A stretch of 64,000 bases of DNA from Arenibacter sp. P308M17. GTDB taxonomy: Bacteria; Bacteroidota; Bacteroidia; Flavobacteriales; Flavobacteriaceae. The notes under the pieces are model-generated. The model worked only from the letters and a program-made list of their open reading frames with translations, searched no databases and was not told the DNA's origin. Positions within the stretch are counted from its first letter, which is position 1; every line of letters starts with the position of its first letter. Positions 1-64,000 of this stretch are shown piece by piece. Location: contig NZ_QVON01000002.1 of the NCBI RefSeq assembly GCF_003426735.1, positions 248,001 through 312,000 of the forward strand. The letters run 5' to 3'. The translations under genes were made by a program, and so were the position numbers.

Positions 1-140
1 ATTTGTAAGCCGATCTTAAAAATAATCGGTACTCAAAAATTTAACAATATTAGCACTGTGACCAAATGGACAAAACAAAGTCGGTTTTAGGATTCTACTT
101 TTATCTGAAGTCCTATCTTTGGAAAATATGTTGGGCAATT

Positions 141-1097
141 ATGGGCAATAATACGGTAAATCGTTTTGATCGTATAGTAGCGATCTTGGTGCAGTTACAA
201 TCCAAACGCATTGTGAAGGCCCAGGAATTGGCGGACCGATTTGAGGTTAGTTTACGCACTATTTATAGGGACATTAGAACTCTTGAAGCTTCGGGCGTAC
301 CTATAATCAGTGAAGCCGGTGTTGGTTATTCCATTATGGAAGGCTATCGGCTGCCACCTGTCATGTTTACCCGTGAGGAAGTAGGGAGCTTTGTGGCTGC
401 CGAAAAACTTATGCAGAAGTTTGTGGACAAGTCCCTTGGCAGCTACTATCAGTCCGCCATGTTCAAGCTAAAATCAATTTTAAGGGGGCGTGAAAAAGAT
501 TGGATTTCTGCCTTGGAGTCCCAAATATCGGTAGACCCTTCGCAACAGCTGTTCAATGAAGATTTGCCCAACGCCCTCGAAATTCTTTTTGAAAGTATAG
601 CAGAGAAAAAACAGGTATTTTTAAGGTATCACTCCATACAGAGCGAACACCCTTCGGATCGGCATATTGAACCCGTAGGACTGTTCCATGAAAATAGTTT
701 TTGGTACATTCTTGGGTATTGCCACTATAGAAGAGATTATAGACAATTTAGAACGGACCGGATGTTGGGCATTGCAAGAACCGCTCTCACCTTTACAAAA
801 GAGCATGGAAGTTTGGATGAACATTTGAACAAAGAGGTGAATGTTCAAAAAACCAAGGTACGGATTTTGGTGGATAGAAGCATCGCCAGGTTTATTAACA
901 ACAATAGGAAACATTACGGCTTTGTTTCTGAAAAAATAAAGGGCAACAGCGTAGAAATGACATTTATGACATCGGACTTGGAACACGGATTTCCTAGATG
1001 GTACCTGATGTTTGGAGATTATGCCAAGATAGTAGAGCCCGAAGTCCTGAAACATAGGGTAAGGGCCATTATGGAAAAAACGGCTTCCAATCTATGA
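141..1097 (+). CDS. YafY/WYL-domain transcriptional regulator
   Basis: Cytoplasmic DNA-binding regulator of the DeoR-like YafY family, 318 aa from the chosen ATG at 141. The N-terminus is a winged helix (recognition part around SLRTIYRDIRTL). The C-terminal half is a WYL-type ligand-sensing domain (FWYILGYCHYRRDYRQF, then a FRTDRM motif). The frame is open upstream to an ATG at 66, but those 25 residues are hydrophobic and unlike the family, while MGNNTVNRFDRIVAIL is a typical family start. WYL proteins bind nucleic acid or nucleotide ligands and often repress adjacent genes; no target is evident here because the next gene is convergent. Family assignment is firm, target and ligand unknown. 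Confidence 0.85.
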   Translation: MGNNTVNRFDRIVAILVQLQSKRIVKAQELADRFEVSLRTIYRDIRTLEASGVPIISEAGVGYSIMEGYRLPPVMFTREEVGSFVAAEKLMQKFVDKSLGSYYQSAMFKLKSILRGREKDWISALESQISVDPSQQLFNEDLPNALEILFESIAEKKQVFLRYHSIQSEHPSDRHIEPVGLFHENSFWYILGYCHYRRDYRQFRTDRMLGIARTALTFTKEHGSLDEHLNKEVNVQKTKVRILVDRSIARFINNNRKHYGFVSEKIKGNSVEMTFMTSDLEHGFPRWYLMFGDYAKIVEPEVLKHRVRAIMEKTASNL

Positions 1098-1156
1098 TGG
1101 TTGCACTTTATGCAATTATTTTTCCTCACCCGGAATTGCCGAAAAGGCAGTCCCGA

Positions 1157-1173
1157 CCTCTCCCAAGGAGAGG
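1157..1173. repeat. Short CCTCTCC/GGAGAGG hairpin in a 270-bp gap
   Basis: A perfect 7-bp stem with a CAA loop lies 60 bp after the WYL regulator. It shares the C-rich CTCCCAAGGAGAGG core of the larger repeat elements between the ABC transporter genes at 18-24 kb. It could act as a transcription end for the regulator, but there is no T-tract, so it is listed as a repeat fragment. The rest of 1098-1367 holds nothing I recognise. Confidence 0.4.
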
Positions 1174-1367
1174 TAAATCCGTCCGAACGGCACGGGCGGG
1201 CACAGATCAAAGGTTGGAGAATCTTTAGATTTATATGTGATTTAAGTCTAGTCAATAGGCAAAAAACGGATTTTAATGCTCATAGCCGCAAGTATTAAGT
1301 CAACGTTAAAACGATTGGTATGCATGGGTTCGACTGCAAACTATAAAACCAATATTTGGGGAAAGCG

Positions 1368-2060
1368 TTAAACGTTGTAAAGCGCCTCCATCAATTCATT
1401 TTTTTTGTTTCTGCTCAATGGCACCTGTCTTCCTTCAACTTCAATATTCCTGCTATTGAACTTTTCCACTTTTTCCAGATTCACTATGTAGGATTTGTGG
1501 ATCCTTAAAAATTTATCCTCGGGCAACTGTTTTTCAAAAGATTTCATTGTAGAAAGAATAACTATATTGCCCTCGTTGGTAACCACTTTAATATAATCCC
1601 CCAGCGCTTCAACCCATTTTATGTCATTCAAAACAACCTTGCGCTTTTTTAGGTTACTTTTTACAAAGATATATTCTTCTTCCTCGTTCGGCTTTTGCAT
1701 TTGTTCATGTCTTGCCACTGCCCGTTTTATGGATGCCTCAAAACGGGAGGAGGAAATGGGCTTGTAGAGGTAATCGGTTACGTCATAATCAAAGGCCTTC
1801 AAGGCATAGTCCGGTTTACCGGTAATTAAAATAACCTGTGGTGGGTTTGTCAGGGATTCCAAAAGATCAAAACCATTGATGATGGGCATTTCAACATCTA
1901 GAAAAATAAGGTCGATGTCATTATTTTTAATCCCATTATTGGCTTCAATGGCATTGCTGTACTGGGCTACCAGAGCCAGATTGGGATTCTTGTTCACTAA
2001 TTGGGCTACCGCCATCCGTTGCATAGACGAATCGTCTACAATTATACTTTTTAGTTTCAT
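1368..2060 (-). CDS. LytTR-family response regulator
   Basis: Two-component response regulator of 230 aa. The receiver domain (1-120) has the acidic pair D9/D10, phosphoacceptor D55 in the context FLDVEMP, and conserved K100 before Pro. The C-terminal LytTR domain (about 130-230) carries the expected DYIKV and FLRIHKSYIVN motifs for DNA binding. In Bacteroidota such proteins usually pair with a LytS/YehU-type histidine kinase, but none is encoded beside it, so it is an orphan here. Its neighbours are a convergent WYL regulator and a separately transcribed Lrp regulator. Target genes are not visible. Confidence 0.9.
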   Translation of the reverse strand: MKLKSIIVDDSSMQRMAVAQLVNKNPNLALVAQYSNAIEANNGIKNNDIDLIFLDVEMPIINGFDLLESLTNPPQVILITGKPDYALKAFDYDVTDYLYKPISSSRFEASIKRAVARHEQMQKPNEEEEYIFVKSNLKKRKVVLNDIKWVEALGDYIKVVTNEGNIVILSTMKSFEKQLPEDKFLRIHKSYIVNLEKVEKFNSRNIEVEGRQVPLSRNKKNELMEALYNV

Positions 2061-2427
2061 AATAAGCGTCTCGTGGGTTTAAATCTGGATGAAATTACTT
2101 AAATAGCCCTCCAAACCCTCAAAAATGATGTGAACGGCACATAATATGTTGTGTAAATGAAGATATAAGTGGTTTAACAATTTCCCTATGTTCCATTAGC
2201 TAATTTTAGCTTTGTACAGCACTGGAATCTGTTGTTCATATCCCTATAATAATTCTTTGGCCCCTTAAGCAAGAGGTTGGGCTACATACTATAAATTTGA
2301 AGAATAGGCAAAGTCAAAAATACCGCCCTTTGCCTGGATCTATTGGCAAATTCATTAATTTAAACGGAAAGAGGATAGGCAACCAACCTGAGGGTCCAAT
2401 GGGAAATTAACGGATGATGGATTTCGG
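2061..2427. other. Intergenic stretch, no gene seen
   Basis: AT-rich 367-bp gap upstream of the LytTR regulator and downstream of the Lrp-type gene. It must hold the promoter of the LytTR gene (minus strand), but I see no convincing promoter, terminator hairpin or small ORF. Confidence 0.5.
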
Positions 2428-2889
2428 TCACAAAGGAACGGAATAAGTATTTTTAATTTCGCCCATCACAAAAGTACTATGGGCACTACCGATATTCTTT
2501 ATTTCACCAAGGTGGTTCAGCACAAAATCCTGATAGTGTTTCATATCCCTGACCATTACCTTTAGCAAGAAATCATAATCCCCTGAAACATTATAACATT
2601 CAGATACTTCCTTGATGGCCAAAATATCCTTAACGAACTTATTGCCAATTTCCCTTGTGTGCTGTTTTAGGGTAATATTGCAAAATACGGTCAGGCCTTT
2701 GTCCAATTTCACCGCATCAAGTACCGCTACATACTTTTTTATATAGCCATTTTTCTCCAGTCGCTTAACCCTTTCAAAAACTGGGGTAGTAGACAAGTTC
2801 ACCTTATTGGCCAAATCCTTGGTGGTCAGGTTGGAATTGCTTTGCAATAATTTTAGAATCTGAATATCGATCTTGTCCAAATCCGTCAT
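2428..2889 (-). CDS. Lrp/AsnC family transcriptional regulator
   Basis: Small DNA-binding protein (153 aa) with the standard Lrp layout: N-terminal winged helix (about 1-60, LDKIDIQILKLLQSNSNLTT, then a recognition helix with STTPVFERVKRLEKNGYI) and a C-terminal RAM/AsnC ligand-binding domain (about 65-150, ending GEIKNTYSVPL). Family members sense amino acids as octamers or dimers. It is divergent from metE, and the shared intergenic region carries a 25-bp inverted repeat, so autoregulation and control of metE are likely; this is inference. Length is normal for the family. Confidence 0.92.
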   Translation of the reverse strand: MTDLDKIDIQILKLLQSNSNLTTKDLANKVNLSTTPVFERVKRLEKNGYIKKYVAVLDAVKLDKGLTVFCNITLKQHTREIGNKFVKDILAIKEVSECYNVSGDYDFLLKVMVRDMKHYQDFVLNHLGEIKNIGSAHSTFVMGEIKNTYSVPL

Positions 2890-2923
2890 AGAATAATATT
2901 CTTTTATTGAAACTACCTCCTTT

Positions 2924-2948
2924 TTAATTAGAATTATTTTCTAATTAA
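2924..2948. promoter_or_regulatory. Inverted repeat, probable Lrp operator
   Basis: TTAATTAGAA (2924-2933), five spacer bases, then its perfect complement TTCTAATTAA (2939-2948). It lies in the 155-bp divergent gap between the Lrp-type gene and metE, about 35 bp from the lrp start. Size, symmetry and AT-richness fit an Lrp-family binding site, which would let the regulator control itself and metE. Confidence 0.6.
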
Positions 2949-3044
2949 TTATACATTTTTAGTATAATATTTCAAATATACACATATATATAGAAAATTA
3001 AAACATAATTACAAGCTTTGTCGAGAATTATGAAAATTATAAAA

Positions 3045-5357
3045 ATGAAGACAAACCTTTTGGGCTACCCTAGAATTGGAGCCAACAGAGAGTTAAAAAA
3101 ATCCTTGGAAAAATATTGGAGGGGCAGTATTACTATAGAAGAACTACACAAGGTCGGCAGGAATATTCGTCAAGAAAACTGGCAAATACAGCAATTCTAC
3201 GGTATTGATTTAATTCCTTCCAATGATTTTTCCTTTTATGATCAAGTATTGGATGCCAGCATAACCTATGGCTGTATTCCTGAAAGATATTCTGAAATTA
3301 AAAAAGATAAATCTGAAATAGAGCTTTATTTTGCTATGGCAAGGGGCCTCCAAAAGGATAGTTACGACCTAAAGGCCATGGAAATGACCAAATGGTTCGA
3401 CACCAATTATCACTACATAGTGCCGGAGTTCACAAAGGACCAATCTTTTTGCCTTAATTCCAATAAGGTAATAAATGAATATAAGGAGGCACTGAACCTT
3501 GGGATAAGGACCAAACCCGTGTTGATTTCCCCCTTTACCTATCTCTATCTCGGAAAAGAAAAAGAAAGGGGATTCCACAGGTTGGATCTTCTAGAGTCTT
3601 TATTGCCCGTATTTTATGAATTGTTGGAGCAATTATCCGATGAAGGAGCAGAGTACATTCAACTGGACGAGCCATGTTTGGCTTTAAACCTTGATAAACA
3701 GGAGCTTAATAAGCTGAAGGAACTTTATAACACCATTGCTCTAAAATTTCCCCGATTAAAAATAATCCTGACCAATTACTTTGATTGCTATGGGGATAAT
3801 TTGGACACTGTATTGCAACTTCCGGTGCACGCGCTGCACCTGGATCTGGTAAGATGCCCATTACAATTGGATGATATCCTGGGGTCTACGCTGTACACTG
3901 GAAAACAAATACTTTCCTTAGGGATAGTGGACGGCAGGAATATTTGGCGAAACAACTTTGATGATACCCTGATCACGATGGACAAGGCAAAACAAAGTGT
4001 TGCCAAGGATAAGATTTGGATAGCCGGTTCCTGCTCCTTTTTACATTGTCCATATGACCTGGACCAAGAGAGCAATGAAGAGGGTCTGGATCCAAAAATT
4101 GCACAATGGATGGCATTTTCGAAACAAAAACTTCAGGAGTTGGTAATCCTAAGCCAATTGGCAACCGATAACCCCACGAAGGAAGCTGCCATTGAACTTG
4201 TCAATAACAGGCGCCTTTTTACGGAAAAAAGCACCTCGGAATTAATTCATCATCCAGAGACCAAACAAAGGTTACAATCATTGACGGAAGGCACAAATAA
4301 TCGTACAAGCAGTTTCAATATTCGTAAGGAAAGACAAAAACAGGAGTTAAATCTTCCATTATTTCCCACCACCACTATTGGATCCTTTCCCCAGACCCAA
4401 GAGGTAAGGGCTTGGAGAAGTAAACTCAAAAGAAAGGAGGTTACCCAAACGGGATATGATGAATTTATTAAAAAAGAAACTGAAAAGACCATCCGTTTTC
4501 AGGAAGATATTGGATTGGACGTCCTGGTCCATGGCGAGTTTGAAAGAAATGACATGGTGGAGTATTTCGGGGAGAGACTAGAAGGATTTGCTTTTTCAAC
4601 CAACGGCTGGGTGCAAAGTTATGGTAGTCGTTGTGTAAAGCCCCCTATAATATATGGCGATGTGCATAGGGATAAACCTATGACGGTAAAATGGACATCC
4701 TATGCGCAATCCTTGACCAAAAAGCCGGTAAAGGGCATGCTAACGGGTCCCGTTACCATTTTACAGTGGTCCTTTGTAAGGGATGACCAACCCAGATCCA
4801 CCACCTGCAGGCAGATAGCCCTGGCCATTAGGGATGAAGTTTTTGATCTGGAAAGTACTGGAATAAAGATCATTCAAATTGATGAACCGGCCATAAGGGA
4901 GGGACTTCCTTTGCGGAAAGAGTATTGGAACACTTACTTAAAATGGGCCATTGAATGTTTCCGGGTGGCTTCGAGTGGAGTAGGGGACAGGACACAGATC
5001 CACACCCATATGTGCTATTCCGAGTTTAACGATATAATAAGGAACATATCGGATATGGATGCCGATGTTATAACTATAGAAACCTCAAGATCGGAAATGG
5101 AATTATTGGACGCCTTTGTCCAATTCAAATATCCCAACGAAATAGGACCTGGAGTATACGACATTCATTCTTCAAGGGTACCCAATAAGGAGGAAATGGA
5201 GCAATTATTGCAAAAGGCAACCCAACTTTTGCCAGTAGATAATATATGGGTCAATCCGGATTGTGGCCTAAAGACCCGGGAATGGCCGGAAACCAAATTG
5301 GCCCTGACCCATATGGTGGAAGTAGCCAAGAAAATGAGGAAGAAATACCACGCTTGA
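3045..5357 (+). CDS. metE: Cobalamin-independent methionine synthase
   Basis: Transfers the methyl group of 5-methyltetrahydropteroyl-glutamate to homocysteine, the last step of methionine synthesis, in the cytoplasm. Length is 770 aa from ATG 3045; ATG 3030 and TTG 3018 are in-frame alternatives, but MKTNLLGYPRIG matches the usual family N-terminus. Both duplicated barrels are present: N-terminal LGYPRIGANRELKK and C-terminal TTTIGSFPQTQEVR. The zinc ligands are all there as H655, C657, E679 and C740, with the same spacing as H641/C643/E665/C726 of E. coli MetE. No riboswitch fits in the short leader; the divergent Lrp regulator is the likely controller. Confidence 0.97.
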   Translation: MKTNLLGYPRIGANRELKKSLEKYWRGSITIEELHKVGRNIRQENWQIQQFYGIDLIPSNDFSFYDQVLDASITYGCIPERYSEIKKDKSEIELYFAMARGLQKDSYDLKAMEMTKWFDTNYHYIVPEFTKDQSFCLNSNKVINEYKEALNLGIRTKPVLISPFTYLYLGKEKERGFHRLDLLESLLPVFYELLEQLSDEGAEYIQLDEPCLALNLDKQELNKLKELYNTIALKFPRLKIILTNYFDCYGDNLDTVLQLPVHALHLDLVRCPLQLDDILGSTLYTGKQILSLGIVDGRNIWRNNFDDTLITMDKAKQSVAKDKIWIAGSCSFLHCPYDLDQESNEEGLDPKIAQWMAFSKQKLQELVILSQLATDNPTKEAAIELVNNRRLFTEKSTSELIHHPETKQRLQSLTEGTNNRTSSFNIRKERQKQELNLPLFPTTTIGSFPQTQEVRAWRSKLKRKEVTQTGYDEFIKKETEKTIRFQEDIGLDVLVHGEFERNDMVEYFGERLEGFAFSTNGWVQSYGSRCVKPPIIYGDVHRDKPMTVKWTSYAQSLTKKPVKGMLTGPVTILQWSFVRDDQPRSTTCRQIALAIRDEVFDLESTGIKIIQIDEPAIREGLPLRKEYWNTYLKWAIECFRVASSGVGDRTQIHTHMCYSEFNDIIRNISDMDADVITIETSRSEMELLDAFVQFKYPNEIGPGVYDIHSSRVPNKEEMEQLLQKATQLLPVDNIWVNPDCGLKTREWPETKLALTHMVEVAKKMRKKYHA

Positions 5358-5585
5358 CCAAACTATACAATGAAATTATATACCTGCCGACAAAGGCAAG
5401 GGACTATTGAGCAGTGGACAGCTGGCAGTGGGCAGTGGGCAAAAATTGCCTACTGTCTTTTTACTGAACACTGCCTTTTACCAACTATGGATACCCAAAA
5501 TTTATAGAAACTAATCCCGAAAATTATCGAAAGCAGGGTTTTAACCTTTAACTAACAATACATGACAAAACCGATAAGAGCATAT

Positions 5586-5907
5586 AAAATGCGTCATTGC
5601 AAACAAAGTGAGGCAATCTGCCCAATGGGCGACAGATCGCTTCGTACCTCGCGATGACGAAAAACTATTTTTCTCATGTACCAAACCTTTAACCGGATAA
5701 TAAAATGCGTCATTGCGAACAAAGTGAGGCAATCTGCCCAATGGGCGACAGATCGCTTCGTACCTCGCGATGACGAAAAACTATTTTTCTCATGTACCAA
5801 ACCTTTAACTGGATAATAAAATGCGTCATTGCGAACAAAGTGAGGCAATCTGCCCAATAGGCGACAGATCGCTTCGTACCTCGCGATGACGAAAAACTAT
5901 TTTTGGT
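5586..5907. repeat. 116-bp tandem repeat, three copies, palindromic core
   Basis: Copies start at 5586, 5702 and 5818 (exact 116-bp period); the third ends early near 5907. Each has the core GCGTCATTGCGAACAAAG ... CTTCGTACCTCGCGATGACG, whose two ends are imperfect inverted complements, followed by a spacer with TCATGTACCAAACCTTTAAC. Copies differ at only a few bases. Similar CGTCATTGCGA...TCGCGATGACG elements are widespread dispersed repeats in bacterial genomes. The rest of the 630-bp gap (5358-5585, 5908-5986) has a CAGTGG-rich stretch near 5411-5445 but no gene. Confidence 0.85.
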
Positions 5908-5986
5908 AATTTATGACCGACTATTTTTAAAAAATTCACTAGATTGTATCCTAATAGGTATATGTCCAATTTAACAAACATTTACA

Positions 5987-6316
5987 ATGGGTAAATTTGA
6001 AATTAAAAAAGATAAGTCAGACCAGTTTAGATTTAGTTTAAAGGCCTCAAATGGTCAGGTGATTTTAAGCAGTGAAGCTTATAAGACCAAATCCTCATGC
6101 GAAAATGGGATTGCGTCCGTTAGGACAAATGCCAAGGATGACGGTAAATATGAGAGAATGACCGCCAAGAACGGTAGCCCTTACTTTAGCTTAAAGGCTT
6201 CAAATGGCCAGGTAATTGGTTCAAGTGAAATGTATTCCAGTACTTCGGCCATGGAAAATGGAATTGCATCGGTAAAGAGCAATGCCCCGGAGGCAGGGAT
6301 CGAGGACAATTCTTGA
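5987..6316 (+). CDS. YegP/DUF1508 family protein, two tandem domains
   Basis: A 109-aa soluble protein made of two copies of the short YegP/DUF1508 module. The first is about residues 1-52 (KFEIKKDKSDQFRFSLKASN, then ENGIASVR), the second about 53-103 (YFSLKASNGQVIGSSEMY, then ENGIASVK). The paired FSLKASNGQVI motifs make the duplication clear. Function is not firmly established for the family. It is a single-gene unit closed by a strong terminator at 6347. Confidence 0.9.
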   Translation: MGKFEIKKDKSDQFRFSLKASNGQVILSSEAYKTKSSCENGIASVRTNAKDDGKYERMTAKNGSPYFSLKASNGQVIGSSEMYSSTSAMENGIASVKSNAPEAGIEDNS

Positions 6317-6346
6317 TCTCAAACAACTATTTTTTGGATTTTACGG

Positions 6347-6374
6347 AAAGGACGGCTTTGGGCCGTCCTTTTTT
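6347..6374 (+). terminator. Rho-independent terminator
   Basis: Perfect 10-bp stem AAAGGACGGC / GCCGTCCTTT with a TTTGG loop and a T-run to 6374, 30 bp after the YegP-like stop codon. It ends that gene; the next gene is convergent. Confidence 0.9.
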
Positions 6375-6409
6375 AATTCGGGGATTGTGTAATTAAAGGA
6401 CCTTATAGA

Positions 6410-9400
6410 TCATTTATTCGAAATTACCGATTGTGATTTGGATACAATTTCCTTAATAATGGTATCCAGTTCTATGGCCGAAGAATAAATATGGTCCAGC
6501 ATTTGCTTTTTTTCGCTATCATCTACCAGGTCTTCATTAAACAAATCTATAATACCCATGAGTCGGGCCAAAGGGGCCCTTACAAGATGGGATTGTGTCC
6601 AGGCTATTTCCCTCAATTTTTCATTTTGCTTTTCAACAGCGCTTTGGATCTGTCTTTTTTCCGTAATATCCTTTATATAAAGCGATATAGTTCGTTCCGA
6701 GGGGTAGGCACTAACCTCCAGCCATTTATTCAATGTTGGAATGTATTCCTCTAAATTTACCATATTTCCTGCCTTAATTCTTCGGTAGTATTTCAGGTAA
6801 TCCTTTGCATTTATATTATCCCATTTAAAATCCCAAAAATTCTTTCCAACGGTATTTTCCTTATCAACTCCCAATAACTCTTTTGCCTTTTCGTTCCAAT
6901 AGGTAATGGTCCACTCATGATCCAACGAAATAAACGCATCCCCAATGCTTTCCAGGATATCATTTTTATCATTGTTGGCCTGTAGCATTTTTAGTTCGGC
7001 CGTTTTCAGGTCGTTTATATCCTGGATACTTCCTATTATCCTAAAGCATTTATCAAAGGCAAATTCCGGTTTTCCTATCATTCTCACCCAACGCTCATTC
7101 CCCTTGGCCGTTATAATTGGAAGTTCCAAATCCCAAGGCTTCCCCTTATGAATCGCATTATTGATTTCCTGCAAAATCCTTTCCCTAGTTGGCCCATCCT
7201 TACAAAAACCAAGAACACTTTCTATGGTAGGGGCGTAGTTCCTATCCACCTCATGTATTTTCTTTACCATGGGAGACCAATATATGGTAGAGCGATTAAA
7301 ACTCAATTCCCAAGTACCTATTAGGGCCAGATCGGTTACCTCGTTCAAAATGCCTTTCAGTTCCCTATTCTCCGTTACATCTTTTGCTACGGCAAAAATA
7401 GCATCTTCTTCCTCGTTGGATCTCGCTGTCCAACTAAGCCATATAGTTTCCCCATTTTTACTAAGGTAGCGGTTCTCAAAATGCTTGTATGATTTGCCAG
7501 TGTATAAAAATAATTGTTTGTTTCGCGTTCTTTCCCGATCTTCCGGATGTACAAATTCTATTATTTTCCTTGATAATAATTCCTCTTCTGAATATCCCAA
7601 AAGTTTGGATGCCGCCGGATTTATTTTTTTAAAGAATCCGTCCTTACCCGCTTTACAAAGAATGTCCGGTGCAAAATTAAAAACATGCTCAAGTTCGGTT
7701 TCTATATGCTTTCGTTTAATTTCGGCCGCTAAATGGCCGGCCACTTCCTTAAACGGTTCACTGCGGTACAATTGTGAATTTATTCCGTGTTCGGCACCCA
7801 AAAGAAGTACACCAATGAATTTTTTATTGTGAACCAAGGGAATACCCATAACACACTCCATTCCCAATGTTTTCAATATCCCCTTTTTTTGTGGATTCTT
7901 CAGTTTCCCTATATCCCATACTTCCAAACTTTGCTTCTCCCGGATGCTATTCACTAATTCTTCCAGGTATCCCAATGATTCTTCCTCTTCAGAGTGGTCA
8001 TGAAATTGTGTATCGATCCTCACTATATTATATTCGTCAGGGGACTTTAATTCGATATTTTCGGACCTGGGCAACCATATTTCAGCAAGCTTGAACCCTC
8101 CAATATCCACGAAATGGTCCAAAACACTTTTTAGGCACTGCCTTAAATACTTTTCGTGACCGAAAATTAGACTTATATCGATCATTAGGGTATTGAGCAA
8201 CTCTTGGTTTTTTTCAACTGTAACATCCCGTTCTATGGATATCCAATGGGTAAACCAACCTTTCTCGTCCGCTACCGGACTTATTGAAAAATTGATCCAA
8301 AACTCCTCTCCATTTTTTTTATAGTTGATGATGGTTATTTCGCAAGGCTCCCATCTACTCATGGCTGTCTTCAACCTCTTTAATTCCGCTATATCCGATT
8401 TAGGTCCCTGCAACATTCTCGGTGTCCTACCAATCACCTCTTCGGCCGTATATCCCGTCATTTTTGTAAAGGCTTCGTTGACGTACAATATTCTAGGGCC
8501 CGGTTCATCAATTGGCTCCGCTTCTGTGATCAAAACCGCATCCCTGGTATTGGTTACTACTGATTCCAACAACTTTAGCCTATGATCTTCCGTTTTTTGT
8601 TGGGTAATATCCTGTACGGTACCATCCAATTTGGATGGACTCCCATTAATTATCAATTCTGGTTGACCCAAATGACGGACCCACTTTATGGAATTGTCAG
8701 GTATAATAATTCTATATACATGGTCATATTTCCTGCTCTGGGAAATGGCCCGTTCATTTTCCCTTTCAAATTGTTCCCTATCATCTGGATGCATGGAATC
8801 CATGAAGGACTCATAGTTCAGTTGAAATGTATCGGGATCCCTTTCCCATATCCTATAGACCTCTTCAGAGCAGTTTAGGGACATATCCTTTAAATCTATC
8901 GACCAATAGCCCAGCTTTGCAATGGTAGTGGCACTTTTAAGCTTATTTTCGGAATGTTTTAGTTTGCTAAAATACTCTTCCCTCTCGGTTACATCGGTAC
9001 AAGTGGCTAGGACACACCTTAGTCCGTCTATATTAAGAGGTTGCCCAACAATCTCCATTTTTACCAATTCCCCATTCCGCTTTTTGTGGATATAGATTCC
9101 GGCCATAAGGGATCCCGTTTGAAGTTGTAATACATCCAGTCCCTTCAACAAAGCCCCTATTTCTTCTTTGGGCCTTAAATCTTTTGCGTTCATTTGAAGT
9201 AACTCGGCCCGGGAATAACCATAAAACGCTATCATGGCATCGTTTACATCTACAATTTTGCAACTTTCCAGTTCCAGAATGTATTTGGGATAGGGACTAC
9301 TGGTGAAAAGCAATCGGTGCTTTTCCTCGGAAGCCTTTATTTCCTGATATGTCATCACCCTATCCGTAATGTCCCTAGCATTGATCACAATACCTTGGAT

Positions 9401-10600
9401 CATTGGGTCATCATTCAAATTCACCATCAATATTTCCAACCATTTCCAACTGCCATTTTTATGTTTAAAACGAAATGGCTTGGAAACAAAGGGCTCATTT
9501 TTGACGAACTTGGAAAAGTAATAATTTACCTTTTTCTTATCGGAACCATGAACATTACTAAATATATTCTTCCCGATCAACTCGTCCGAGCAATATCCCA
9601 AAGCAGATTCCCATATAGGATTTACATAGGTATAAGTACCCTTCAAATCCACTATGGACAGCCAATCATAACCCGCCTGTATTACGGAGGTATACTTTGG
9701 GTGTATCAATTCTATTTGTTCCCATACTTTTTTTTGTGATGTAATGTTCTGGATATCCCCTTCAATTTGATACACTGAACCGTTTTTCTTATAGCTGGTA
9801 TTGAGAACCCTAATGGTAACAAAAACAATGTCCCCGGACTTGTGTACCAGCCTACATTCCAACTCCTCGTCCTTTAGGTTATTTTCAAGCCAAGCTTGAA
9901 ATTTGATATTTACCTTATCCTGATCAAAATAATGGACCAGATCCAGCCAATTGGCAAATGAATCAAGATGAAGTTCGTCCTGGCCATATCCCAAAATACC
10001 AAGAAATAATTCGTTGCACCAAAAATTTCCTGTAATTCCGTTCAATTTCCAGAGCAAAGAGCCATTTGTTTCCAAAAAGTTACCAGCGGTAAGCCTTGTG
10101 TTGTCTACAAAAGTCCCCTGATTTTCAGATAAACCATGCGGGTTATGAAGTAAACCCAATAATGCCGCCTGATTGGCCAGGATTTTTATACTTCTCTCTT
10201 GACTATTGGTTATCTTATTTGGTCGGGTATCATAAATGCACATGAAACCCAAAATCCCCCCATCGGAATCATGGATGGCTGCAACAATCAGAAATAGGGG
10301 GGAATAGGAGGATATTGTTTCAATATCGGCCAATATATCCGGATTTTTAAATTCATCCTCCAGAACAAGTAATTTACCCGACTTGTTGCGAATGTGCTCC
10401 CAAATGAGCTTTTCTATTTTGGAACCTTTGAAATGGGGATTTAAGAAAGTCGTCAGGTCCCTTGGTAATTTTAATATGGCTGCCTTGGCGGTAGAAGATC
10501 CAATGATATCAGCAGCTAAATGGCAAATATCCATGGAAGTATTTTCTCCAAGTTCCAAGCTTGGGTAGGAGGGAAGAAATTCAACGCTATTATGATACAT
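6410..10600 (-). CDS. Giant multi-PAS/GAF sensor ending in a kinase dimerisation stub
   Basis: A 1396-aa cytoplasmic signalling protein with no membrane segment. Reading by eye: N-terminal GAF (about 20-150), five PAS/PAC modules (about 180-800), a second GAF (about 810-960), three more PAS modules (about 970-1320) and a C-terminal helical stub with an H-box-like motif, QSHLVRAPLARLMG. The chain ends about 60 residues later, with no HATPase (no N, G1 or G2 boxes), so it cannot autophosphorylate by itself. The fifth PAS resembles a LOV domain (GRTPRMLQG) but lacks the photoactive Cys (GRNCRFLQ in LOV). It may partner with another kinase. The degenerate receiver gene lies just upstream on the same strand. 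Confidence 0.88.
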   Translation of the reverse strand: MYHNSVEFLPSYPSLELGENTSMDICHLAADIIGSSTAKAAILKLPRDLTTFLNPHFKGSKIEKLIWEHIRNKSGKLLVLEDEFKNPDILADIETISSYSPLFLIVAAIHDSDGGILGFMCIYDTRPNKITNSQERSIKILANQAALLGLLHNPHGLSENQGTFVDNTRLTAGNFLETNGSLLWKLNGITGNFWCNELFLGILGYGQDELHLDSFANWLDLVHYFDQDKVNIKFQAWLENNLKDEELECRLVHKSGDIVFVTIRVLNTSYKKNGSVYQIEGDIQNITSQKKVWEQIELIHPKYTSVIQAGYDWLSIVDLKGTYTYVNPIWESALGYCSDELIGKNIFSNVHGSDKKKVNYYFSKFVKNEPFVSKPFRFKHKNGSWKWLEILMVNLNDDPMIQGIVINARDITDRVMTYQEIKASEEKHRLLFTSSPYPKYILELESCKIVDVNDAMIAFYGYSRAELLQMNAKDLRPKEEIGALLKGLDVLQLQTGSLMAGIYIHKKRNGELVKMEIVGQPLNIDGLRCVLATCTDVTEREEYFSKLKHSENKLKSATTIAKLGYWSIDLKDMSLNCSEEVYRIWERDPDTFQLNYESFMDSMHPDDREQFERENERAISQSRKYDHVYRIIIPDNSIKWVRHLGQPELIINGSPSKLDGTVQDITQQKTEDHRLKLLESVVTNTRDAVLITEAEPIDEPGPRILYVNEAFTKMTGYTAEEVIGRTPRMLQGPKSDIAELKRLKTAMSRWEPCEITIINYKKNGEEFWINFSISPVADEKGWFTHWISIERDVTVEKNQELLNTLMIDISLIFGHEKYLRQCLKSVLDHFVDIGGFKLAEIWLPRSENIELKSPDEYNIVRIDTQFHDHSEEEESLGYLEELVNSIREKQSLEVWDIGKLKNPQKKGILKTLGMECVMGIPLVHNKKFIGVLLLGAEHGINSQLYRSEPFKEVAGHLAAEIKRKHIETELEHVFNFAPDILCKAGKDGFFKKINPAASKLLGYSEEELLSRKIIEFVHPEDRERTRNKQLFLYTGKSYKHFENRYLSKNGETIWLSWTARSNEEEDAIFAVAKDVTENRELKGILNEVTDLALIGTWELSFNRSTIYWSPMVKKIHEVDRNYAPTIESVLGFCKDGPTRERILQEINNAIHKGKPWDLELPIITAKGNERWVRMIGKPEFAFDKCFRIIGSIQDINDLKTAELKMLQANNDKNDILESIGDAFISLDHEWTITYWNEKAKELLGVDKENTVGKNFWDFKWDNINAKDYLKYYRRIKAGNMVNLEEYIPTLNKWLEVSAYPSERTISLYIKDITEKRQIQSAVEKQNEKLREIAWTQSHLVRAPLARLMGIIDLFNEDLVDDSEKKQMLDHIYSSAIELDTIIKEIVSKSQSVISNK

Positions 10601-10788
10601 TAATCCATATTATATATTTTCTAGTCTACATTAAAAACAAGTATCAATACCGTTTTTGGGGCTTAATTCCGAAAACCGTAGAAATTTCCGAAGCTAAAAA
10701 GCTGTGCGCAAGAAAATTAAATGAGTGTCAATTGGGCTCTAATCTATTGACAAAAATTAGTTTGTAAATTCCATTAAACAAAAATGTT

Positions 10789-11196
10789 CTAATGAACAGC
10801 GGTCAACCAATTATCTTTAATGTCCCTGAAAATGCCAATAAACTCCTGGATTTCCAAAGGTTTGTTTATAAAGCAACAGGTTTGCCCGTTAAATTGAGGA
10901 GGAGCTTTATGTCCACTGGAAGTCATAATAATTACCGGGATATAAAAATTACTCAAGCCCTTCATTTTAGAAAGTATATTTTCCCCGTTGATCATTACCA
11001 ACTCTTGGTTGGCAATGATCAAATCGGGCACCTCCTTACTTTTATGTTCAAAAAGGCTTTGAATATGAAGTACGGCTTCAAAACCGTCTTCCATTAAGTG
11101 AACATTACAAAATTCGCCATTTTGTTGAAGGGATTCTTTGATCAAAAGGGCATCGAGCACACCATTTTCTATCAAGAGAACATTCTTTATTTTCAT
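10789..11196 (-). CDS. Receiver-like protein with degenerate phosphorylation site
   Basis: A stand-alone CheY-like fold of 135 aa. The start fits a receiver (KNVLLIENG), but the acidic pair is E10/N11 and the phosphoacceptor position is N63 (PDLIIANQEL where PDLILLD is usual). The conserved Thr (T92 in IIMTSS) and Lys (K112 in INKPL) remain. It is therefore probably not phosphorylated in the usual way and may work as a pseudo-receiver or adaptor. It lies 188 bp upstream of the multi-PAS protein on the same strand, which suggests they work together. Confidence 0.8.
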   Translation of the reverse strand: MKIKNVLLIENGVLDALLIKESLQQNGEFCNVHLMEDGFEAVLHIQSLFEHKSKEVPDLIIANQELVMINGENILSKMKGLSNFYIPVIIMTSSGHKAPPQFNGQTCCFINKPLEIQEFIGIFRDIKDNWLTAVH

Positions 11197-11518
11197 ATGG
11201 TTAAGATTCTATTGGATTTGGGTATTATTCTTTAACCCCGAATTTGACTTTTTATTCTATTAAAATCAAACTATTTTAGGTTGAAAACTGTTAAAGTTTT
11301 TCCCTTGCCGTGACACCAAAATTATAATTGCTGAAAATGAGCGACTTACATATGTGTATATATCTGTTTCACATCTAATCTAAACGTACCCCTTACTACA
11401 ATTTAAAAAATACGGTTATGCCAATCAACTACCTCGGGCAGGTCCGTAAGAAATTAAAGCGAACTAAATCTTACCCATTTCGATGCAGGTCATCGGGGAA
11501 TTATACCCATTTAATGGG
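11197..11518. other. Intergenic stretch, weak hairpin only
   Basis: A 322-bp gap between the receiver-like gene and the end of the histidine kinase gene. A 6-bp stem (ACCCAT/ATGGGT, 11505-11519) overlaps the kinase stop codon and could be a weak terminator for minus-strand transcription, but there is no clear T-run. No ORF or RNA recognised. Confidence 0.4.
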
Positions 11519-12868
11519 TTAAAAAAATAGCAAAAATGAAGTTTCTATATCAGGCGTTGAAACTACTTTTAGGCTCCCCCCATGCAAGCGTAATATCTGT
11601 TTCGAGAAACTAAGGCCTACCCCCGTACCTGTATTTTTAGTAGTGAAAAAGGGAACAAATATCTCGTTGATCAATTCGGGGGAAATACCCGGTCCATTGT
11701 CTTGCACTTCTATAAATTTTTGCCCTTCCGCATTGGTTCCGGCAATTAATTTAATAAAACTATTTTCTTGATTGGCGAGCGAATGTAGCGCATTTTTACA
11801 TAAATTGATCAATACCTGGGTAATTTGTTTTTCATCAATGAAAAGTTCCAGGTCCGGGGTCTTTACTTGTAGTTCAATGGAGGTATTGGAATATTCATGG
11901 TCTTGCCCTACCAACAATTTCACTTTTTCCAATAAATTTTGGACCCTTACAATTTTTTTGTCCGGTACGGGAACGTTTAAAAAACTTCGGTACGATTGTA
12001 CGAAACTCATTAAATTGGTGCCTTGATCCCTTATGACCTCCAATCCTTTTATAGTGCTGTCCAATCGTTTTTGATATTCCGTGCCATTCTCAGTCGGCAG
12101 ATCCCTTTTTTCGTGATATTTTAAAATGGAATCGGAAATGGAAGTTATGGGCGTAATGGAATTCATAATCTCATGGGTCAGGACCCTGATCAATTTGGTC
12201 CAGGATTCGGTTTCCTTTTCGTCCAATTCCTGATGTATGTCCTGGATAACCACCAATAACAATTCTTGCCCGTCCAAATTAAAGGAGGAAGACTTTATAG
12301 CCAGATCAATTTTTTCGCGCTCGTTGGTCAATTGGAACATTCTACGCTCAAAAGGCTTTAATTCGCTAAATATGTGGTATAAACTTTCATCCACTTGCGA
12401 AAGTTGCTTTATGTGGTTAAGTGGCGTATAATTCAGCATCTGCTCCAATCTGGGGTTGGCAAAAAGTATATGTCCCTTGTTGTTAATGGCCAAAATACCT
12501 ATGTCCGCCTGTTTTAAGATCTCTTGGTAAAATCGCTCCTGGGTCTGATTTTTCAAATGTATCCTCTGAATCATTTCATTCAGCATATTCAGACTGTGGT
12601 TAAGCTCTTCAAGGGACTTCACGCTTAATTTTTCAGGGAATCGCAGCGTGAAATCCTCATTTTTTATCGCATCAAAGAAATAGGCTATTTTTCTGTTGGT
12701 CTCATTGACATATCGTATCAAATAATAGGTTTGCAGTATCAGGACGGCCAATGTCAGAACGGCAAAAAGGTACTTTTCCCGAACAAGAAGAAATCCTGTC
12801 AACAAGGCCACAGTGGTTATAAGGCCAACTCGGAAAATAGTCTGAAAATAGAAATTTTTACTCACCAT
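11519..12868 (-). CDS. NtrY-like membrane sensor histidine kinase
   Basis: Inner-membrane sensor kinase, 449 aa from ATG 12868; upstream in-frame starts would reach into the regulator gene. Two membrane helices (about 10-52) are followed by a HAMP-like linker, a PAS domain (about 110-215), the H-box RVLTHEIMNSITPI with His232, N-box INLCKNALHSL, G1 DNGPGIS, F-box FVPFFTTK and G2 GTGVGLS. It overlaps the 3' end of the NtrC-type regulator by 11 bp, indicating translational coupling and a cognate pair. The signal is unknown. The divergent efflux cluster is the likely output of the pair. Confidence 0.9.
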   Translation of the reverse strand: MVSKNFYFQTIFRVGLITTVALLTGFLLVREKYLFAVLTLAVLILQTYYLIRYVNETNRKIAYFFDAIKNEDFTLRFPEKLSVKSLEELNHSLNMLNEMIQRIHLKNQTQERFYQEILKQADIGILAINNKGHILFANPRLEQMLNYTPLNHIKQLSQVDESLYHIFSELKPFERRMFQLTNEREKIDLAIKSSSFNLDGQELLLVVIQDIHQELDEKETESWTKLIRVLTHEIMNSITPITSISDSILKYHEKRDLPTENGTEYQKRLDSTIKGLEVIRDQGTNLMSFVQSYRSFLNVPVPDKKIVRVQNLLEKVKLLVGQDHEYSNTSIELQVKTPDLELFIDEKQITQVLINLCKNALHSLANQENSFIKLIAGTNAEGQKFIEVQDNGPGISPELINEIFVPFFTTKNTGTGVGLSFSKQILRLHGGSLKVVSTPDIETSFLLFF

Positions 12869-14231
12869 TATTTTCCTGCCTTTTAATTTTATTGTAGAGC
12901 GTTTGCCTTGAAATTCCCAATTGGGCCGCAGCGGCACTATAATTGCCATCATTGTCCTGCAGGGCGTTCATAATCATAAAATGCTCCATTTCATCCAAGG
13001 TTTTTGGGCCCACCTCCAAAGATGGGGACGATTTGGCATTCAAAATGAAGTCCGTCGGCTTTAAAATGTTGCCTTCGCATAATATTACGGCCCTTTCCAT
13101 AGTGTGCTGTAGCTCCCTTACATTTCCAGGCCAAGAGTATTGTTTTAATTTTTCTTCGGCAATATCGGTGATTCGAAGTCCATGTTTGCCGTATTTGGCT
13201 CTAAATTTTTTTAGATAAAAATCGCTCAGCACCAGAACATCATCGCCTCTTTCCCGTAATGCCGGTACTTTTATGGGAATGGTATTTATTCTATACAACA
13301 AATCCTCCCTAAACAGGCCATCGGCCACCATTTGCTCCAAATTGCCATTGGTAGCACAGATCAATCGAATGTCTACCGGAATCTCCTTGTTGGAACCCAC
13401 ACGGACAATCACTTTATTTTGAATGGCCGATAATAATTTGGCCTGCATTTGCAAGGAAAGGTTGCCTATTTCATCCAAAAATAAGGTACCCCCATTGGCC
13501 GCTTCAAACTTACCGGTTCTATCTTCCTTGGCATCCGTAAAGGATCCTTTGAGATGTCCGAACAGTTCACTTTCAAATAAATTTTCTGAAATAGATCCCA
13601 TATCTACCGATATAAAGACTTCATTCTGCCTTGGGGACATTCTGTGCAATTGTTTGGCTATAAGCTCTTTGCCCGTCCCGTTTTCACCTGTTATCAAAAC
13701 ATTCACATCGGTTTTGGCTACTTTGTTGGTCAAATTTAAAACAGAGGTCAAAGCTTTCGAATTACCAATAATATAGTTACTGTCCTGGTTGATCAACTGC
13801 TTTAAATTACTTTCCTTTTGTTTTAATTGGGATATTTCTTTCTGGGACTTGCGAAGCAAATAGGCCGCCTTTACGGTTGCCAAGAACTTGTCATTGTTCC
13901 AGGGTTTAAGTATAAAATCGGATGCGCCTTCCTTTAGGGCCTGTACGGCCAATTCTACGCCCCCATATGCCGTCATCATTATAACGGCGGTAAGAGGCGC
14001 CTTTTTCTTAATTTCCTTCAACCAGTACAAACCTTCGTTCCCTGTATTTACCCCGGCAGAAAAATTCATATCCAACAATACCACATCAATTTGGGATAAA
14101 TCCGGAAATGAGGATATTTGATTGGGGTTGGAAATAACGGATACGCTGGAATATTCAAATTGTAAGAGTATTTCCAAAGCGGTCAGTACACTTTTGTTAT
14201 CGTCTATTACCAAAATTTTTCCTTGGATCAT
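12858..14231 (-). CDS. NtrC-type sigma-54-dependent response regulator
   Basis: Three-domain activator, 457 aa from ATG 14231 (MIQGKILVIDD). The receiver (1-120) has D10/D11 and phosphoacceptor D54. The AAA+ domain has Walker A GENGTGKE and Walker B GGTLFLDEIGN. The C-terminal Fis-type HTH is SAAAAQLGISRQTLYNKIKR. The sigma-54 contact loop reads GSFTDA instead of the canonical GAFTGA; other parts of the domain look intact. It is transcribed with its kinase and divergent from the tolC-adaptor-ABC cluster, which it probably regulates. I found no convincing sigma-54 promoter in the 320-bp divergent gap. Confidence 0.93.
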   Translation of the reverse strand: MIQGKILVIDDNKSVLTALEILLQFEYSSVSVISNPNQISSFPDLSQIDVVLLDMNFSAGVNTGNEGLYWLKEIKKKAPLTAVIMMTAYGGVELAVQALKEGASDFILKPWNNDKFLATVKAAYLLRKSQKEISQLKQKESNLKQLINQDSNYIIGNSKALTSVLNLTNKVAKTDVNVLITGENGTGKELIAKQLHRMSPRQNEVFISVDMGSISENLFESELFGHLKGSFTDAKEDRTGKFEAANGGTLFLDEIGNLSLQMQAKLLSAIQNKVIVRVGSNKEIPVDIRLICATNGNLEQMVADGLFREDLLYRINTIPIKVPALRERGDDVLVLSDFYLKKFRAKYGKHGLRITDIAEEKLKQYSWPGNVRELQHTMERAVILCEGNILKPTDFILNAKSSPSLEVGPKTLDEMEHFMIMNALQDNDGNYSAAAAQLGISRQTLYNKIKRQENNGE

Positions 14232-14551
14232 AAGAACTACTTTAAGTGGTTTCAATTTTTACATTTCCCTTCTTTAAGTCGAGATGGGAATTAAGGTCCC
14301 GCCTTCCAAAAAGTGGATAAACGTATATTTTTGGCCTAATTCCATAACCAAAACTACAATATGGAATTTGCATATCATACAAAGTGTCAAAATTTTGGAC
14401 ATTAATTGTACAACTATTTTACAATAAAATTTATATTAACGCTCATACTGTTTGTAACTTGTTTTTAATCAACACTTTGCATTTGTGGCATGAACTTGGG
14501 TCAGGGTTCTTGGCACATTGTAATATTGGTGCCATTTATAATTGGATTTGA

Positions 14552-15901
14552 ATGATGAATTTTAAGAAAGGAAAATTATTTTTTTCACTATTGCTGATTA
14601 CGATGTATGTAACAGGCCAGGAGAAATGGACCTTGGACAATTGTGTTGCCTATGCTTTGGAACATAATCTTACGCTGCTCGATTATCAATATTTGGAAAA
14701 TTCCGATAAGGAAAGTTACAAGCAGTCCATTAGGGATCTACTCCCTAGGGTCAGCGCATCTGCGGATTACAATATTCGCTATGGCCGATCTACCGATCCC
14801 AATACCAATGATATCATAAATACCGATTTCTTTTCCAATGGCTATTCCATGGGCGCTTCCATTAATCTGTTTCAGGGCTTTCAAAAAATCAACACCATTA
14901 AGGCTAGAAAGCTTTTGTTCAGGGCAAGCAAGGAAACGGCCCAGCAACAAAGGTTCCTTTTGGCCCTGAGGGTAATGAAGGCCTATCATGACATTCAATT
15001 TTATGAAGGGCTATTGGCCATTTCGCAGGAGCAATTGACGATCTCCGAGGCCAATTTTAAGCTTGCCAAAAAACAAATAGAGCTGGGATTAAAGGCAGGG
15101 GCCGATCTATATGAGGCAGAATCCCTACTCTATACCGATCAATTGGACCTTACCCAAAATGAAAACCTGTTACAGGCGGCAAAACTGGGCCTGATCCAAG
15201 AAATGAATTTGGAAAATACCAACACTTTGGAAATAAACCCTATCCTTCCCAATATTACGGCAGAATCGGATATGGTAACGGATAGTATTTACGGTTTGGC
15301 TAAGGACTTTGTACCCTTATTAAAGGCACAAAGGTATAGGACGGAGGCTGCCAAAAAGGAACTGGCCGTAACAAGGGGCAGGCTTTATCCATCACTATCC
15401 TTTGCCACGGGCTATGGTACCGGGTATTATGAAACTACCAGGGATACCATGGGGCTGACCATCCCGTTCAAAAATCAAATAACGGACAATGCCTCCAGAT
15501 ATATAGGCTTTTCACTTAATGTTCCCATCTTTAATGCCTGGTCTACCCGCTCCGCCATTAAACAGCAAAAAATAACACTGGATAGGGAGCAAAATAATTT
15601 AAAGATCCAGGAACAGGAAATATTTAAGGCCATACAACAACTGGTTCAGGAAAACGAAGCCTTAAAAGTAGAACACCTCCTAAGCGAAAAACAAATTATG
15701 GCCCAAGAGCAGGCCTTTGAAGTGGCCCAAAAAAAATATGAGAACGGATTGTTTACATTTATGGAATTGGGCCTTGCAAAATCGATGTATGCCACTGCAC
15801 AAAATAAAAATTTGCAGGTAAAACTGCTACTTCAAATTAACAGGAATACATTGTCCTTTTACCAAGGCCTGCCAGTTTTTAACATTAATAGCATCAATTA
15901 A
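14552..15901 (+). CDS. TolC-family outer-membrane efflux protein
   Basis: Outer-membrane channel of a tripartite export system, 449 aa. It has a signal peptide (FFSLLLITMYVTGQ) and two OEP repeats with long amphipathic helices: WTLDNCVAYALEHN begins the first, and FSLNVPIFNAWSTRSAIKQQ is the typical second-repeat strand-helix motif. The next gene is the periplasmic adaptor, one base away, followed by ABC components, so this is the exit duct of that system. It is the first gene of the plus-strand cluster, divergent from the NtrC/NtrY pair. Confidence 0.92.
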   Translation: MMNFKKGKLFFSLLLITMYVTGQEKWTLDNCVAYALEHNLTLLDYQYLENSDKESYKQSIRDLLPRVSASADYNIRYGRSTDPNTNDIINTDFFSNGYSMGASINLFQGFQKINTIKARKLLFRASKETAQQQRFLLALRVMKAYHDIQFYEGLLAISQEQLTISEANFKLAKKQIELGLKAGADLYEAESLLYTDQLDLTQNENLLQAAKLGLIQEMNLENTNTLEINPILPNITAESDMVTDSIYGLAKDFVPLLKAQRYRTEAAKKELAVTRGRLYPSLSFATGYGTGYYETTRDTMGLTIPFKNQITDNASRYIGFSLNVPIFNAWSTRSAIKQQKITLDREQNNLKIQEQEIFKAIQQLVQENEALKVEHLLSEKQIMAQEQAFEVAQKKYENGLFTFMELGLAKSMYATAQNKNLQVKLLLQINRNTLSFYQGLPVFNINSIN

Positions 15902-15902
15902 A

Positions 15903-17153
15903 ATGGATATACAATTAGAAAAGAAGAAAGGACTTAGACCAAAACACTATGGCTACATTGCGCTTGGGGGCCTGCTACTGTTCGTAGGCTGGAAAATGGT
16001 AACGGGCAGTGTAGGCAATACGTTTAGAACGGAGAAAGACAAATTGTCCATTGCCGAGGTCGTCCAGGGAAAATTTGACGATTACATTACCATCAATGGT
16101 ACGGTGGCACCCATTGCTACCATATATATGGATGCATACGAAGGGGGGAGGGTAACCGAAAAACTGATAGAGGAAGGTGCCATGGTAAAAAAGGGCGACA
16201 TTATCCTTAAGTTGGATAATATTGGCCTTTATGAGCAAATTTTGAATAGTGAAAGTAATTTGGCCCTAAAGCAGAACGACCTTAGGTCTACCAAACTCAC
16301 CTTCGACTCCAGACAGGTTGAAGGCAGAAAAGCCCTGGCAACTGCCAAGACCGAATTACAACGTATGGAAAGAAATTTTGAACAAAACCAAGCTTTGTTT
16401 GAGGAGGAATTAATTTCCAAAGAAGTGTATCTCACCTCAAAGGAAGATTATGAGCTTTCCAAAAAACAATACGAAATTGTAAAAGTACAGACAGAAAATG
16501 ATGACGAACTCAGGAGGACTTCCCTGCCTGTACTGGAGACCGATCTAAGCCGAATGCAAAAAACGCTGGGTATGGTCTATCAGCGTTTGGATCACCTGAA
16601 CGTAAGGGCACCGGCGGATGGACAATTGGGATTTTTGGATGCCGAGATAGGGCAGAACATTGGTCAGGGCCAGCGTATTGGGCAGGTAAATGTGCTCACG
16701 GACTATAAGATAGAGGCGGATATAGACGAACATTATATAGATCGGGTGAAGCGGGATTTAAATGCTTCCTTTGACCGTAATGGTACAGAACATAAATTGA
16801 GGTTGAGAAAGGTATATCCGGAGGTACGCAATGGCAAATTCAAGATAGACCTGGTTTTTACGGGTGAAAAGCCGCAGAATATTCGGGCCGGTCAAAGTTA
16901 TAATATAAAACTGCAGTTGGGGGAATCCAATGATGCGCTTTTGTTGCCCAAGGGAAGCTTTTTCCAAAGTACGGGCGGACAATGGATCTTTGTAGTAAAT
17001 CCGGATGGCAATCAGGCATTAAAGCGAAATATAAGAATAGGCAAACAAAACTCCAGATATTATGAGGTTTTGGAAGGCTTGGAGAATGGTGAAAAAGTAA
17101 TCACCTCCAACTATGATAGTTTTGGGGATGCGGATAATATTGTGCTGAAATAA
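15903..17153 (+). CDS. HlyD/MacA-type periplasmic adaptor
   Basis: Membrane fusion protein (416 aa) joining an inner-membrane ABC pump to TolC. A single N-terminal membrane helix (about 19-36, YIALGGLLLFVGWKMV) is followed by a lipoyl half (GTVAPIATIYMDAYEGGRV), a long coiled coil (about 100-220), the second lipoyl half (LNVRAPADGQLGFLDAEIGQ) and beta-barrel domains. It follows tolC with one base between, so the two are co-transcribed. A C-rich repeat fragment begins at its stop codon. Confidence 0.92.
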   Translation: MDIQLEKKKGLRPKHYGYIALGGLLLFVGWKMVTGSVGNTFRTEKDKLSIAEVVQGKFDDYITINGTVAPIATIYMDAYEGGRVTEKLIEEGAMVKKGDIILKLDNIGLYEQILNSESNLALKQNDLRSTKLTFDSRQVEGRKALATAKTELQRMERNFEQNQALFEEELISKEVYLTSKEDYELSKKQYEIVKVQTENDDELRRTSLPVLETDLSRMQKTLGMVYQRLDHLNVRAPADGQLGFLDAEIGQNIGQGQRIGQVNVLTDYKIEADIDEHYIDRVKRDLNASFDRNGTEHKLRLRKVYPEVRNGKFKIDLVFTGEKPQNIRAGQSYNIKLQLGESNDALLLPKGSFFQSTGGQWIFVVNPDGNQALKRNIRIGKQNSRYYEVLEGLENGEKVITSNYDSFGDADNIVLK

Positions 17154-17314
17154 GAGACCCCACCCCAAAGGAGAGGGGACTTTTAATATTAGGAAGGAAA
17201 AAAGAGGAAAGAAATAAGAGGAAAGAAATAAGAGTAGAGACATAAGAATAAATTTAAAACTGTCACAAATGGGGTGGTAACAACATCCTTACATTAACCA
17301 GTAAACCTTTTAGA

Positions 17315-18010
17315 ATGATACAAATACAAAACCTTAAAAAGAGCTTTAGGACCGAAGAGGTAGAGACCTTGGCTTTGAACAATGTAAACCTCAGGGTACA
17401 GGAAGGGGAATTCGTAGCCATAATGGGCCCTTCGGGCTGTGGCAAATCTACCTTGTTGAATATAATAGGTATGCTGGACAACCCTAGCTCCGGAAGCTAT
17501 CAATTTGCCGGCCATGAGGTGGGGCACTTAAAGGAAAACCAGCGTACCCAGCTACGTAAAGGGAACCTGGGCTTTGTCTTTCAAAGTTTTAATTTGATAG
17601 ATGAACTTACCGTCTATGAAAATGTAGAACTGCCATTGATCTACCTCAAAATGAACAAAAGTGAGCGTAAGCAAAAAGTGATGGCGGTATTGGAACGGAT
17701 GAAGATAGCGCACCGCGAAAAGCATTTTCCGCAACAGCTCTCCGGGGGCCAGCAACAGCGCGTTGCCATTTCAAGAGCGGTAGTTACCAATCCAAAGCTG
17801 ATTCTGGCGGATGAGCCTACCGGAAACCTCGATTCCAAAAATGGGATCGAAGTGATGAATTTGTTGACGGAGTTAAATCAGGAAGGCACCACCATAGTGA
17901 TGGTAACCCACTCGGATCGGGATTCCCACTATGCCCATCGCATTGTGAACCTGTTCGATGGTCAGATTGCCACCGAAAGCCATAATAGGGCGATGGTTAG
18001 TAAACAGTGA
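17315..18010 (+). CDS. MacB/LolD-type ABC transporter ATPase (first copy)
   Basis: Cytoplasmic nucleotide-binding subunit, 231 aa. All motifs are intact: Walker [11 protein letters not shown]-loop [11 protein letters not shown], signature LSGGQQQR, Walker [13 protein letters not shown] with normal D-loop Asp, and H-loop VTHSD. It would energise one or more of the three MacB-like permeases that follow. Compared with the second ATPase of the cluster, this one has the canonical sequence. The 160-bp gap before it contains a C-rich repeat fragment and AAGAGGAAAGAAAT repeats. Confidence 0.93.
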
Positions 18011-18484
18011 ACAGTTTAAAGTTGGCAGGGGCAGTGAGCAGTATACAGTGAACAATTAACAATAAAACAATGGACATAGAATAGGCCCCACCCCGGCCCT
18101 CCCCCAAGGAGAGGGAGTTATTGGGTTAGTGAGTTGGAGATATAAGTTAAATTAAAACCGGATCCATTCCCCCTCCTTGGGAGGGGGTTAGGGGGAGGTC
18201 AAAAAACAAGCTCCTTCCCTTTTCAGGCCTGTCCCGCAATTTCAGCGGGAGGAAAAGGTGGCTTCGACGCTAGGAGAAGACGGAAGGGGTGCTTTGGAAC
18301 AATGAACAATAAGCAATGCACATAGAATAGTCCCCACCCCGGCCCTCCCCCAAGGGGAGGGAGTTGTTGGGTTGGTGAATTGGAGATATAAGTTGAATTA
18401 AAACCGGATCCACCCCCCCTCCTTGGGAGTGCCTGTCCCGCTTTTGGGCGGGAGGGCTAGGGGGGAGGTCAAAAAACGAAAACC
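18011..18484. repeat. Repeat block: element A, element B, element A variant
   Basis: This gap is almost entirely repeats. Element A (18084-18207) is a ~120-bp imperfect inverted repeat starting CCCCACCCCGGCCCTCCCCC and ending GGGGGAGGTCAAAAAAC. Element B (18208-18318) has a CCCGC...GCGGG stem and ends in AACAATGAACAATAAGCAATG. A second A (18331-18477) carries an extra hairpin near its 3' end (CCCGCTTTTGGGCGGG). A degenerate CAGTGAACAGT stretch lies at 18002-18070. The same A+B composite recurs at 21041-21281. Confidence 0.85.
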
Positions 18485-20917
18485 ATGTTTAAAAATAATC
18501 TTAAAATAGCGTGGAGAAGCCTTAAAAAGCATCCCTTCTTTACTTTCCTAAATATATTTGGGCTGGCCATAGGAATGGCCGGGGGAATTTTGGTTTCATT
18601 GTACATCTATGATGAATTGAGCTATGACAAAATGTTTGTTGATGCCGATCGTATATATAGAGTTAATGCGGACCTGAAATTCGGAGGGAATATCCGAAAC
18701 TTTGCGGTAGTAACGGCACCTATGGCCGATGCCGTTAAAAGTGATATTCCAGAAGTGGAACTAACAACAAGATTTCGTACCGTTGGAAGTATGCTTCTCA
18801 AGAAAACCGGGTCGGTCCTCAATGCAAAGGAAACCCATGCCACCTATGTGGACGATACCTTTTTTAGCATGTTCGGGATAGATCTGTTGGCAGGGGACCC
18901 GACATCGGCATTAAAAAATCCAAATACCTTGGTATTGACGAAAACCGCTGCCAAAAAGCATTTTGATCTTGATCACGCCTTAGGGCAGACCCTTGTATTA
19001 AACAATGGCGACACCTATACCGTTACCGGGGTCATCGAGGATTTTCCGGAAAATTCATTTCTAAGGGATTATGGCGTATTTATGTCCATGAAAGGGTACG
19101 GCGATGCATGGGGTACGAATTGGGCCGGGAACAATTATCAGACCTATATAAAACTAACCCCCGGTACAGCAGCGAACGACATACAAGCACGTTTGCAGGC
19201 CATTGTCGGCAGGTATGTGATACCGGGAATCCAAGAAGTTTTTCCCGGTATTACCGAAGAACAGCTGATAGCATCGGGCAGTTACTTGAATTTTAGCACG
19301 ATAGCATTAAAGGATATTCGACTACACTCCAACAGGTCGGCAGAAATGAATCCGAACAATAGCATCCAGAACGTATACATATTATTTTTTATAGCCTTAT
19401 TTCTTATCGTTTTGGCCAGTGTGAATTTTATGAACTTATCTACGGCAGGTTCCTTAAAAAGGACAAAAGAAGTAGGTATCAGAAAAACCTTGGGATCTAA
19501 CAAAGGGGCACTTAGGGTACAATTTTTAACCGAATCAGGGCTGATTACTTTGGGGTCAATGTTCTTGGCCATCTTTCTTGCCTGGGGTGTAATGCCCTTT
19601 TTCAATCAATTGTCGGATAAATCTCTTGGAATACCCTTTGCCGAACCTCTGTTTTGGGGGTGCGTGTTATTGGCAACCGTATTACTGGGTTTGCTCTCCG
19701 GTAGTTACCCGGCCTTTTTTATGTCCAAATTCGTGCCCGTCAAAGTGTTGAAAGGTAGTGGAGGAGACAATGTGGGTGGGGCAAAGGTGCGTAACGCCCT
19801 GGTAGTCTTCCAGTTTGCCATCTCCGTCTTTTTAATAATAAGTACCCTGGTCGTTTATCAGCAATTAAGATTTATTCAGAGCAAGGATCTGGGATTTGCA
19901 AAAGATCAGGTATTGCTCATTAATGATGCTTATGCGGCGGGGGAACAGCTACAATCGTTCAAACAGCAAGTGAAACAATTAGGGGGGGTGCAAAATGCCA
20001 GTTTAAGTAGCTTTTACCCCACGCCTTCCAATAGAAGTGATGAAACTTTTAATAGGGAAGGGGCCCTGGGCGGTGAGCATTCCATAAGCATGCAGGATTG
20101 GGAAGTAGATTACGATTACGTTTCGGTGATGGGATTGGAAATAATCGCCGGGCGCGATTTTGATTCCTCTTTTGGCACGGATTCTACGGCCATAATTATC
20201 AATGAAGCGGCACTTAAACTTTTTGGGGTGAAGCCTGAAGAGGCCTTAGGAATGAGGATTACTAAAGTTATGGAGGAGGACAATACTTCATTTTCTAAGG
20301 TTATCGGAATCGTTAAAAATTTTCATTTCCGGTCGCTCCGCGATGATATCGATGCCCTAAGTATGTCTTTGGGAAATTATGCCAATGGAATGGCCGTAAA
20401 GTTAAGTGCTGGCAATTTTGGAGCGACCATAGCACAAATTGAAGATATCTGGAAGCAGGTAGCCCCTGGACAACCTTTCAGCTATAATTTTATGGACGAA
20501 GCGTTTAATAGCACCTATCAATCTGAACGACGTCTGGGCCAAATTTTTGTTGTCTTTACCATCCTGTCCATTCTTATTGCCTGCCTGGGACTTTTTGGTC
20601 TAGCAACCTTTAACGCGGAAAGGCGCATTAAGGAGATTGGGGTCCGTAAAGTTTTGGGTGCCAGCGTAGGCCAAATAACCTATCGATTAACTACCGACTT
20701 TTTAAAAATGGTTGGGATTGCCATACTAATCTCATTGCCCATTGGTTGGTATGTAATGGACAAATGGCTCGAAGATTTCTCGTACCGTATTGAAATTGGT
20801 TTCGAAATTTTTGCTCTGGCCGCTTTTTTGGCAATCATGGTAGCCGTTTTAACGATAAGTTACCAAAGTATCAAGGCAGCGCTCGTAAACCCGGTAAAAA
20901 GTTTACGAACGGAATAG
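18485..20917 (+). CDS. MacB-like ABC permease 1
   Basis: Inner-membrane FtsX/MacB-type permease, 810 aa, typical for Bacteroidota double-length permeases. The N-terminus starts in a membrane helix (FLNIFGLAIGMAGGILVSLY), then a periplasmic MacB_PCD domain, three helices (about 295-430, with motif VNFMNLSTAGSLKRTKEVGI), a second periplasmic domain and a final three-helix FtsX block (AERRIKEIGVRKVLGA). It has no ATPase domain and must use a separate one from the cluster. Such systems export macrolides, peptides or lipoproteins; substrate unknown. A repeat element starts at its last codons. Confidence 0.92.
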   Translation: MFKNNLKIAWRSLKKHPFFTFLNIFGLAIGMAGGILVSLYIYDELSYDKMFVDADRIYRVNADLKFGGNIRNFAVVTAPMADAVKSDIPEVELTTRFRTVGSMLLKKTGSVLNAKETHATYVDDTFFSMFGIDLLAGDPTSALKNPNTLVLTKTAAKKHFDLDHALGQTLVLNNGDTYTVTGVIEDFPENSFLRDYGVFMSMKGYGDAWGTNWAGNNYQTYIKLTPGTAANDIQARLQAIVGRYVIPGIQEVFPGITEEQLIASGSYLNFSTIALKDIRLHSNRSAEMNPNNSIQNVYILFFIALFLIVLASVNFMNLSTAGSLKRTKEVGIRKTLGSNKGALRVQFLTESGLITLGSMFLAIFLAWGVMPFFNQLSDKSLGIPFAEPLFWGCVLLATVLLGLLSGSYPAFFMSKFVPVKVLKGSGGDNVGGAKVRNALVVFQFAISVFLIISTLVVYQQLRFIQSKDLGFAKDQVLLINDAYAAGEQLQSFKQQVKQLGGVQNASLSSFYPTPSNRSDETFNREGALGGEHSISMQDWEVDYDYVSVMGLEIIAGRDFDSSFGTDSTAIIINEAALKLFGVKPEEALGMRITKVMEEDNTSFSKVIGIVKNFHFRSLRDDIDALSMSLGNYANGMAVKLSAGNFGATIAQIEDIWKQVAPGQPFSYNFMDEAFNSTYQSERRLGQIFVVFTILSILIACLGLFGLATFNAERRIKEIGVRKVLGASVGQITYRLTTDFLKMVGIAILISLPIGWYVMDKWLEDFSYRIEIGFEIFALAAFLAIMVAVLTISYQSIKAALVNPVKSLRTE

Positions 20918-21281
20918 GCCCCACCCCAGCCCTCCCCCAAGGAGAGGGAGTTATTGGGTTAGTGAGTTGGAGATATAAGTTAAATTAAAACCGGATCCAT
21001 TCCCCCTCCTTGGGAGGGGGTTAGAGGGAGGTCAAAAAACGGAATAGGCCCCACCCCGGCCCTCCCCCAAGGGGAGGGAGTTATTGGGTTAGTGAGTTGG
21101 AGATATAAGTTAAATTAAAACCAGATCCATTCCCCCTCCTTGGGAGGGGGTTAGGGGGAGGTCAAAAAACAAGCTCCTTCCCTTTTCAGGCCTGTCCCGC
21201 AATTTCAGCGGGAGGAAAAGGTGGCTTCGACGATAGGAGAAGACGGAAGGGGTGCCTTGGAACAATGAACAATAAGCAATG
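20911..21281. repeat. Tandem 130-bp element A pair followed by element B
   Basis: Two tandem 130-bp copies, 20911-21040 and 21041-21170, each beginning GGAATAGGCCCCACCCC, differ at a few bases. The first begins inside the final codons of permease 1 (GAATAG), and that gene end is repeated in the second copy. Element B (21171-21281) follows the second copy exactly as at 18208. Each A has C-rich and G-rich arms that can fold on each other. Confidence 0.88.
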
Positions 21282-21295
21282 TACAATTAACAGTG

Positions 21296-21423
21296 GGCCT
21301 GTTAACTGTTGATTTGGCCCCATAGTCATTTCGACCCAAAGGGAGAAATCGAAGATTCAGCGAAGCTAAACCGAGGATTCACGAATACCCGTAAAATAAA
21401 AATGTTATGAGTTAAATCGCACT
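21296..21423. repeat. Element C, copy 1
   Basis: A ~128-bp segment containing CATTTCGACCCAAAGGGAG, ACGAATACCCGTAAAATAA and ATGTTATGAGTTAAATCGCA. It is repeated with minor changes at 24131-24259, again just before a permease gene. The gap up to 21533 is filled by a degenerate CAGTGAACAGTAAACAGT-type stretch (about 21455-21515). Confidence 0.8.
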
Positions 21424-21533
21424 AGAGGTGCTCCCGCTTAAATAATATAAAATAAACAGTGTACAGTGAACAATAAGTAGTGAATAGTAAACAGTTGTCA
21501 GTGAGCAGTGAATGTAAATAGAAATAGAATATC

Positions 21534-23942
21534 ATGATAAAAAACCATTTTAAGATCGCCTGGCGGAACCTGTCAAAGGACAAGGTATTCAGCTGTATCA
21601 AAATCGGGGGCTTTGCAATAGGAATTGCAGCCTGCCTCCTTATTGCCCTTTTTATTCGGGATGAACTAAGTTATGATCGGCATTACAAAAACACCGATCG
21701 CATCTACAGGGTAGTAATGCAAGGGGTCATGGATGGGGAGGTGGTAAAGAGCGTGCACTTTCAATTGCCCTTTGCCGATGCCCTAAAATCGCATTTTCCC
21801 GAAATTCAAAAAGCGGGTAAAATGAACATGTCCGAACTTTTTGGCGCCGGAAGTAGATCTATGCGGCGAACAGGGGAAATACAGAACAATATAGAGGAAG
21901 GTTTTGTCTTTGCCAATCAGGAACTGTTCGAAATCCTGGAAATTCCTTTGGAAGAGGGAAGTGCCCATAATGCATTGGCCAGCCCCCAGAGTATCGTTAT
22001 TTCAAAGAGTAGGGCCAACATCTATTTTCCCGATGGTAATGCTGTGGGAAAGACCGTTGTTCTGGACAATAATACCGACCGTCCTTACACGATAACAGGG
22101 GTTATGCCCGATTTCCCAAAAAACTCCCACCTTAAATTTGATTTTCTGCTTCCAATTGAGGATACCAATATGGGCTGGACCAATAACAATTATTTCACCT
22201 ATGTCCTGCTCGATAAAAATACGGACATCGATCAACTGGAAAAGAAGATGTACTCCATAGTGAAAAACTATATGATCCCGGCCCAAATGGAACGCGGCCG
22301 GGCACCCGATTTTATCGAAGTCCTAAAAACAATCGAATACAAACTGCAGCCCATATCCGATGTCCATCTAAAATCCGACCTAAAAATGGGCGACGGGCTG
22401 GATCATGGGGATATTCGTTTTGTATGGCTTTTTGGTGCCATAGCCTGTTTTATTTTAATCCTGGCCTGTATCAATTTCATCAATCTTTCCACGGCAAAAT
22501 CTGCCAACAGGGCCAAAGAAGTTGGTCTTCGAAAAACGGTTGGTGCCTTTAAGGCCGATCTGGTGGCACAATTTCTTACCGAATCGGTACTCTTTAGTTT
22601 TATTTCCTTTATACTGGGTACCTTACTGGCCTGGGTACTGCTCCCCCTATTTAATTCTATGGCCGACAAGACTATTGTGATGCCCTGGACGGCAGTTTGG
22701 TTTTTCCCTATCCTATTGTCCTCGGCTTTACTGATAGGCATTATAGCGGGTTTATACCCTTCCTTTTACCTCTCCGCTTTCCGCCCTGTAAATGTACTAA
22801 AGGGAAGATTGGTAATCGGGAACAAAAGTGGGAGCCTGCGCAGTGGCCTGGTGGTCTTTCAATTTGCCACCTCCGTTATTCTCATAATTGGCACCTTGGT
22901 CATCTACCAACAAATGGAGTATATCCTAAACAAGGAATTGGGTTACAACAAGGAGCAGGTATTGGTAGTGGAAGGAGCCTCCATCTTAGGGGGTAAATTG
23001 GAAAATTTTAAGGACCAAATACGAAATGTACCAGGGGTCGTACGTGTCACCGATAGTGATTATCTTCCCGTGGAAGGCAAAAAGCGGAACGGGAATACCT
23101 TTAAGATAAACAATGAAAACCACCGTTCCATAGCCTCACAAATTTGGAGGGTAGATTATGATTATATCAAGACCATGGGCATGCATGTGCAACAGGGGCG
23201 CGACTTTTCAAGGGAATTTGCTTCCGATTCCGTTAGTTCTATGATAATCAACAAAAAAATGGCAGAAGAAATGGGAATGGAAAACCCTTTGGGAACCTAT
23301 CTGAACAATGGCCAGGATTGGATAATCGTGGGAGTGGTGGAGGATTTTCACTTTAAATCCCTTAAAGAGGACATTACACCGCTCGCCCTGGTCATTGGAA
23401 AGAATTCGGGTACGCTTTCCATAAAGATCAATGAAGCCAATACCATGGGTGCCTTGAACGCCATTGAGCAACTCTGGGACCAAAATATACCTACTATGGC
23501 CTTCAATTACAGTTTTCTGGACCAGGATTTTGTAAAAATGCATGCAGGGGTGCAACGTATGGGGAAAATATTCAACAGTTTTGCCCTCTTTGCCATTTTT
23601 GTGGCCTGTCTGGGGCTATTTGCACTGTCCGCCTTTATGGCGGAGCAGCGAAAGAAGGAAATTAGTATTCGTTTGGTACTGGGGGCACCGTTTAAAAGTA
23701 TTTATCGTTTACTGACCTTGGACTATCTGAGGTTAATACTGTTGGCCATCGTACTCGCCGTTCCTATAGGATGGTATATTATGGGCCTTTGGTTGGAGGA
23801 TTTCGCCTATCGAATTACTATAGGTTGGGAAATATTCGCTATTGCCGGAAGTATGGCGCTGTTCATCGCCCTTTTGACCATTAGCTATCAAGCAGTAAGT
23901 GCCGCCTTGTTGGAACCTTTAAAAAGTTTAAGGGCGGAATAG
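21534..23942 (+). CDS. MacB-like ABC permease 2
   Basis: Second permease of the cluster, 802 aa, same architecture: first membrane helix FAIGIAACLLIALFI near residue 30, periplasmic MacB_PCD domain, central helices with INFINLSTAKSANRAKEVGL, second periplasmic domain, and terminal FtsX block with AEQRKKEISIRLVLGA. No ATPase domain. It is clearly paralogous to the neighbouring permeases, suggesting local duplication followed by divergence. Repeat element A starts right after its stop codon. Confidence 0.92.
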   Translation: MIKNHFKIAWRNLSKDKVFSCIKIGGFAIGIAACLLIALFIRDELSYDRHYKNTDRIYRVVMQGVMDGEVVKSVHFQLPFADALKSHFPEIQKAGKMNMSELFGAGSRSMRRTGEIQNNIEEGFVFANQELFEILEIPLEEGSAHNALASPQSIVISKSRANIYFPDGNAVGKTVVLDNNTDRPYTITGVMPDFPKNSHLKFDFLLPIEDTNMGWTNNNYFTYVLLDKNTDIDQLEKKMYSIVKNYMIPAQMERGRAPDFIEVLKTIEYKLQPISDVHLKSDLKMGDGLDHGDIRFVWLFGAIACFILILACINFINLSTAKSANRAKEVGLRKTVGAFKADLVAQFLTESVLFSFISFILGTLLAWVLLPLFNSMADKTIVMPWTAVWFFPILLSSALLIGIIAGLYPSFYLSAFRPVNVLKGRLVIGNKSGSLRSGLVVFQFATSVILIIGTLVIYQQMEYILNKELGYNKEQVLVVEGASILGGKLENFKDQIRNVPGVVRVTDSDYLPVEGKKRNGNTFKINNENHRSIASQIWRVDYDYIKTMGMHVQQGRDFSREFASDSVSSMIINKKMAEEMGMENPLGTYLNNGQDWIIVGVVEDFHFKSLKEDITPLALVIGKNSGTLSIKINEANTMGALNAIEQLWDQNIPTMAFNYSFLDQDFVKMHAGVQRMGKIFNSFALFAIFVACLGLFALSAFMAEQRKKEISIRLVLGAPFKSIYRLLTLDYLRLILLAIVLAVPIGWYIMGLWLEDFAYRITIGWEIFAIAGSMALFIALLTISYQAVSAALLEPLKSLRAE

Positions 23943-24389
23943 ACCCCACCCCACCCTCCCCCAAGGGGAGGGAGAAGGGAAAGAATTAAATAAAAAAAGC
24001 AAATAGACTAACCGTTCCCCCTCCTTGGGAGGGGGTTAGGGGGAGGTCAAAAAACAGAACAATCAGTAGGCCGTAAACGGTTGGCAGTAAACAGTGAGCA
24101 CTGAACAGTAGGCAGTAGACAGTTACCTATGGGCCTGTACGCAGTTGAGTTGACCCCAAAGTTATTTCGACCCAAAGGGAGAAATCGAAGATTTAGCGAA
24201 GCGAAACCGAGGGTTTACGAATACCCGTAAAATAAAAATGTTATGAGCTAAATCGCACAAGCTGTGCCCTTCCCTGAAAAGTAGACAGTATAACTATCTG
24301 GAGAAACAAAATTGCGGGATTTTAAGCTTTAACTTAATAATAAAAAACAGACTATCTGGCTAGAGTGGGGCCACTAAAAACTAAGAATC
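23943..24389. repeat. Repeat block: element A (short) and element C copy 2
   Basis: Element A (23943-24055) starts immediately after the permease 2 stop and ends GGGGGAGGTCAAAAAAC. A CAGTAAACAGTGAGCACTG-like degenerate stretch follows (24065-24125), then element C copy 2 (24131-24259). The last 130 bp before permease 3 hold no repeat or ORF that I recognise. Confidence 0.8.
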
Positions 24390-26759
24390 ATGTTAAAACA
24401 CAACGTACAGCTTTTTATAAGGAACATCAAAAAAAACAAAGGTACTTTTTTGATCAATGTCCTTGGTCTAGGAGTAGGGATCTCCTCCTTTTTGGTCCTT
24501 TTTCTGTATGTCCAAAATGACCTTACCTACAACCATTTCCATAAAAACCTTTCCGATATCTATCGGGTAAGGGAAGGGGAAGGAATTCAGACCAAGGGTC
24601 TTTTACTGCCCCAAATGTTGCAGGAAATTCCGGAAGTGGAGAACGGAACACGGATTTTTGACTGGGGCGGGAATCGTTTACGCCATGGAAACGAGGCCTT
24701 CTTTGAAAACATACATTATGTAGATCAGGGATTCTTCAAGGTATTCAGTTTTCCCTTTGCAGAAGGTGCTTCCCATGAAAGAAACTTAGAAAAGTTCGGG
24801 GCGGTGATCAGTAGGGAAATGGCCGATAAATATTTTGGACAGGAACCCGCCCTGGGGAAACAGCTCCAGGTGGATTTTTCAGATCAGTACCTGACCGTTA
24901 ACGGAGTAATCGATATCCCTGCGAATTCCTCCATACAGTTTCATATTATAGCTTCCTATGAAACAGGGGAGGCCATTAATCCGTGGATGAAAGGGATACA
25001 TGATTGGTACAATACGTTCTCCAATACCTACGTCTTATTGAAAGAGGGCTCAAAACCGGAAGCCCTACAGCATAAATTGCAACGTATCGTAACCGAAAAT
25101 TTCCTTCCGGTAGGCCAAAATACTACCAAGCTTAATCTTTTGCCCTTTAAGGACTATCATGCTGTAGAGGAATCCAACCAGACCCTGATCGTTATTCTGG
25201 CCATTATCGCTTTGGGGATCATAGGGATCGCAATCGTTAATTTTATCAACCTGAACATTACCCATGCCATTGCCAGGATCCGGGAAGTAGGGATCAAGAA
25301 GGTCCATGGCGCCACTAAAAGAACATTGTTCTTTCAGATCATGACAGAATCCTGTGCGACGAGTTTCGCGGCCCTGGTGCTGGGCGTAGTATTAATAATC
25401 CTGCTACTTCCCGTGTTCAACGGGCTTTTTGAAACCCAGCTACGGTTCGATCCCTTTCAAAACCAACTCCTGACAGTCACCCTCTTTGTAATATGGGGAC
25501 TTGTTAGTCTTTTATCGGGCCTGATCCCATCCCTATTTTGGACCAGGGGCTTAACGGTCCAAAGTTTAAAGGACACACCCTTATCGGGGAATAGGGCTTC
25601 CGCTTCCCGCTATGCCCTTATAGTAGTCCAATTTGTAATTGCGATCGTATTGATAGCCGGAACTTTTCTGGTCAGGAAACAAGTGAACGCCATGATCGAA
25701 AAAGACCCTAAATTTGACGGTAAAAACGTAATTGTTGTAGAATTGGATTACTGGCAATATGAGGACCAGGAAAAGGCCTATCAAAATTTCTATAGAATAG
25801 CGAAGGAGATGGAAACCGATCCCTATGTGGAATCCATTAGTTTTTCCCAAAGTGTTCCCGGCAATTATAATGAAAACTACAATACGTTCTATCCGGAAGG
25901 AAAAAAAAAGGAAGAGGCTATTGGGTTAAGAAAAGCCTATGTAGGGGAAGACTATTTTAAAACTTTGGGAATTGAACTGTGGAGCGGGAGCGATTTTGAT
26001 CCGGCTTTGGCCTCCCTGGAAGAGGGGGTCGTGCTGAACCGAAAGGCCATGGAAACATTGGGCTATCTGGAGGCAAAAGGTCAGATCCTCCATGAAAGCT
26101 CGGAAACCGGCACTGCTTATAGGGTGGTAGGGGCCATTGAGGATTTCAGTTATCAAGGGGTACAACGGGAGGTACAGCCTTTGGTCCATTTTATTAGGGA
26201 TCAAAAAAATCTTGCCGATTGGGGAGCCTTCCTGCTTATCAAGACCAAACCAAGTGCAAGTATTCAAACCCTTGAAACATTGAAGGACCAATGGGAAGAA
26301 ATGGGCCCTTCCTCCAACCTGAACTATTTCTTTGCCAATGACAAACTAAACGAACACTACAAAGAATATATGAAGATAGAAACCCTGGTAGCTTGGTTTT
26401 CCATATTGGCGGGGCTCTTATCATGTATGGGGCTGTTCGCCTTGGCATCCCATAGCATGGCGCGTAGGAAAAAAGAAATAGGGATCCGCAAGGTAAACGG
26501 GGCCACCATTGGGCAGATATTGGCCCTTTTGAACAAGGACTTTGCGAAATGGGTCGGCCTGGCCTTTGTCATTGCCGTCCCCCTTTCCTGGTATGCGATG
26601 AATCAATGGCTGGAGGGCTTTGCCTACAGGACCTCAATAAGTTGGTGGATTTTTGCCCTGGCAGGATGTATTGCTTTGGCCATTGCCCTTCTCACGGTGA
26701 GTTGGCAAAGTTTTAAGGCGGCCACCAATAACCCTGTGAATGCATTAAGGGATGAATGA
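24390..26759 (+). CDS. MacB-like ABC permease 3
   Basis: Third permease, 789 aa, with the same order of domains: helix LINVLGLGVGISSFLVLFLY at about 20-40, periplasmic domain, central helices with VNFINLNITHAIARIREVGI, second periplasmic domain, and final helices with MARRKKEIGIRKVNGA. It is more divergent from permeases 1 and 2 than they are from each other, judged by eye at the N-terminus, and is followed by its own ATPase, so it may form a separate transporter with it. Confidence 0.92.
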   Translation: MLKHNVQLFIRNIKKNKGTFLINVLGLGVGISSFLVLFLYVQNDLTYNHFHKNLSDIYRVREGEGIQTKGLLLPQMLQEIPEVENGTRIFDWGGNRLRHGNEAFFENIHYVDQGFFKVFSFPFAEGASHERNLEKFGAVISREMADKYFGQEPALGKQLQVDFSDQYLTVNGVIDIPANSSIQFHIIASYETGEAINPWMKGIHDWYNTFSNTYVLLKEGSKPEALQHKLQRIVTENFLPVGQNTTKLNLLPFKDYHAVEESNQTLIVILAIIALGIIGIAIVNFINLNITHAIARIREVGIKKVHGATKRTLFFQIMTESCATSFAALVLGVVLIILLLPVFNGLFETQLRFDPFQNQLLTVTLFVIWGLVSLLSGLIPSLFWTRGLTVQSLKDTPLSGNRASASRYALIVVQFVIAIVLIAGTFLVRKQVNAMIEKDPKFDGKNVIVVELDYWQYEDQEKAYQNFYRIAKEMETDPYVESISFSQSVPGNYNENYNTFYPEGKKKEEAIGLRKAYVGEDYFKTLGIELWSGSDFDPALASLEEGVVLNRKAMETLGYLEAKGQILHESSETGTAYRVVGAIEDFSYQGVQREVQPLVHFIRDQKNLADWGAFLLIKTKPSASIQTLETLKDQWEEMGPSSNLNYFFANDKLNEHYKEYMKIETLVAWFSILAGLLSCMGLFALASHSMARRKKEIGIRKVNGATIGQILALLNKDFAKWVGLAFVIAVPLSWYAMNQWLEGFAYRTSISWWIFALAGCIALAIALLTVSWQSFKAATNNPVNALRDE

Positions 26760-26960
26760 AACAATGGAACAATTAATAATGTATTAATGGGATAATGTAG
26801 CAATGAAAAAATGGAGCAATGGAGCAATGGAACAATTTGCAATATATTCCCAATTGCCAACATTTAAATTCTAAGATCTAACATCTCAATACCAGCATCT
26901 CAATTCTAAAATCTAGTATCTCAATACTAACACCTAACATCTAACATCTAAACAAAACAT
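26760..26960. repeat. Degenerate microsatellite-like spacer
   Basis: Two low-complexity blocks: ATGGAGCAATGGAACAAT-type units (about 26762-26835, period near 9) and ATCTCAATACTAACACCTAA-type units (about 26875-26950). They look like slipped-strand expansions in non-coding DNA. No ORF. Confidence 0.6.
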
Positions 26961-27626
26961 ATGTTACTACAATTGAACAATATTTTTAAATGGGTAAATT
27001 CGGGAGGACAAAGGGTCTTCCTTCTAAAGGATATTAACCTCTCTGTGGAAGAAGGGGAATTTATTTCCGTTATGGGACCATCTGGTTCTGGAAAATCCAC
27101 CTTGCTCAACGTCATTGGCATGTTGGATAATTTCGATGAGGGGGAATATAATTTTTTGGATGAACCCGTTCATACCCTAAAAGAAAAACACCGGGCCAAT
27201 CTGTACAAGCAGTACATTGGCTTTGTTTTTCAATCCTACCATTTGCTGGACGACCTTACGGTGAAGGAAAATCTGGAAATGCCCCTGCTCTATAAAAAAG
27301 TGGGCAGCTCTGAACGCAAATCCCTGGTAGCCGATACCTTGGACCGATTTAATATTGTAGGCAAGAAAGATTTGTTTCCGGCACAATTAAGCGGGGGGCA
27401 GCAACAATTGGTAGGTATCGCAAGGGCATTGATCTCATCGCCCAAACTCATTTTGGCCGATGAACCCACAGGAAACCTGAACTCCAAACAAGGGGAGGAG
27501 ATTATGGAACTTTTTGGGCAATTGAACAAGGAAGGGGTCACTATAATTCAAGTAACACACTCAGAAAAGAACGCCACCTACGGATCAAGAACGATCAATC
27601 TTCTGGACGGACGAAAAATAAACTGA
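26961..27626 (+). CDS. MacB/LolD-type ABC ATPase (second, divergent copy)
   Basis: ATPase subunit of 221 aa. Walker A GPSGSGKST, Q-loop FQSYHLLDDLT, Walker [10 protein letters not shown] and H-loop VTHSE are present. Two conserved sites differ from the first ATPase: the signature ends LSGGQQQL (L150 replaces Arg) and the D-loop reads GNLN (N174 replaces Asp). These changes may slow hydrolysis or favour heterodimers, but that is inference. Its place just after permease 3 suggests it serves that permease. Translation start ATG 26961 fits the family. Confidence 0.9.
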   Translation: MLLQLNNIFKWVNSGGQRVFLLKDINLSVEEGEFISVMGPSGSGKSTLLNVIGMLDNFDEGEYNFLDEPVHTLKEKHRANLYKQYIGFVFQSYHLLDDLTVKENLEMPLLYKKVGSSERKSLVADTLDRFNIVGKKDLFPAQLSGGQQQLVGIARALISSPKLILADEPTGNLNSKQGEEIMELFGQLNKEGVTIIQVTHSEKNATYGSRTINLLDGRKIN

Positions 27627-28468
27627 TCTGTAAGCAAAAAGCAGTACGCGATAGGCTATAGGCAGTAATCAGGTAGGCAAAGGCAGGGTTGCAAGCTTTA
27701 ACTAGATAATATTCAGCCTTTCCATCCTAAAAAATAGGACAGAAGCTATGATCAGTGCAGGCTTATGGCGGGCAATAATATGACCATTAATAAGCTTAAA
27801 TTTTAGCAACTATTTAATTATAAATCAATTATAAAATTAAGGAGCTCTAGTTAAGAATAGGTGTTATATTAATTCCCTAACTATTCGGCATTTTCGGCTC
27901 CCTTTAGGGGCAGGGGGACAACGAAAAGGCCGAAAATTCGATTATTGCCCCATCCCTAAAGGGTGTAATCGAATTTACTATGGAGACCGTTCGACATAAA
28001 AATAATTACAAGATATTGATTTTGTGTAAATTAAAAAATTACTGCAGTCCCCTCGACCCGACAGGTGTAATATAAATAACTGATTTTAAACAAAATATAT
28101 ATCGAACTCACGTTGAATAGATCAACCGCACTATTGTTCATCATTAATGTAAGATTATGAAATAGAGTGGATAAAACCGTTAATAATTTAGGGGATAAGT
28201 ATTTTTGACCTGTGATCATTGAGAATAAAAATATGGTAGATTTGGTATTATGAAATGAGCATAAACAAAATAAATGTTTTGCATACCTCCCGATAATTAT
28301 CGGGACAAAATAATTAATTTTCCTGCCAGCCGGTAGGTAGGTTTATGCGAAACCGAAAAGTTCACGAACACAATAAAAATAATATGTCCGTGAGTAAAGC
28401 ACAGCGGATGATTTATACATAAAATTTTTATTACACTAATTTTCACATTAATAAAAATTTTCTAATAA
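27627..28468. other. 842-bp gene-free stretch with palindromes
   Basis: No credible gene. It contains a CAG-rich stretch (27640-27680), an inverted repeat around TTCGATTATTGCCCC...GGGTGTAATCGAA (about 27933-27975), a perfect 16-bp palindrome CCCGATAATTATCGGG (28289-28304), and a divergent third copy of element C (28347-28404, GCGAAACCG...ATAAAAATAATATG). It separates the transporter cluster from unrelated genes. Confidence 0.5.
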
Positions 28469-28873
28469 ATGAAAAGTGTTGGAAATACCTTGATCGCAAA
28501 TAACGAACCTTTCGAAGGACTTGGGGAAAATACAGTGTCCCTAGTGGCAGAAATACCAGTATGTTCCTTTTCGGGCGGACCTGCCGATGGTTATATTGGT
28601 CTGTCCGGCCCAGGTTATCATGACGAAATCAGATTGATAGGGGCCATTGGTTCAAAATTTGTGGAGACGGCCATCGTCAACGTATTGGGACAAGGGGTGG
28701 AACAAGTTCAATGGCCGGTAATATTGGATCTCAACAAAAGAATTTACTACCATTCCTATCAGGCCCACTTAAAGGGACTATCGGCCATTATGGGCTGGAA
28801 GGAGTTTTTAAGGTCCAATGATAATGTGGGTAAGAAGTATCCCCAAATTGGCACTAATAATAAAACCTTATAG
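28469..28873 (+). CDS. Uncharacterised protein (134 aa)
   Basis: I do not recognise this family. It has coding character and is followed 53 bp later by the pirin gene on the same strand. Visible features: no signal peptide, no membrane helix, a Gly/Pro-rich part (FSGGPADGYIGLSGPGYHDE), a hydrophobic beta-like centre (IRLIGAIGSKFVETAIVNVLG) and a polar tail. It may be co-transcribed with pirin. Either a small family of its own or an N-terminally shortened relic. Confidence 0.55.
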   Translation: MKSVGNTLIANNEPFEGLGENTVSLVAEIPVCSFSGGPADGYIGLSGPGYHDEIRLIGAIGSKFVETAIVNVLGQGVEQVQWPVILDLNKRIYYHSYQAHLKGLSAIMGWKEFLRSNDNVGKKYPQIGTNNKTL

Positions 28874-28926
28874 TCTCTTATTTTTCCCTAAAAAGAATCG
28901 ACTCTTAATATAATACAAAAGCAACA

Positions 28927-29820
28927 ATGTCCAATATAAACCTCATTATTGAAGAACGTGCGGCCGACATTGGTAATTTTATGGTAGGAAGGTTATTGCC
29001 ATTTCGTCAAAAACGTATGGTAGGCCCCTTTATTTTTATTGATCATATGGGGCCTGCACTTATGGGTCCCAAGGAGAATATGGATGTGGATATGCACCCA
29101 CATATCGGCCTATCCACGCTCACCTATTTGTTCGAAGGATCGGTCTTCCATAGGGATAGTTTGGGAACGGCCGTTGAAATAAAGCCCGGAGCGGTAAATT
29201 GGATGACCGCGGGCAAGGGAGTTGTCCATACCGAACGGACACCGGATTATTTAAGGGATAAAACAAAAAAATTACACGGGCTGCAGATATGGGTAGCGCT
29301 TCCCAAGGAACAGGAACAATGCAAGCCTTCATTTGTACATATAGATGCCAATGACCTGCCAGTTTGGAAGGATGACGGACTTGATATCAAACTAATTGCC
29401 GGGGAAGCTTTTGGCAAGATCTCCCCAGTTCCCGTTTACAGTCGGCTATATCTTATAGAAATCAAATCCAAGAACGAAACATTGGTCAATATAGGTAAAC
29501 ACCTTTTTGGAGAAAGTGCATTATATATTTTAGAGGGAGCCATCAAATCCGACGGCAACACCTATCAACCAAAACAGATCTTAATCGCAAAGGACAGCAC
29601 CCTATGCTCGTTTGAAATGGGGCCGGATACAACGGTATATATCTTTGGGGGCGAGGCATTCCCAGAGGAACGCTTTATTGAATGGAACTTTGTTGCCTCG
29701 GATAAGGCTGTTATTGAAAAAGCAAAGTCCGATTGGAAAAACGATAAATTTCCTTCGGTTCCAAATGAAACCAAACGCGTACCATTACCTTCGTCCCAAC
29801 CATTTATTAAGCCGAAATAG
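28927..29820 (+). CDS. Pirin family protein
   Basis: Bicupin metalloprotein of 297 aa. The N-terminal cupin has the complete metal site expected for pirins: H57 and H59 (MHPHIGLSTLTYLFEG) and H101 and E103 (GKGVVHTERTPD). Some bacterial pirins have quercetinase activity and others bind metabolic enzymes; nothing here decides between these. The C-terminal pirin domain (about 175-275) ends near FGGEAFPEERFIEWNFV. The start ATG 28927 is preceded by an A-rich stretch. Confidence 0.9.
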   Translation: MSNINLIIEERAADIGNFMVGRLLPFRQKRMVGPFIFIDHMGPALMGPKENMDVDMHPHIGLSTLTYLFEGSVFHRDSLGTAVEIKPGAVNWMTAGKGVVHTERTPDYLRDKTKKLHGLQIWVALPKEQEQCKPSFVHIDANDLPVWKDDGLDIKLIAGEAFGKISPVPVYSRLYLIEIKSKNETLVNIGKHLFGESALYILEGAIKSDGNTYQPKQILIAKDSTLCSFEMGPDTTVYIFGGEAFPEERFIEWNFVASDKAVIEKAKSDWKNDKFPSVPNETKRVPLPSSQPFIKPK

Positions 29821-30115
29821 CCAGGGTACGGTAATTAAAGGTATAAGGGCAACCGTAGCAAATAGGAATCGGCCATAAAATTAACTAACTGGACGCAGAG
29901 CGTACGAGGTACCAGAATCAAGACCGCTGCGCTACAAGAACCAAGATACAAGACAAAATAATCCAAGGCTGTATATCGTGTCTACCTATAGACCTAAACC
30001 AGAGGCTATACCTCGGGGAATTTTATTGATTAAACTAAAAATGTAACATCACAGCAGAGCCAGTATAAAAATAATCGCAGTAAGTGATCCTATAATAACC
30101 AAACTAACAAACATT

Positions 30116-30700
30116 ATGAAAACGGGAAGATTGGAAGCTTTTAGTGATGGGGTTTTGGCCATCATTATTACCATTATGGTTTTGGAAATGAAAGCCCCTG
30201 AAGAAGTAAGTTTAAATGCACTCTTAAAAGTAGCTCCAGTCTTCATAAGCTATTTGTTAAGCTTTATCTATGTAGGTATCTATTGGAACAACCACCACCA
30301 TTTAATGCATGTAACCCAAAAGGTAAACGGTAAGATCCTTTGGGCAAATCTCCATTTGCTATTTTGGTTGTCCTTGATACCTTTTACAACAAGTTGGTTG
30401 GGGGAACACCAACACTACAAAGAATCCTTACCTGTTGCAGCGTATGGATTTGTACTGTTAATGTGCGCGGTGGCCTATTTTGTTTTAGAGCGGGTATTGA
30501 TCAACTATCATGATGACCACTTCGCGTTGAACAAGCTTCCCAAGTTAAAATGGAAGGACTACGTGTCCACCACACTATATATATTGGCACTACCATTGGC
30601 GTTTATAAATACGTTGCTCTCCATTATTTGTTTTGTTGGTGTTGCCATTATCTGGATTATGCCGGAACGTCGTTTGGAAGAATTTATGGAAAAGGAATAG
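30116..30700 (+). CDS. TMEM175-like (DUF1211) potassium channel family protein
   Basis: Integral inner-membrane protein, 194 aa, about six helices. It carries the family signature FSDGVLAIIITIMVLEMK in the first helix, which lines the pore in bacterial TMEM175 channels. An NNHHHLMHV motif follows the second helix. One six-helix unit is normal for prokaryotic members, which act as multimers and are leak-like K+ channels. The gene stands alone, with no partner. Channel function is from the family, not tested here. Confidence 0.85.
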   Translation: MKTGRLEAFSDGVLAIIITIMVLEMKAPEEVSLNALLKVAPVFISYLLSFIYVGIYWNNHHHLMHVTQKVNGKILWANLHLLFWLSLIPFTTSWLGEHQHYKESLPVAAYGFVLLMCAVAYFVLERVLINYHDDHFALNKLPKLKWKDYVSTTLYILALPLAFINTLLSIICFVGVAIIWIMPERRLEEFMEKE

Positions 30701-31220
30701 GTATAGTCCTGCTGGAACATATAAATTGAAAATCCTATATCGCCTGTATCGACAGCCTGAATTGATAATTCAACTAAAGAGACCTTATTCTGGATCAATG
30801 GATTATCCACACGGAAAAGGGGGATCAATTTATCCGGATATGATATTAAATCAGATCTGCTTTTCAATGTATATTGTCGGATAGCACCGTAACATCCAAG
30901 TTATGGGTTTCCCAATCGTAAAAGGCCCATTGGCATATCGCTTAAGATATTTCTATGATCTTAATGTTTCTGTCCCCTCCGTACCAGTCGTGTGGTTTTG
31001 GACACCCCTATCTTAAAACCTTCAACTGTTAATTGTTAATTGATCCATGAACTTTCTCCCTGCCAACTGTCACTGCCCACTGAAAACTATCCAACCTCAA
31101 TACTCCATACTATGTACTCAATTCTTAGCCGAACTTTGAACCTTGAGCTTTCAACATTAAACATAGAACCGATTTAAATGTAAATGGATTCAGAACAATT
31201 CAGTTTTGATCCTAAAAATT

Positions 31221-31249
31221 TTGCCCATAAAATTATTTTGTTATATTTG
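31221..31249 (+). promoter_or_regulatory. Bacteroidota-type promoter of the sialic-acid operon
   Basis: TTG at 31221-31223 (as TTTTG) and TATATTTG at 31242-31249, separated by 18 bp, match the TTTG / TAnnTTTG consensus of the primary sigma factor in this phylum. It lies 30 bp before the regulator start. Confidence 0.7.
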
Positions 31250-31258
31250 TAGGACAAA
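31246..31258. promoter_or_regulatory. Operator-like palindrome TTTGTAGGACAAA
   Basis: Perfect 5-bp arms TTTGT/ACAAA around AGG, overlapping the -7 element. Position and size suggest a GntR/FadR-type binding site for autorepression. Confidence 0.45.
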
Positions 31259-31279
31259 AGGGATTAATAGGATTTAAAA

Positions 31280-31993
31280 ATGAAATCGAAATTAATAGTA
31301 ACCACGCTTACCGATCAAGTAGAGGCCAACATCATTGAGTACATAAAGGAGAATAAACTTGTTCCGGGAGATCCCCTGCCCAATGAAAAAGAATTTGTTG
31401 AAATGTTCAGCGTAGGGCGCAATGTGGTGAGGGAGGCCATGAGCCGTTTAAGAATGTTGGGCATCCTGGAATCTCGTACAAAAAGAGGGATAATTGTAAA
31501 AGAACCGCCATTGTTGAATGGTTTTAAGAAGGTTTTGGACCCCCAACTTTTAAGTATCCCCACAATAAAGGAATTAATGGGTATGAGGATTGCCATGGAA
31601 GTGGGGATAGCGGAGTTTGTATTTACCAATGTCACCCACAAGGATATTGAAGAACTGGAACAGATCATTTCAAGACAACAGGCAATTGGTATAAACAACC
31701 TATCCATTGAGGATGAAATGCAATTTCACAAGAAGATTTATGAGGTGGCCGGTAATAATTTCATACTAAATTTCTACGAATTGATGCAACCCGTTTTTTT
31801 ATTCGCCAAACATAATTATGAGAGTTATTTTGAGCCGATCAACAAGAAGTTGCAAGAAAGTGGGGAGCTTGTGACCCATACGGATTTATTGCAGGCCATT
31901 AAGGATAACGACAAAAATTTATATCAGGAAAAAATCAGAAGACACCTAAGACCGTATTGGGAGTTCTTATATAATTATAACAAGAGAAAATGA
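31280..31993 (+). CDS. GntR/FadR-family regulator of the sialic-acid locus
   Basis: Regulator of 237 aa with an N-terminal GntR winged helix (about 10-75, LVPGDPLPNEKEFVEMF and VGRNVVREAMSRLRMLGIL) and a C-terminal FCD ligand-binding domain (about 95-225). The stop overlaps the start of the lyase gene by 4 bp, so it heads the operon and probably senses sialic acid or a breakdown product, as NanR does in other bacteria. This is inference from the neighbours. The -7 promoter region contains a palindrome that could be its operator. Confidence 0.9.
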   Translation: MKSKLIVTTLTDQVEANIIEYIKENKLVPGDPLPNEKEFVEMFSVGRNVVREAMSRLRMLGILESRTKRGIIVKEPPLLNGFKKVLDPQLLSIPTIKELMGMRIAMEVGIAEFVFTNVTHKDIEELEQIISRQQAIGINNLSIEDEMQFHKKIYEVAGNNFILNFYELMQPVFLFAKHNYESYFEPINKKLQESGELVTHTDLLQAIKDNDKNLYQEKIRRHLRPYWEFLYNYNKRK

Positions 31994-32910
31994 CAATAAG
32001 CAAAACAAAAGGATTGATTGCCGCGCCATTTACCGGAATGGGTGTAAACGGCAGTATTAACGTAAAAAATGTGTCTTCCTATGCGGACCATTTGAAAAAA
32101 ATGGGGGTGAAGGGCGTTTTTGTTGCCGGAACCACAGGAGAAGGAATGTTGATGACGGACTCTGAAAGGTTAGAGGTAATCGAGGCCTGGGCTTCCCAAA
32201 AATCGGATGATTTTAGGATTATTGCCCATGCAGGGAGTACCAGTATTGCCAGTGCCACATTATTGGCATCGGAATCCGCGAGATTGGGAGCCGAAGCCAT
32301 AGCTATAATGGGACCTCCGTTCTTACCCCCAAAAAGTGTGGCCGACTTGGTCGGGTTTAGTAAGGAAGTGGCAATGGCAGCACCTGAATTACCCTTTTAT
32401 TATTACCACATTCCAGTACTATCCGGGGTCGACTTTCCAATGTCCCAATATCTGGAGGAAGCAAAGGGTAAAATTCCAAATCTGGCCGGTATCAAATTCA
32501 CCGACAACAACTTTATGGAAATGTCCAAGTGCATAACCATGGACGATGGAAAATGGGATATCCTTCATGGATATGATGAATTGCTGTTGGCAGGATTATC
32601 GTTCGGTGCCGTAGGAGCAGTAGGAAGTACCTATAATTTCATGGCGCCTTTGTATTATGGGATCATGGAGGATTTTAATAATGGCCATATGGAAAAAGCT
32701 AGGGAAAAACAGCAAAAATCCATCGATCTGATCAATATTCTTATCAAATATAAAGGGGCCCTGGTATCGGGTAAGGCCTTAATGGGTTTGATAGGCATAG
32801 ATTGTGGTCCATGTAGAAAACCGCTACAGACCCTTTCCAATATTGAAATAAAAGCATTTGAAAACGAACTAAGGAATTGTGGTTTTTTTGAGATGATCGA
32901 TTCTTACTAA
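31990..32910 (+). CDS. nanA: N-acetylneuraminate lyase
   Basis: Class I aldolase of the DapA/NanA superfamily, 306 aa. It cleaves N-acetylneuraminate to N-acetylmannosamine and pyruvate in the cytoplasm. Schiff-base Lys169 (GIKFTDNN), catalytic Tyr139 in FYYYHIPVLSGV and the GTTGEG carboxylate loop are present. The YYYHIP and GTTGEG forms resemble the eukaryote-like branch of the lyases rather than E. coli NanA. Its context between a GntR regulator and SusC/sialidase genes supports a sialic acid substrate. Dihydrodipicolinate synthase is the alternative but unlikely in this setting. Confidence 0.88.
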   Translation: MTISKTKGLIAAPFTGMGVNGSINVKNVSSYADHLKKMGVKGVFVAGTTGEGMLMTDSERLEVIEAWASQKSDDFRIIAHAGSTSIASATLLASESARLGAEAIAIMGPPFLPPKSVADLVGFSKEVAMAAPELPFYYYHIPVLSGVDFPMSQYLEEAKGKIPNLAGIKFTDNNFMEMSKCITMDDGKWDILHGYDELLLAGLSFGAVGAVGSTYNFMAPLYYGIMEDFNNGHMEKAREKQQKSIDLINILIKYKGALVSGKALMGLIGIDCGPCRKPLQTLSNIEIKAFENELRNCGFFEMIDSY

Positions 32911-32947
32911 AAACTTTTGAATAAACATTGACCGATTAGACTAAAAA

Positions 32948-32969
32948 GCCCCGCGTGGCAGCGCAGGGC
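32948..32969 (+). promoter_or_regulatory. Hairpin in the leader of susC-like gene
   Basis: GCCCCGCG / CGCAGGGC stem with one mismatch, 38 bp after the lyase stop and 50 bp before the SusC-like start. No T-run follows. It could be an attenuator or mRNA-processing hairpin that sets lyase and SusC levels apart. Confidence 0.4.
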
Positions 32970-33018
32970 AAATAATTAACCCAAAATGAGTATGAATTAA
33001 TTCAAACACTTCAAAATT

Positions 33019-36000
33019 ATGAAAAAAATAACTGAATTCTCTTTAAAAGGGAATATTGTTTCTATGCTTAGAAAAACAATATTTTCCTGCTTTCCCTTGA
33101 TTTTCTTTATTATTTCTGTACAGAATGCCAAATCACAAGACCTGATCAATGTAAAGGGAACCGTTACCGATAGCCAAAATGTACCGCTTCCAGGGGTAAG
33201 TATTGTAGAAAAGGGCACTACCAATGGCGTTACTACGGATTTTGATGGAAATTACGCTATAAATGTACCCGCCAATGCTATCTTGGTTTACACCTATATC
33301 GGCATGGCTTCCCAAGAACTTACATTGAACGGACGAGTAAACGTTGATGTTAGTCTATCGGAATCTACCGAAAATCTGGATGAAGTGGTAGTGGTCGGCT
33401 TTGGTACCCAATCCAGGTCATTAATGTCCAGTTCGGTGTCCAAAATCAAGCAAACCGAAATACAAAATAGTCCGGCTGTCAATCCAGTTCAGCTACTGCA
33501 GGGTAAGGTGGCAGGATTGAGCGTAAATGTGGATTCGGGCCAACCGGGTTCCGGTGCTGCAGTATATATTAGGGGCGGTACCCAAACTGACCCCCGCGCA
33601 GTGGCGAACGAGCCATTATATATTATTGACGGTGTCTTCAGGGAAGACCTTAATGGTGTTAGTCCCAGTGATATTAAATCTATTGAAGTACTTAAAGATG
33701 CCGCTTCTACTGCCATATATGGAGCGCGTGCCGCCAATGGTGTTATTTTGGTGACCACGGTTTCTGGTAAGGAATCGGGAAAGGGACAGATCAATATCCG
33801 CTATTCCACTGGGATAGATCAACAGGCCAAAGATTATGACTGGAGTAGTGTGGAGGATTATCTTAGGGTGTCTAGAATTGCCGCCCAAAAAGGTATAAAT
33901 CTTAACAGTCCGGGGGCACGATTAACAAATGCAAATTTTGGCTATTCGGTTCAAGAATTGTCTAGTAGTGGGGAATTTGGATTTGAGCGTATAGCACTGA
34001 CTTATTTGGATGAATTGACATCTTTGGAAGGACAAGCCTATGTAGATAGCCTGCTCAAGAACGGGTACAGAACCATGATGGACCCAGTTACGGGAAGGGA
34101 ATTAATATTTATTGATAACAAGCTAAATAAAATAAGGGTCCGGTCGGCAATTACACATGACATCAATGTTGGAATGTCCGGTTCTTCAGAAATGGGCAAT
34201 TATAATATCAGTGCAGGCTATTTAAATCAGGAGGGGGTAATGGTCGGAACTGCGGCCACTAGATTTAATACCTTAATGAACGGTACTTTCAATGTAAACG
34301 ACAATCTAAGGGTAAACGGGCAATTTACGTATCAATTCAATGATATAGATCAGCCAAGAAATACGAACAATACCATCAATAGATCATCACGATTACCCCA
34401 TACGTATAGGATTTGGAACGATGATGGTACCCCGGCCTTAGGAGAAAGCACCAGTTCGCCCAGAAATATATTCCATGAACTCTATTATCAGGATGACGAA
34501 CGGAAGCAGTTTAGGACCAGTAGTAAAATTGGACTTGATTGGAATATTATAAAGGGGCTTTCCTTTTCTCCAAGCGCTTCTGTATATAGACTTGAAAGCA
34601 ATGGCAACTTGTTTGAAAGGGCTTCCAGGGAGATAACGAACAGGGCAATGTCGAGATTTAATGAGACCCAAAACCAGGTGATGTTGGATGGATTGTTGAA
34701 GTATACGAACACTTTTAAAGAAAAGCATAACGTTGATGTCCTGCTAGGAACCCAATATGTTAAAAATCATTACGAAGATTTCAGTGGAAGTGGAAGTAAC
34801 GCACCAACCGATCTTATATCCACATTAAATGCCTCGGAGACGGAAAGGGAAAGGGTAACTTCAGATATATCCACCAATAAGTTGATGAGTTTCTTTGGAA
34901 AGTTGGACTATAATTTTGACAGGAAATACCTTTTAGGTTTTAGTATAAGACGTGATGGTTCTTCCAGGTTTTCCCAGAATAATAGATTTGGTATTTTTCC
35001 GGCAGTATCCGCGGGATGGAATTTGCATCAGGAAAATTTCTGGAAATCCGATCTAATCAGTAAAGTTAAATTTAGGGGAAGTTGGGGAAAAGCCGGTAAT
35101 GATAACTTATCACTTACCGATACCCAGGGAGGATTTGGATCTACCTCGTACGCCCTGGGCAGTGCCGTCCGTATATCAAATCTTCCGAATTTTAATTTGA
35201 AGTGGGAAACAACCACCCAAACCAATATAGGGTTGGACTTAGGAATAGCCAACGACCGGTTCAATATTTTATTGGACTACTATGATAAGGTAACCTCGGA
35301 CAGATTGCTAAATATGCCACTTCCCGCCCAAACAGGGTTTAGTAGCATCAGAAGTAATTTTGGATCATTGACCAATCGTGGGGTGGAAGTGGAGCTTAAT
35401 GGAACCATTATCGCCAAGGAAAATTTTTCATGGAATGTGGCCGCAAACCTGGCCTATAACAAAAGTGAAGTAACTAAACTACCAGAAAACGAATTTGATA
35501 AAAATAGAAGTGGAGGGTTTCTAGTTTGGGATGAAGAAGGTAATGAAATAATGGTTGGCGGTCTCGCAGAAGGAGAAAGGCCCAACGGAATTTGGGTTTA
35601 TGATATGATAGGAGTTTATGCAACAGATGCTGAGGCTGCCAATGCCCCGGATGATCAGATAATGTCCGGATTTTATAGATCGCAATATGGTGGTGCCAAA
35701 AAAGGAGGGGATGCCATTTGGAGAGACGTAAACGGAGACAATATAATTGATAATAGAGATCGGGTTTTCATGGGGTATAGGGATCCAAACCTAAGAGGGG
35801 GTATGGTGAACACTCTTAATTATAAAGGTTTCTCATTTAGGTTGGTAACAGATTGGGCAATGGGGCATACCATTGACAATAATTATAGGGCCAGATCAAA
35901 TGGAAATGCCAGAAATAATGTTGTTATAACTAACGATGTTCTTGGTAGTGCAGTATGGAAGGAGCAAGGAGATATAGCAACGATTCCAAGGTATGATAAT

Positions 36001-36285
36001 GCTTCGGATTTTGATAATGGTCCACAAAACCATGTTAGACCATCATCTTTATATCATAAAAAAGGAGATTATTTTTCCTTTAGGGAAGTATCCTTAAGCT
36101 ATCAATTTCCTCGGGACTTGAGCAGTAAATTGGGAATGAGTAGTACAAGGTTGGGAATGGAATTTTACAATTTGGGATATATCACCAAATATGATGGATT
36201 AACACCCGAACAATTTGATGGAACTGATGAGGGTATTTATCCAAGACCGTTTCAAATAAGACTTAGGTTAACCGCTTCTTTTTAA
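33019..36285 (+). CDS. SusC/RagA TonB-dependent outer-membrane transporter
   Basis: Outer-membrane importer of 1088 aa, energised by TonB. It has a signal peptide (FSCFPLIFFIISVQNAKSQ), a carboxypeptidase-regulatory-like domain (VKGTVTDSQNVPLPGVSI, ends DGNYAI), a TonB-box-like stretch (DEVVVVGFG), a plug domain (AASTAIYGARAANGVILV, characteristic of SusC) and a 22-strand barrel ending in Phe. Paired with the SusD-like protein next to it. In this locus it likely imports sialic acid or sialoglycan fragments, as NanO does in Bacteroides/Tannerella. Confidence 0.93.
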   Translation: MKKITEFSLKGNIVSMLRKTIFSCFPLIFFIISVQNAKSQDLINVKGTVTDSQNVPLPGVSIVEKGTTNGVTTDFDGNYAINVPANAILVYTYIGMASQELTLNGRVNVDVSLSESTENLDEVVVVGFGTQSRSLMSSSVSKIKQTEIQNSPAVNPVQLLQGKVAGLSVNVDSGQPGSGAAVYIRGGTQTDPRAVANEPLYIIDGVFREDLNGVSPSDIKSIEVLKDAASTAIYGARAANGVILVTTVSGKESGKGQINIRYSTGIDQQAKDYDWSSVEDYLRVSRIAAQKGINLNSPGARLTNANFGYSVQELSSSGEFGFERIALTYLDELTSLEGQAYVDSLLKNGYRTMMDPVTGRELIFIDNKLNKIRVRSAITHDINVGMSGSSEMGNYNISAGYLNQEGVMVGTAATRFNTLMNGTFNVNDNLRVNGQFTYQFNDIDQPRNTNNTINRSSRLPHTYRIWNDDGTPALGESTSSPRNIFHELYYQDDERKQFRTSSKIGLDWNIIKGLSFSPSASVYRLESNGNLFERASREITNRAMSRFNETQNQVMLDGLLKYTNTFKEKHNVDVLLGTQYVKNHYEDFSGSGSNAPTDLISTLNASETERERVTSDISTNKLMSFFGKLDYNFDRKYLLGFSIRRDGSSRFSQNNRFGIFPAVSAGWNLHQENFWKSDLISKVKFRGSWGKAGNDNLSLTDTQGGFGSTSYALGSAVRISNLPNFNLKWETTTQTNIGLDLGIANDRFNILLDYYDKVTSDRLLNMPLPAQTGFSSIRSNFGSLTNRGVEVELNGTIIAKENFSWNVAANLAYNKSEVTKLPENEFDKNRSGGFLVWDEEGNEIMVGGLAEGERPNGIWVYDMIGVYATDAEAANAPDDQIMSGFYRSQYGGAKKGGDAIWRDVNGDNIIDNRDRVFMGYRDPNLRGGMVNTLNYKGFSFRLVTDWAMGHTIDNNYRARSNGNARNNVVITNDVLGSAVWKEQGDIATIPRYDNASDFDNGPQNHVRPSSLYHKKGDYFSFREVSLSYQFPRDLSSKLGMSSTRLGMEFYNLGYITKYDGLTPEQFDGTDEGIYPRPFQIRLRLTASF

Positions 36286-36304
36286 GTAAAACAATAATTT
36301 AATT

Positions 36305-37759
36305 ATGATTATGAAAAATATATATAGAATATTTATGTTTCCAATCATCTTTGGGCTCTTCATTTGTCTTACGGGATGTGAGGATGCTTTGGATACGGAA
36401 GTACCTTCCGATATAGTTTTTGGAAATTTTCCGGCCAATGGAGATGAAGCTCAAGCGCTTTTAAATGGAATCTATAGGGATTTAAAGGACGATTATAACA
36501 GCACTCTGTATCATGAAGATAGAGGGGATGGTTTTGATGTAGGGATCATCGGCACCGTTTCAGATGCCTGGAGTCATAATATAAATGCTACTAACGGAAC
36601 CTCTTGGACTGCGTTTTATGGGGCCATGAACAATATTAATTTTTTATTGTCCGTAGTAGATGATCTTTCTTTTTCCAATGAACAAACTAAGAACCAAATG
36701 AAGGCCGAAGCCTTGTTTTTAAGAGCTACCTATTATTTTTACATGGCAAGGATATGGGGAGATGTTCCTTTGATTACAGAGCCCATTTTGTCTCCGGATG
36801 CCGAAGTGATTGCAAGAACACCGGTTGCCCAAGTTTTTACTCAAATAAATGAAGATATTTCAAATGCCATATCATTATTTCCAAGGGACGGATTTGCCGA
36901 TAAAAATTTTGCATCCAAACCCGCCGCCTATGCTTTACAGGCAGATGTAAAAATGTGGACAGGAAAAGTGTTGGGTGGTGGTGTTCCTGATTTTGATGCG
37001 GCCTTGGCCGCCATTCAAAAAATAGAAGATCAAGGTGCTTCACTAATGGATTCTTTTAATGATGTCTTTGACACCAAAAAAAATGATGAAATAATTTTCG
37101 CTATTTTTAATGACAGGGACGAAGTCAATAATCATTACGCCAGTACACTATCGGTTAGGGATGTTAATTATGATCCCGTAGCAAGTCCGGATATCCCTGG
37201 AAGTAGTGCCAATGTTAGGCACAATTATTCCCCTAGCGAAAACATAAGGAATCTATTTACAACTAATACGGACGTAAGGAAAGACAGAACTTTTCTGCCG
37301 TTTTATCTGGAAGTTGAAGGGCCAATAATTTCCTATTCACAGACCAGGTATTATGGCGAGGTCATTGATGGGATCCGTCTATTTACCAATGATTTTATTA
37401 TATATAGATGGGCCGATATGTTACTGTTACGTGCCGAGGCCTATGCAGCCAAAAACGATTTGGAAAATGCGGTTATAGCATTAGATTTGGTACGAAACAG
37501 GGCCAATAACGATGATTACACCGGTTTAATGAACCAAAATTCCATAAATCTGGAAATATTGGCCGAAAGGGGCAGGGAACTGTTTTTGGAACCGAAAAGA
37601 TGGTGGGACCTAAGAAGGTTCCATGCAGATGGCACTATTGATATCTATGATTTTGTGCCCAATTTACAAGGACTGACAACTCCATTATATTGGTCCGTGA
37701 GCCAATCCGTTATGGCCCAAAATACATTAATAGAACAAACAGAGGGATATGATCAATAA
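36305..37759 (+). CDS. SusD/RagB surface lipoprotein
   Basis: Partner of the SusC-like transporter, 484 aa. The lipobox FICLTGC (Cys near residue 26) marks a lipoprotein. TPR-like helical regions typical of SusD are visible (AEALFLRATYYFYMARIWGD, ADMLLLRAEAYAAKND), as well as the C-terminal family motif ERGRELFLEPKRWWDLRRF. It caps the transporter and binds glycan at the cell surface. A start at 36311 (MKNIYRI) is equally possible. The gap from susC is 19 bp, so they are co-transcribed. Confidence 0.93.
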   Translation: MIMKNIYRIFMFPIIFGLFICLTGCEDALDTEVPSDIVFGNFPANGDEAQALLNGIYRDLKDDYNSTLYHEDRGDGFDVGIIGTVSDAWSHNINATNGTSWTAFYGAMNNINFLLSVVDDLSFSNEQTKNQMKAEALFLRATYYFYMARIWGDVPLITEPILSPDAEVIARTPVAQVFTQINEDISNAISLFPRDGFADKNFASKPAAYALQADVKMWTGKVLGGGVPDFDAALAAIQKIEDQGASLMDSFNDVFDTKKNDEIIFAIFNDRDEVNNHYASTLSVRDVNYDPVASPDIPGSSANVRHNYSPSENIRNLFTTNTDVRKDRTFLPFYLEVEGPIISYSQTRYYGEVIDGIRLFTNDFIIYRWADMLLLRAEAYAAKNDLENAVIALDLVRNRANNDDYTGLMNQNSINLEILAERGRELFLEPKRWWDLRRFHADGTIDIYDFVPNLQGLTTPLYWSVSQSVMAQNTLIEQTEGYDQ

Positions 37760-37829
37760 CCCGTCAGTGTGCGTTAGGTGGGATACTAGATACAGTTGGT
37801 AGTTACCATATAATTTTAAATGAAATAAT

Positions 37830-39023
37830 ATGAAAAATGCATTATTATTTACTTGGGTCGCTTGCACCTTTCTGGCCACCACAACTATGTTTTCCCAAGT
37901 ATTTGGAAAACTGGGACACGATTTGCCCATAATCGATTTAGATGGGGAAAACCAATTACAGGTTGTAGTGGACAGGGAACAGGGACAATATCTTGGGCAC
38001 CCGACCACTGTCCTATTGAAGGACGGGAAAACCATCATCTGCGTATATCCCAAGGGCCATGGGAAAGGTGGGATTGTTATGAAGAAATCAACAGATGGGG
38101 GGAAAACCTGGTCGCAACGTTTAAAGACTCCTGAGAGCTGGGCCACTAGCAAGGAAGTCCCCACTATCTATCCTACTACCGATGCTAAGGGAAAAGATAG
38201 ACTGATCCTATTTAGTGGGGCCCAACACCGTTTTGATGAAGCCATACGAATGTCGGTATCAGAGGATAATGGTGAGACCTGGAGCGAGTTGAAGGCCATT
38301 GGCGATTACAAAGGAATCGTAGCTATGGCAGATTGCATTCCCTTAAAAGATGCCGGACATTATTTGGCCACTTTCCATACACAAGGTCCTGAAAATACCA
38401 TGATCTTATATCAGGTAGAAAGTTGGGATGGCGGGCTTACCTGGGGAGAACCAAAAGAAATGTATAGGGCTTCCAGCCACCATCTTTGTGAGGCAGGCTT
38501 GATCTATAGCCCTGATAAAAGTGAAATTGCCATGTTATTACGTGAGAACGCCAGAAATTATAATAGTCAGATAATGTTCAGTTCCGATGAAGGAAAAACT
38601 TGGAGCAAACCCAAACCGATGCCAGGATCGCTCAATGGTGATAGGCATCAGGGAATATATATGCCCGATGGAAGATTGTTGATACAATTTAGGGATAATA
38701 CACCTAGAAATAGGCCTGGAAACGAGATGAGTCCCACCGAAGGGGACTGGGTTGGATGGGTAGGCAGCTGGAATGATCTAAAAAATGGACATGAAGGCCA
38801 GTTTCGAATACGCTTTAAAGACAATACAAAAGGCTGGGATTCCACCTATCCGGCAGCGGAACTATTAGCTGATGGTACTTTGGTCTGCACTACATACGGG
38901 CATTGGAACAAGGAAGAACAGCCTTATATCCTGTCCTTTAGATTCAAAACGGATCTGTTGAACCATAAATTGAATGGGCAAAGGAAAAACTCATTGGCCA
39001 AAATTCAAAATATCATGAAATAG
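37830..39023 (+). CDS. BNR/sialidase-family protein lacking the RIP motif
   Basis: Secreted six-bladed propeller-like protein, 397 aa with a signal peptide (LLFTWVACTFLATTTMFSQ) and no lipobox. Asp-box repeats are visible: STDGGKTW, SEDNGETW, WDGGLTW and SSDEGKTW. The Arg-Ile-Pro motif of classical GH33 sialidases is missing near the N-terminus, so activity may be on another sugar acid or linkage, or not hydrolytic. It sits within the sialic acid locus between SusD and a classical sialidase. Confidence 0.75.
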   Translation: MKNALLFTWVACTFLATTTMFSQVFGKLGHDLPIIDLDGENQLQVVVDREQGQYLGHPTTVLLKDGKTIICVYPKGHGKGGIVMKKSTDGGKTWSQRLKTPESWATSKEVPTIYPTTDAKGKDRLILFSGAQHRFDEAIRMSVSEDNGETWSELKAIGDYKGIVAMADCIPLKDAGHYLATFHTQGPENTMILYQVESWDGGLTWGEPKEMYRASSHHLCEAGLIYSPDKSEIAMLLRENARNYNSQIMFSSDEGKTWSKPKPMPGSLNGDRHQGIYMPDGRLLIQFRDNTPRNRPGNEMSPTEGDWVGWVGSWNDLKNGHEGQFRIRFKDNTKGWDSTYPAAELLADGTLVCTTYGHWNKEEQPYILSFRFKTDLLNHKLNGQRKNSLAKIQNIMK

Positions 39024-39283
39024 ACCAATTATTGTAACCGGCATTTGGAGCGGTTGTTGTTAAATGGTAATGATACCAAGTGAATTGTTAAAATTTTCAA
39101 CACAGTACCGTAAATTATATCTTGCCGTTAAACAGGTCATTTTGGGAGGTAGACCTGGGTATAAAAAATTGAGTTGAGTTAGATTAGTTTGTTTAATTGA
39201 AGCAGGGGGGAACCGCTGCTTCAATTCTATGTGACTGAAATTGCCAAAGGACTTCCCAAACTAAAAATAATCCTAATTAAACA
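39024..39283. promoter_or_regulatory. Gap with an 11-bp perfect hairpin between sialidase genes
   Basis: AATTGAAGCAG (39195-39205) pairs perfectly with CTGCTTCAATT (39216-39226) around a 10-base loop. No T-run follows, so it may stabilise or process the mRNA rather than terminate it. The gap is 260 bp, large for an operon, so an internal promoter is possible, but none is clear. Confidence 0.45.
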
Positions 39284-40957
39284 ATGATATTGATGAAACA
39301 AAAAAATACAACTTCGGTATTGAAAATGATGTTACTGTTGCTATTTGTAATCCCATGGGGTTGTAAGGACAAAGTGGAGATTAGCGAAAGACTTACAGCC
39401 ATAACCTTTAACTACCCAGTACTAAAAGGTAAAGTAGACAATCCCATTTTAAGGATACAATTGAATGATGGGAAGGAAGGAGAAATAGTGAATGCCATTC
39501 AAGTATCCACTGAAAACACAAAACAGGAAAACCTTAAGAATATTCGGGTCTATTATACCGAGAATGATTCTGTATTCAGTAATAAGAGGTTATTCGGCCT
39601 GGCGGAAAAACCAAAAAAGACCTCGCTAATCAATGGAAATCAAAGCTTAAAACCAGGAACCAACTATTTCTGGGTCTCCTATGAACTGGCAGATAGTGTT
39701 GACCTGACCAACAAGGTACATGCAAATATTGATTATGTTAACCTCGGGGAACAAAAACTTGGAGTATCAAATAATGCGGAAACTAAGGCTTTACGCCTTG
39801 GAGTAGCAGTAAGGCAACACCAGGACGACAATGTACATACCTACCGAATTCCAGGTCTGACCACTACCAAAGAAGGTACCTTATTGGCGGTTTATGATGT
39901 ACGTAGGGAATCCGGAAGGGACTTACAGGGACATATGGATATTGGAGTTAGTAGATCCACAGATGGAGGTAATTCCTGGGAACCAATGCGCATAGCTTTG
40001 GATATGGGCCAATGGGGCGGATTGCCAGAAAAATTCAATGGGGTTAGTGATGCAAACATTCTGGTGGACGAACAAACGGGCACCATATTCGTTGCAGGAT
40101 TATGGATGCACGGTGTAATCAATGCGGAAGGCGTTTGGCAGGAAAACTTGGGCGAGGAGAGCAAGGAATGGAACCATCAGTGGAGAACCAAAGGTTCCCA
40201 ACCGGGTTTTGGCGTTAAACAGACCAGTCAATTTCTGATTACCAAAAGCACGGATGATGGCAGGACCTGGAGTGAACCCATCAATTTGACCAAGATGTGC
40301 AAAGACCCAAAATGGTGGTTATGGGCACCTGCGCCAGGACATGGAATAACCCTGAAAGACGGTACTTTGGTAATCCCGACCCAAGGTAGGGATGAAAACG
40401 GATTGCCGTTTTCCAACATAACCTATAGTAAGGATGGAGGGGAAACATGGACTACAAGTAATCCCGCATCCCATAATACTACCGAATGTATGGCCGTTGA
40501 ACTCTCCGATGGGGCAATTATGCTGAACATCAGGGACAATCGGAATGGCGAGAACAAATCGGAAACCAATGGCCGCGCCATTATGGTAACAAATGATCTG
40601 GGGAATACTTGGACAGAACATCCCACCTCCCATGGTGCACTTATTGAGCCTAGGTGCATGGCCAGCATTCATCGGCATGATTATACGGATAGTACAGGGA
40701 CTTCAAAAAGTATTTTGCTGTTTTCCAACCCTAATTCCAAGTACAAGAGAATCAAACAGACCATCAAAGTCAGTTTGGATGATGGCAAATCCTGGCCCAA
40801 GGAATATTGGATGGAGCTGGACGAAGGAAGGGGAGCCGGATATTCCTGTATCACCTCTATTGATAATGACCATATTGGAATTCTTTATGAAGGGAGTCAG
40901 GCCCATATGACCTTTCAAAAGATCAACATCAATGAATTAATTAAAAGGCATGACTAA
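39284..40957 (+). CDS. Exo-alpha-sialidase (GH33), lipoprotein
   Basis: Hydrolyses terminal sialic acids from glycans; 557 aa. A lipobox (FVIPWGC) predicts outer-membrane lipoprotein location. Residues about 30-165 form an N-terminal beta-rich domain as in Bacteroides sialidases. The catalytic propeller starts at YRIP (R188) and has five Asp-boxes (STDGGNSW, STDDGRTW, SKDGGETW, TNDLGNTW, SLDDGKSW). An alternative start at 39293 gives a shorter signal. Its stop codon overlaps the next gene by 8 bp (ATGACTAA), indicating tight coupling with the symporter. Confidence 0.92.
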   Translation: MILMKQKNTTSVLKMMLLLLFVIPWGCKDKVEISERLTAITFNYPVLKGKVDNPILRIQLNDGKEGEIVNAIQVSTENTKQENLKNIRVYYTENDSVFSNKRLFGLAEKPKKTSLINGNQSLKPGTNYFWVSYELADSVDLTNKVHANIDYVNLGEQKLGVSNNAETKALRLGVAVRQHQDDNVHTYRIPGLTTTKEGTLLAVYDVRRESGRDLQGHMDIGVSRSTDGGNSWEPMRIALDMGQWGGLPEKFNGVSDANILVDEQTGTIFVAGLWMHGVINAEGVWQENLGEESKEWNHQWRTKGSQPGFGVKQTSQFLITKSTDDGRTWSEPINLTKMCKDPKWWLWAPAPGHGITLKDGTLVIPTQGRDENGLPFSNITYSKDGGETWTTSNPASHNTTECMAVELSDGAIMLNIRDNRNGENKSETNGRAIMVTNDLGNTWTEHPTSHGALIEPRCMASIHRHDYTDSTGTSKSILLFSNPNSKYKRIKQTIKVSLDDGKSWPKEYWMELDEGRGAGYSCITSIDNDHIGILYEGSQAHMTFQKININELIKRHD

Positions 40958-43628
40958 AAAAGTCTTTTTGGATACTAATAAATATAATACGTTTTCGAGT
41001 ATATTATTAATTGTTGTACTCTGTTTAGTTTGTTTAAAGGTTAATTCACAGGATGGCTATTTAGAGTATGGCCATCTTCCAGACCTGCCCCCTAGTATAG
41101 GGCAAAATATCCAACCAGGTCTTGCAGGTCCATATACAGGGGTGGATGACGATGTATTGATTGTAGCGGGAGGTGCCAATTTTCCGGATAGATTGCCCTG
41201 GGAAGGCGGTATCAAGGCCTACTATGATGGAATTTTTATACTTAAGAAAAAAACCGACGGCACATTTCAATGGGAAATAGCTACCACTAAATTGCCTTTT
41301 GCCGCTGGGTATGGGGGAGCAATTTCTACAAATAATGGTTTGCTATGCTTTGGCGGGAACACATCGGACAAAAATATATCGGATAGCTGGTTTATAGATT
41401 ACATTCCAGAAACAGGGGAAACAAAAATAAATAAAGGACCTAGATTACCAGTTCCTCTGACCAATTTTGCCTTTGCCAAAGTTGATCATGCCATTTATGT
41501 TGCGGGTGGAATTTCCAAATTTGGAGGTCCGTCCACCACCAGTTTTTATAGACTGTCCCTAGTAGGGGAGGATCCACGGGACTGGAAATGGGAATTACTG
41601 CCATCTTGGGAAGGTGGGCCAAGGGCCTTTTCGGTAGGTGTGGGCCAAAGCAACGGTTTGGAGAATTGCTTTTATCTTTTTTCAGGGAGGAATATAAGTC
41701 CTCAAGGAGATTGGACGATACTTTCCGATGCCCATGTTTTTAACCCAACTACCCATAAATGGCAGGTCATTTCAAATGGAACGGACCAAGAATTTAAGGT
41801 AATGGCCGGCACGGCCTTTCCGCTTGGTGCCAGTTCCATCATTTTTACTTCCGGATCTGATGGTGATCTGGCCGTGAAGGAAATCGGCATCAAGAAAAGA
41901 TTGGAACAATTGGAAAACCAATTGTTAAATAGGGAAGATGTGGGTGAAATGTTGAATTTGGCCAAAATGGAAATGACCGATCACTTGAACAACCACCCGG
42001 GATTTGGAAATGAAATATACGGGTTCAATACCATTTCCAAAGAATTTTATAGGGTAGGGGAGACACCACAAACCGGTCAGGTAACAACCACTGCTGTTCG
42101 CTGGGGAGAGGATATTGTAGTGCCATCAGGAGAGATCAGGCCAGGGGTAAGAACGCCAGGAGTAATGAAAATCAAGATTAACAAGGATGCCAAACACCTA
42201 GGTACATTGGATGTTTTGGTCATTGCCCTATATTTTCTTATTCTGGCCTGGATGGGCTATTTTTTTTCCAAACGCCAAAAGAACACTGAGGATTATTTTA
42301 AAGGTGGTGGCCGTATCCCTTGGTGGGCAGCGGGATTAAGTATTTTTGGGACCGCTTTAAGCGCCATAACCTTTATGGCCGTGCCGGCAAAGACCTTTGC
42401 TACGGATTGGTCGTATTTTATGCTCAATATGACCATTTTTTTGGTAGCGCCGGTCATCGTGTTCTGGTTTATCCCTTTTTTTAGAAAACTCAATGTTACT
42501 ACAGCATATGAATTTTTAGAGTCCCGTTTCAACCTTACCATTAGGCTGTTGGGCAGTATGTCCTTTATCTTGTTCCAAATTGGTCGTATGGGAGTAGTAA
42601 TGTTCCTGCCCTCCATAGCGTTGAACGTAGTTACCGGAATAGACATTTTTATCTGTATTTCACTAATGGGAGTGGTCAGTATGATCTATACCATTTACGG
42701 TGGAATAGAAGCGGTGATCTGGACAGATGTTGTTCAGGTCATAGTACTATTGGGTGGTGCCATCCTGTCTTTATTTTTAATGATATCTTCCATTGAAGGA
42801 GGAATTTCCGGCATCTACGAAACGGCCAGGGCACATGATAAATTCAATATAATTGATCTGGATCTGTCCTTGGAGCGACCTACAGTATGGGTGATGATAA
42901 TAGGGGGGATCTTTGCCAATATCACCACCTACGGCTCGGATCAGACCATGGTACAGCGTTACTTGACGACCAAAACACAAAGGGAAGCCCAAAAAAGTGT
43001 TTGGACCAATGCTGTTTTAACCATACCGGCTACATTGATATTCTTTTTTGTGGGTACCACCTTATTCGCGTTTTTTAAGAATTATCCTTTGCAGCTCAAT
43101 CCCACTTTTGAAAATAATGATGCCATTTTTCCATGGTATGTAGTTTCGCAGTTGCCTACAGGTGTTTCAGGATTGTTGATAGCGGCCATATTTGCGGCGG
43201 CCATGAGCAGTTTGAGCAGTAGTATGAATTCGGCAGCGACTTCCTATGCTACCGATATTCATTTTCGATTTGGATGGAATAAGGAGACCAATGAATTGAA
43301 ATTGGCGAGAATGGCTACTTTGATCATCGGAATTATCGGGACACTTTTTGCGATCATGATGGCAACCATGGATGTAAAATCCCTATGGGACGAATTTCAA
43401 AAGGTACTGGGTCTGGTGATAGGAAGTTTGGGTGGTGTTTTTTTACTGGGAATATTTACAAAAAAGGCAAATTCAAAAGGTGTTCTGATCGGTATAACTG
43501 TGAGTATCCTTATACAGGTGCTAGTAGGAATTACAGCTCCGGTTCATTTATTATTGTACTCCGCTACTGGGGTGGTTTCATGTTTTTTGGTGGGATATGC
43601 CGCTAGTTTGTTATTCAGAAAAAAATAA
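40950..43628 (+). CDS. Fusion of NanM-like mutarotase and sodium:solute symporter
   Basis: One 892-aa chain with two functions. A signal/anchor helix (ILLIVVLCLVCLKVNSQ) leads into a periplasmic Kelch propeller (about 30-405, with VLIVAGGANFPDRLPWEGG as in cyclically permuted mutarotases and NanM), which would convert alpha- to beta-N-acetylneuraminate. From about residue 418 an SSS-family transporter follows (LGTLDVLVIALYFLILAWMG, then DYFKGGGRIPWWAAGLSIFG), with about 13 helices and AAMSSLSSSMNS near the end. Substrate epimerisation and Na+-driven import would thus be physically linked. It overlaps the sialidase gene by 8 bp and ends the operon. Confidence 0.88.
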   Translation: MTKKVFLDTNKYNTFSSILLIVVLCLVCLKVNSQDGYLEYGHLPDLPPSIGQNIQPGLAGPYTGVDDDVLIVAGGANFPDRLPWEGGIKAYYDGIFILKKKTDGTFQWEIATTKLPFAAGYGGAISTNNGLLCFGGNTSDKNISDSWFIDYIPETGETKINKGPRLPVPLTNFAFAKVDHAIYVAGGISKFGGPSTTSFYRLSLVGEDPRDWKWELLPSWEGGPRAFSVGVGQSNGLENCFYLFSGRNISPQGDWTILSDAHVFNPTTHKWQVISNGTDQEFKVMAGTAFPLGASSIIFTSGSDGDLAVKEIGIKKRLEQLENQLLNREDVGEMLNLAKMEMTDHLNNHPGFGNEIYGFNTISKEFYRVGETPQTGQVTTTAVRWGEDIVVPSGEIRPGVRTPGVMKIKINKDAKHLGTLDVLVIALYFLILAWMGYFFSKRQKNTEDYFKGGGRIPWWAAGLSIFGTALSAITFMAVPAKTFATDWSYFMLNMTIFLVAPVIVFWFIPFFRKLNVTTAYEFLESRFNLTIRLLGSMSFILFQIGRMGVVMFLPSIALNVVTGIDIFICISLMGVVSMIYTIYGGIEAVIWTDVVQVIVLLGGAILSLFLMISSIEGGISGIYETARAHDKFNIIDLDLSLERPTVWVMIIGGIFANITTYGSDQTMVQRYLTTKTQREAQKSVWTNAVLTIPATLIFFFVGTTLFAFFKNYPLQLNPTFENNDAIFPWYVVSQLPTGVSGLLIAAIFAAAMSSLSSSMNSAATSYATDIHFRFGWNKETNELKLARMATLIIGIIGTLFAIMMATMDVKSLWDEFQKVLGLVIGSLGGVFLLGIFTKKANSKGVLIGITVSILIQVLVGITAPVHLLLYSATGVVSCFLVGYAASLLFRKK

Positions 43629-43725
43629 TTGCTCCATAGATGCAGTACCCTTTAATGGTGTGTATAAAACGATTTGAAATACATGCTGATCTCCTTGGGC
43701 ACCTATGGAATCAGGGACAAAGGCC

Positions 43726-43944
43726 CTAATCCAACAATGGTTGTATATAAAATCCTTTCTCCTGTATGATGTCGATAACCTCTTTTTCCTTTAATTCAGT
43801 CGTAGCCTCAATTCTAAGTATATTGTCTATATCCTCAAGGTCTACGGACCATTTAATAATATCGGAGTGATGGTTCAATATGGGTTTAATGGACTTCACT
43901 TTTCCCTTCGATTTTATATCTGTCTGAAATATTAGTACTACCAT
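43726..43944 (-). CDS. Small HMA-like protein without metal-binding cysteines
   Basis: A 72-aa protein with the beta-alpha-beta-beta-alpha-beta pattern of heavy-metal-associated domains (VVLIFQTDI, WSVDLEDIDNILRIEAT, KEVIDIIQEKGFYIQPL). The CxxC loop is absent and no Cys exists in the chain, so copper binding is unlikely. It is the last gene of a minus-strand unit of three genes (sigma factor, membrane protein, this). Function unknown. Confidence 0.6.
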   Translation of the reverse strand: MVVLIFQTDIKSKGKVKSIKPILNHHSDIIKWSVDLEDIDNILRIEATTELKEKEVIDIIQEKGFYIQPLLD

Positions 43945-43958
43945 AATAATAAATTGTG

Positions 43959-44381
43959 TTATTCCAAATCTGGTTGTTTGCTGTTATCCTGCCTAGAATG
44001 GGTTTGCCTACTTAAATAGTCCTTGAAATGTTGATCTCCCTCTTCCTTCCAAAATTTATCGTAGTGCTTCCACTTTGAAAAATCGGTTCTGGATTCATTT
44101 TTACAGGTCCTATTGGAATGCTTGGACGATCTTTTCTTTCCGCCACCGCTACCGCCACATCCCCCAAGAAGTATCTTTAAAAGAATGAAGAGTCCAACTG
44201 CCTGCCAGTAAGTAATTGGGGGCAAGCCAAATATATCCGGCATTAACCAGTTCCATAACCACATTAAAACAAAACCGAACAATATGGCCAATCCTACTAT
44301 GGCAATGGTCCCAAGAATTATCATACCAATAATTTTGATGGGCGATTTCTTTCTGAATTTATGGGTAAAAAAATTTGTCAT
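43959..44381 (-). CDS. Small membrane protein with Gly/Cys-rich linker
   Basis: Family not recognised. A 140-aa protein with two membrane helices (IIGMIILGTIAIVGLAILFG and YWQAVGLFILLKILLGG), then GGCGGSGGGKKRSS and a charged, hydrophilic cytosolic tail (WKHYDKFWKEEGDQHFKDYL). It sits between an ECF sigma gene (18 bp apart) and the HMA-like gene (14 bp apart), so it could be a membrane regulator like an anti-sigma factor, though it lacks recognised anti-sigma motifs. Such heavily charged tails also occur in small envelope-stress proteins. Confidence 0.6.
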   Translation of the reverse strand: MTNFFTHKFRKKSPIKIIGMIILGTIAIVGLAILFGFVLMWLWNWLMPDIFGLPPITYWQAVGLFILLKILLGGCGGSGGGKKRSSKHSNRTCKNESRTDFSKWKHYDKFWKEEGDQHFKDYLSRQTHSRQDNSKQPDLE

Positions 44382-44399
44382 GGTTTAATGATATTAAGT

Positions 44400-44924
44400 T
44401 TATCTATTTATTTTCTGTTCAATTTTAGTGTATAATATGCCAAGTGCCCTATGCCTTCTGGACATCAATGTACCAATGGAAATGCCGGTTTCCTTCGAAA
44501 TTTCCTTGTACGTAAACCCATCAAAGTCGATCGCGATGATAATGTCCTTGTACGCAGGCTTAAGTTCACCTATACATTCTTTTAATAACAAAACTGTTTC
44601 CTCGGAGGAATAGCTATTGGCCGTTTGATGGAGCACATCTACCAGATCCAACAGATCATTATCAATAGTAACGGAAGAGCTATTTTTCTTGGTACGCATT
44701 ACATCGATAATTCTGTTCCTTATAGAGGTATAGACAAAACCGGCCACATTATTTATAGGGGCGTACCTATCCGCCCCTGAAAATAATTTTAAGGCAACAT
44801 CCTGGATAATATCCTCAGCGTCACGGTTGGCAGTATCACTTATTTTTGTACCCACATACCGTTTGAGAGCGTCATATTCCCGTCCGAAAAAATCTCTTAG
44901 TTTTTTACTGTTTTCCGATTCCAA
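44400..44924 (-). CDS. ECF-type RNA polymerase sigma factor
   Basis: 174 aa. Region 2 is visible at about 15-85 (REYDALKRYVGTKI, ending NNVAGFVYTSIRNRIIDVMR) and region 4 at about 115-170 with an HTH (YKEISKETGISIGTLMSRRH). It directs transcription in response to an envelope or metal signal. It leads a three-gene operon with a small membrane protein and an HMA-like protein, which is a typical layout for an ECF factor with its regulator. Confidence 0.92.
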   Translation of the reverse strand: MESENSKKLRDFFGREYDALKRYVGTKISDTANRDAEDIIQDVALKLFSGADRYAPINNVAGFVYTSIRNRIIDVMRTKKNSSSVTIDNDLLDLVDVLHQTANSYSSEETVLLLKECIGELKPAYKDIIIAIDFDGFTYKEISKETGISIGTLMSRRHRALGILYTKIEQKINR

Positions 44925-45048
44925 ATTTGGTTATGCCCTTTTAAAGGTGTCTTTATTTTATAAGACGAATAAACTTTAATTTATTGCATTATTGGTCTTT
45001 ATTTTTTGAAAAAAAGTGGAATTTAATTTTGCAGCGATCTAAATGCCC

Positions 45049-45225
45049 CTAAAACCTTACCCTTTCCTCTATGTGCCTCTTTTCCGATAAATAATAAGGT
45101 CCGTTGACCACAAGGCCCCAAAGGGAAAAAAAGGCTACGTTCAGCGTAACGGGTACACGATCTATAATGGGGATGGATTTCCCATCTACAAAGGTACCGT
45201 CCTTAAGGATCGATCGGTTTTTCAT
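45049..45225 (-). pseudogene. Possible decayed gene fragment (58 codons)
   Basis: A reading frame from ATG 45225 to TAG 45049 has coding-like composition (RSILKDGTFVDGKSIPIID, then VAFFSLWGLVVNGPYYL), with an in-frame stop two codons before the ATG. It looks like the C-terminal part of a once longer protein. No family recognised. It may equally be a true small protein. Confidence 0.3.
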
Positions 45226-45284
45226 CTCCAGGGTCTAAAGCCAAAATACAATAAAACATTACTTCATATTCCATAAGTGACCTA

Positions 45285-45487
45285 ATGGTTGAGCGAGAAC
45301 CTCTTTCAAAAGGGTTTTATTTGTTGGGGATTATTAGCGTTATTTTACTTTCCAAGGAACGGCTTTAGGAATCGTTATTTTGTACTCTGGATCTTATACA
45401 CGGGCAGCAGCAGACACATTTGTAGAAAACCAATTGACTTCTATTTCTATCAAACCCAAATCTGCTGGCAAAAATGAGGGAGAATAA
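45285..45487 (+). pseudogene. Frameshifted membrane-protein remnant
   Basis: From ATG 45285 the frame reads a hydrophobic segment (FYLLGIISVILLSK), then hits a stop. A shift near 45355 gives GTALGIVILYSGSYTRAAAD and a polar tail to a TAA at 45485-45487. The two halves read as one plausible protein broken by one indel. Neighbouring DNA (44925-45048, 45488-45667) holds nothing I recognise. Confidence 0.3.
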
Positions 45488-45667
45488 TAATTTAACTTCA
45501 TTCCCCAATTATAATTTGTACAGCAAGAAGGTATTCGCTCAGTTTCATAACCAATATTATGTGTTTAATAGACCTAAAATGTTTTTAGGGCAATTTTCAT
45601 AGCTATTCCGTCAATCAAATCCAGTATCATCGGATAATTTCGATTTATAATTAAAAATTATAGAATT

Positions 45668-46030
45668 ATGAAAATGACATTAAGTATAATAAGTTTGGTA
45701 TTCTTGGTAATATCCACTTCATGTAGCAAAGATAATGATCCATCAGATGATAATCTTTTCGTTGGCACCTACAACGGAACGGTGAGTTATTCAAACCCAG
45801 ATGACGGCACCGAAATTTCGACTGATGATGGTAGGGTAACTTTGGTCAAGGTAGGTGATGCCTACAATTTTGATTTTTCGGATGGTATTCCCAGTTTGAA
45901 CGGAATAGAAATGGAAAAAAATGAAAATGTATTTATCAGCTCCGATGGTGCAATTAAAATTGATGAGGGCACCTTATTGATTGCCTACTCCAGTGAGAAC
46001 GAAACTTGGGGGGCAAATTGCGACAGATAA
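45668..46030 (+). CDS. Small lipoprotein of unknown function
   Basis: 120 aa with a lipoprotein signal (LSIISLVFLVISTSC, Cys at about 18) followed by an acidic, Gly/Asp-rich beta-like domain (DNLFVGTYNGTVSYSNPDDG). The chain resembles small Bacteroidota lipoproteins that measure 110-150 aa. It is closed by a strong 26-bp palindromic hairpin. No function can be assigned. Confidence 0.7.
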   Translation: MKMTLSIISLVFLVISTSCSKDNDPSDDNLFVGTYNGTVSYSNPDDGTEISTDDGRVTLVKVGDAYNFDFSDGIPSLNGIEMEKNENVFISSDGAIKIDEGTLLIAYSSENETWGANCDR

Positions 46031-46054
46031 TTGTAAAATAGATTCACAATTTAA

Positions 46055-46080
46055 AGGGCCGCTTCATATGAAGCGGCCCT
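46055..46080. terminator. Palindromic hairpin, probable terminator
   Basis: A perfect 26-bp palindrome, AGGGCCGCTTCA / TGAAGCGGCCCT, 24 bp after the lipoprotein stop. The T-tract is poor (ATTGGTTT), so termination is inferred from the strong stem. It could serve both strands. Confidence 0.65.
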
Positions 46081-46328
46081 ATTGGTTTATAAACTTATTG
46101 AGTATCCAATTTTATTTAAAAGAAAGAGATTTTAATATATGATTGTACTGGTTCATAGTTTCAAACAATGTGGGAGTATTTTAGATGTTGGCACACTGCT
46201 TTTTGGCCAAGAACTTTGGTGAAAATTTGGTAGCAAGATGCGTTTCCTTTTTTAAACCGACTAATACATACAATTTTTTCAAAAACCCGGGATAACCGAT
46301 GGATTGTTTAATTGTCAATTTTGAATTT

Positions 46329-46802
46329 TTAAGGTAAAATGAAAGGTCGATATTCGAATATATAAGTAATTCTATCCTGTTGTACTAATTGATTTCCATC
46401 AATAGAAGTTGGAGCTCCATATTCTAAATGGTAATCGATAATTAGATAATCCCGCTGTTCATCTTTCTTCACGTCAATTTTTTCAACAGAGAGCAGATCT
46501 TCAGTTATGTTACTTCCAAACCAACGCGGGTTTTCCCTATATTTCCATGTAACATACAAATATTGTTCTCCAAGAATATGCCGCCCATTACCTTTTAATG
46601 CCACTTCATATGCTTTTTCATTCCCATATAAAACAGACATGGTTTCTAAGTTTGGATTAATAGCGGTCGTAATTACTTTTAAATCCCTTGAATCAAAGAT
46701 TAACCTGTCCGAAGTGGTTTCCACTTTACTATTCCTGCCACAAGCTGTTAAGTACAGCGTTGAGAGAATAATTAAACTAAATTTTTTAATGGCTTTTTTC
46801 AT
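46329..46802 (-). CDS. Small lipoprotein downstream of P460 remnant
   Basis: 157 aa. Signal and lipobox are FSLIILSTLYLTAC (Cys at 21). The mature part is beta-rich with the motifs VSVLYGNE and YLYVTWKYRENPRWFGSNI. I do not recognise the family. It starts 4 bp after the cytochrome P460 gene stop, so the two formed an operon, and it may act with the heme protein in the envelope. Confidence 0.65.
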   Translation of the reverse strand: MKKAIKKFSLIILSTLYLTACGRNSKVETTSDRLIFDSRDLKVITTAINPNLETMSVLYGNEKAYEVALKGNGRHILGEQYLYVTWKYRENPRWFGSNITEDLLSVEKIDVKKDEQRDYLIIDYHLEYGAPTSIDGNQLVQQDRITYIFEYRPFILP

Positions 46803-46806
46803 AAGA

Positions 46807-47435
46807 TTAACTCTTTGTGTTGATCTTTAGCGGTACATTAAAGAGATAACCGGTCTCTTTTGCTTTAAGGCGATGACAACTTATACACGAAGTGACTGCA
46901 AAGTTGGGGGTGTTGCCATAGGGTATGAGGTTTTGTGTAGAGAATTTTGCAAAGCCCCAACCTTCAGTATCCTTATATTTTTTTGCATCTTTCACCATAA
47001 ACTGAACATTAATGAATTTGCCGGGAGAAATTTCACCATGCTTATTTTCAACTTGTTCCCATACCGCTTTTACCACTATGGCACCATCGGGTATTGGATC
47101 AAACTGTTCAGCTTCTATGGCGTTCACAACAACATCATTACCATAGGTTACCCGCATTGTTTCACCGTAGAGGGTATTAAGGCTAAGCACTTTCCAATTC
47201 TTAAAATCGTCAGAATACCTTACCCCATTTGGAGAGATGGGAACTGAATCTATTGAAATATGATTTTTTTTCCAAAGCTTAAATTCATCTTCAGAGGTTT
47301 TTTTGCGAACTGTGTCCTTTGGGTAGTTTTTATCGGGCAATGCCCGAACGTAATCTTCAATAACGGCTATTTCTTGGTCTGAAAGTTTTGCCTCGGGATG
47401 TACTTTCAAGTAATGTTCGAGTCGTGGTGAGCCAC
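46807..47435 (-). pseudogene. 5'-truncated cytochrome P460-family gene
   Basis: The surviving C-terminal ~200 residues include the tail of a haem-binding domain (HPEAKLSDQEIAVIEDYV) and a P460 domain with the haem motif CISCHR near the C-terminus. The N-terminus with signal peptide is missing: the frame stays similar to coding up to RLEHYL (about 47425), then runs into DNA that encodes a broken ABC-F gene on the other strand. No good start codon; TTG 47409 would give a signal-less protein. Periplasmic c-type haem attachment would not be possible without export. Confidence 0.7.
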
Positions 47436-47438
47436 GAC
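47421..47438. repeat. 7-bp hairpin at the gene junction
   Basis: GTCGTGG-TGAG-CCACGAC is a perfect inverted repeat lying exactly where the P460 and ABC-F remnants meet. The GTGAGCCACGAC half encodes the VSHD H-loop of the ABC-F remnant. Confidence 0.55.
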
Positions 47439-48440
47439 AGAAAATTACTGAACTTTTTGAATACCATTTGCGAAATGAGTAAAGACGGTATTAAAGTGTA
47501 TGGTGGAAATTATGAATTTTATGATCAACAAAAGCAAATAGAAAACAACGCTTTAAATCAGGATTTACAGAGTAAGGAAAAAGCGCTGCGAAAAGCCAAA
47601 GAAAAAGAAAGGGAGACTTTGGAGCGTCAACGAAAGTTGGACAGCAGAGGGAAAGGAAAACAGGAAAAATCAGGTGTTTCCAGAATTATGATGAATACCT
47701 TGCGAAACAAAGCTGAAAATAGCACTTCAAAAATAAAAGGCCTTCATGCTGAAAAAATAGGTGGTATCTCCCAAGAATTACAAGACCTGCGTTCTACTTT
47801 ACCAGGCATTGATAAAATGAAATTCGGCTTTAACAATTCGGAACTATACCACGGAAAAATCCTTTTTACAGCAACGAACATCAATTTTACTTATAACACA
47901 AAACCGCTCTGGAAGCATCCTTTGAGTTTGCAAATCACAAGCGGCGAACGCATTGCATTGAAAGGCGTAAACGGTTCGGGGAAAACAACTTTAATAAACC
48001 TATTTTTAGGAACTTTGGAAGCACAATCGGGAAAAGTCTACAGAGCAGAAAGTACATCGGTTTATATTGACCAAGACTATTCTTTGCTTGATGACAAATT
48101 AAACGTTTACGATCAAGCCCAGCAATTCAATGCTACAGCATTATTAGAGCACGAAATCAAAATCCGGCTCAACCGTTTTTTGTTCGGCCAAGATGATTGG
48201 GACAAATCGTGCAGTGTATTAAGTGGTGGTGAAAAAATGCGATTAATGCTTTGCTGCCTGACTATCGGTAATCAAGCGCCAGATATCATCATTCTGGACG
48301 AACCCACCAATAATTTGGATATTCAAAACATAGAAATTTTGACAGCGGCCATTAACGAATACAACGGAACGTTAATTGTCGTGTCCCACGACGAATTATT
48401 TCTAGAGCAGATTAATATTATAAAAACCATAGAATTATAA
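47421..48440 (+). pseudogene. 5'-truncated ABC-F ATPase gene
   Basis: ABC-F proteins have two ATPase domains and act on the ribosome. Here the first domain is missing except its last motif (VVVSHDRKLLNFL). What remains is the charged linker (KEKERETLERQRKLD) and a complete second domain: Walker A GVNGSGKTT, signature LSGGEKMRL, Walker B IIILDEPTNNLD and H-loop VSHDELF. No proper start codon precedes it; a 5' extension to 47388 runs over the P460 remnant. The gene is therefore most likely non-functional, unless a fragment is made from an internal start. Confidence 0.75.
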
Positions 48441-48567
48441 TCTGCAACATATAAACCTTTGGCAACAAAAATCCCTTAGTTAGAAGCCCTTGATCCGCCA
48501 TTTCCCTAGTGTCGTGTCAATGCTACTGTCTCGTATATATGATTTTAATGATATTGGCGAAAATTTA

Positions 48568-48600
48568 AAAAGCCCATAAACATAATATTTATGGGCTTTT
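48568..48600. terminator. Bidirectional terminator
   Basis: Perfect 13-bp stem AAAAGCCCATAAA / TTTATGGGCTTTT around CATAATA, with A- and T-tracts on both sides. It would stop transcription in both directions between the ABC-F remnant and the element end. Confidence 0.85.
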
Positions 48601-48620
48601 GGTGGAATTTGATACATTCC

Positions 48621-48645
48621 TGGCGGAGAAAGAGGAAATTGAACC
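48621..48645 (-). other. tRNA-3'-end-like sequence, candidate attachment site
   Basis: Read on the minus strand this is GGTTCAATTTCC ... TCTCCGCCA: a T-loop-like part followed by an acceptor end with CCA. The 5' part of a tRNA is absent. Position (next to a terminator and before a tyrosine integrase) fits a duplicated att core of an element that inserts in a tRNA gene, with the intact tRNA at the other end, outside the window. The T-loop match is imperfect. Confidence 0.4.
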
Positions 48646-48753
48646 TTATATATCCAAATATAGCTTAACCCTAATAAAATAGGCTAATTAGACCATATTC
48701 ATTGATAAAATATATCTTAATAATATCTCAAAAACATATTTAATTATATCTTT

Positions 48754-48774
48754 ACTGTCACCAAAACTGTCACC
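48754..48774 (+). repeat. Direct repeat ACTGTCACC, 12-bp period
   Basis: Two identical 9-bp copies (48754-48762, 48766-48774), 20 bp before the integrase start codon. This may be a binding site for integrase arm domain, excisionase or a regulator. Confidence 0.5.
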
Positions 48775-48793
48775 TATAAATATATTGGTTACA

Positions 48794-50047
48794 ATGAGAT
48801 ATACTTTTAATTTAAAAAATCCCAAAGACAATAAACTTACGTTAATTTATTTTTCCACTTACTTTAAAATGGAAAACAAAAAATTTGTGTACTCCACTGG
48901 TGAAAGTATACTTCCTAGTGAATGGGATTTTCAATTGCGACAACCTAACGATATTACAGGTAGGTCCTCCAGGGCCCAAAACCATCGTTCTATAAAAATG
49001 CAATTAGACAGGTATTCCAACTATTTTTTAGAGCTTGTAAATCGATTTAAGCACATAGGGGAAGAGTTGGACATTGAAACTACAAGAAACCATTTCAACA
49101 CCCACTTTAAAAAAACAAAACCATTATCCAATAAATTTTTTGAAGTATACGAAGTTTTTTTGGAAACAAAACGAAATGATTTTTCCGGTAATGCCAATTC
49201 GCCCAGCACAATAGCAAGATATAAGTATAATAAGAAGCTTTTGAAAATGTTTCAAGAGTATAGTAAAAAACAACTAAACATCAATAAGTTGGATTTAGAG
49301 TTTTACAATGCTTTTATTAATTATTGTGTAACTGTAATGGAGCATTCTGCAAATACCCTTAGGCGAAATGTTGGACTTTTTAAGACTTTTATGAATTGGG
49401 CCTTGGAAAATGAATATACGTACAATACAGACTTTAAAAAGTTTAAATCTCCATCCCCTCAAGCCACGCAGGAAGTAGCATTGACCCTAGACCAGGTGAA
49501 AGTGATTTTTGATCATGATTTCTCTAATAACCTTAAATTGGAAAGGGTAAGGGATTTGTTTGTTTTTGGCTGCGCAACCGGAATGCGTATTAGTAATTAT
49601 TCCAGTGTTAAAAAGGAGGATATAATAAATGGGCATATTCAAGTAGTAGATGCTAAGAACAAAACCAAAAACCTTAAAATCCCACTGAATGACTTTTCAA
49701 TGGCCATCTTGGAAAAGTACAATTACGAACTGCCAAAAATATCTACCCAAAAATTCAATAAGTATATCAAGGAAGTCTTTATTGCTGCGAAATTTAATGA
49801 CATGGTAAAAAAAACTACAAGAGTTGGAAACGTCGTAACTGAGGTTACAGAGGAGTTTAACCAAAGGGTTTCCTCCCATACGGCACGTAGAAGCTTTATA
49901 ACAATAATGAAAAATAAAAAAATACCTGACAAGGTTATTATGGAGTTTACAGGTCATCGTAGTTTAGAGGTTTTTAATAAATACTACAAACCCAATGAAG
50001 ATGACAAGAAAGAGTTTATGACCAATGTATGGAGCCTTAATCAATAA
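48794..50047 (+). CDS. Tyrosine recombinase / integrase
   Basis: Site-specific recombinase, 417 aa from ATG 48794 (an in-frame TTG is at 48785). An N-terminal arm-binding domain (MRYTFNLKNPKDNKL..., strands typical of Bacteroidota element integrases), a SAM-like core-binding domain (about 125-220) and a catalytic domain (about 230-415) are visible. Catalytic residues: Arg in ATGMRISNY, His-x-x-Arg in SSHTARRSF, His/Arg in FTGHRSLEVF and Tyr in NKYYKP. It is at the proposed left end and reads into the element. It defines this as an integrative element. Confidence 0.93.
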   Translation: MRYTFNLKNPKDNKLTLIYFSTYFKMENKKFVYSTGESILPSEWDFQLRQPNDITGRSSRAQNHRSIKMQLDRYSNYFLELVNRFKHIGEELDIETTRNHFNTHFKKTKPLSNKFFEVYEVFLETKRNDFSGNANSPSTIARYKYNKKLLKMFQEYSKKQLNINKLDLEFYNAFINYCVTVMEHSANTLRRNVGLFKTFMNWALENEYTYNTDFKKFKSPSPQATQEVALTLDQVKVIFDHDFSNNLKLERVRDLFVFGCATGMRISNYSSVKKEDIINGHIQVVDAKNKTKNLKIPLNDFSMAILEKYNYELPKISTQKFNKYIKEVFIAAKFNDMVKKTTRVGNVVTEVTEEFNQRVSSHTARRSFITIMKNKKIPDKVIMEFTGHRSLEVFNKYYKPNEDDKKEFMTNVWSLNQ

Positions 50048-50056
50048 TATAAGTAC

Positions 50057-50821
50057 ATGGAAAAACAGTCCAACCAAAAGCGGAATCTTGAAAAAATAAA
50101 TACATACATATCTGCAATAAAAGAATTATCTAATCTTGACGACAATGAAAAATTAGAAGGATTTGAAAAGGCTGTTAGGGAATTAGCAATTAGTGCAGTT
50201 ACAGAGGATTTGAATGCTAAAATTCAAGAAGCTAAAGACATCATAGAAATCTTAAACAAACGCATTGCCAGTTTGGATAATGAGTGCAAAGGGTACTTAA
50301 AGGAAAAACTTTCCATGAAAAGAGCGAAAGAAGATGCAGAAGAAGAACTGCAGGATCTTACTATTGAAAACAAAATAATGCAGAAAGAATTAGACAAGAG
50401 AGATTATGTATATGTAAAGCAGTTTAACAATTTATACTGGGGTGACAACTATCCCGCGCTTAAGGTATTATTTGATTTTCTACAAAAAATGAGCTGTTTA
50501 GATATCAATTGGAGTTATTTCTGCTTTAATATGTGCCTTGAAAATTCAGAGGCAATTAATCTCAAAACTACCATGCTGTATAAAAAGGAAATAGGGTACC
50601 TTTTGGCCCATATAAGAAAGTTTTTTAATACTGAAATCAAAGGCTCATCAACCACTTACAAATCTTGGTTACAGGAAAAAATATTAATTGATAATTTAGA
50701 AGTAGAGGACGACTTTATTAAAAAATATGTTCGTAATTATAAAACAGGTACCCCATTGCAATCCGATAAGGTAGAAATCATCGATGGTTTAATGCTAAAA
50801 ATAGCAGAGAGATATAATTAA
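50057..50821 (+). CDS. Coiled-coil protein of unknown function
   Basis: 254 aa, 9 bp after the integrase and probably co-transcribed. Residues about 55-120 are charged and heptad-like (AKIQEAKDIIEILNKRIASL, EDAEEELQDLTIENKIMQKE), then a globular C-terminal part (about 130-254) with aromatic residues. No catalytic motif seen. Proteins in this position in Bacteroidota elements are usually uncharacterised. Confidence 0.65.
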   Translation: MEKQSNQKRNLEKINTYISAIKELSNLDDNEKLEGFEKAVRELAISAVTEDLNAKIQEAKDIIEILNKRIASLDNECKGYLKEKLSMKRAKEDAEEELQDLTIENKIMQKELDKRDYVYVKQFNNLYWGDNYPALKVLFDFLQKMSCLDINWSYFCFNMCLENSEAINLKTTMLYKKEIGYLLAHIRKFFNTEIKGSSTTYKSWLQEKILIDNLEVEDDFIKKYVRNYKTGTPLQSDKVEIIDGLMLKIAERYN

Positions 50822-51033
50822 GTATAATTTTTAAAAAAGAATTATTATCCCAGTTCAGTCCCAGTTCTTCAATTCTCCAATTAAACAACAAATCATAAAC
50901 TTTAAAATACTGAATTTCAATTACTTAACTGTTATTCAGGTTTAACACTTTCTCTTTTTTTTCTCTTTTCATTCTTATAAATCTTTGCCGTAAGCTTTCA
51001 GATAGAAGGCCATAACATTATAATTTATAAGCC

Positions 51034-51327
51034 ATGAACAAAATTATTATTACAAGCGCGGAAGAATTAGCGTACATCGTGGATAAGTCCATTGGTGACC
51101 GCATGGATGGTTTAACCCAACTCATCCAACAAAAAATTACCCCTTCAAAGAAAAAAGCTACCGTAAAAGATGTGGCAAAGCGTTTAAATGTCACTGAACT
51201 TACCGTTAGAAATTACATTTCACGTGGTATCATCAAGGCAGATAAAATCGGTAGACGCATTTTGATAGACCTCGAAGCCTTAGAGGAAGCCCTAAAGGAA
51301 GTTAAATCCTTAAAATACCGTAGATAA
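51034..51327 (+). CDS. Excisionase-like helix-turn-helix protein
   Basis: 97 aa with an HTH_17/MerR-like DNA-binding domain at about 42-95: TVKDVAKRLNVTELTVRNYI then GRRILIDLEALEEAL. The N-terminal 40 residues form a helix. Small proteins of this type in integrative elements work as excisionases or as copy/transfer regulators. The stop codon overlaps the next start by one base (TAATG), so they are coupled. Preceded by a 212-bp gap that should hold its promoter. Confidence 0.85.
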   Translation: MNKIIITSAEELAYIVDKSIGDRMDGLTQLIQQKITPSKKKATVKDVAKRLNVTELTVRNYISRGIIKADKIGRRILIDLEALEEALKEVKSLKYRR

Positions 51328-51656
51328 TGATAACTTTATTAAACACCCCTGAGTTAGTCACTGACAATGTATTGTATAAGATAAATAAGCTAATTGAGCA
51401 CATCCAATTTCTTAAGTGTAAGTACCCTGAAGATCGGGAAGCACATAAACATTTTGAATGGACCATAAATGAGCTTAATATCATTAGAAATTTGGTTTTA
51501 TATAGTCCAAGATTTGGATGGACCACGGTACAACGAGAAATGGATAGGATTTACAAAGTGGACCCCACAACTACAGGCTATAAATTAATCCTAGATTTTA
51601 AATCCACAGACAACCCAAGAAGACCAAAAATTAAAGGATTAATATCAAAAAAATGA
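51327..51656 (+). CDS. Small conserved-looking element protein
   Basis: 109 aa, not recognised. Predominantly helical N-terminus (YKINKLIEHIQFLKCKYPED), a motif YSPRFGWTTVQREMDRIYKV and a basic C-terminus (NPRRPKIKGLISKK) that could touch DNA. Coupled at both ends: one-base overlap with the HTH gene and 4-bp overlap with the helicase gene, so it likely assists replication or its control. Confidence 0.6.
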   Translation: MITLLNTPELVTDNVLYKINKLIEHIQFLKCKYPEDREAHKHFEWTINELNIIRNLVLYSPRFGWTTVQREMDRIYKVDPTTTGYKLILDFKSTDNPRRPKIKGLISKK

Positions 51657-52858
51657 AAAAATCAAGTTATTTAAGAATAGGTACCGAGTATTATAAACAC
51701 GGTGAAGTGCCATTACACAGTGGGGACACCTACAAAACGCTGCTAAAATGGCGTAAATCTGAAATCATTACCGACGAAGGCAAGGAATTTTTGAATACCA
51801 TAGAAAAGTATGATGGATTCTGTCTTATCCCTTCGCATACGGAATATCAACGGTGCATTAAGAATTTCTATAACAAGTACGAAAAATTGGAGCATAAATT
51901 TGAACCTGGTGATTTCCCAATGACCAAGGTGTTCTTAATCCATATTTTTGGTGAACAATATGAGTTGGGAATGGATTATTTAACCATTCTATGGCGGTAT
52001 CCTACTCAAATATTGCCAATTTTATGTCTAGTAAGTGAGGAACGTAAAACCGGTAAAACCACCTTCCTAAATTGGCTAAAGCTTATTTTTCAAGGCAATA
52101 TGACAATTAACAAAAATGAGGACTTTAGAAGCCGTTTTAATTCTGATTGGGCAGACAAGCTCATTGTATCGGTAGACGAGGTCTTATTGGATAAGAAAGA
52201 GGATAGCGAACGAATTAAGAACCTTTCTACTGCGGTTACCTACAAAACAGAATCAAAAGGAGTGGATAAAGTGGAATCCTATTTTTTTGGAAAATTTATT
52301 CTATGCTCCAATAATGAAGATAATTTTATTCAGATAGACTCAAGTGAAATCCGCTATTGGATCAGAAAGGTACCCGCCCTTAAGGATGAGGGAGAAAACC
52401 CGGACCTAATGCAGGATTTAAAAATGGAATTACCGTTTTTCATGCACTATTTAAACCATCGGGAAATAATCTCTAAAAGACATACACGAATGTGGTTCAC
52501 CAAGGAACTAATATACACGGAAGCCCTAGGTAGATTAGTTTCAGGCAACAGAACCTTTGTGAATAGGGAAATAGAAGAAATATTGTTGGATGACTTTATA
52601 AAATTTGAAGCCGAGGTATTAAAATATTCCTTAAGTGATCTTGTTGAAAAATTAAGTAAGAATAATATTAAAGTATCCTCTACAAAAGTTTCCGAGGTAT
52701 TAAGGACTAATTTTGGGTTGGAAAGTAAAAATGGCTCCTACAACAAATTTTATCTTGCTCTGACACCAAATGGCAATACATATATGGTACAGGAAACAAA
52801 ACAAAAGGGTAGGTATTATACCTTTTTAAAAGAAGATTACATGGATAGCACGATTTAG
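51653..52858 (+). CDS. SF3-type primase-helicase of the element
   Basis: 401 aa. ATPase motifs of the D5/P4-like superfamily 3 are visible: Walker A EERKTGKTTFLNWL, Walker B LIVSVDEV, motif C-like FGKFILCSNNEDNF followed by ... SSEIRYWIRKVP arginine finger. The C-terminus has a winged-helix-like part (KVSEVLRTNFGLESKNGSYN). No primase catalytic site is visible, so it is the helicase part, loading replication of the excised circle. Its 3' 150 bp plus 100 bp of flanking DNA are repeated at 56893-57145. Confidence 0.85.
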   Translation: MKKSSYLRIGTEYYKHGEVPLHSGDTYKTLLKWRKSEIITDEGKEFLNTIEKYDGFCLIPSHTEYQRCIKNFYNKYEKLEHKFEPGDFPMTKVFLIHIFGEQYELGMDYLTILWRYPTQILPILCLVSEERKTGKTTFLNWLKLIFQGNMTINKNEDFRSRFNSDWADKLIVSVDEVLLDKKEDSERIKNLSTAVTYKTESKGVDKVESYFFGKFILCSNNEDNFIQIDSSEIRYWIRKVPALKDEGENPDLMQDLKMELPFFMHYLNHREIISKRHTRMWFTKELIYTEALGRLVSGNRTFVNREIEEILLDDFIKFEAEVLKYSLSDLVEKLSKNNIKVSSTKVSEVLRTNFGLESKNGSYNKFYLALTPNGNTYMVQETKQKGRYYTFLKEDYMDSTI

Positions 52859-52962
52859 CTGTTGAATTGTTGAAGTCCTATTAAAAGTACTTATAGACAG
52901 GCAATTATAAGATTTCATTGGTTCAACTTCAAGTCACTACCCTAAAATTTACCAGTACCATT
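52711..52962 (+). repeat. Direct repeat, copy 1 (helicase 3' end and flank)
   Basis: The stretch from TTTTGGGTTGG to ACCAGTACCATT covers the last ~148 bp of the helicase gene and ~104 bp downstream. It matches 56893-57145 with scattered differences. The gap that follows (52963-53115) is AT-rich without an ORF. Confidence 0.85.
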
Positions 52963-53115
52963 AATTATTCCGAATATACAATTTTAGCTTTTTAAGCATT
53001 TTTTAATAGACCTTACAAACTTACCACATACTATGTTTCGCTATTTTCCAAACTTGCTACAACTTTTATAATTGTTGTTTGGTTAAGCTGATTCTTCATA
53101 AGTAATATTCATAAT

Positions 53116-53910
53116 TTAAGATGAGGGACAATCTTCAAAGATTAATACATCTTCCTTCGTCATAACTCCATCAGCATTGTAAGAATAGGTATTATGTGGG
53201 TCGCCAGTTGTGAAAAATGTATGTAAGACAACCTCACTTCCCGAATATGCCCATATATCGAGGGCGACATAATTTAATGGAATCACAATATGGTATAACA
53301 AACCATTTTGTGGGGATATATCATAATTTTCTTTACCGTAAAATTCAATGACCACACGGTCAATACATTCGCTAAGTGTTACAAAATATAAAGATTGCAC
53401 CTCTCTAGGGTCGAACCCTCCTTCAACAATACCGTCCAGGTCAGGTGCTGGATATTCATTGAAGCAAAAAACGGATCCACTTACCGTTTCAGAACCGCTT
53501 ACCTTGATATCCATTGGCAATGTGGTATCCCAGAAAGGGGACAAAAGAAATTCATCTTCATGAGGTAAGGCGAAGATGGTGTCGTTTCCGTTTACTAATG
53601 ATACATCATTTAAGGTGTAATTACCGTAGGGAAGGGTATTACTTGTATTCGCGGTACTAACATACTTACCTTCTATCATGGTTACAGACGATTTGTACTT
53701 ATAATCAACCCCTTGACTGCTTGTGAGATTGTAATGTACTTCGTTAGGTTCTAACCCTTTACAAGACGGAACTTTATAGGTAGAATTTGTGCTGGCTTTT
53801 GGTGTCGACAAGGAAAATTCTAAGGAACCAAATTCAAGCGGTCTTAAATCTAGGTCATCTTTTTGGCATCCCAAGGCCGCGACTGCAAGTAAAATAATTA
53901 TTTTTTTCAT
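53116..53910 (-). CDS. Lipoprotein of unknown function (cargo gene 1)
   Basis: 264 aa. Short signal with lipobox (IILLAVAALGC, Cys at 15) and a beta-rich mature part with paired Cys residues (VPSCKGL, SVFCFNEYP, LSECIDR, FEDCPSS) suggesting an exported, possibly disulphide-bonded protein. Not recognised. It is on the opposite strand to the element's core genes and, with the next gene, lies between the two copies of a 250-bp direct repeat. Confidence 0.65.
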   Translation of the reverse strand: MKKIIILLAVAALGCQKDDLDLRPLEFGSLEFSLSTPKASTNSTYKVPSCKGLEPNEVHYNLTSSQGVDYKYKSSVTMIEGKYVSTANTSNTLPYGNYTLNDVSLVNGNDTIFALPHEDEFLLSPFWDTTLPMDIKVSGSETVSGSVFCFNEYPAPDLDGIVEGGFDPREVQSLYFVTLSECIDRVVIEFYGKENYDISPQNGLLYHIVIPLNYVALDIWAYSGSEVVLHTFFTTGDPHNTYSYNADGVMTKEDVLIFEDCPSS

Positions 53911-54112
53911 GGAATTAAGGTTTAGTGTTGCAACCTAAAAAGATAATTTTTTCTTTAATTTTAATCTAATTTTAGGCCTTTATTTATGTTATAATACAAT
54001 TATAATAGACATATTACTTAAAATCGTATTAACGATGTTTTTTTGGGTGTATACTTCATGGCATAAGGATACCTATTTCGATTTCAAAATCGATTATTTA
54101 GTTAATTTTGAT

Positions 54113-56698
54113 TTAATAACCACAATCTGTTGTAACAGTAATATTAGATGTGTCAATTTCTTCCGTTCCCGAAATAGTGCCTTGTATGTACAAAGGCGTA
54201 TCGGCCTCTATGCAAGTTGATGGACTAGTATAACCAAAGTTGTCAAAGAAGATGGTCTGTATTTTTTCATTGGCCCCATTTTTTAGGTTAACAAAGTGCG
54301 GTAAAATACCACCACCGCCTCGATATCCAGCATCGAAAATAATTTCTTTTAGATTTGAATTATTGGTTAAATTAACCACATAGTTCCCTGCATTATCATA
54401 AAGGCCGCTTAGTGGTCTACGTAAAACCAATTGCTCAATGGATTTTGTCGAATCAATGATTCCCTGCATGCCGGTGGCTGAGGTAAGGGCAAATTCAAGT
54501 ATTTTTAAATTTATGGTTTTTTCTAAACCATTAATCTGGTTAATTGATGTATTTGAACCTGTACCCGGTTCATCTCCAAAAAATCGTAATTCTTCCAAGG
54601 CAATATTATCATTCAAATCAAGAACATCTACATGAGAATATACAACAATCAATTTTTTTAGATTTGAGTTTTCAGAAAGGTTCAAGGTTATATTCTGCCC
54701 ATAAAGTGACAATTCTTCGAGAGCCCTAAAGTCTTGTAATCCTGTATAGTCAGAAATAAAATATTGATTGCAAATTTGCGCGCAATTCCCTAATTGTAGC
54801 GAAGTAACCTTATCAATATTCGCAGTATTTACAAAGTTATCCAAAACATCGTCATAACCCATGTCAATCAAATTTTGTTCAAATGCATCGTCAGGTACAG
54901 ACGTTCTGGATATTTCTTCCAGAGTAGTCGTTATTTGTTGAGACGAAATACCTGTATTTCCATATTGGTCCTCTGTATAAATCCTCCAATAATATGTAGT
55001 TCCTGGATTTAGGGGGAAAGGATTGGTTCCACCTATGGTTTGAACATGCCGATTCAAATAATTATTTTCAATAGTGGTAGACCCAATATAAACACCCGAT
55101 GAAGTTCCAAACTGGATATAGCCTTTACTTACTTCATCCAAACTCCAATCTACACTAAAGGATGTTGCGGTAACATTAGTTATCGTAAAACCTGTAACAA
55201 CAGGGGGTGATTTATCCTTTTGCCTGTCTGAACAACCATCAGCATCCACTATTTCTCCAGTCACGGTATCTGAACAGAGGTCATCATCATCATTTACTCC
55301 GTCATTATCGGAATCTATTTGTGAAGATGAGCATCCTTGTGAATTAACGGTCACGCCCGAAGGTGTTCCAGGGCAAATGTCCTTGTTATCCTTTACGCCA
55401 TCATTGTCAGTGTCTTTCTGGCTAGCAGAACAACCCTGCGTGTCTACTGATTCTCCTAACGGTGTATTAGGACATTGATCCAATTCGTCCTTAACGGTAT
55501 CGCCATCAGAATCTCTTTGTGTTTCGGAACAACCTTGAGAGTTTACTGTTTCGCCTGAGGGAGTACCAGGGCATTGGTCAAGATCGTCACTTACGCCATC
55601 TACATCGGTATCTTTCTGGCTATCTGAACAACCTTTTGCATCTGCTGTTTCCCCTTCAGGGGTTCCCGAACATTGGTCTAGGTTGTCTTTAATACCATCC
55701 CCGTCTATATCTTCCTGAGTTGATGAACAGCCTACCGAGTTTACTCCTTCACCGTTGGGAGTTCCAGGACATTGATCCAATAGATTATTAATGCCGTCAC
55801 CATCATCATCTTTTTGACTAGGAGAGCATCCTTGGGCATCTATGGTTTCTCCTTTTGGCGTCTTAGGGCATTGATCTAGATCATCCGTAAGAGTATCCCT
55901 GTCGCTATCTACCTGTGTAGCTGAACATCCTGTTGAACTTACGGATTCACCCACCGGAGTATTTTGACATTTATCTAAGTCATCTGTAATACCATCTAAA
56001 TCACTATCCTTTTGACTAGAAGAACAACCAAATTCATCAACCGTTCCTCCTGAAGGTGTGTCTGGACATAAATCTAGAGCATCTGGAATTGTATCTTCAT
56101 CCGAATCGGTTTGAGAAGTCGAACAACCTGTCTCATTTACTATTTCTCCGTCTGGAGTTTCAGCACAAAGATCAATATCATCTGCTATACCGTCTCCATC
56201 AGAATCCATCTGACTATCTGAACATCCATTTACTCCTACGGATTCCCCTTTGGGTGTTTCGGGACAAAGGTCTGTTGTATCATTTACCCCATCCCCGTCA
56301 CTGTCTTTCTGACTATTAGCACATCCATTCTCATCTACAATCTCCCCCGGATGGGTATTTGGGCATTGGTCTAAGTAATCTGGAACACCATCATCATCAG
56401 TATCAAGCAATTCAAACATCGCAATGACTGCTTTATCAGAATTCATAGTTATTGTTACTGGGTTCTTGTTTCCTGTGGCACTACCACTCCAATTCTTAAA
56501 TACGTATCCGCTTGATGCTTGTGCAGTTACAGTCACCTCTTCACCTGAAATATATGAGCCTTCGGATGGATTTACGGTTCCTCCCTGCGCAGGGCTTATT
56601 GAGCTCGTAAATTTATAAACCTTAATATCCTCTTCAGAGCAGGAATCAATTATTACAGATAAGACCGTTATGAATACTAGGAGTAATATTTTTTTCAT
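54113..56698 (-). CDS. Large lipoprotein with TSP3 repeats, Fn3 and LRR-like end
   Basis: 861 aa. Lipobox VIIDSC-like at about 20, then an InlB-B/Flg_new-type repeat (about 30-92, GGTVNPSEGSYISGEEVTVT), followed by 12 calcium-binding thrombospondin-type-3 repeats of 33 aa (about 97-495, each DxDGDGxxDxxDxCPxTPxGE, ending GCSxSQ). A fibronectin III-like domain (about 500-595) and a leucine-rich-like C-terminal domain (about 600-861) come next. It is a surface-exposed, calcium-stiffened protein, probably for adhesion or interaction. It is the second gene of the segment between direct repeats. Confidence 0.85.
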   Translation of the reverse strand: MKKILLLVFITVLSVIIDSCSEEDIKVYKFTSSISPAQGGTVNPSEGSYISGEEVTVTAQASSGYVFKNWSGSATGNKNPVTITMNSDKAVIAMFELLDTDDDGVPDYLDQCPNTHPGEIVDENGCANSQKDSDGDGVNDTTDLCPETPKGESVGVNGCSDSQMDSDGDGIADDIDLCAETPDGEIVNETGCSTSQTDSDEDTIPDALDLCPDTPSGGTVDEFGCSSSQKDSDLDGITDDLDKCQNTPVGESVSSTGCSATQVDSDRDTLTDDLDQCPKTPKGETIDAQGCSPSQKDDDGDGINNLLDQCPGTPNGEGVNSVGCSSTQEDIDGDGIKDNLDQCSGTPEGETADAKGCSDSQKDTDVDGVSDDLDQCPGTPSGETVNSQGCSETQRDSDGDTVKDELDQCPNTPLGESVDTQGCSASQKDTDNDGVKDNKDICPGTPSGVTVNSQGCSSSQIDSDNDGVNDDDDLCSDTVTGEIVDADGCSDRQKDKSPPVVTGFTITNVTATSFSVDWSLDEVSKGYIQFGTSSGVYIGSTTIENNYLNRHVQTIGGTNPFPLNPGTTYYWRIYTEDQYGNTGISSQQITTTLEEISRTSVPDDAFEQNLIDMGYDDVLDNFVNTANIDKVTSLQLGNCAQICNQYFISDYTGLQDFRALEELSLYGQNITLNLSENSNLKKLIVVYSHVDVLDLNDNIALEELRFFGDEPGTGSNTSINQINGLEKTINLKILEFALTSATGMQGIIDSTKSIEQLVLRRPLSGLYDNAGNYVVNLTNNSNLKEIIFDAGYRGGGGILPHFVNLKNGANEKIQTIFFDNFGYTSPSTCIEADTPLYIQGTISGTEEIDTSNITVTTDCGY

Positions 56699-56833
56699 AT
56701 AAAATAATTAAAAACGAATAACACCTATATAAAATATTTAGCACAATAGATGAGGTAAATAAATTTTTTGGGGGAAGTTCTGGAAAAGTAAATATAATAT
56801 TTTTTTTCAGTTTCAAATGATTAGATAAAACCG

Positions 56834-57040
56834 TTGAAAAGTAATAATATCTGGTGTAGACACTCGAAAAATTTTAAGGTGATAAAGAATCATTTTGGAC
56901 TAGATCATAAAAATGGCTCCTACAGCAAATACTATCTTGCTTTGACACCAAATGGTAATACATATATGGTGCAGGAAACAAAACAGAAGGGTAGGTATTA
57001 TACCTTTCTAAAAGAAGACTATATGGACAGACCGATTTAA
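56834..57040 (+). pseudogene. 3' fragment of the SF3 helicase gene
   Basis: Open from a TTG at 56834. From NHFGLDHKNGSYSKYYLALT to the end (KEDYMDRPI) it matches the C-terminus of the helicase at 52858 (GLESKNGSYNKFYLALT, KEDYMDSTI). The N-terminal 90% is absent. It is a relic from recombination or duplication and is not expected to be made as a protein. Confidence 0.85.
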
Positions 57041-57145
57041 CTGTTGAATTGTTGAAGTCCTATTAAAAGTGCTTATAGACAGACAGTTATAATATTTCAT
57101 TGGTTCAACTTTAAGTCAACTAACCTAAAAATTACCAGTACCATT
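56893..57145 (+). repeat. Direct repeat, copy 2
   Basis: Counterpart of 52711-52962, same orientation, with about one change per ten bases by eye and similar length. It ends at ACCAGTACCATT. The pair encloses both cargo lipoprotein genes. Confidence 0.85.
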
Positions 57146-57763
57146 TTAAATATTTAGGTTTAGTAAAGTCCACTTGTAGTAAACTTGTTGAATAAATGCA
57201 CTCTCCTAAAAGATTCATTATTAAGTTATTACGTGAATATTCAACTAATCAACGTAAATAGATTATCTTCCTGTAACTTTAGGTAGTTCAGCCTACTTGC
57301 TGCTCGCATTAAAATTTTATTTGCTTTAACTATAATAGCCAAGCTCCTATGGTAGTTACATAGGGTGCGCCTATGGTGAACCTGCGGCTACAAAAAAGCA
57401 ACAAAGTACTTATTTTCAAGGTTTTATGTGTTTTTGTATAATTAGGATATGGTTAACCTGTGGTGCATCTGTGGTGAAGGTTAGGGTTAAAAAGGGTGGC
57501 CACATGTTGGTGCTTGCATACTGTCTTTTAATGATCAAAAGCAGTAATACATCGGATATTATTGAAAATCATCGATAAAGCAAATACCGCAACCAATATT
57601 TGCTAACTTAGAAGATTGATTATAGACTATTGGTTGTAGTAATCCCCCCTTCTTTAAACCATTGAAAATTCTTTATATTAACAAGATTTAACAGCTCGGT
57701 ATAAATAATAATGCCCAGGTTATGGTAACTACTATATGTTACACGCATTTAAAATTGCACTGA
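57146..57763. other. Gene-free stretch before the defence-like block
   Basis: 618 bp with no convincing ORF or RNA. It contains short related GGTGCGCCTATGGTGAACCT and GGTGCATCTGTGGTGAAGGT motifs (about 57364 and 57460). Promoters for the next gene are not obvious. Confidence 0.45.
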
Positions 57764-58417
57764 ATGGAGGTATCTGAATTTACACTTAAATTAATAATCT
57801 TGCTTATACCGGGGGCGATGGCTGCTAAATTATATCAAAGACTAACTATTCATGATAAATGGACCCCATTCCAATTTATTGCAAATGCTATTCTTTTAGG
57901 AGGTGTCAGCTACTTGACCTCACAGTTGCTACTTGATATGTTTAATGGAAGTAATCATCTTAGTGCTTTTTGGCAGAATCTTCCAACAAAGGAAATACCG
58001 TATGAAGATGTTCTTTGGGCTTGTATATCGGCTGTCGTACTAGGTTTTCTGGTTTCCGCAATCGACCATTATAAGCTTCTTAACAAATTTGCAAAATGGA
58101 TAAAGGCAACCAACAAATATGGAGATGAAAATTTATTTCTGTATTTTCTAAATGCCCAGGAGGTACAAGAAGTATACATACGTGATAAAAATGCAGGATT
58201 TACATATCAAGGTATTATAGATTCATATTCAGCAAATGATAGCACACATGAAATAGTCCTTAGGCAAGTTGCTGTTTTTGAATATGAAACGTCTGATCTG
58301 CTATATGAATTGGACAAGCTTTATGTATCCAAACTAAAGAATGAACTTACTATAGAACTACCATTTAGAAACACAAAAACAGAAGAATATGGCACAGAAA
58401 CCGAAACCGAAATCTAA
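57764..58417 (+). CDS. DUF6338-like membrane protein
   Basis: 217 aa. An N-terminal helix (LKLIILLIPGAMAAKLYQRL) and at least two more hydrophobic segments (about 35-65 and 85-105, ISAVVLGFLVSAI) anchor it in the membrane; a beta-rich cytosolic domain follows (about 130-205, VQEVYIRDKNAGFTYQGIID, EIVLRQVAVFEYETSDLLYE). The layout matches what I recall of the DUF6338 family, whose function is unknown. It overlaps the next small ORF by 29 bp and precedes hsdM, so it may belong to the defence-like block. Confidence 0.65.
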   Translation: MEVSEFTLKLIILLIPGAMAAKLYQRLTIHDKWTPFQFIANAILLGGVSYLTSQLLLDMFNGSNHLSAFWQNLPTKEIPYEDVLWACISAVVLGFLVSAIDHYKLLNKFAKWIKATNKYGDENLFLYFLNAQEVQEVYIRDKNAGFTYQGIIDSYSANDSTHEIVLRQVAVFEYETSDLLYELDKLYVSKLKNELTIELPFRNTKTEEYGTETETEI

Positions 58418-58511
58418 ACCATTAAATGAAGGCTTTACTAAGGGAACCTCAAAACCTAATACCGGCTCCAGTAGACAAGCACCACCACCCCCACCACCAA
58501 AAAAGAAGTAA
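58389..58511 (+). CDS. 40-aa Pro/Lys-rich small protein
   Basis: ATG 58389 to TAA 58511, overlapping the DUF6338-like gene by 29 bp in another frame. It reads MAQKPKPKSK, then a Gly/Ser/Thr middle and APPPPPPKKK at the end. Low complexity makes chance possible, but the basic start and six-proline/three-lysine end are regular, and overlap of this kind is common for coupled small genes. A flexible tether or partner of the membrane protein is conceivable. Confidence 0.45.
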   Translation: MAQKPKPKSKPLNEGFTKGTSKPNTGSSRQAPPPPPPKKK

Positions 58512-58785
58512 GTACTTTCAACATCGACATTGAGGTTAATCAAACTTCCGTATTACCCTTACATGAACCATAAGGATAAACACTTTATTTTATGGTTTTG
58601 GATGCTCTTTGAAAGATTGTAGATTATTGCAGCATGTTTATAATAGGCTAAAAATGAATTGTTTAATCAGTCAATAAAAATATATAAACAGTGTTAAGTA
58701 CCAATAATTACAAAACATTTAGTTTGTCGCACTAAATAGATATCTTTAATTTTTTAATCCAAAACCAAGCATATACAATTTTTAC
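58512..58785. other. Upstream region of the type I system
   Basis: 274 bp, AT-rich, no ORF. TTTG (58723-58726) and TATCTTTA (58741-58748) resemble promoter boxes of the phylum but are only 14 bp apart, shorter than usual. hsdM starts at 58786. Confidence 0.4.
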
Positions 58786-60378
58786 ATGGCAAAAAATACG
58801 GTAAAAGCTGACATAGATTTTGAAAAAGAACTGTGGGACGCCGCCAACGAATTAAGAGGGGCTGTATCAGAGAATAACTATAAGAACTACATTCTACCAC
58901 TAGTCTTCCTAAAACACCTAAGTGAGCGGTACGAAATGGTTCATGAGGAACTTACCAAGGAACTGAAAGACCCTAAGTCCGACTACTACACTACTGATAA
59001 AGAGGAAATACATTATGTGCTGGAGGATCAGGACGAGTATCGCTCCCGAAATACCTTTAAGATTCCTAAAGCGGCATCGTGGCAGCACTTAAAGGATAAT
59101 GCAGAGCAAGATGATATAAAGGTGATCGTGGATAATGCTTTTGACGTTATTCAAGAGCTTTTAACGGCTTACAATCCACAATTAAACAACTTGTTGCCTA
59201 GAATCTTTGTCCGCAGTGAATTGTCCCCTAAACAGACAGGAGGGATCATCAACTTACTTTCCCATCCCAAATTTTCTGAAAAAGAAAATCCAGAAAGTGA
59301 TATTCTGGGGCGTATCTATGAATACTACATTGGGCGTTTTGCCATGGCCGAAGGGTCTGGTGCCGGGCAATTCTTTACCCCAGGTAGTATTGTAAGACTT
59401 CTGGTAGAATTACTGGAACCTTATAAGGGTAGGATTTTTGATCCTGCTTGTGGTAGTGGGGGAATGTTTGTACAGAGTTTAAAGTTCATTAAGGAACACG
59501 GAGGGGACAAAAGTGATATTTCAATCTATGGCCAAGAAATGACCGCCCAAACCTTGCGTTTGTGTTTAATGAATCTATTGTTACGCGATTTATCATTTGA
59601 TATCAAATTGGGCAACTCACTTTTAGATGATAAATTCCCGGATTTAAAGGCCAACTTTATCATTGCCAATCCTCCTTTTAATGTGAGCAACTGGCACCCA
59701 GAGGATTTGCCCGATGGCGATCCACGTCTCTTCGGACCTAAAGAGGAATTTACCACGGATGGTTCCGCCAATTATATGTGGATGCAAACCTTTTGGCACC
59801 ATTTAAGTGACACAGGTACTGCAGGTATTGTAATGGCAAATGGAGCCATGACCTCCAACAGCAAAGGTGAGAAAAATGTACGCCAATATATGGTAGACAA
59901 TAGCATGATAGATTGTATTGTAAGAATGCCAGACAAGTTGTTCTTAACAACAGGCATTCCTGCATGTCTTTTTATACTAAGTAAAAACCGTGATGGTAAA
60001 GATGGTGAGCACAGGGAACGAAGCAATGAAATACTGTTTTTGGATGCTGCCAAAATGGGGACCATGGCTAGTCGTAAACTTCGTGTTTTTTCAGATGAGG
60101 ATGTAAGCCTAATAGCCGACACTTACCACAATTGGCGTACTAAGGGAAAAGTCTATGAAGATGTAGATGGGTTTTGTAAAACTGCCACCTTGGAAGATGT
60201 GCAAAAACAAGATTATAAATTAACGCCAGGTATTTATGTGGGAACAGAGGCGGAAGAAGACGATGGCATTCCATTTGAAGAAAAAATAGAGGGCTTGAAG
60301 ACACTATTATTAGAGCAGTTTAAGAGGGGAGAAGATATAAAAAAACAGATTTTAGAAAATTTCGATAGACTTAATTAG
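58786..60378 (+). CDS. hsdM: Type I restriction-modification methyltransferase subunit
   Basis: N6-adenine methyltransferase, 530 aa. The N-terminal helical HsdM_N domain (about 8-145) precedes the catalytic domain with SAM motif DPACGSGGMF (D219) and catalytic NPPF (N295). It works with HsdS to methylate a bipartite DNA target and with HsdR to restrict unmodified DNA. Full length for the family. The KAP NTPase gene follows after 80 bp instead of hsdS, and hsdR is not in the window. Confidence 0.95.
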   Translation: MAKNTVKADIDFEKELWDAANELRGAVSENNYKNYILPLVFLKHLSERYEMVHEELTKELKDPKSDYYTTDKEEIHYVLEDQDEYRSRNTFKIPKAASWQHLKDNAEQDDIKVIVDNAFDVIQELLTAYNPQLNNLLPRIFVRSELSPKQTGGIINLLSHPKFSEKENPESDILGRIYEYYIGRFAMAEGSGAGQFFTPGSIVRLLVELLEPYKGRIFDPACGSGGMFVQSLKFIKEHGGDKSDISIYGQEMTAQTLRLCLMNLLLRDLSFDIKLGNSLLDDKFPDLKANFIIANPPFNVSNWHPEDLPDGDPRLFGPKEEFTTDGSANYMWMQTFWHHLSDTGTAGIVMANGAMTSNSKGEKNVRQYMVDNSMIDCIVRMPDKLFLTTGIPACLFILSKNRDGKDGEHRERSNEILFLDAAKMGTMASRKLRVFSDEDVSLIADTYHNWRTKGKVYEDVDGFCKTATLEDVQKQDYKLTPGIYVGTEAEEDDGIPFEEKIEGLKTLLLEQFKRGEDIKKQILENFDRLN

Positions 60379-60458
60379 ACCACATTTATATTATATAATT
60401 AGTATTGTCACAATTTTATTTGAAGGCCCATACCAATCTTAATAATTTACCAAATTAA

Positions 60459-63203
60459 ATGAAAAATTTTATAGGGAACTCAAACATAACCTATGAGCTT
60501 TTGGTTAGCCAATCTCCTGTTAATCATGATGTAGCAATTGTTTCTACTAATTCTCATGGAACTCCCGGAGATTTAAATAAAATTGTTTTAATACAGTGCG
60601 GCTATAAAATGTCTGCACTTAAAGATGTTAATCTAGAAAGGGGTTATGGCGTATTAAGTGAAAAAGGATTAATTCCAATTCTATTAATAGTTACAGTAGG
60701 CAATTCGCATTCCAGCACATTATTATTGGAAAATTTGCGTAATGGACTAAGGAATAATATTTCACTTTTGACAAATAAAAAGATATGGATTCCATTAATG
60801 GGTACAGGTCAAGGAGGTCTTACTAATCACAATAGTTTTAATTTAACCATAGCAGCTATTCACCAAAATGTAAAATATGTAACAAATGCAGAATTTATAA
60901 TTGCCTTGCCAAATGAGAAAACCGCCAAAGAACTAGAGGCACAAATTAACTTGCCTCATATTCAAGCCGCAATAGATAATATGGCAGGTTTTGAAACGTA
61001 TAACAATGAAGTGCAAATAGACAAAAACGGAACTTTTTTTTATGGACAAGAAGTTGGTGAGGAAATAAAAAACTATGACATTATTTTTCTACCAAAAAGC
61101 ACTATACCCACTATAGGAAATAATGGCATTTCTGCCCACATTGTAAATCTACTTGGCATTGAAAAGAATTCTTTGAAGTTTTCAAAAGCAAATTTAGAGA
61201 AATATAAATTTGCCTGGGAAACCATTAAAGTTGACGAAAGGATTATACATCTGTGTTTTATAGTAACTTGGGACAAAAACAATAAACCGGTCCCATTTGA
61301 GATTAACTTTGCACATTCCATTGAAAATTTTAGAAAATCGGAAGCATATTTAAGCAGCATTTATAATCCATTAAACATTTTCATTCCGTTTCTTGGTACC
61401 GGACAGGCTGGAATGGATATTCGAGATAGTTTAACCAATTTAATGCCTGGTCTAAAAAGAATAAGTTCGATTTTACAACCTAAGAAAATCAGACTAAACT
61501 TTCCTATAAAATTAAAAAAAGACGAAATAAATTCATTAACAAATATAATTCTAAGTGAGCTTCAACTGGAAAAATATAAAATTCCAGATAATACTTTAGA
61601 AGATGACAATGTTGATCAAATTGAAATTCAAAATGGTAAAGACAGAATCCCTTTCCACCTAGATAACATAGAAACCGTAGATAAGTTAAATAGAGAACCC
61701 GTTGCCAAGTCTTTGGCTAGACTCATTAATAAGGAAATTTTTGCTAATATTTCCTTACAACATTCCTTTATGATTCATTTGCAAGGTGAATGGGGTTCCG
61801 GTAAATCTACATTTTTGAACCTAATTAAAAACCACCTGGATGTGGATAACAACAATTGGGTTGTAGTCAACTTTGATGCATGGCAAAATCAACATATTAG
61901 TCCACCGTGGTGGTCATTTATAGATCAAGTATACAGACAGGCTAAAGAGCAGTTTGAATGGACAGAAAGCCCAAGCCTTTGGCTAAAGGAAAGTGCCAGA
62001 AGGATAATCTGGTATAGTGGTTGGCATAAAATCATGGCATTGGTGATTTCAGTAATTTTTGGAATATTATTGATTTCCTATGGTGGCGCGATGATAAAGG
62101 TTTTAGCTGAATTACCTTCTGCAGAAAATATAGATAATAGTACCACTGGACTAACACTTGACGTATTTGCCAAATTAATTGTAAGTATTGGGTCTATTTT
62201 GGGTCTAGTATATTCTTTGTCAAAATTCCTTTCCACACCATTTTTGATGAAATCTTCTGGTGAAGCAAAATCTTTTTTGCTGCGAGCAGCTGATCCCATG
62301 AATAGTATAAAGAAGCATTATAATAAATTGATCGAAGATATAAATGGTGAAGGTTACAATGTAGCCATTTTTATAGATGATATTGATCGTTGCGATAGAA
62401 ATTATACCATTAGCCTTTTAGAGGGCATACAAACCTTGTTTAAGGAAAAGAAAGTACTATATGTGGTAGCTGGAGATAAAAATTGGCTTTCGACCTGTTT
62501 CGAGAATAATTACAAAGAATTTGTGGACAAAATAAATAGAAGGAAAGAGAAGCTCGGCGACTCATTTTTGGAGAAAGTTTTTCAATTGTCTATTAGAATG
62601 CCAAATGTTTCTACAAAAGCAAAAGAAAGATACTGGCATCATATCTTGGGTTTAGGTGAATTGTCATTAGATTCCCAGTCAAAAGTCAAACTCTCCGAGG
62701 AGCTGCGTGATGAATTAAAGCAAAAGGTGATAAATAGCTATTCAACAATATATGATTCTAACCCTAAAATGTTTGCCGAATTGGAAACAGAATATCAATT
62801 AAGTGAGGAAGATTTTTCAGATATTGCCATTGAAGCTTTAGATGAAAATAAAGCAGACATTCGTCATTTGTTTTCTGGCCATTTTAATTTAATAAACCCA
62901 AATCCAAGAGCAGTAAAACGACTTGCAAATAATTATACCATGTACAGGAACACTCTGATTGCGGAACGTAAATATTTTAATCCAAATAAATTATTTAGAT
63001 GGCTAATCATCGATGATTTGTACCCAGCTTTATCGAAAAAAATAAGCAAATTAAATAACATTGAAGACATTAATGCACAGATAGATAAAATGCTTTTAGA
63101 TAGTGAAGAATTATCGAAACTAAATAGATTATTGTTTGATAAAGAGAACTTGCACGGGGGAATATTGGAAGTGGAGGATATTAAAGATATTATGGGGATA
63201 TAA
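60459..63203 (+). CDS. KAP-family P-loop NTPase with duplicated macro-like domains
   Basis: 914 aa. The N-terminal ~380 residues contain two related modules, each ending with a conserved turn: IWIPLMGTGQGGL (109-121) and NIFIPFLGTGQAGM (306-319), similar to the substrate loop of macro domains, which bind ADP-ribose. A KAP NTPase follows: Walker A GEWGSGKST (443-451), the KAP-type insertion of two membrane helices (about 524-550 and 572-592) and Walker B VAIFIDDIDRCD (635-646). It lies between hsdM and hsdS, 2 bp before hsdS, so it is in the same operon. KAP NTPases are membrane-bound and several defence systems use them; its role with a type I system is not one I know. Confidence 0.8.
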   Translation: MKNFIGNSNITYELLVSQSPVNHDVAIVSTNSHGTPGDLNKIVLIQCGYKMSALKDVNLERGYGVLSEKGLIPILLIVTVGNSHSSTLLLENLRNGLRNNISLLTNKKIWIPLMGTGQGGLTNHNSFNLTIAAIHQNVKYVTNAEFIIALPNEKTAKELEAQINLPHIQAAIDNMAGFETYNNEVQIDKNGTFFYGQEVGEEIKNYDIIFLPKSTIPTIGNNGISAHIVNLLGIEKNSLKFSKANLEKYKFAWETIKVDERIIHLCFIVTWDKNNKPVPFEINFAHSIENFRKSEAYLSSIYNPLNIFIPFLGTGQAGMDIRDSLTNLMPGLKRISSILQPKKIRLNFPIKLKKDEINSLTNIILSELQLEKYKIPDNTLEDDNVDQIEIQNGKDRIPFHLDNIETVDKLNREPVAKSLARLINKEIFANISLQHSFMIHLQGEWGSGKSTFLNLIKNHLDVDNNNWVVVNFDAWQNQHISPPWWSFIDQVYRQAKEQFEWTESPSLWLKESARRIIWYSGWHKIMALVISVIFGILLISYGGAMIKVLAELPSAENIDNSTTGLTLDVFAKLIVSIGSILGLVYSLSKFLSTPFLMKSSGEAKSFLLRAADPMNSIKKHYNKLIEDINGEGYNVAIFIDDIDRCDRNYTISLLEGIQTLFKEKKVLYVVAGDKNWLSTCFENNYKEFVDKINRRKEKLGDSFLEKVFQLSIRMPNVSTKAKERYWHHILGLGELSLDSQSKVKLSEELRDELKQKVINSYSTIYDSNPKMFAELETEYQLSEEDFSDIAIEALDENKADIRHLFSGHFNLINPNPRAVKRLANNYTMYRNTLIAERKYFNPNKLFRWLIIDDLYPALSKKISKLNNIEDINAQIDKMLLDSEELSKLNRLLFDKENLHGGILEVEDIKDIMGI

Positions 63204-63205
63204 AT

Positions 63206-64000
63206 ATGAACAATAACTGGAAAACATTAAAGCTTGGAGAAGTAGCAACACTACAAAGAGGGTTTGACCTACCTTCTAGGAAAAGAATTAATGGAAACTA
63301 TCCAATAATTGCTGCATCTGGTTATACAGAAATGCATAACGAGTATAAGGTTAAGGGGCCTGGTGTCATTACGGGAAGATCGGGAACATTAGGTAAATTT
63401 TTCTATGAGAAAAAGGATTTCTGGCCTTTGAACACCTCACTATGGGTGAAAAGTTTTAACGGTAATAATCCACTTTTTATTTATTATTTTTTACAGACAT
63501 TAAATTTTCTGGAATTCAATTCTGGAACAAGTGTTCCTACACTTAATCGAAATGATGTTCACTCTTTGGAGGTTGAAATCCCACCAATCCAAGAACAAAA
63601 AGCCATCGCCTCCATCCTCTCTGCTTTAGACGATAAAATAGAGAACAACCTAGCCATGAACAAAACCTTGGAATACATGGCAATGGCACTCTATAAGCAT
63701 TGGTTTGTAGATTTCGGACCTTTTAAGGATGGAGAGTTTGTGGACTCTAAATTAGGAATGATACCTAAGGGGTGGGAGGTAAAGACATATTCAAATATTA
63801 CAACTAAAATCACTGATGGTGCCCACTATAGCCCAAAAACATACAATTACGGATATCCAATGGCATCTGTCAAAGACATGCATGATTGGGGTTTCAATTT
63901 GAATACTTGTAGACAAATTGGGGAAGATGATTTTACCAAATTAATTGCTCAAGGATGTCAACCATTAAAGGATGACATAGTTATAGCAAAAGATGGGAGC
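63206..64000 (+). CDS. hsdS: Type I restriction specificity subunit (partial, 3' cut)
   Basis: Starts at ATG 63206, two bases after the KAP gene stop, and runs off the window after 265 codons. TRD1 starts WKTLKLGEVATLQRGFDLP and includes the typical GRSGTLG motif. The central conserved region is PPIQEQKAIASILSALDDKI, and the second TRD begins with MIPKGWEVK and ITDGAHY. It sets the DNA sequence recognised by the methylase/restriction complex. The two different TRDs imply a bipartite target. Confidence 0.93.
   Translation, partial: MNNNWKTLKLGEVATLQRGFDLPSRKRINGNYPIIAASGYTEMHNEYKVKGPGVITGRSGTLGKFFYEKKDFWPLNTSLWVKSFNGNNPLFIYYFLQTLNFLEFNSGTSVPTLNRNDVHSLEVEIPPIQEQKAIASILSALDDKIENNLAMNKTLEYMAMALYKHWFVDFGPFKDGEFVDSKLGMIPKGWEVKTYSNITTKITDGAHYSPKTYNYGYPMASVKDMHDWGFNLNTCRQIGEDDFTKLIAQGCQPLKDDIVIAKDGS

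Follow-up and report, generated by a model that had tools for sequence, protein, structure and literature searches.

A KAP NTPase with two macro-type modules in a variable slot of a type I restriction operon: a putative second-line anti-phage effector

Introduction

Why should a type I restriction operon carry, between hsdM and hsdS, a gene for a KAP NTPase with predicted membrane helices? The question is raised by Arenibacter sp. P308M17, where such a gene lies near the end of the window (the whole stretch of 64 000 nucleotides analysed here, from contig NZ_QVON01000002.1), and where the N-terminal part of the product is made up of two related modules. The answer that we put forward, and that we regard as evenly poised between right and wrong, is that the protein is a membrane-anchored KAP NTPase with two macro domains as a ligand sensor, and a putative second-line anti-phage effector that occupies a variable slot of the operon. 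Among the open-access papers listed for KAP proteins together with macro domains or hsd genes, none describes such an architecture.

Results

The reading frame is open throughout, from its ATG to the stop codon, and Pfam and PADLOC agree on hsdM upstream and hsdS downstream, at distances of 80 and 2 bp, respectively (Table 1). The hsdS gene, cut by the window end, is whole in the genome contig (395 aa) and shares a 4-nt overlap with hsdR (1001 aa), which lies beyond the window; together with hsdM (530 aa), they form one operon in which no internal stops are present, as expected of a type I restriction–modification system. The earlier note had described a 914-aa KAP NTPase at just these distances from its neighbours, and had regarded it as built into a type I restriction operon: the reading frame, Pfam and the gap measurements agree with the first statement, and the flanking assignments, with hsdR next in the contig, bear out the second. 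A tRNA integration target was also considered for the window copy and rejected: there is a tRNA-Ser 4.4 kb past hsdR, but no tRNA was found in the other eight loci scanned.

The KAP_NTPase match of the window protein scores 129.6 bits against a gathering cut-off of 20. The Walker A and DDxDRC Walker B motifs of a KAP protein are both present, and hydrophobic segments are inserted between them; the membrane topology is predicted solely from hydropathy. This is the membrane KAP NTPase that had been proposed, with Walker A at residue 443 and two helices (here from Kyte–Doolittle plots) ahead of Walker B, which we place at residues 638–645.

Table 1. Features of the operon and of the macro-KAP protein (positions are those of the window)
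Feature	Position	Strand	Details and evidence
macro-macro-KAP NTPase gene, cargo of hsdM/hsdS slot	60459..63203	+	914 aa; ORF, Pfam, gene order
hsdM, type I restriction-modification methyltransferase subunit, 530 aa	58786..60378	+	Pfam N6_Mtase 4.4e-95, HsdM_N 1.1e-21
hsdS, specificity subunit, cut by window end	63206..64000	+	Pfam Methylase_S 3.9e-27; ends at G000:C12:312393
Macro module M1, residues 1-165	60459..60953	+	AF2 model, Foldseek, VIA, profile match
Phosphate-loop motif IPLMGTGQGG of M1	60789..60818	+	sequence motif; GTGQ at residue 115
Macro module M2, about residues 188-358	61020..61532	+	M1-only profile; homologue L006 M2 model
Phosphate-loop motif IPFLGTGQAG of M2	61383..61412	+	sequence motif; GTGQ at residue 313
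KAP P-loop NTPase domain, residues 412-832	61692..62954	+	Pfam PF07693 KAP_NTPase E 1.9e-37
Walker A GEWGSGKS, residues 443-450	61785..61808	+	columns invariant in alignment
Predicted membrane helix 1, residues about 520-552	62016..62114	+	Kyte-Doolittle window 19, mean up to 2.35
Predicted membrane helix 2, residues about 563-591	62145..62231	+	Kyte-Doolittle window 19, mean up to 1.97
Walker B region FIDDIDRC, residues 638-645	62370..62393	+	D640, D641, D643, R644, C645 invariant in alignment

The two N-terminal modules of the window protein are invisible to Pfam, PADLOC and NCBIfam, and profile and fold searches were needed to recognise them: PF01661 finds no match in the protein at E<=1 and none across its genome at E<=0.1, and matches the Rhizobium relative P0011 weakly (0.07). 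An AF2 model of M1 (pLDDT 84.4, pTM 0.82) matches macroH2A with Foldseek (1.2e-8) and 3iif with VIA (Z 17.1 over 162 residues, 2.7 A, about 17% identity), the macroH2A and PARP9 macrodomains giving Z values of 16–17; a family missing from these match lists is not counted as evidence. At the sequence level, an M1 profile reaches the PARP9 macrodomain with E 1.4e-4. Profiles built from M1 only also pick up M2 (with eight proteins, M2 of the window protein at E 2.7e-7 in a one-genome search; with four rows, M2 at 2.5e-8 in a relative and at 1.5e-4 in the window protein), and, therefore, the IP-x-x-GTGQ-x-G loop that the earlier note had seen in both modules (GTGQ at residues 115 and 313) is not a chance repeat. 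M2 of the homologue L006 models as a macro domain, with VIA Z values of 13.5 to PARP9 macro 2 and of 12.3 to the DarTG macro domain 7omu, among others. Judged by these models, both N-terminal modules are macro domains, as had been supposed, with membership at fold level only: M1 directly through its own model, and M2 through homology to the modelled M2 of L006. PARP9 macrodomain 2 and macroH2A1.1 are the closest solved folds, and for PARP9 also the closest sequences; both are eukaryotic, and their identity to M1 is about 17%.

In MacroD-type ADP-ribosyl hydrolases, the canonical catalytic and binding motif comprises NAAN and GGG. On inspection of the alignments, both are absent from the modules, where variable residues and G-x-x-G are found instead; of the ligand-binding elements, only the GTG of loop 2 is seen to be conserved, its T and second G being invariant over 12 rows in M1, with ATG in one row. 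Having retained this phosphate loop but not the MacroD motifs, M1 and M2 look, from their sequences, like binders rather than hydrolases, although the absence of NAAN and GGG means that the macro pocket may be degenerate.

The order hsdM–macro-KAP–hsdS–hsdR is found in four of the ten macro-KAP loci (the window, L010, L022 and L024), where -1 to 80 nt separate the cargo from each of its neighbours. In keeping with the expectation of the earlier note, hsdM–KAP–hsdS is thus not limited to one genome, the macro-KAP occurring in three others and a macro-less KAP in a fourth (L071). A fifth macro-KAP locus (L006, genome G215) has an hsdM relic comprising residues about 5–57 plus 462–529; there is no hsdS or hsdR match in its 23 kb, the macro-KAP is intact, and the genome has no other related HsdM at E<=1e-20. 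The other five loci show no hsd gene at all. Both these five and the intact macro-KAP behind a gutted hsdM weaken the case for functional dependence on the restriction enzyme; little weight attaches to G290, which has a stand-alone macro-KAP and gave an empty HsdM search at E<=1e-20.

Within the family, KAP genes as such are common, occurring in 51 of 299 genomes. Among 15 KAP loci chosen by size from the family search, one (L071) lies in the hsdM–hsdS slot, another (L072) lies upstream of an unrelated hsd operon, at a distance of two genes, and 13 show no nearby hsd genes. A search of 395 phylum and 395 class genomes with the M1 and M2 modules added one new genome (G768), and a plasmid search with M1 gave a single match, to a Rhizobium record. 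No carriage by phages was seen, either among IMG/VR contigs, with the whole window protein as the query, or among phage records, with the macro-EVE part of L010. At a single locus (G293), a ThsB-like TIR gene follows hsdR, with one small ORF between them (PADLOC 4.4e-47, residues 4–309 of 316).

Cargo lies between hsdM and hsdS in all eight loci inspected, six of which were found by HsdM alone (five of 311 genomes, E<=1e-150), with the slot filled in each, and two via KAP or macro queries. It comprises macro-KAP, PifA-like KAP, Mrr-nSTAND3, OLD-like and RhuM-Fic proteins, while the HsdM of the chassis remains 70–93% identical between loci. The Arenibacter genome has a second copy of the chassis (HsdM 93%, HsdR 93%, HsdS 41%) with unrelated cargo, and the DNA homology between its two copies breaks off 6 nt short of the hsdM end, to pick up again inside hsdS. 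At all eight loci, the cargo matches known or candidate defence models of PADLOC at E<=1e-5 (PDC-S73, 2.8e-126; PDC-S23, 3e-123; PifA, 3.8e-44; Old/AriA, about 2e-27; PDC-S20 for the window KAP, 1.1e-27; and QatA for the three other macro-KAPs, 1.7e-21, 1.1e-16 and 1e-15), the matches of the slot KAPs being mostly partial and the PDC models representing candidates rather than tested systems. The chassis is conserved, then, while one defence-type cargo is swapped for another, unrelated one, and the slot would seem to house backup defences that can replace each other; its occupancy, the tight gaps and the defence-type cargo at eight of eight loci suggest selection for co-expression at least.

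An EVE-type domain is present in seven of the ten macro-KAP proteins, including three of the four that are embedded in hsd operons, and gives no match in the window protein. All seven calls are rows of the profile used, and the count leans on the alignments and on the model of L006, for which VcaM4I gives a match in its EVE part (Z 11.9, 117 residues). In L010, the corresponding region matches a McrB-type ATPase, at its N-terminus, that adjoins an hsd operon on pR997, and the domain recurs in two KAP proteins that were not in the training set (L065, 1.4e-25; L066, 3.1e-25). Against the sequences of solved structures, the profile gave no significant EVE match (two unrelated proteins headed the list, at E 0.061 and 0.092, and the UPF0310 protein PH1033 followed at 0.57), so that the assignment rests on the fold match. 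The domain probably reads modified bases, as found in the kind of DNA that escapes restriction.

Discussion

The KAP part of the window protein (residue 402 onward), and this part only, matches PADLOC models for PDC-S20 (1.1e-27), QatA (1.4e-21) and PifA (2.6e-17, with the best stretch confined to 408–552 and a model that has no curated cut-off). Membership of a Qat system was considered and rejected, the QatA equivalog scoring 87.2 bits, far under its cut-off of 600; qatB, qatC and qatD were not recognised among the listed neighbours, part of which were scanned with models. What is shared with QatA, PifA, PDC-S20 and Tmn, itself described as a KAP NTPase defence (PMC13273231), is the KAP P-loop NTPase. 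In its position, the macro-KAP gene resembles prrC of ecoprrI and the Campylobacter rlo/mlo genes, all being accessory genes inside a type I hsd locus (in C. jejuni, the mlo genes are flanked by hsdS and hsdM; PMC5183652). PrrC, however, is an anticodon nuclease, whereas macro-KAP is a predicted membrane KAP NTPase with macro domains that is also found without a restriction system. The combination of a putative macro sensor with predicted membrane helices, like the proposed gating by a nucleotide, recalls TM-macro ThsA of Thoeris, which is described as binding ADPR and imidazole adenine dinucleotide and oligomerising, thereby enabling TM clustering (PMC11204291); as far as that account goes, ThsA has TM and macro parts without a KAP NTPase, whereas macro-KAP has two macro modules. 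VcaM4I and EVE-McrB modification-dependent restriction share the EVE-type domain with most macro-KAP relatives; the window protein is without it, and the effector would be a KAP NTPase rather than a nuclease. By analogy, the macro-KAP cargo may thus be akin to PrrC-like cargo, TM-macro ThsA and KAP defences.

We propose that macro-KAP is expressed together with hsdM and hsdS, and that its macro domains would bind ADP-ribose or an NAD-derived signal. Infection would raise an adenine-dinucleotide or ADP-ribose-type ligand, which would occupy the GTG loops and induce NTP-dependent clustering of the two membrane helices; the clustered helices would damage the membrane or block phage replication when restriction by itself is not enough. 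Unmodified DNA would be kept out at all times by the restriction enzyme, and phages that evade this enzyme would be met by the cargo, which in most relatives also has the EVE domain as a probable reader of modified bases. The putative anti-phage effector may also act together with methylation status. TM-macro ThsA offers a precedent for the mechanism, and the ThsB-like gene at G293, the one locus where such a neighbour was seen, also speaks for the proposal. That no TIR_2 match, and hence no Thoeris-like ThsB partner, was found in the window genome at E<=1e-3 counts against gating by a TIR-derived signal. KAP NTPases recur in phage defence, and the open-access papers covered name no switch for them.

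Other readings of the locus have to be weighed against this proposal. The plainest is that the hsdM–hsdS interval is a recombination-tolerant site that collects defence genes, in which the KAP is independent and its position without meaning. Varying cargo on a chassis of 70–93% HsdM identity would be expected of such a site, as would stand-alone macro-KAP loci and the 13 of 15 sampled KAP loci without nearby hsd genes, but a slot filled six times out of six in the HsdM-only search, macro-KAP gaps of -1 to 80 nt and defence-type cargo at all eight loci are less readily explained, and we consider this reading possible and somewhat doubtful. Alternatively, the protein may be a sensor of modified DNA, with EVE reading modified bases, macro reading ADP-ribosylated DNA or protein, and KAP as the executor, the window protein having kept the macro reader only. 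The frequency of EVE among macro-KAPs, its fold match in L006 and its occurrence in L010, L065 and L066 argue for this, and EVE with type I restriction has already been proposed as a cover for modified and unmodified DNA alike (PMC7641849); yet the window protein itself is without EVE and all seven calls are profile rows, and as an explanation of the locus we judge it unlikely.

A closer tie to restriction is implied if, as in PrrC, HsdMS(R) keeps the KAP silent and inhibition of the restriction enzyme by a phage frees it to kill or arrest the cell, the macro part serving for docking or regulation. The positional logic is that of prrC inside ecoprrI, where the linked type I enzyme is reported to keep PrrC silent and phage Stp to activate it (PMC2610378, PMC12707154), and the genes of the window operon are tightly coupled. 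Half of the macro-KAP loci are, however, without hsd genes, and L006 speaks against this reading, because an effector silenced by the restriction system should not outlive it unless itself inactive; we hold it to be quite unlikely. Finally, the macro modules could be antitoxin-like ADP-ribosyl hydrolases directed, as in DarG, against a self or phage ADP-ribosyltransferase. The match of L006 M2 to DarTG 7omu would suit this, but as the MacroD motif is missing, and no ADP-ribosyltransferase gene was recognised by eye beside the operon, we consider it very improbable.

The reading of macro-KAP as a nucleotide-gated second-line effector can be taken further, albeit only tentatively: the restriction family would be a platform for layered defence, in which ordinary restriction is combined with an interchangeable alarm protein in the slot, and macro-KAP would stand for a new class of KAP effectors, gated by a nucleotide, in which a TIR/NADase-type or ADP-ribosylation signal leads to an attack on the membrane, with the EVE-bearing relatives adding detection of modified DNA. 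If so, a phage would be caught whether its DNA is modified or not, and the operon would join restriction, modified-base sensing and NAD-type signalling. The fusion of a candidate input (macro, often with EVE) to a KAP output makes the switch testable by small-molecule binding, and the hsdM–hsdS interval of this chassis offers a way to find more defence genes.

The KAP gene and its operon

The earlier note had described a KAP NTPase gene closely fitted between hsdM and hsdS, and the description stands: the intact, ATG-initiated reading frame encodes 914 residues, lies 80 bp from the end of hsdM and 2 bp from the start of hsdS, and matches Pfam KAP_NTPase over residues 412–832 (E 1.9e-37). Two hydrophobic segments separate Walker A (from residue 443) and the FIDDIDRC Walker B block (from 638), hydropathy alone being the basis for KAP topology, and the loop repeat is exact: GTGQ falls at 115 in IPLMGTGQGG and at 313 in IPFLGTGQAG. 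The window edge truncates hsdS; in the genome contig it is full (395 aa) and overlaps by 4 nt a complete hsdR (1001 aa; REase_I in PADLOC, 2.7e-248).

The genome carries a second copy of this type I system (HsdM 93%, HsdR 93% and HsdS 41% identity), with a PIN_12 gene 3' of its hsdR. DNA homology between the copies is lost 6 nt ahead of the hsdM end and regained within hsdS. The GC content of the genes in this slot (the cargo) is 32.5% for the window KAP gene and 28.7% for the other copy, against 40.4% for hsdM and 41.0% for hsdR, which is consistent with acquired genes. Additionally, the hsdR tail is duplicated 3' of a gene with weak PD-(D/E)XK likeness, as if that gene had been inserted via recombination with the tail; a second cargo site downstream of hsdR is possible. 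A 269-bp direct repeat in the window resembles this tail-duplication pattern.

Coordinates of features in the window and in the extracted loci (L numbers)
Feature	Coordinates	Details
KAP gene	window 60459-63203	
Membrane-type protein, upstream of hsdM	window 57764-58417	217 aa; weak DUF6338 likeness (E 0.002, under cut-off)
Direct repeat	window 52695-52962 and 56877-57145	88%; around two genes at 53116-56698
Secreted-looking protein	window 54113-56698 (minus)	861 aa; many acidic DxDxDG repeats and CPxTPxGE-like repeat units
Second own type I copy	L085:7393-15633 (G000:C12:37393-45633)	nSTAND3 (PDC-S73) gene in slot
Duplicated hsdR 3' end	L004:15116-15390 and 16487-16761 (G000:C12:315116-315390, 316487-316761)	275 bp, 94%
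TIR gene, genome G293	L024:16071-17021	3' of hsdR, past one small ORF
EVE-bearing KAPs	L065:6640-9867; L066:6847-10248	N-terminus distinct but alike in both (YGFxLxKEVxLP...GDxENKVVVDI)
Truncated KAP, Microscilla sp. PRE1 plasmid pSD15	L030:3233-7810	EVE-type N-terminal domain; then toxin, ImmA genes, hsdS
KAP NTPase gene, Rhizobium sp. CC1099 plasmid pCC1099_2	L031:7690-13438	then SIR2 family and nucleoside 2-deoxyribosyltransferase annotations

A variable slot between hsdM and hsdS

A strict search with HsdM alone (E ≤ 1e-150) across 311 genomes of one family found six loci in five genomes; in each of the six, one or more genes separate hsdM from hsdS. The cargo is macro-KAP in the window; an nSTAND3 protein (1e-40) in the second own copy, matching PDC-S73 over residues 1–766 of 811 (2.8e-126); a KAP with N-terminal hydrophobic stretches in genome G059 (PifA, 3.8e-44); EVE-macro-KAP in G293; a RhuM-Fic gene (PDC-S23, 3e-123) plus a GIY-YIG gene in G383; and an OLD/AriA-like AAA-TOPRIM protein in G307. 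With L010 and L022, which are biased additions since they were found through KAP or macro queries, the slot is filled in 8/8 loci. In all eight, a cargo protein matches a PADLOC model at E ≤ 1e-5, the KAP matches being mostly partial and the PDC models candidates.

Across these loci the chassis (hsdM, hsdS and hsdR) shows 70–93% identity in HsdM and 56–93% in HsdR. Among the 28 cargo pairs, 10 are KAP–KAP pairs similar at E < 1e-5, and in just two of these does the similarity extend through most of the proteins; it is absent from the remaining 18 (best E > 0.1). The chassis of L022 is near that of the window (87/78%) and its cargo near that of L010 (43%, 1,120 columns), whose own chassis is closer to that of G307 (79/76%); by these comparisons, chassis and cargo have been reshuffled.

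Distribution of macro-KAP proteins

Ten distinct macro-KAP proteins, on which all conclusions about the group rest, were found: those of the window, L006 (G215), L007/L008 (G315), L010 (Flavobacterium bernardetii), L021 (G290), L022 (G481), L023 (G458), L024 (G293), L025 (G768) and L027 (Rhizobium plasmid). The module search matched 7/397 genomes in the family, 2/395 in the phylum and 1/395 in the class, each including the window genome; KAP genes in general occur in 51 of 299 family genomes. The KAP proteins fall into two subtypes, that of the window protein and a second, longer one carrying long insertions; L024 has a stretch lacking a Pfam match in place of macro 1, and L009 is a near KAP relative without macro. 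The L031 gene trio is a possible candidate for a three-gene NAD-linked KAP system.

The order hsdM–macro-KAP–hsdS–hsdR recurs, being present at four of the ten loci (window, L010, L022 and L024). L006 retains an in-frame hsdM relic (residues about 5–57 fused to 462–529) overlapping the intact KAP gene by 1 nt; hsdS and hsdR matches are absent from the locus, and no further related HsdM was found in its genome at E ≤ 1e-20. Around L007, L021, L023, L025 and L027, no HsdM, HsdS or HsdR was found at E ≤ 1e-3 in the 4 to 21 kb covered (L007 being a 3,999-base contig). Of 15 loci chosen by size from the family KAP search, one (L071) lies inside an hsdM–hsdS slot and one (L072) two genes 5' of an unrelated hsd operon.

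Predicted macro and EVE-type domains

At E values up to 1, Pfam models do not recognise the N-terminal modules of the window protein; Pfam Macro has no match in the whole window genome at E ≤ 0.1. The macro fold proposed for both modules is borne out by predicted structures, for module 2 through a homologue. A profile of 12 module rows, searched against PDB sequences at E ≤ 10, matched solely the PARP9 macrodomain (5ail at 1.4e-4, 32hb at 1.8e-4) and TTHA0132, a macro protein of Thermus (0.025). The AlphaFold model of module 1 (residues 1–165; 11 rows, mean pLDDT 84.4, pTM 0.82) has macroH2A as its top Foldseek match (1.2e-8); it realigns to macroH2A1.1 with ADP-ribose (Z 17.1, 162 residues, 2.7 Å) and to PARP9 macro 2 with ADP-ribose or NAD+ (Z 16.2 and 16.1, respectively). 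Module 2 is matched by a profile of module 1 rows alone (E 2.7e-7). A model of L006, a 62%-identical homologue (363 residues, mean pLDDT 70.8, pTM 0.48), includes module 2, which matches PARP9 macro 2 (Z 13.5, 178 residues, 3.3 Å), and by homology the window module 2 is likewise a predicted macro domain. The canonical macro motifs are NAAN and GGG; their absence from the module rows, together with the residues invariant in 12/12 rows (D24, G37, V78, T79, P112, T116, G117, S126 and P151), points to domains predicted to bind rather than hydrolyse.

An extra domain accompanies the macro module in 7/10 macro-KAP proteins, all seven being rows of the counting profile itself (the most diverged, L025, is 16% identical to L006). 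In the L006 model (block pLDDT 82–93, one block 64), this extra domain aligns with the EVE portion of VcaM4I (6yex; Z 11.9, 117 residues, 3.0 Å), a domain that flips and binds 5mC/5hmC (excerpts of PMC7897488). By tblastn, the corresponding region of L010 matches the N-terminus of a pR997 AAA ATPase whose gene neighbours are mcrC and an hsd operon (30.3%, 1e-7). Three of the four hsd-embedded macro-KAPs carry the domain; the window protein lacks it. Two KAP proteins outside the profile also matched (L065, 1.4e-25; L066, 3.1e-25), at loci with no hsd matches. L030 is perhaps a decayed relative of the hsdM–hsdS slot.

Possible function

The individual elements are all known. TM-macro Thoeris ThsA, whose oligomers are driven by binding of ADPR or imidazole adenine dinucleotide, is a precedent for macro and membrane helices together (excerpts of PMC11204291). 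PrrC (excerpts of PMC2610378 and PMC12707154) and the Campylobacter jejuni rlo/mlo genes (excerpts of PMC5183652) are precedents for an effector located within hsd. Strict silencing of macro-KAP by the restriction enzyme is disfavoured, because copies exist without restriction-modification. A TIR-derived signal is hinted at by one locus: the G293 TIR gene matches ThsB near end-to-end (4.4e-47), no ThsA was recognised by eye among the ORFs listed there, and its partner could be macro-KAP; the lack of any TIR_2 match at E ≤ 1e-3 in the window genome counts against such a signal.

Coverage of both modified and unmodified DNA by type I restriction-modification plus EVE was proposed earlier (excerpts of PMC7641849, whose main text lacks the term 'KAP'). 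In the open-licence PMC literature searched, we found no description of macro (and EVE) fused to KAP in an exchangeable hsd slot. On the favoured reading, the window protein is a putative nucleotide-gated membrane effector: a nucleotide ligand would gate the membrane-bound KAP protein, which would serve as a second line of defence alongside restriction.
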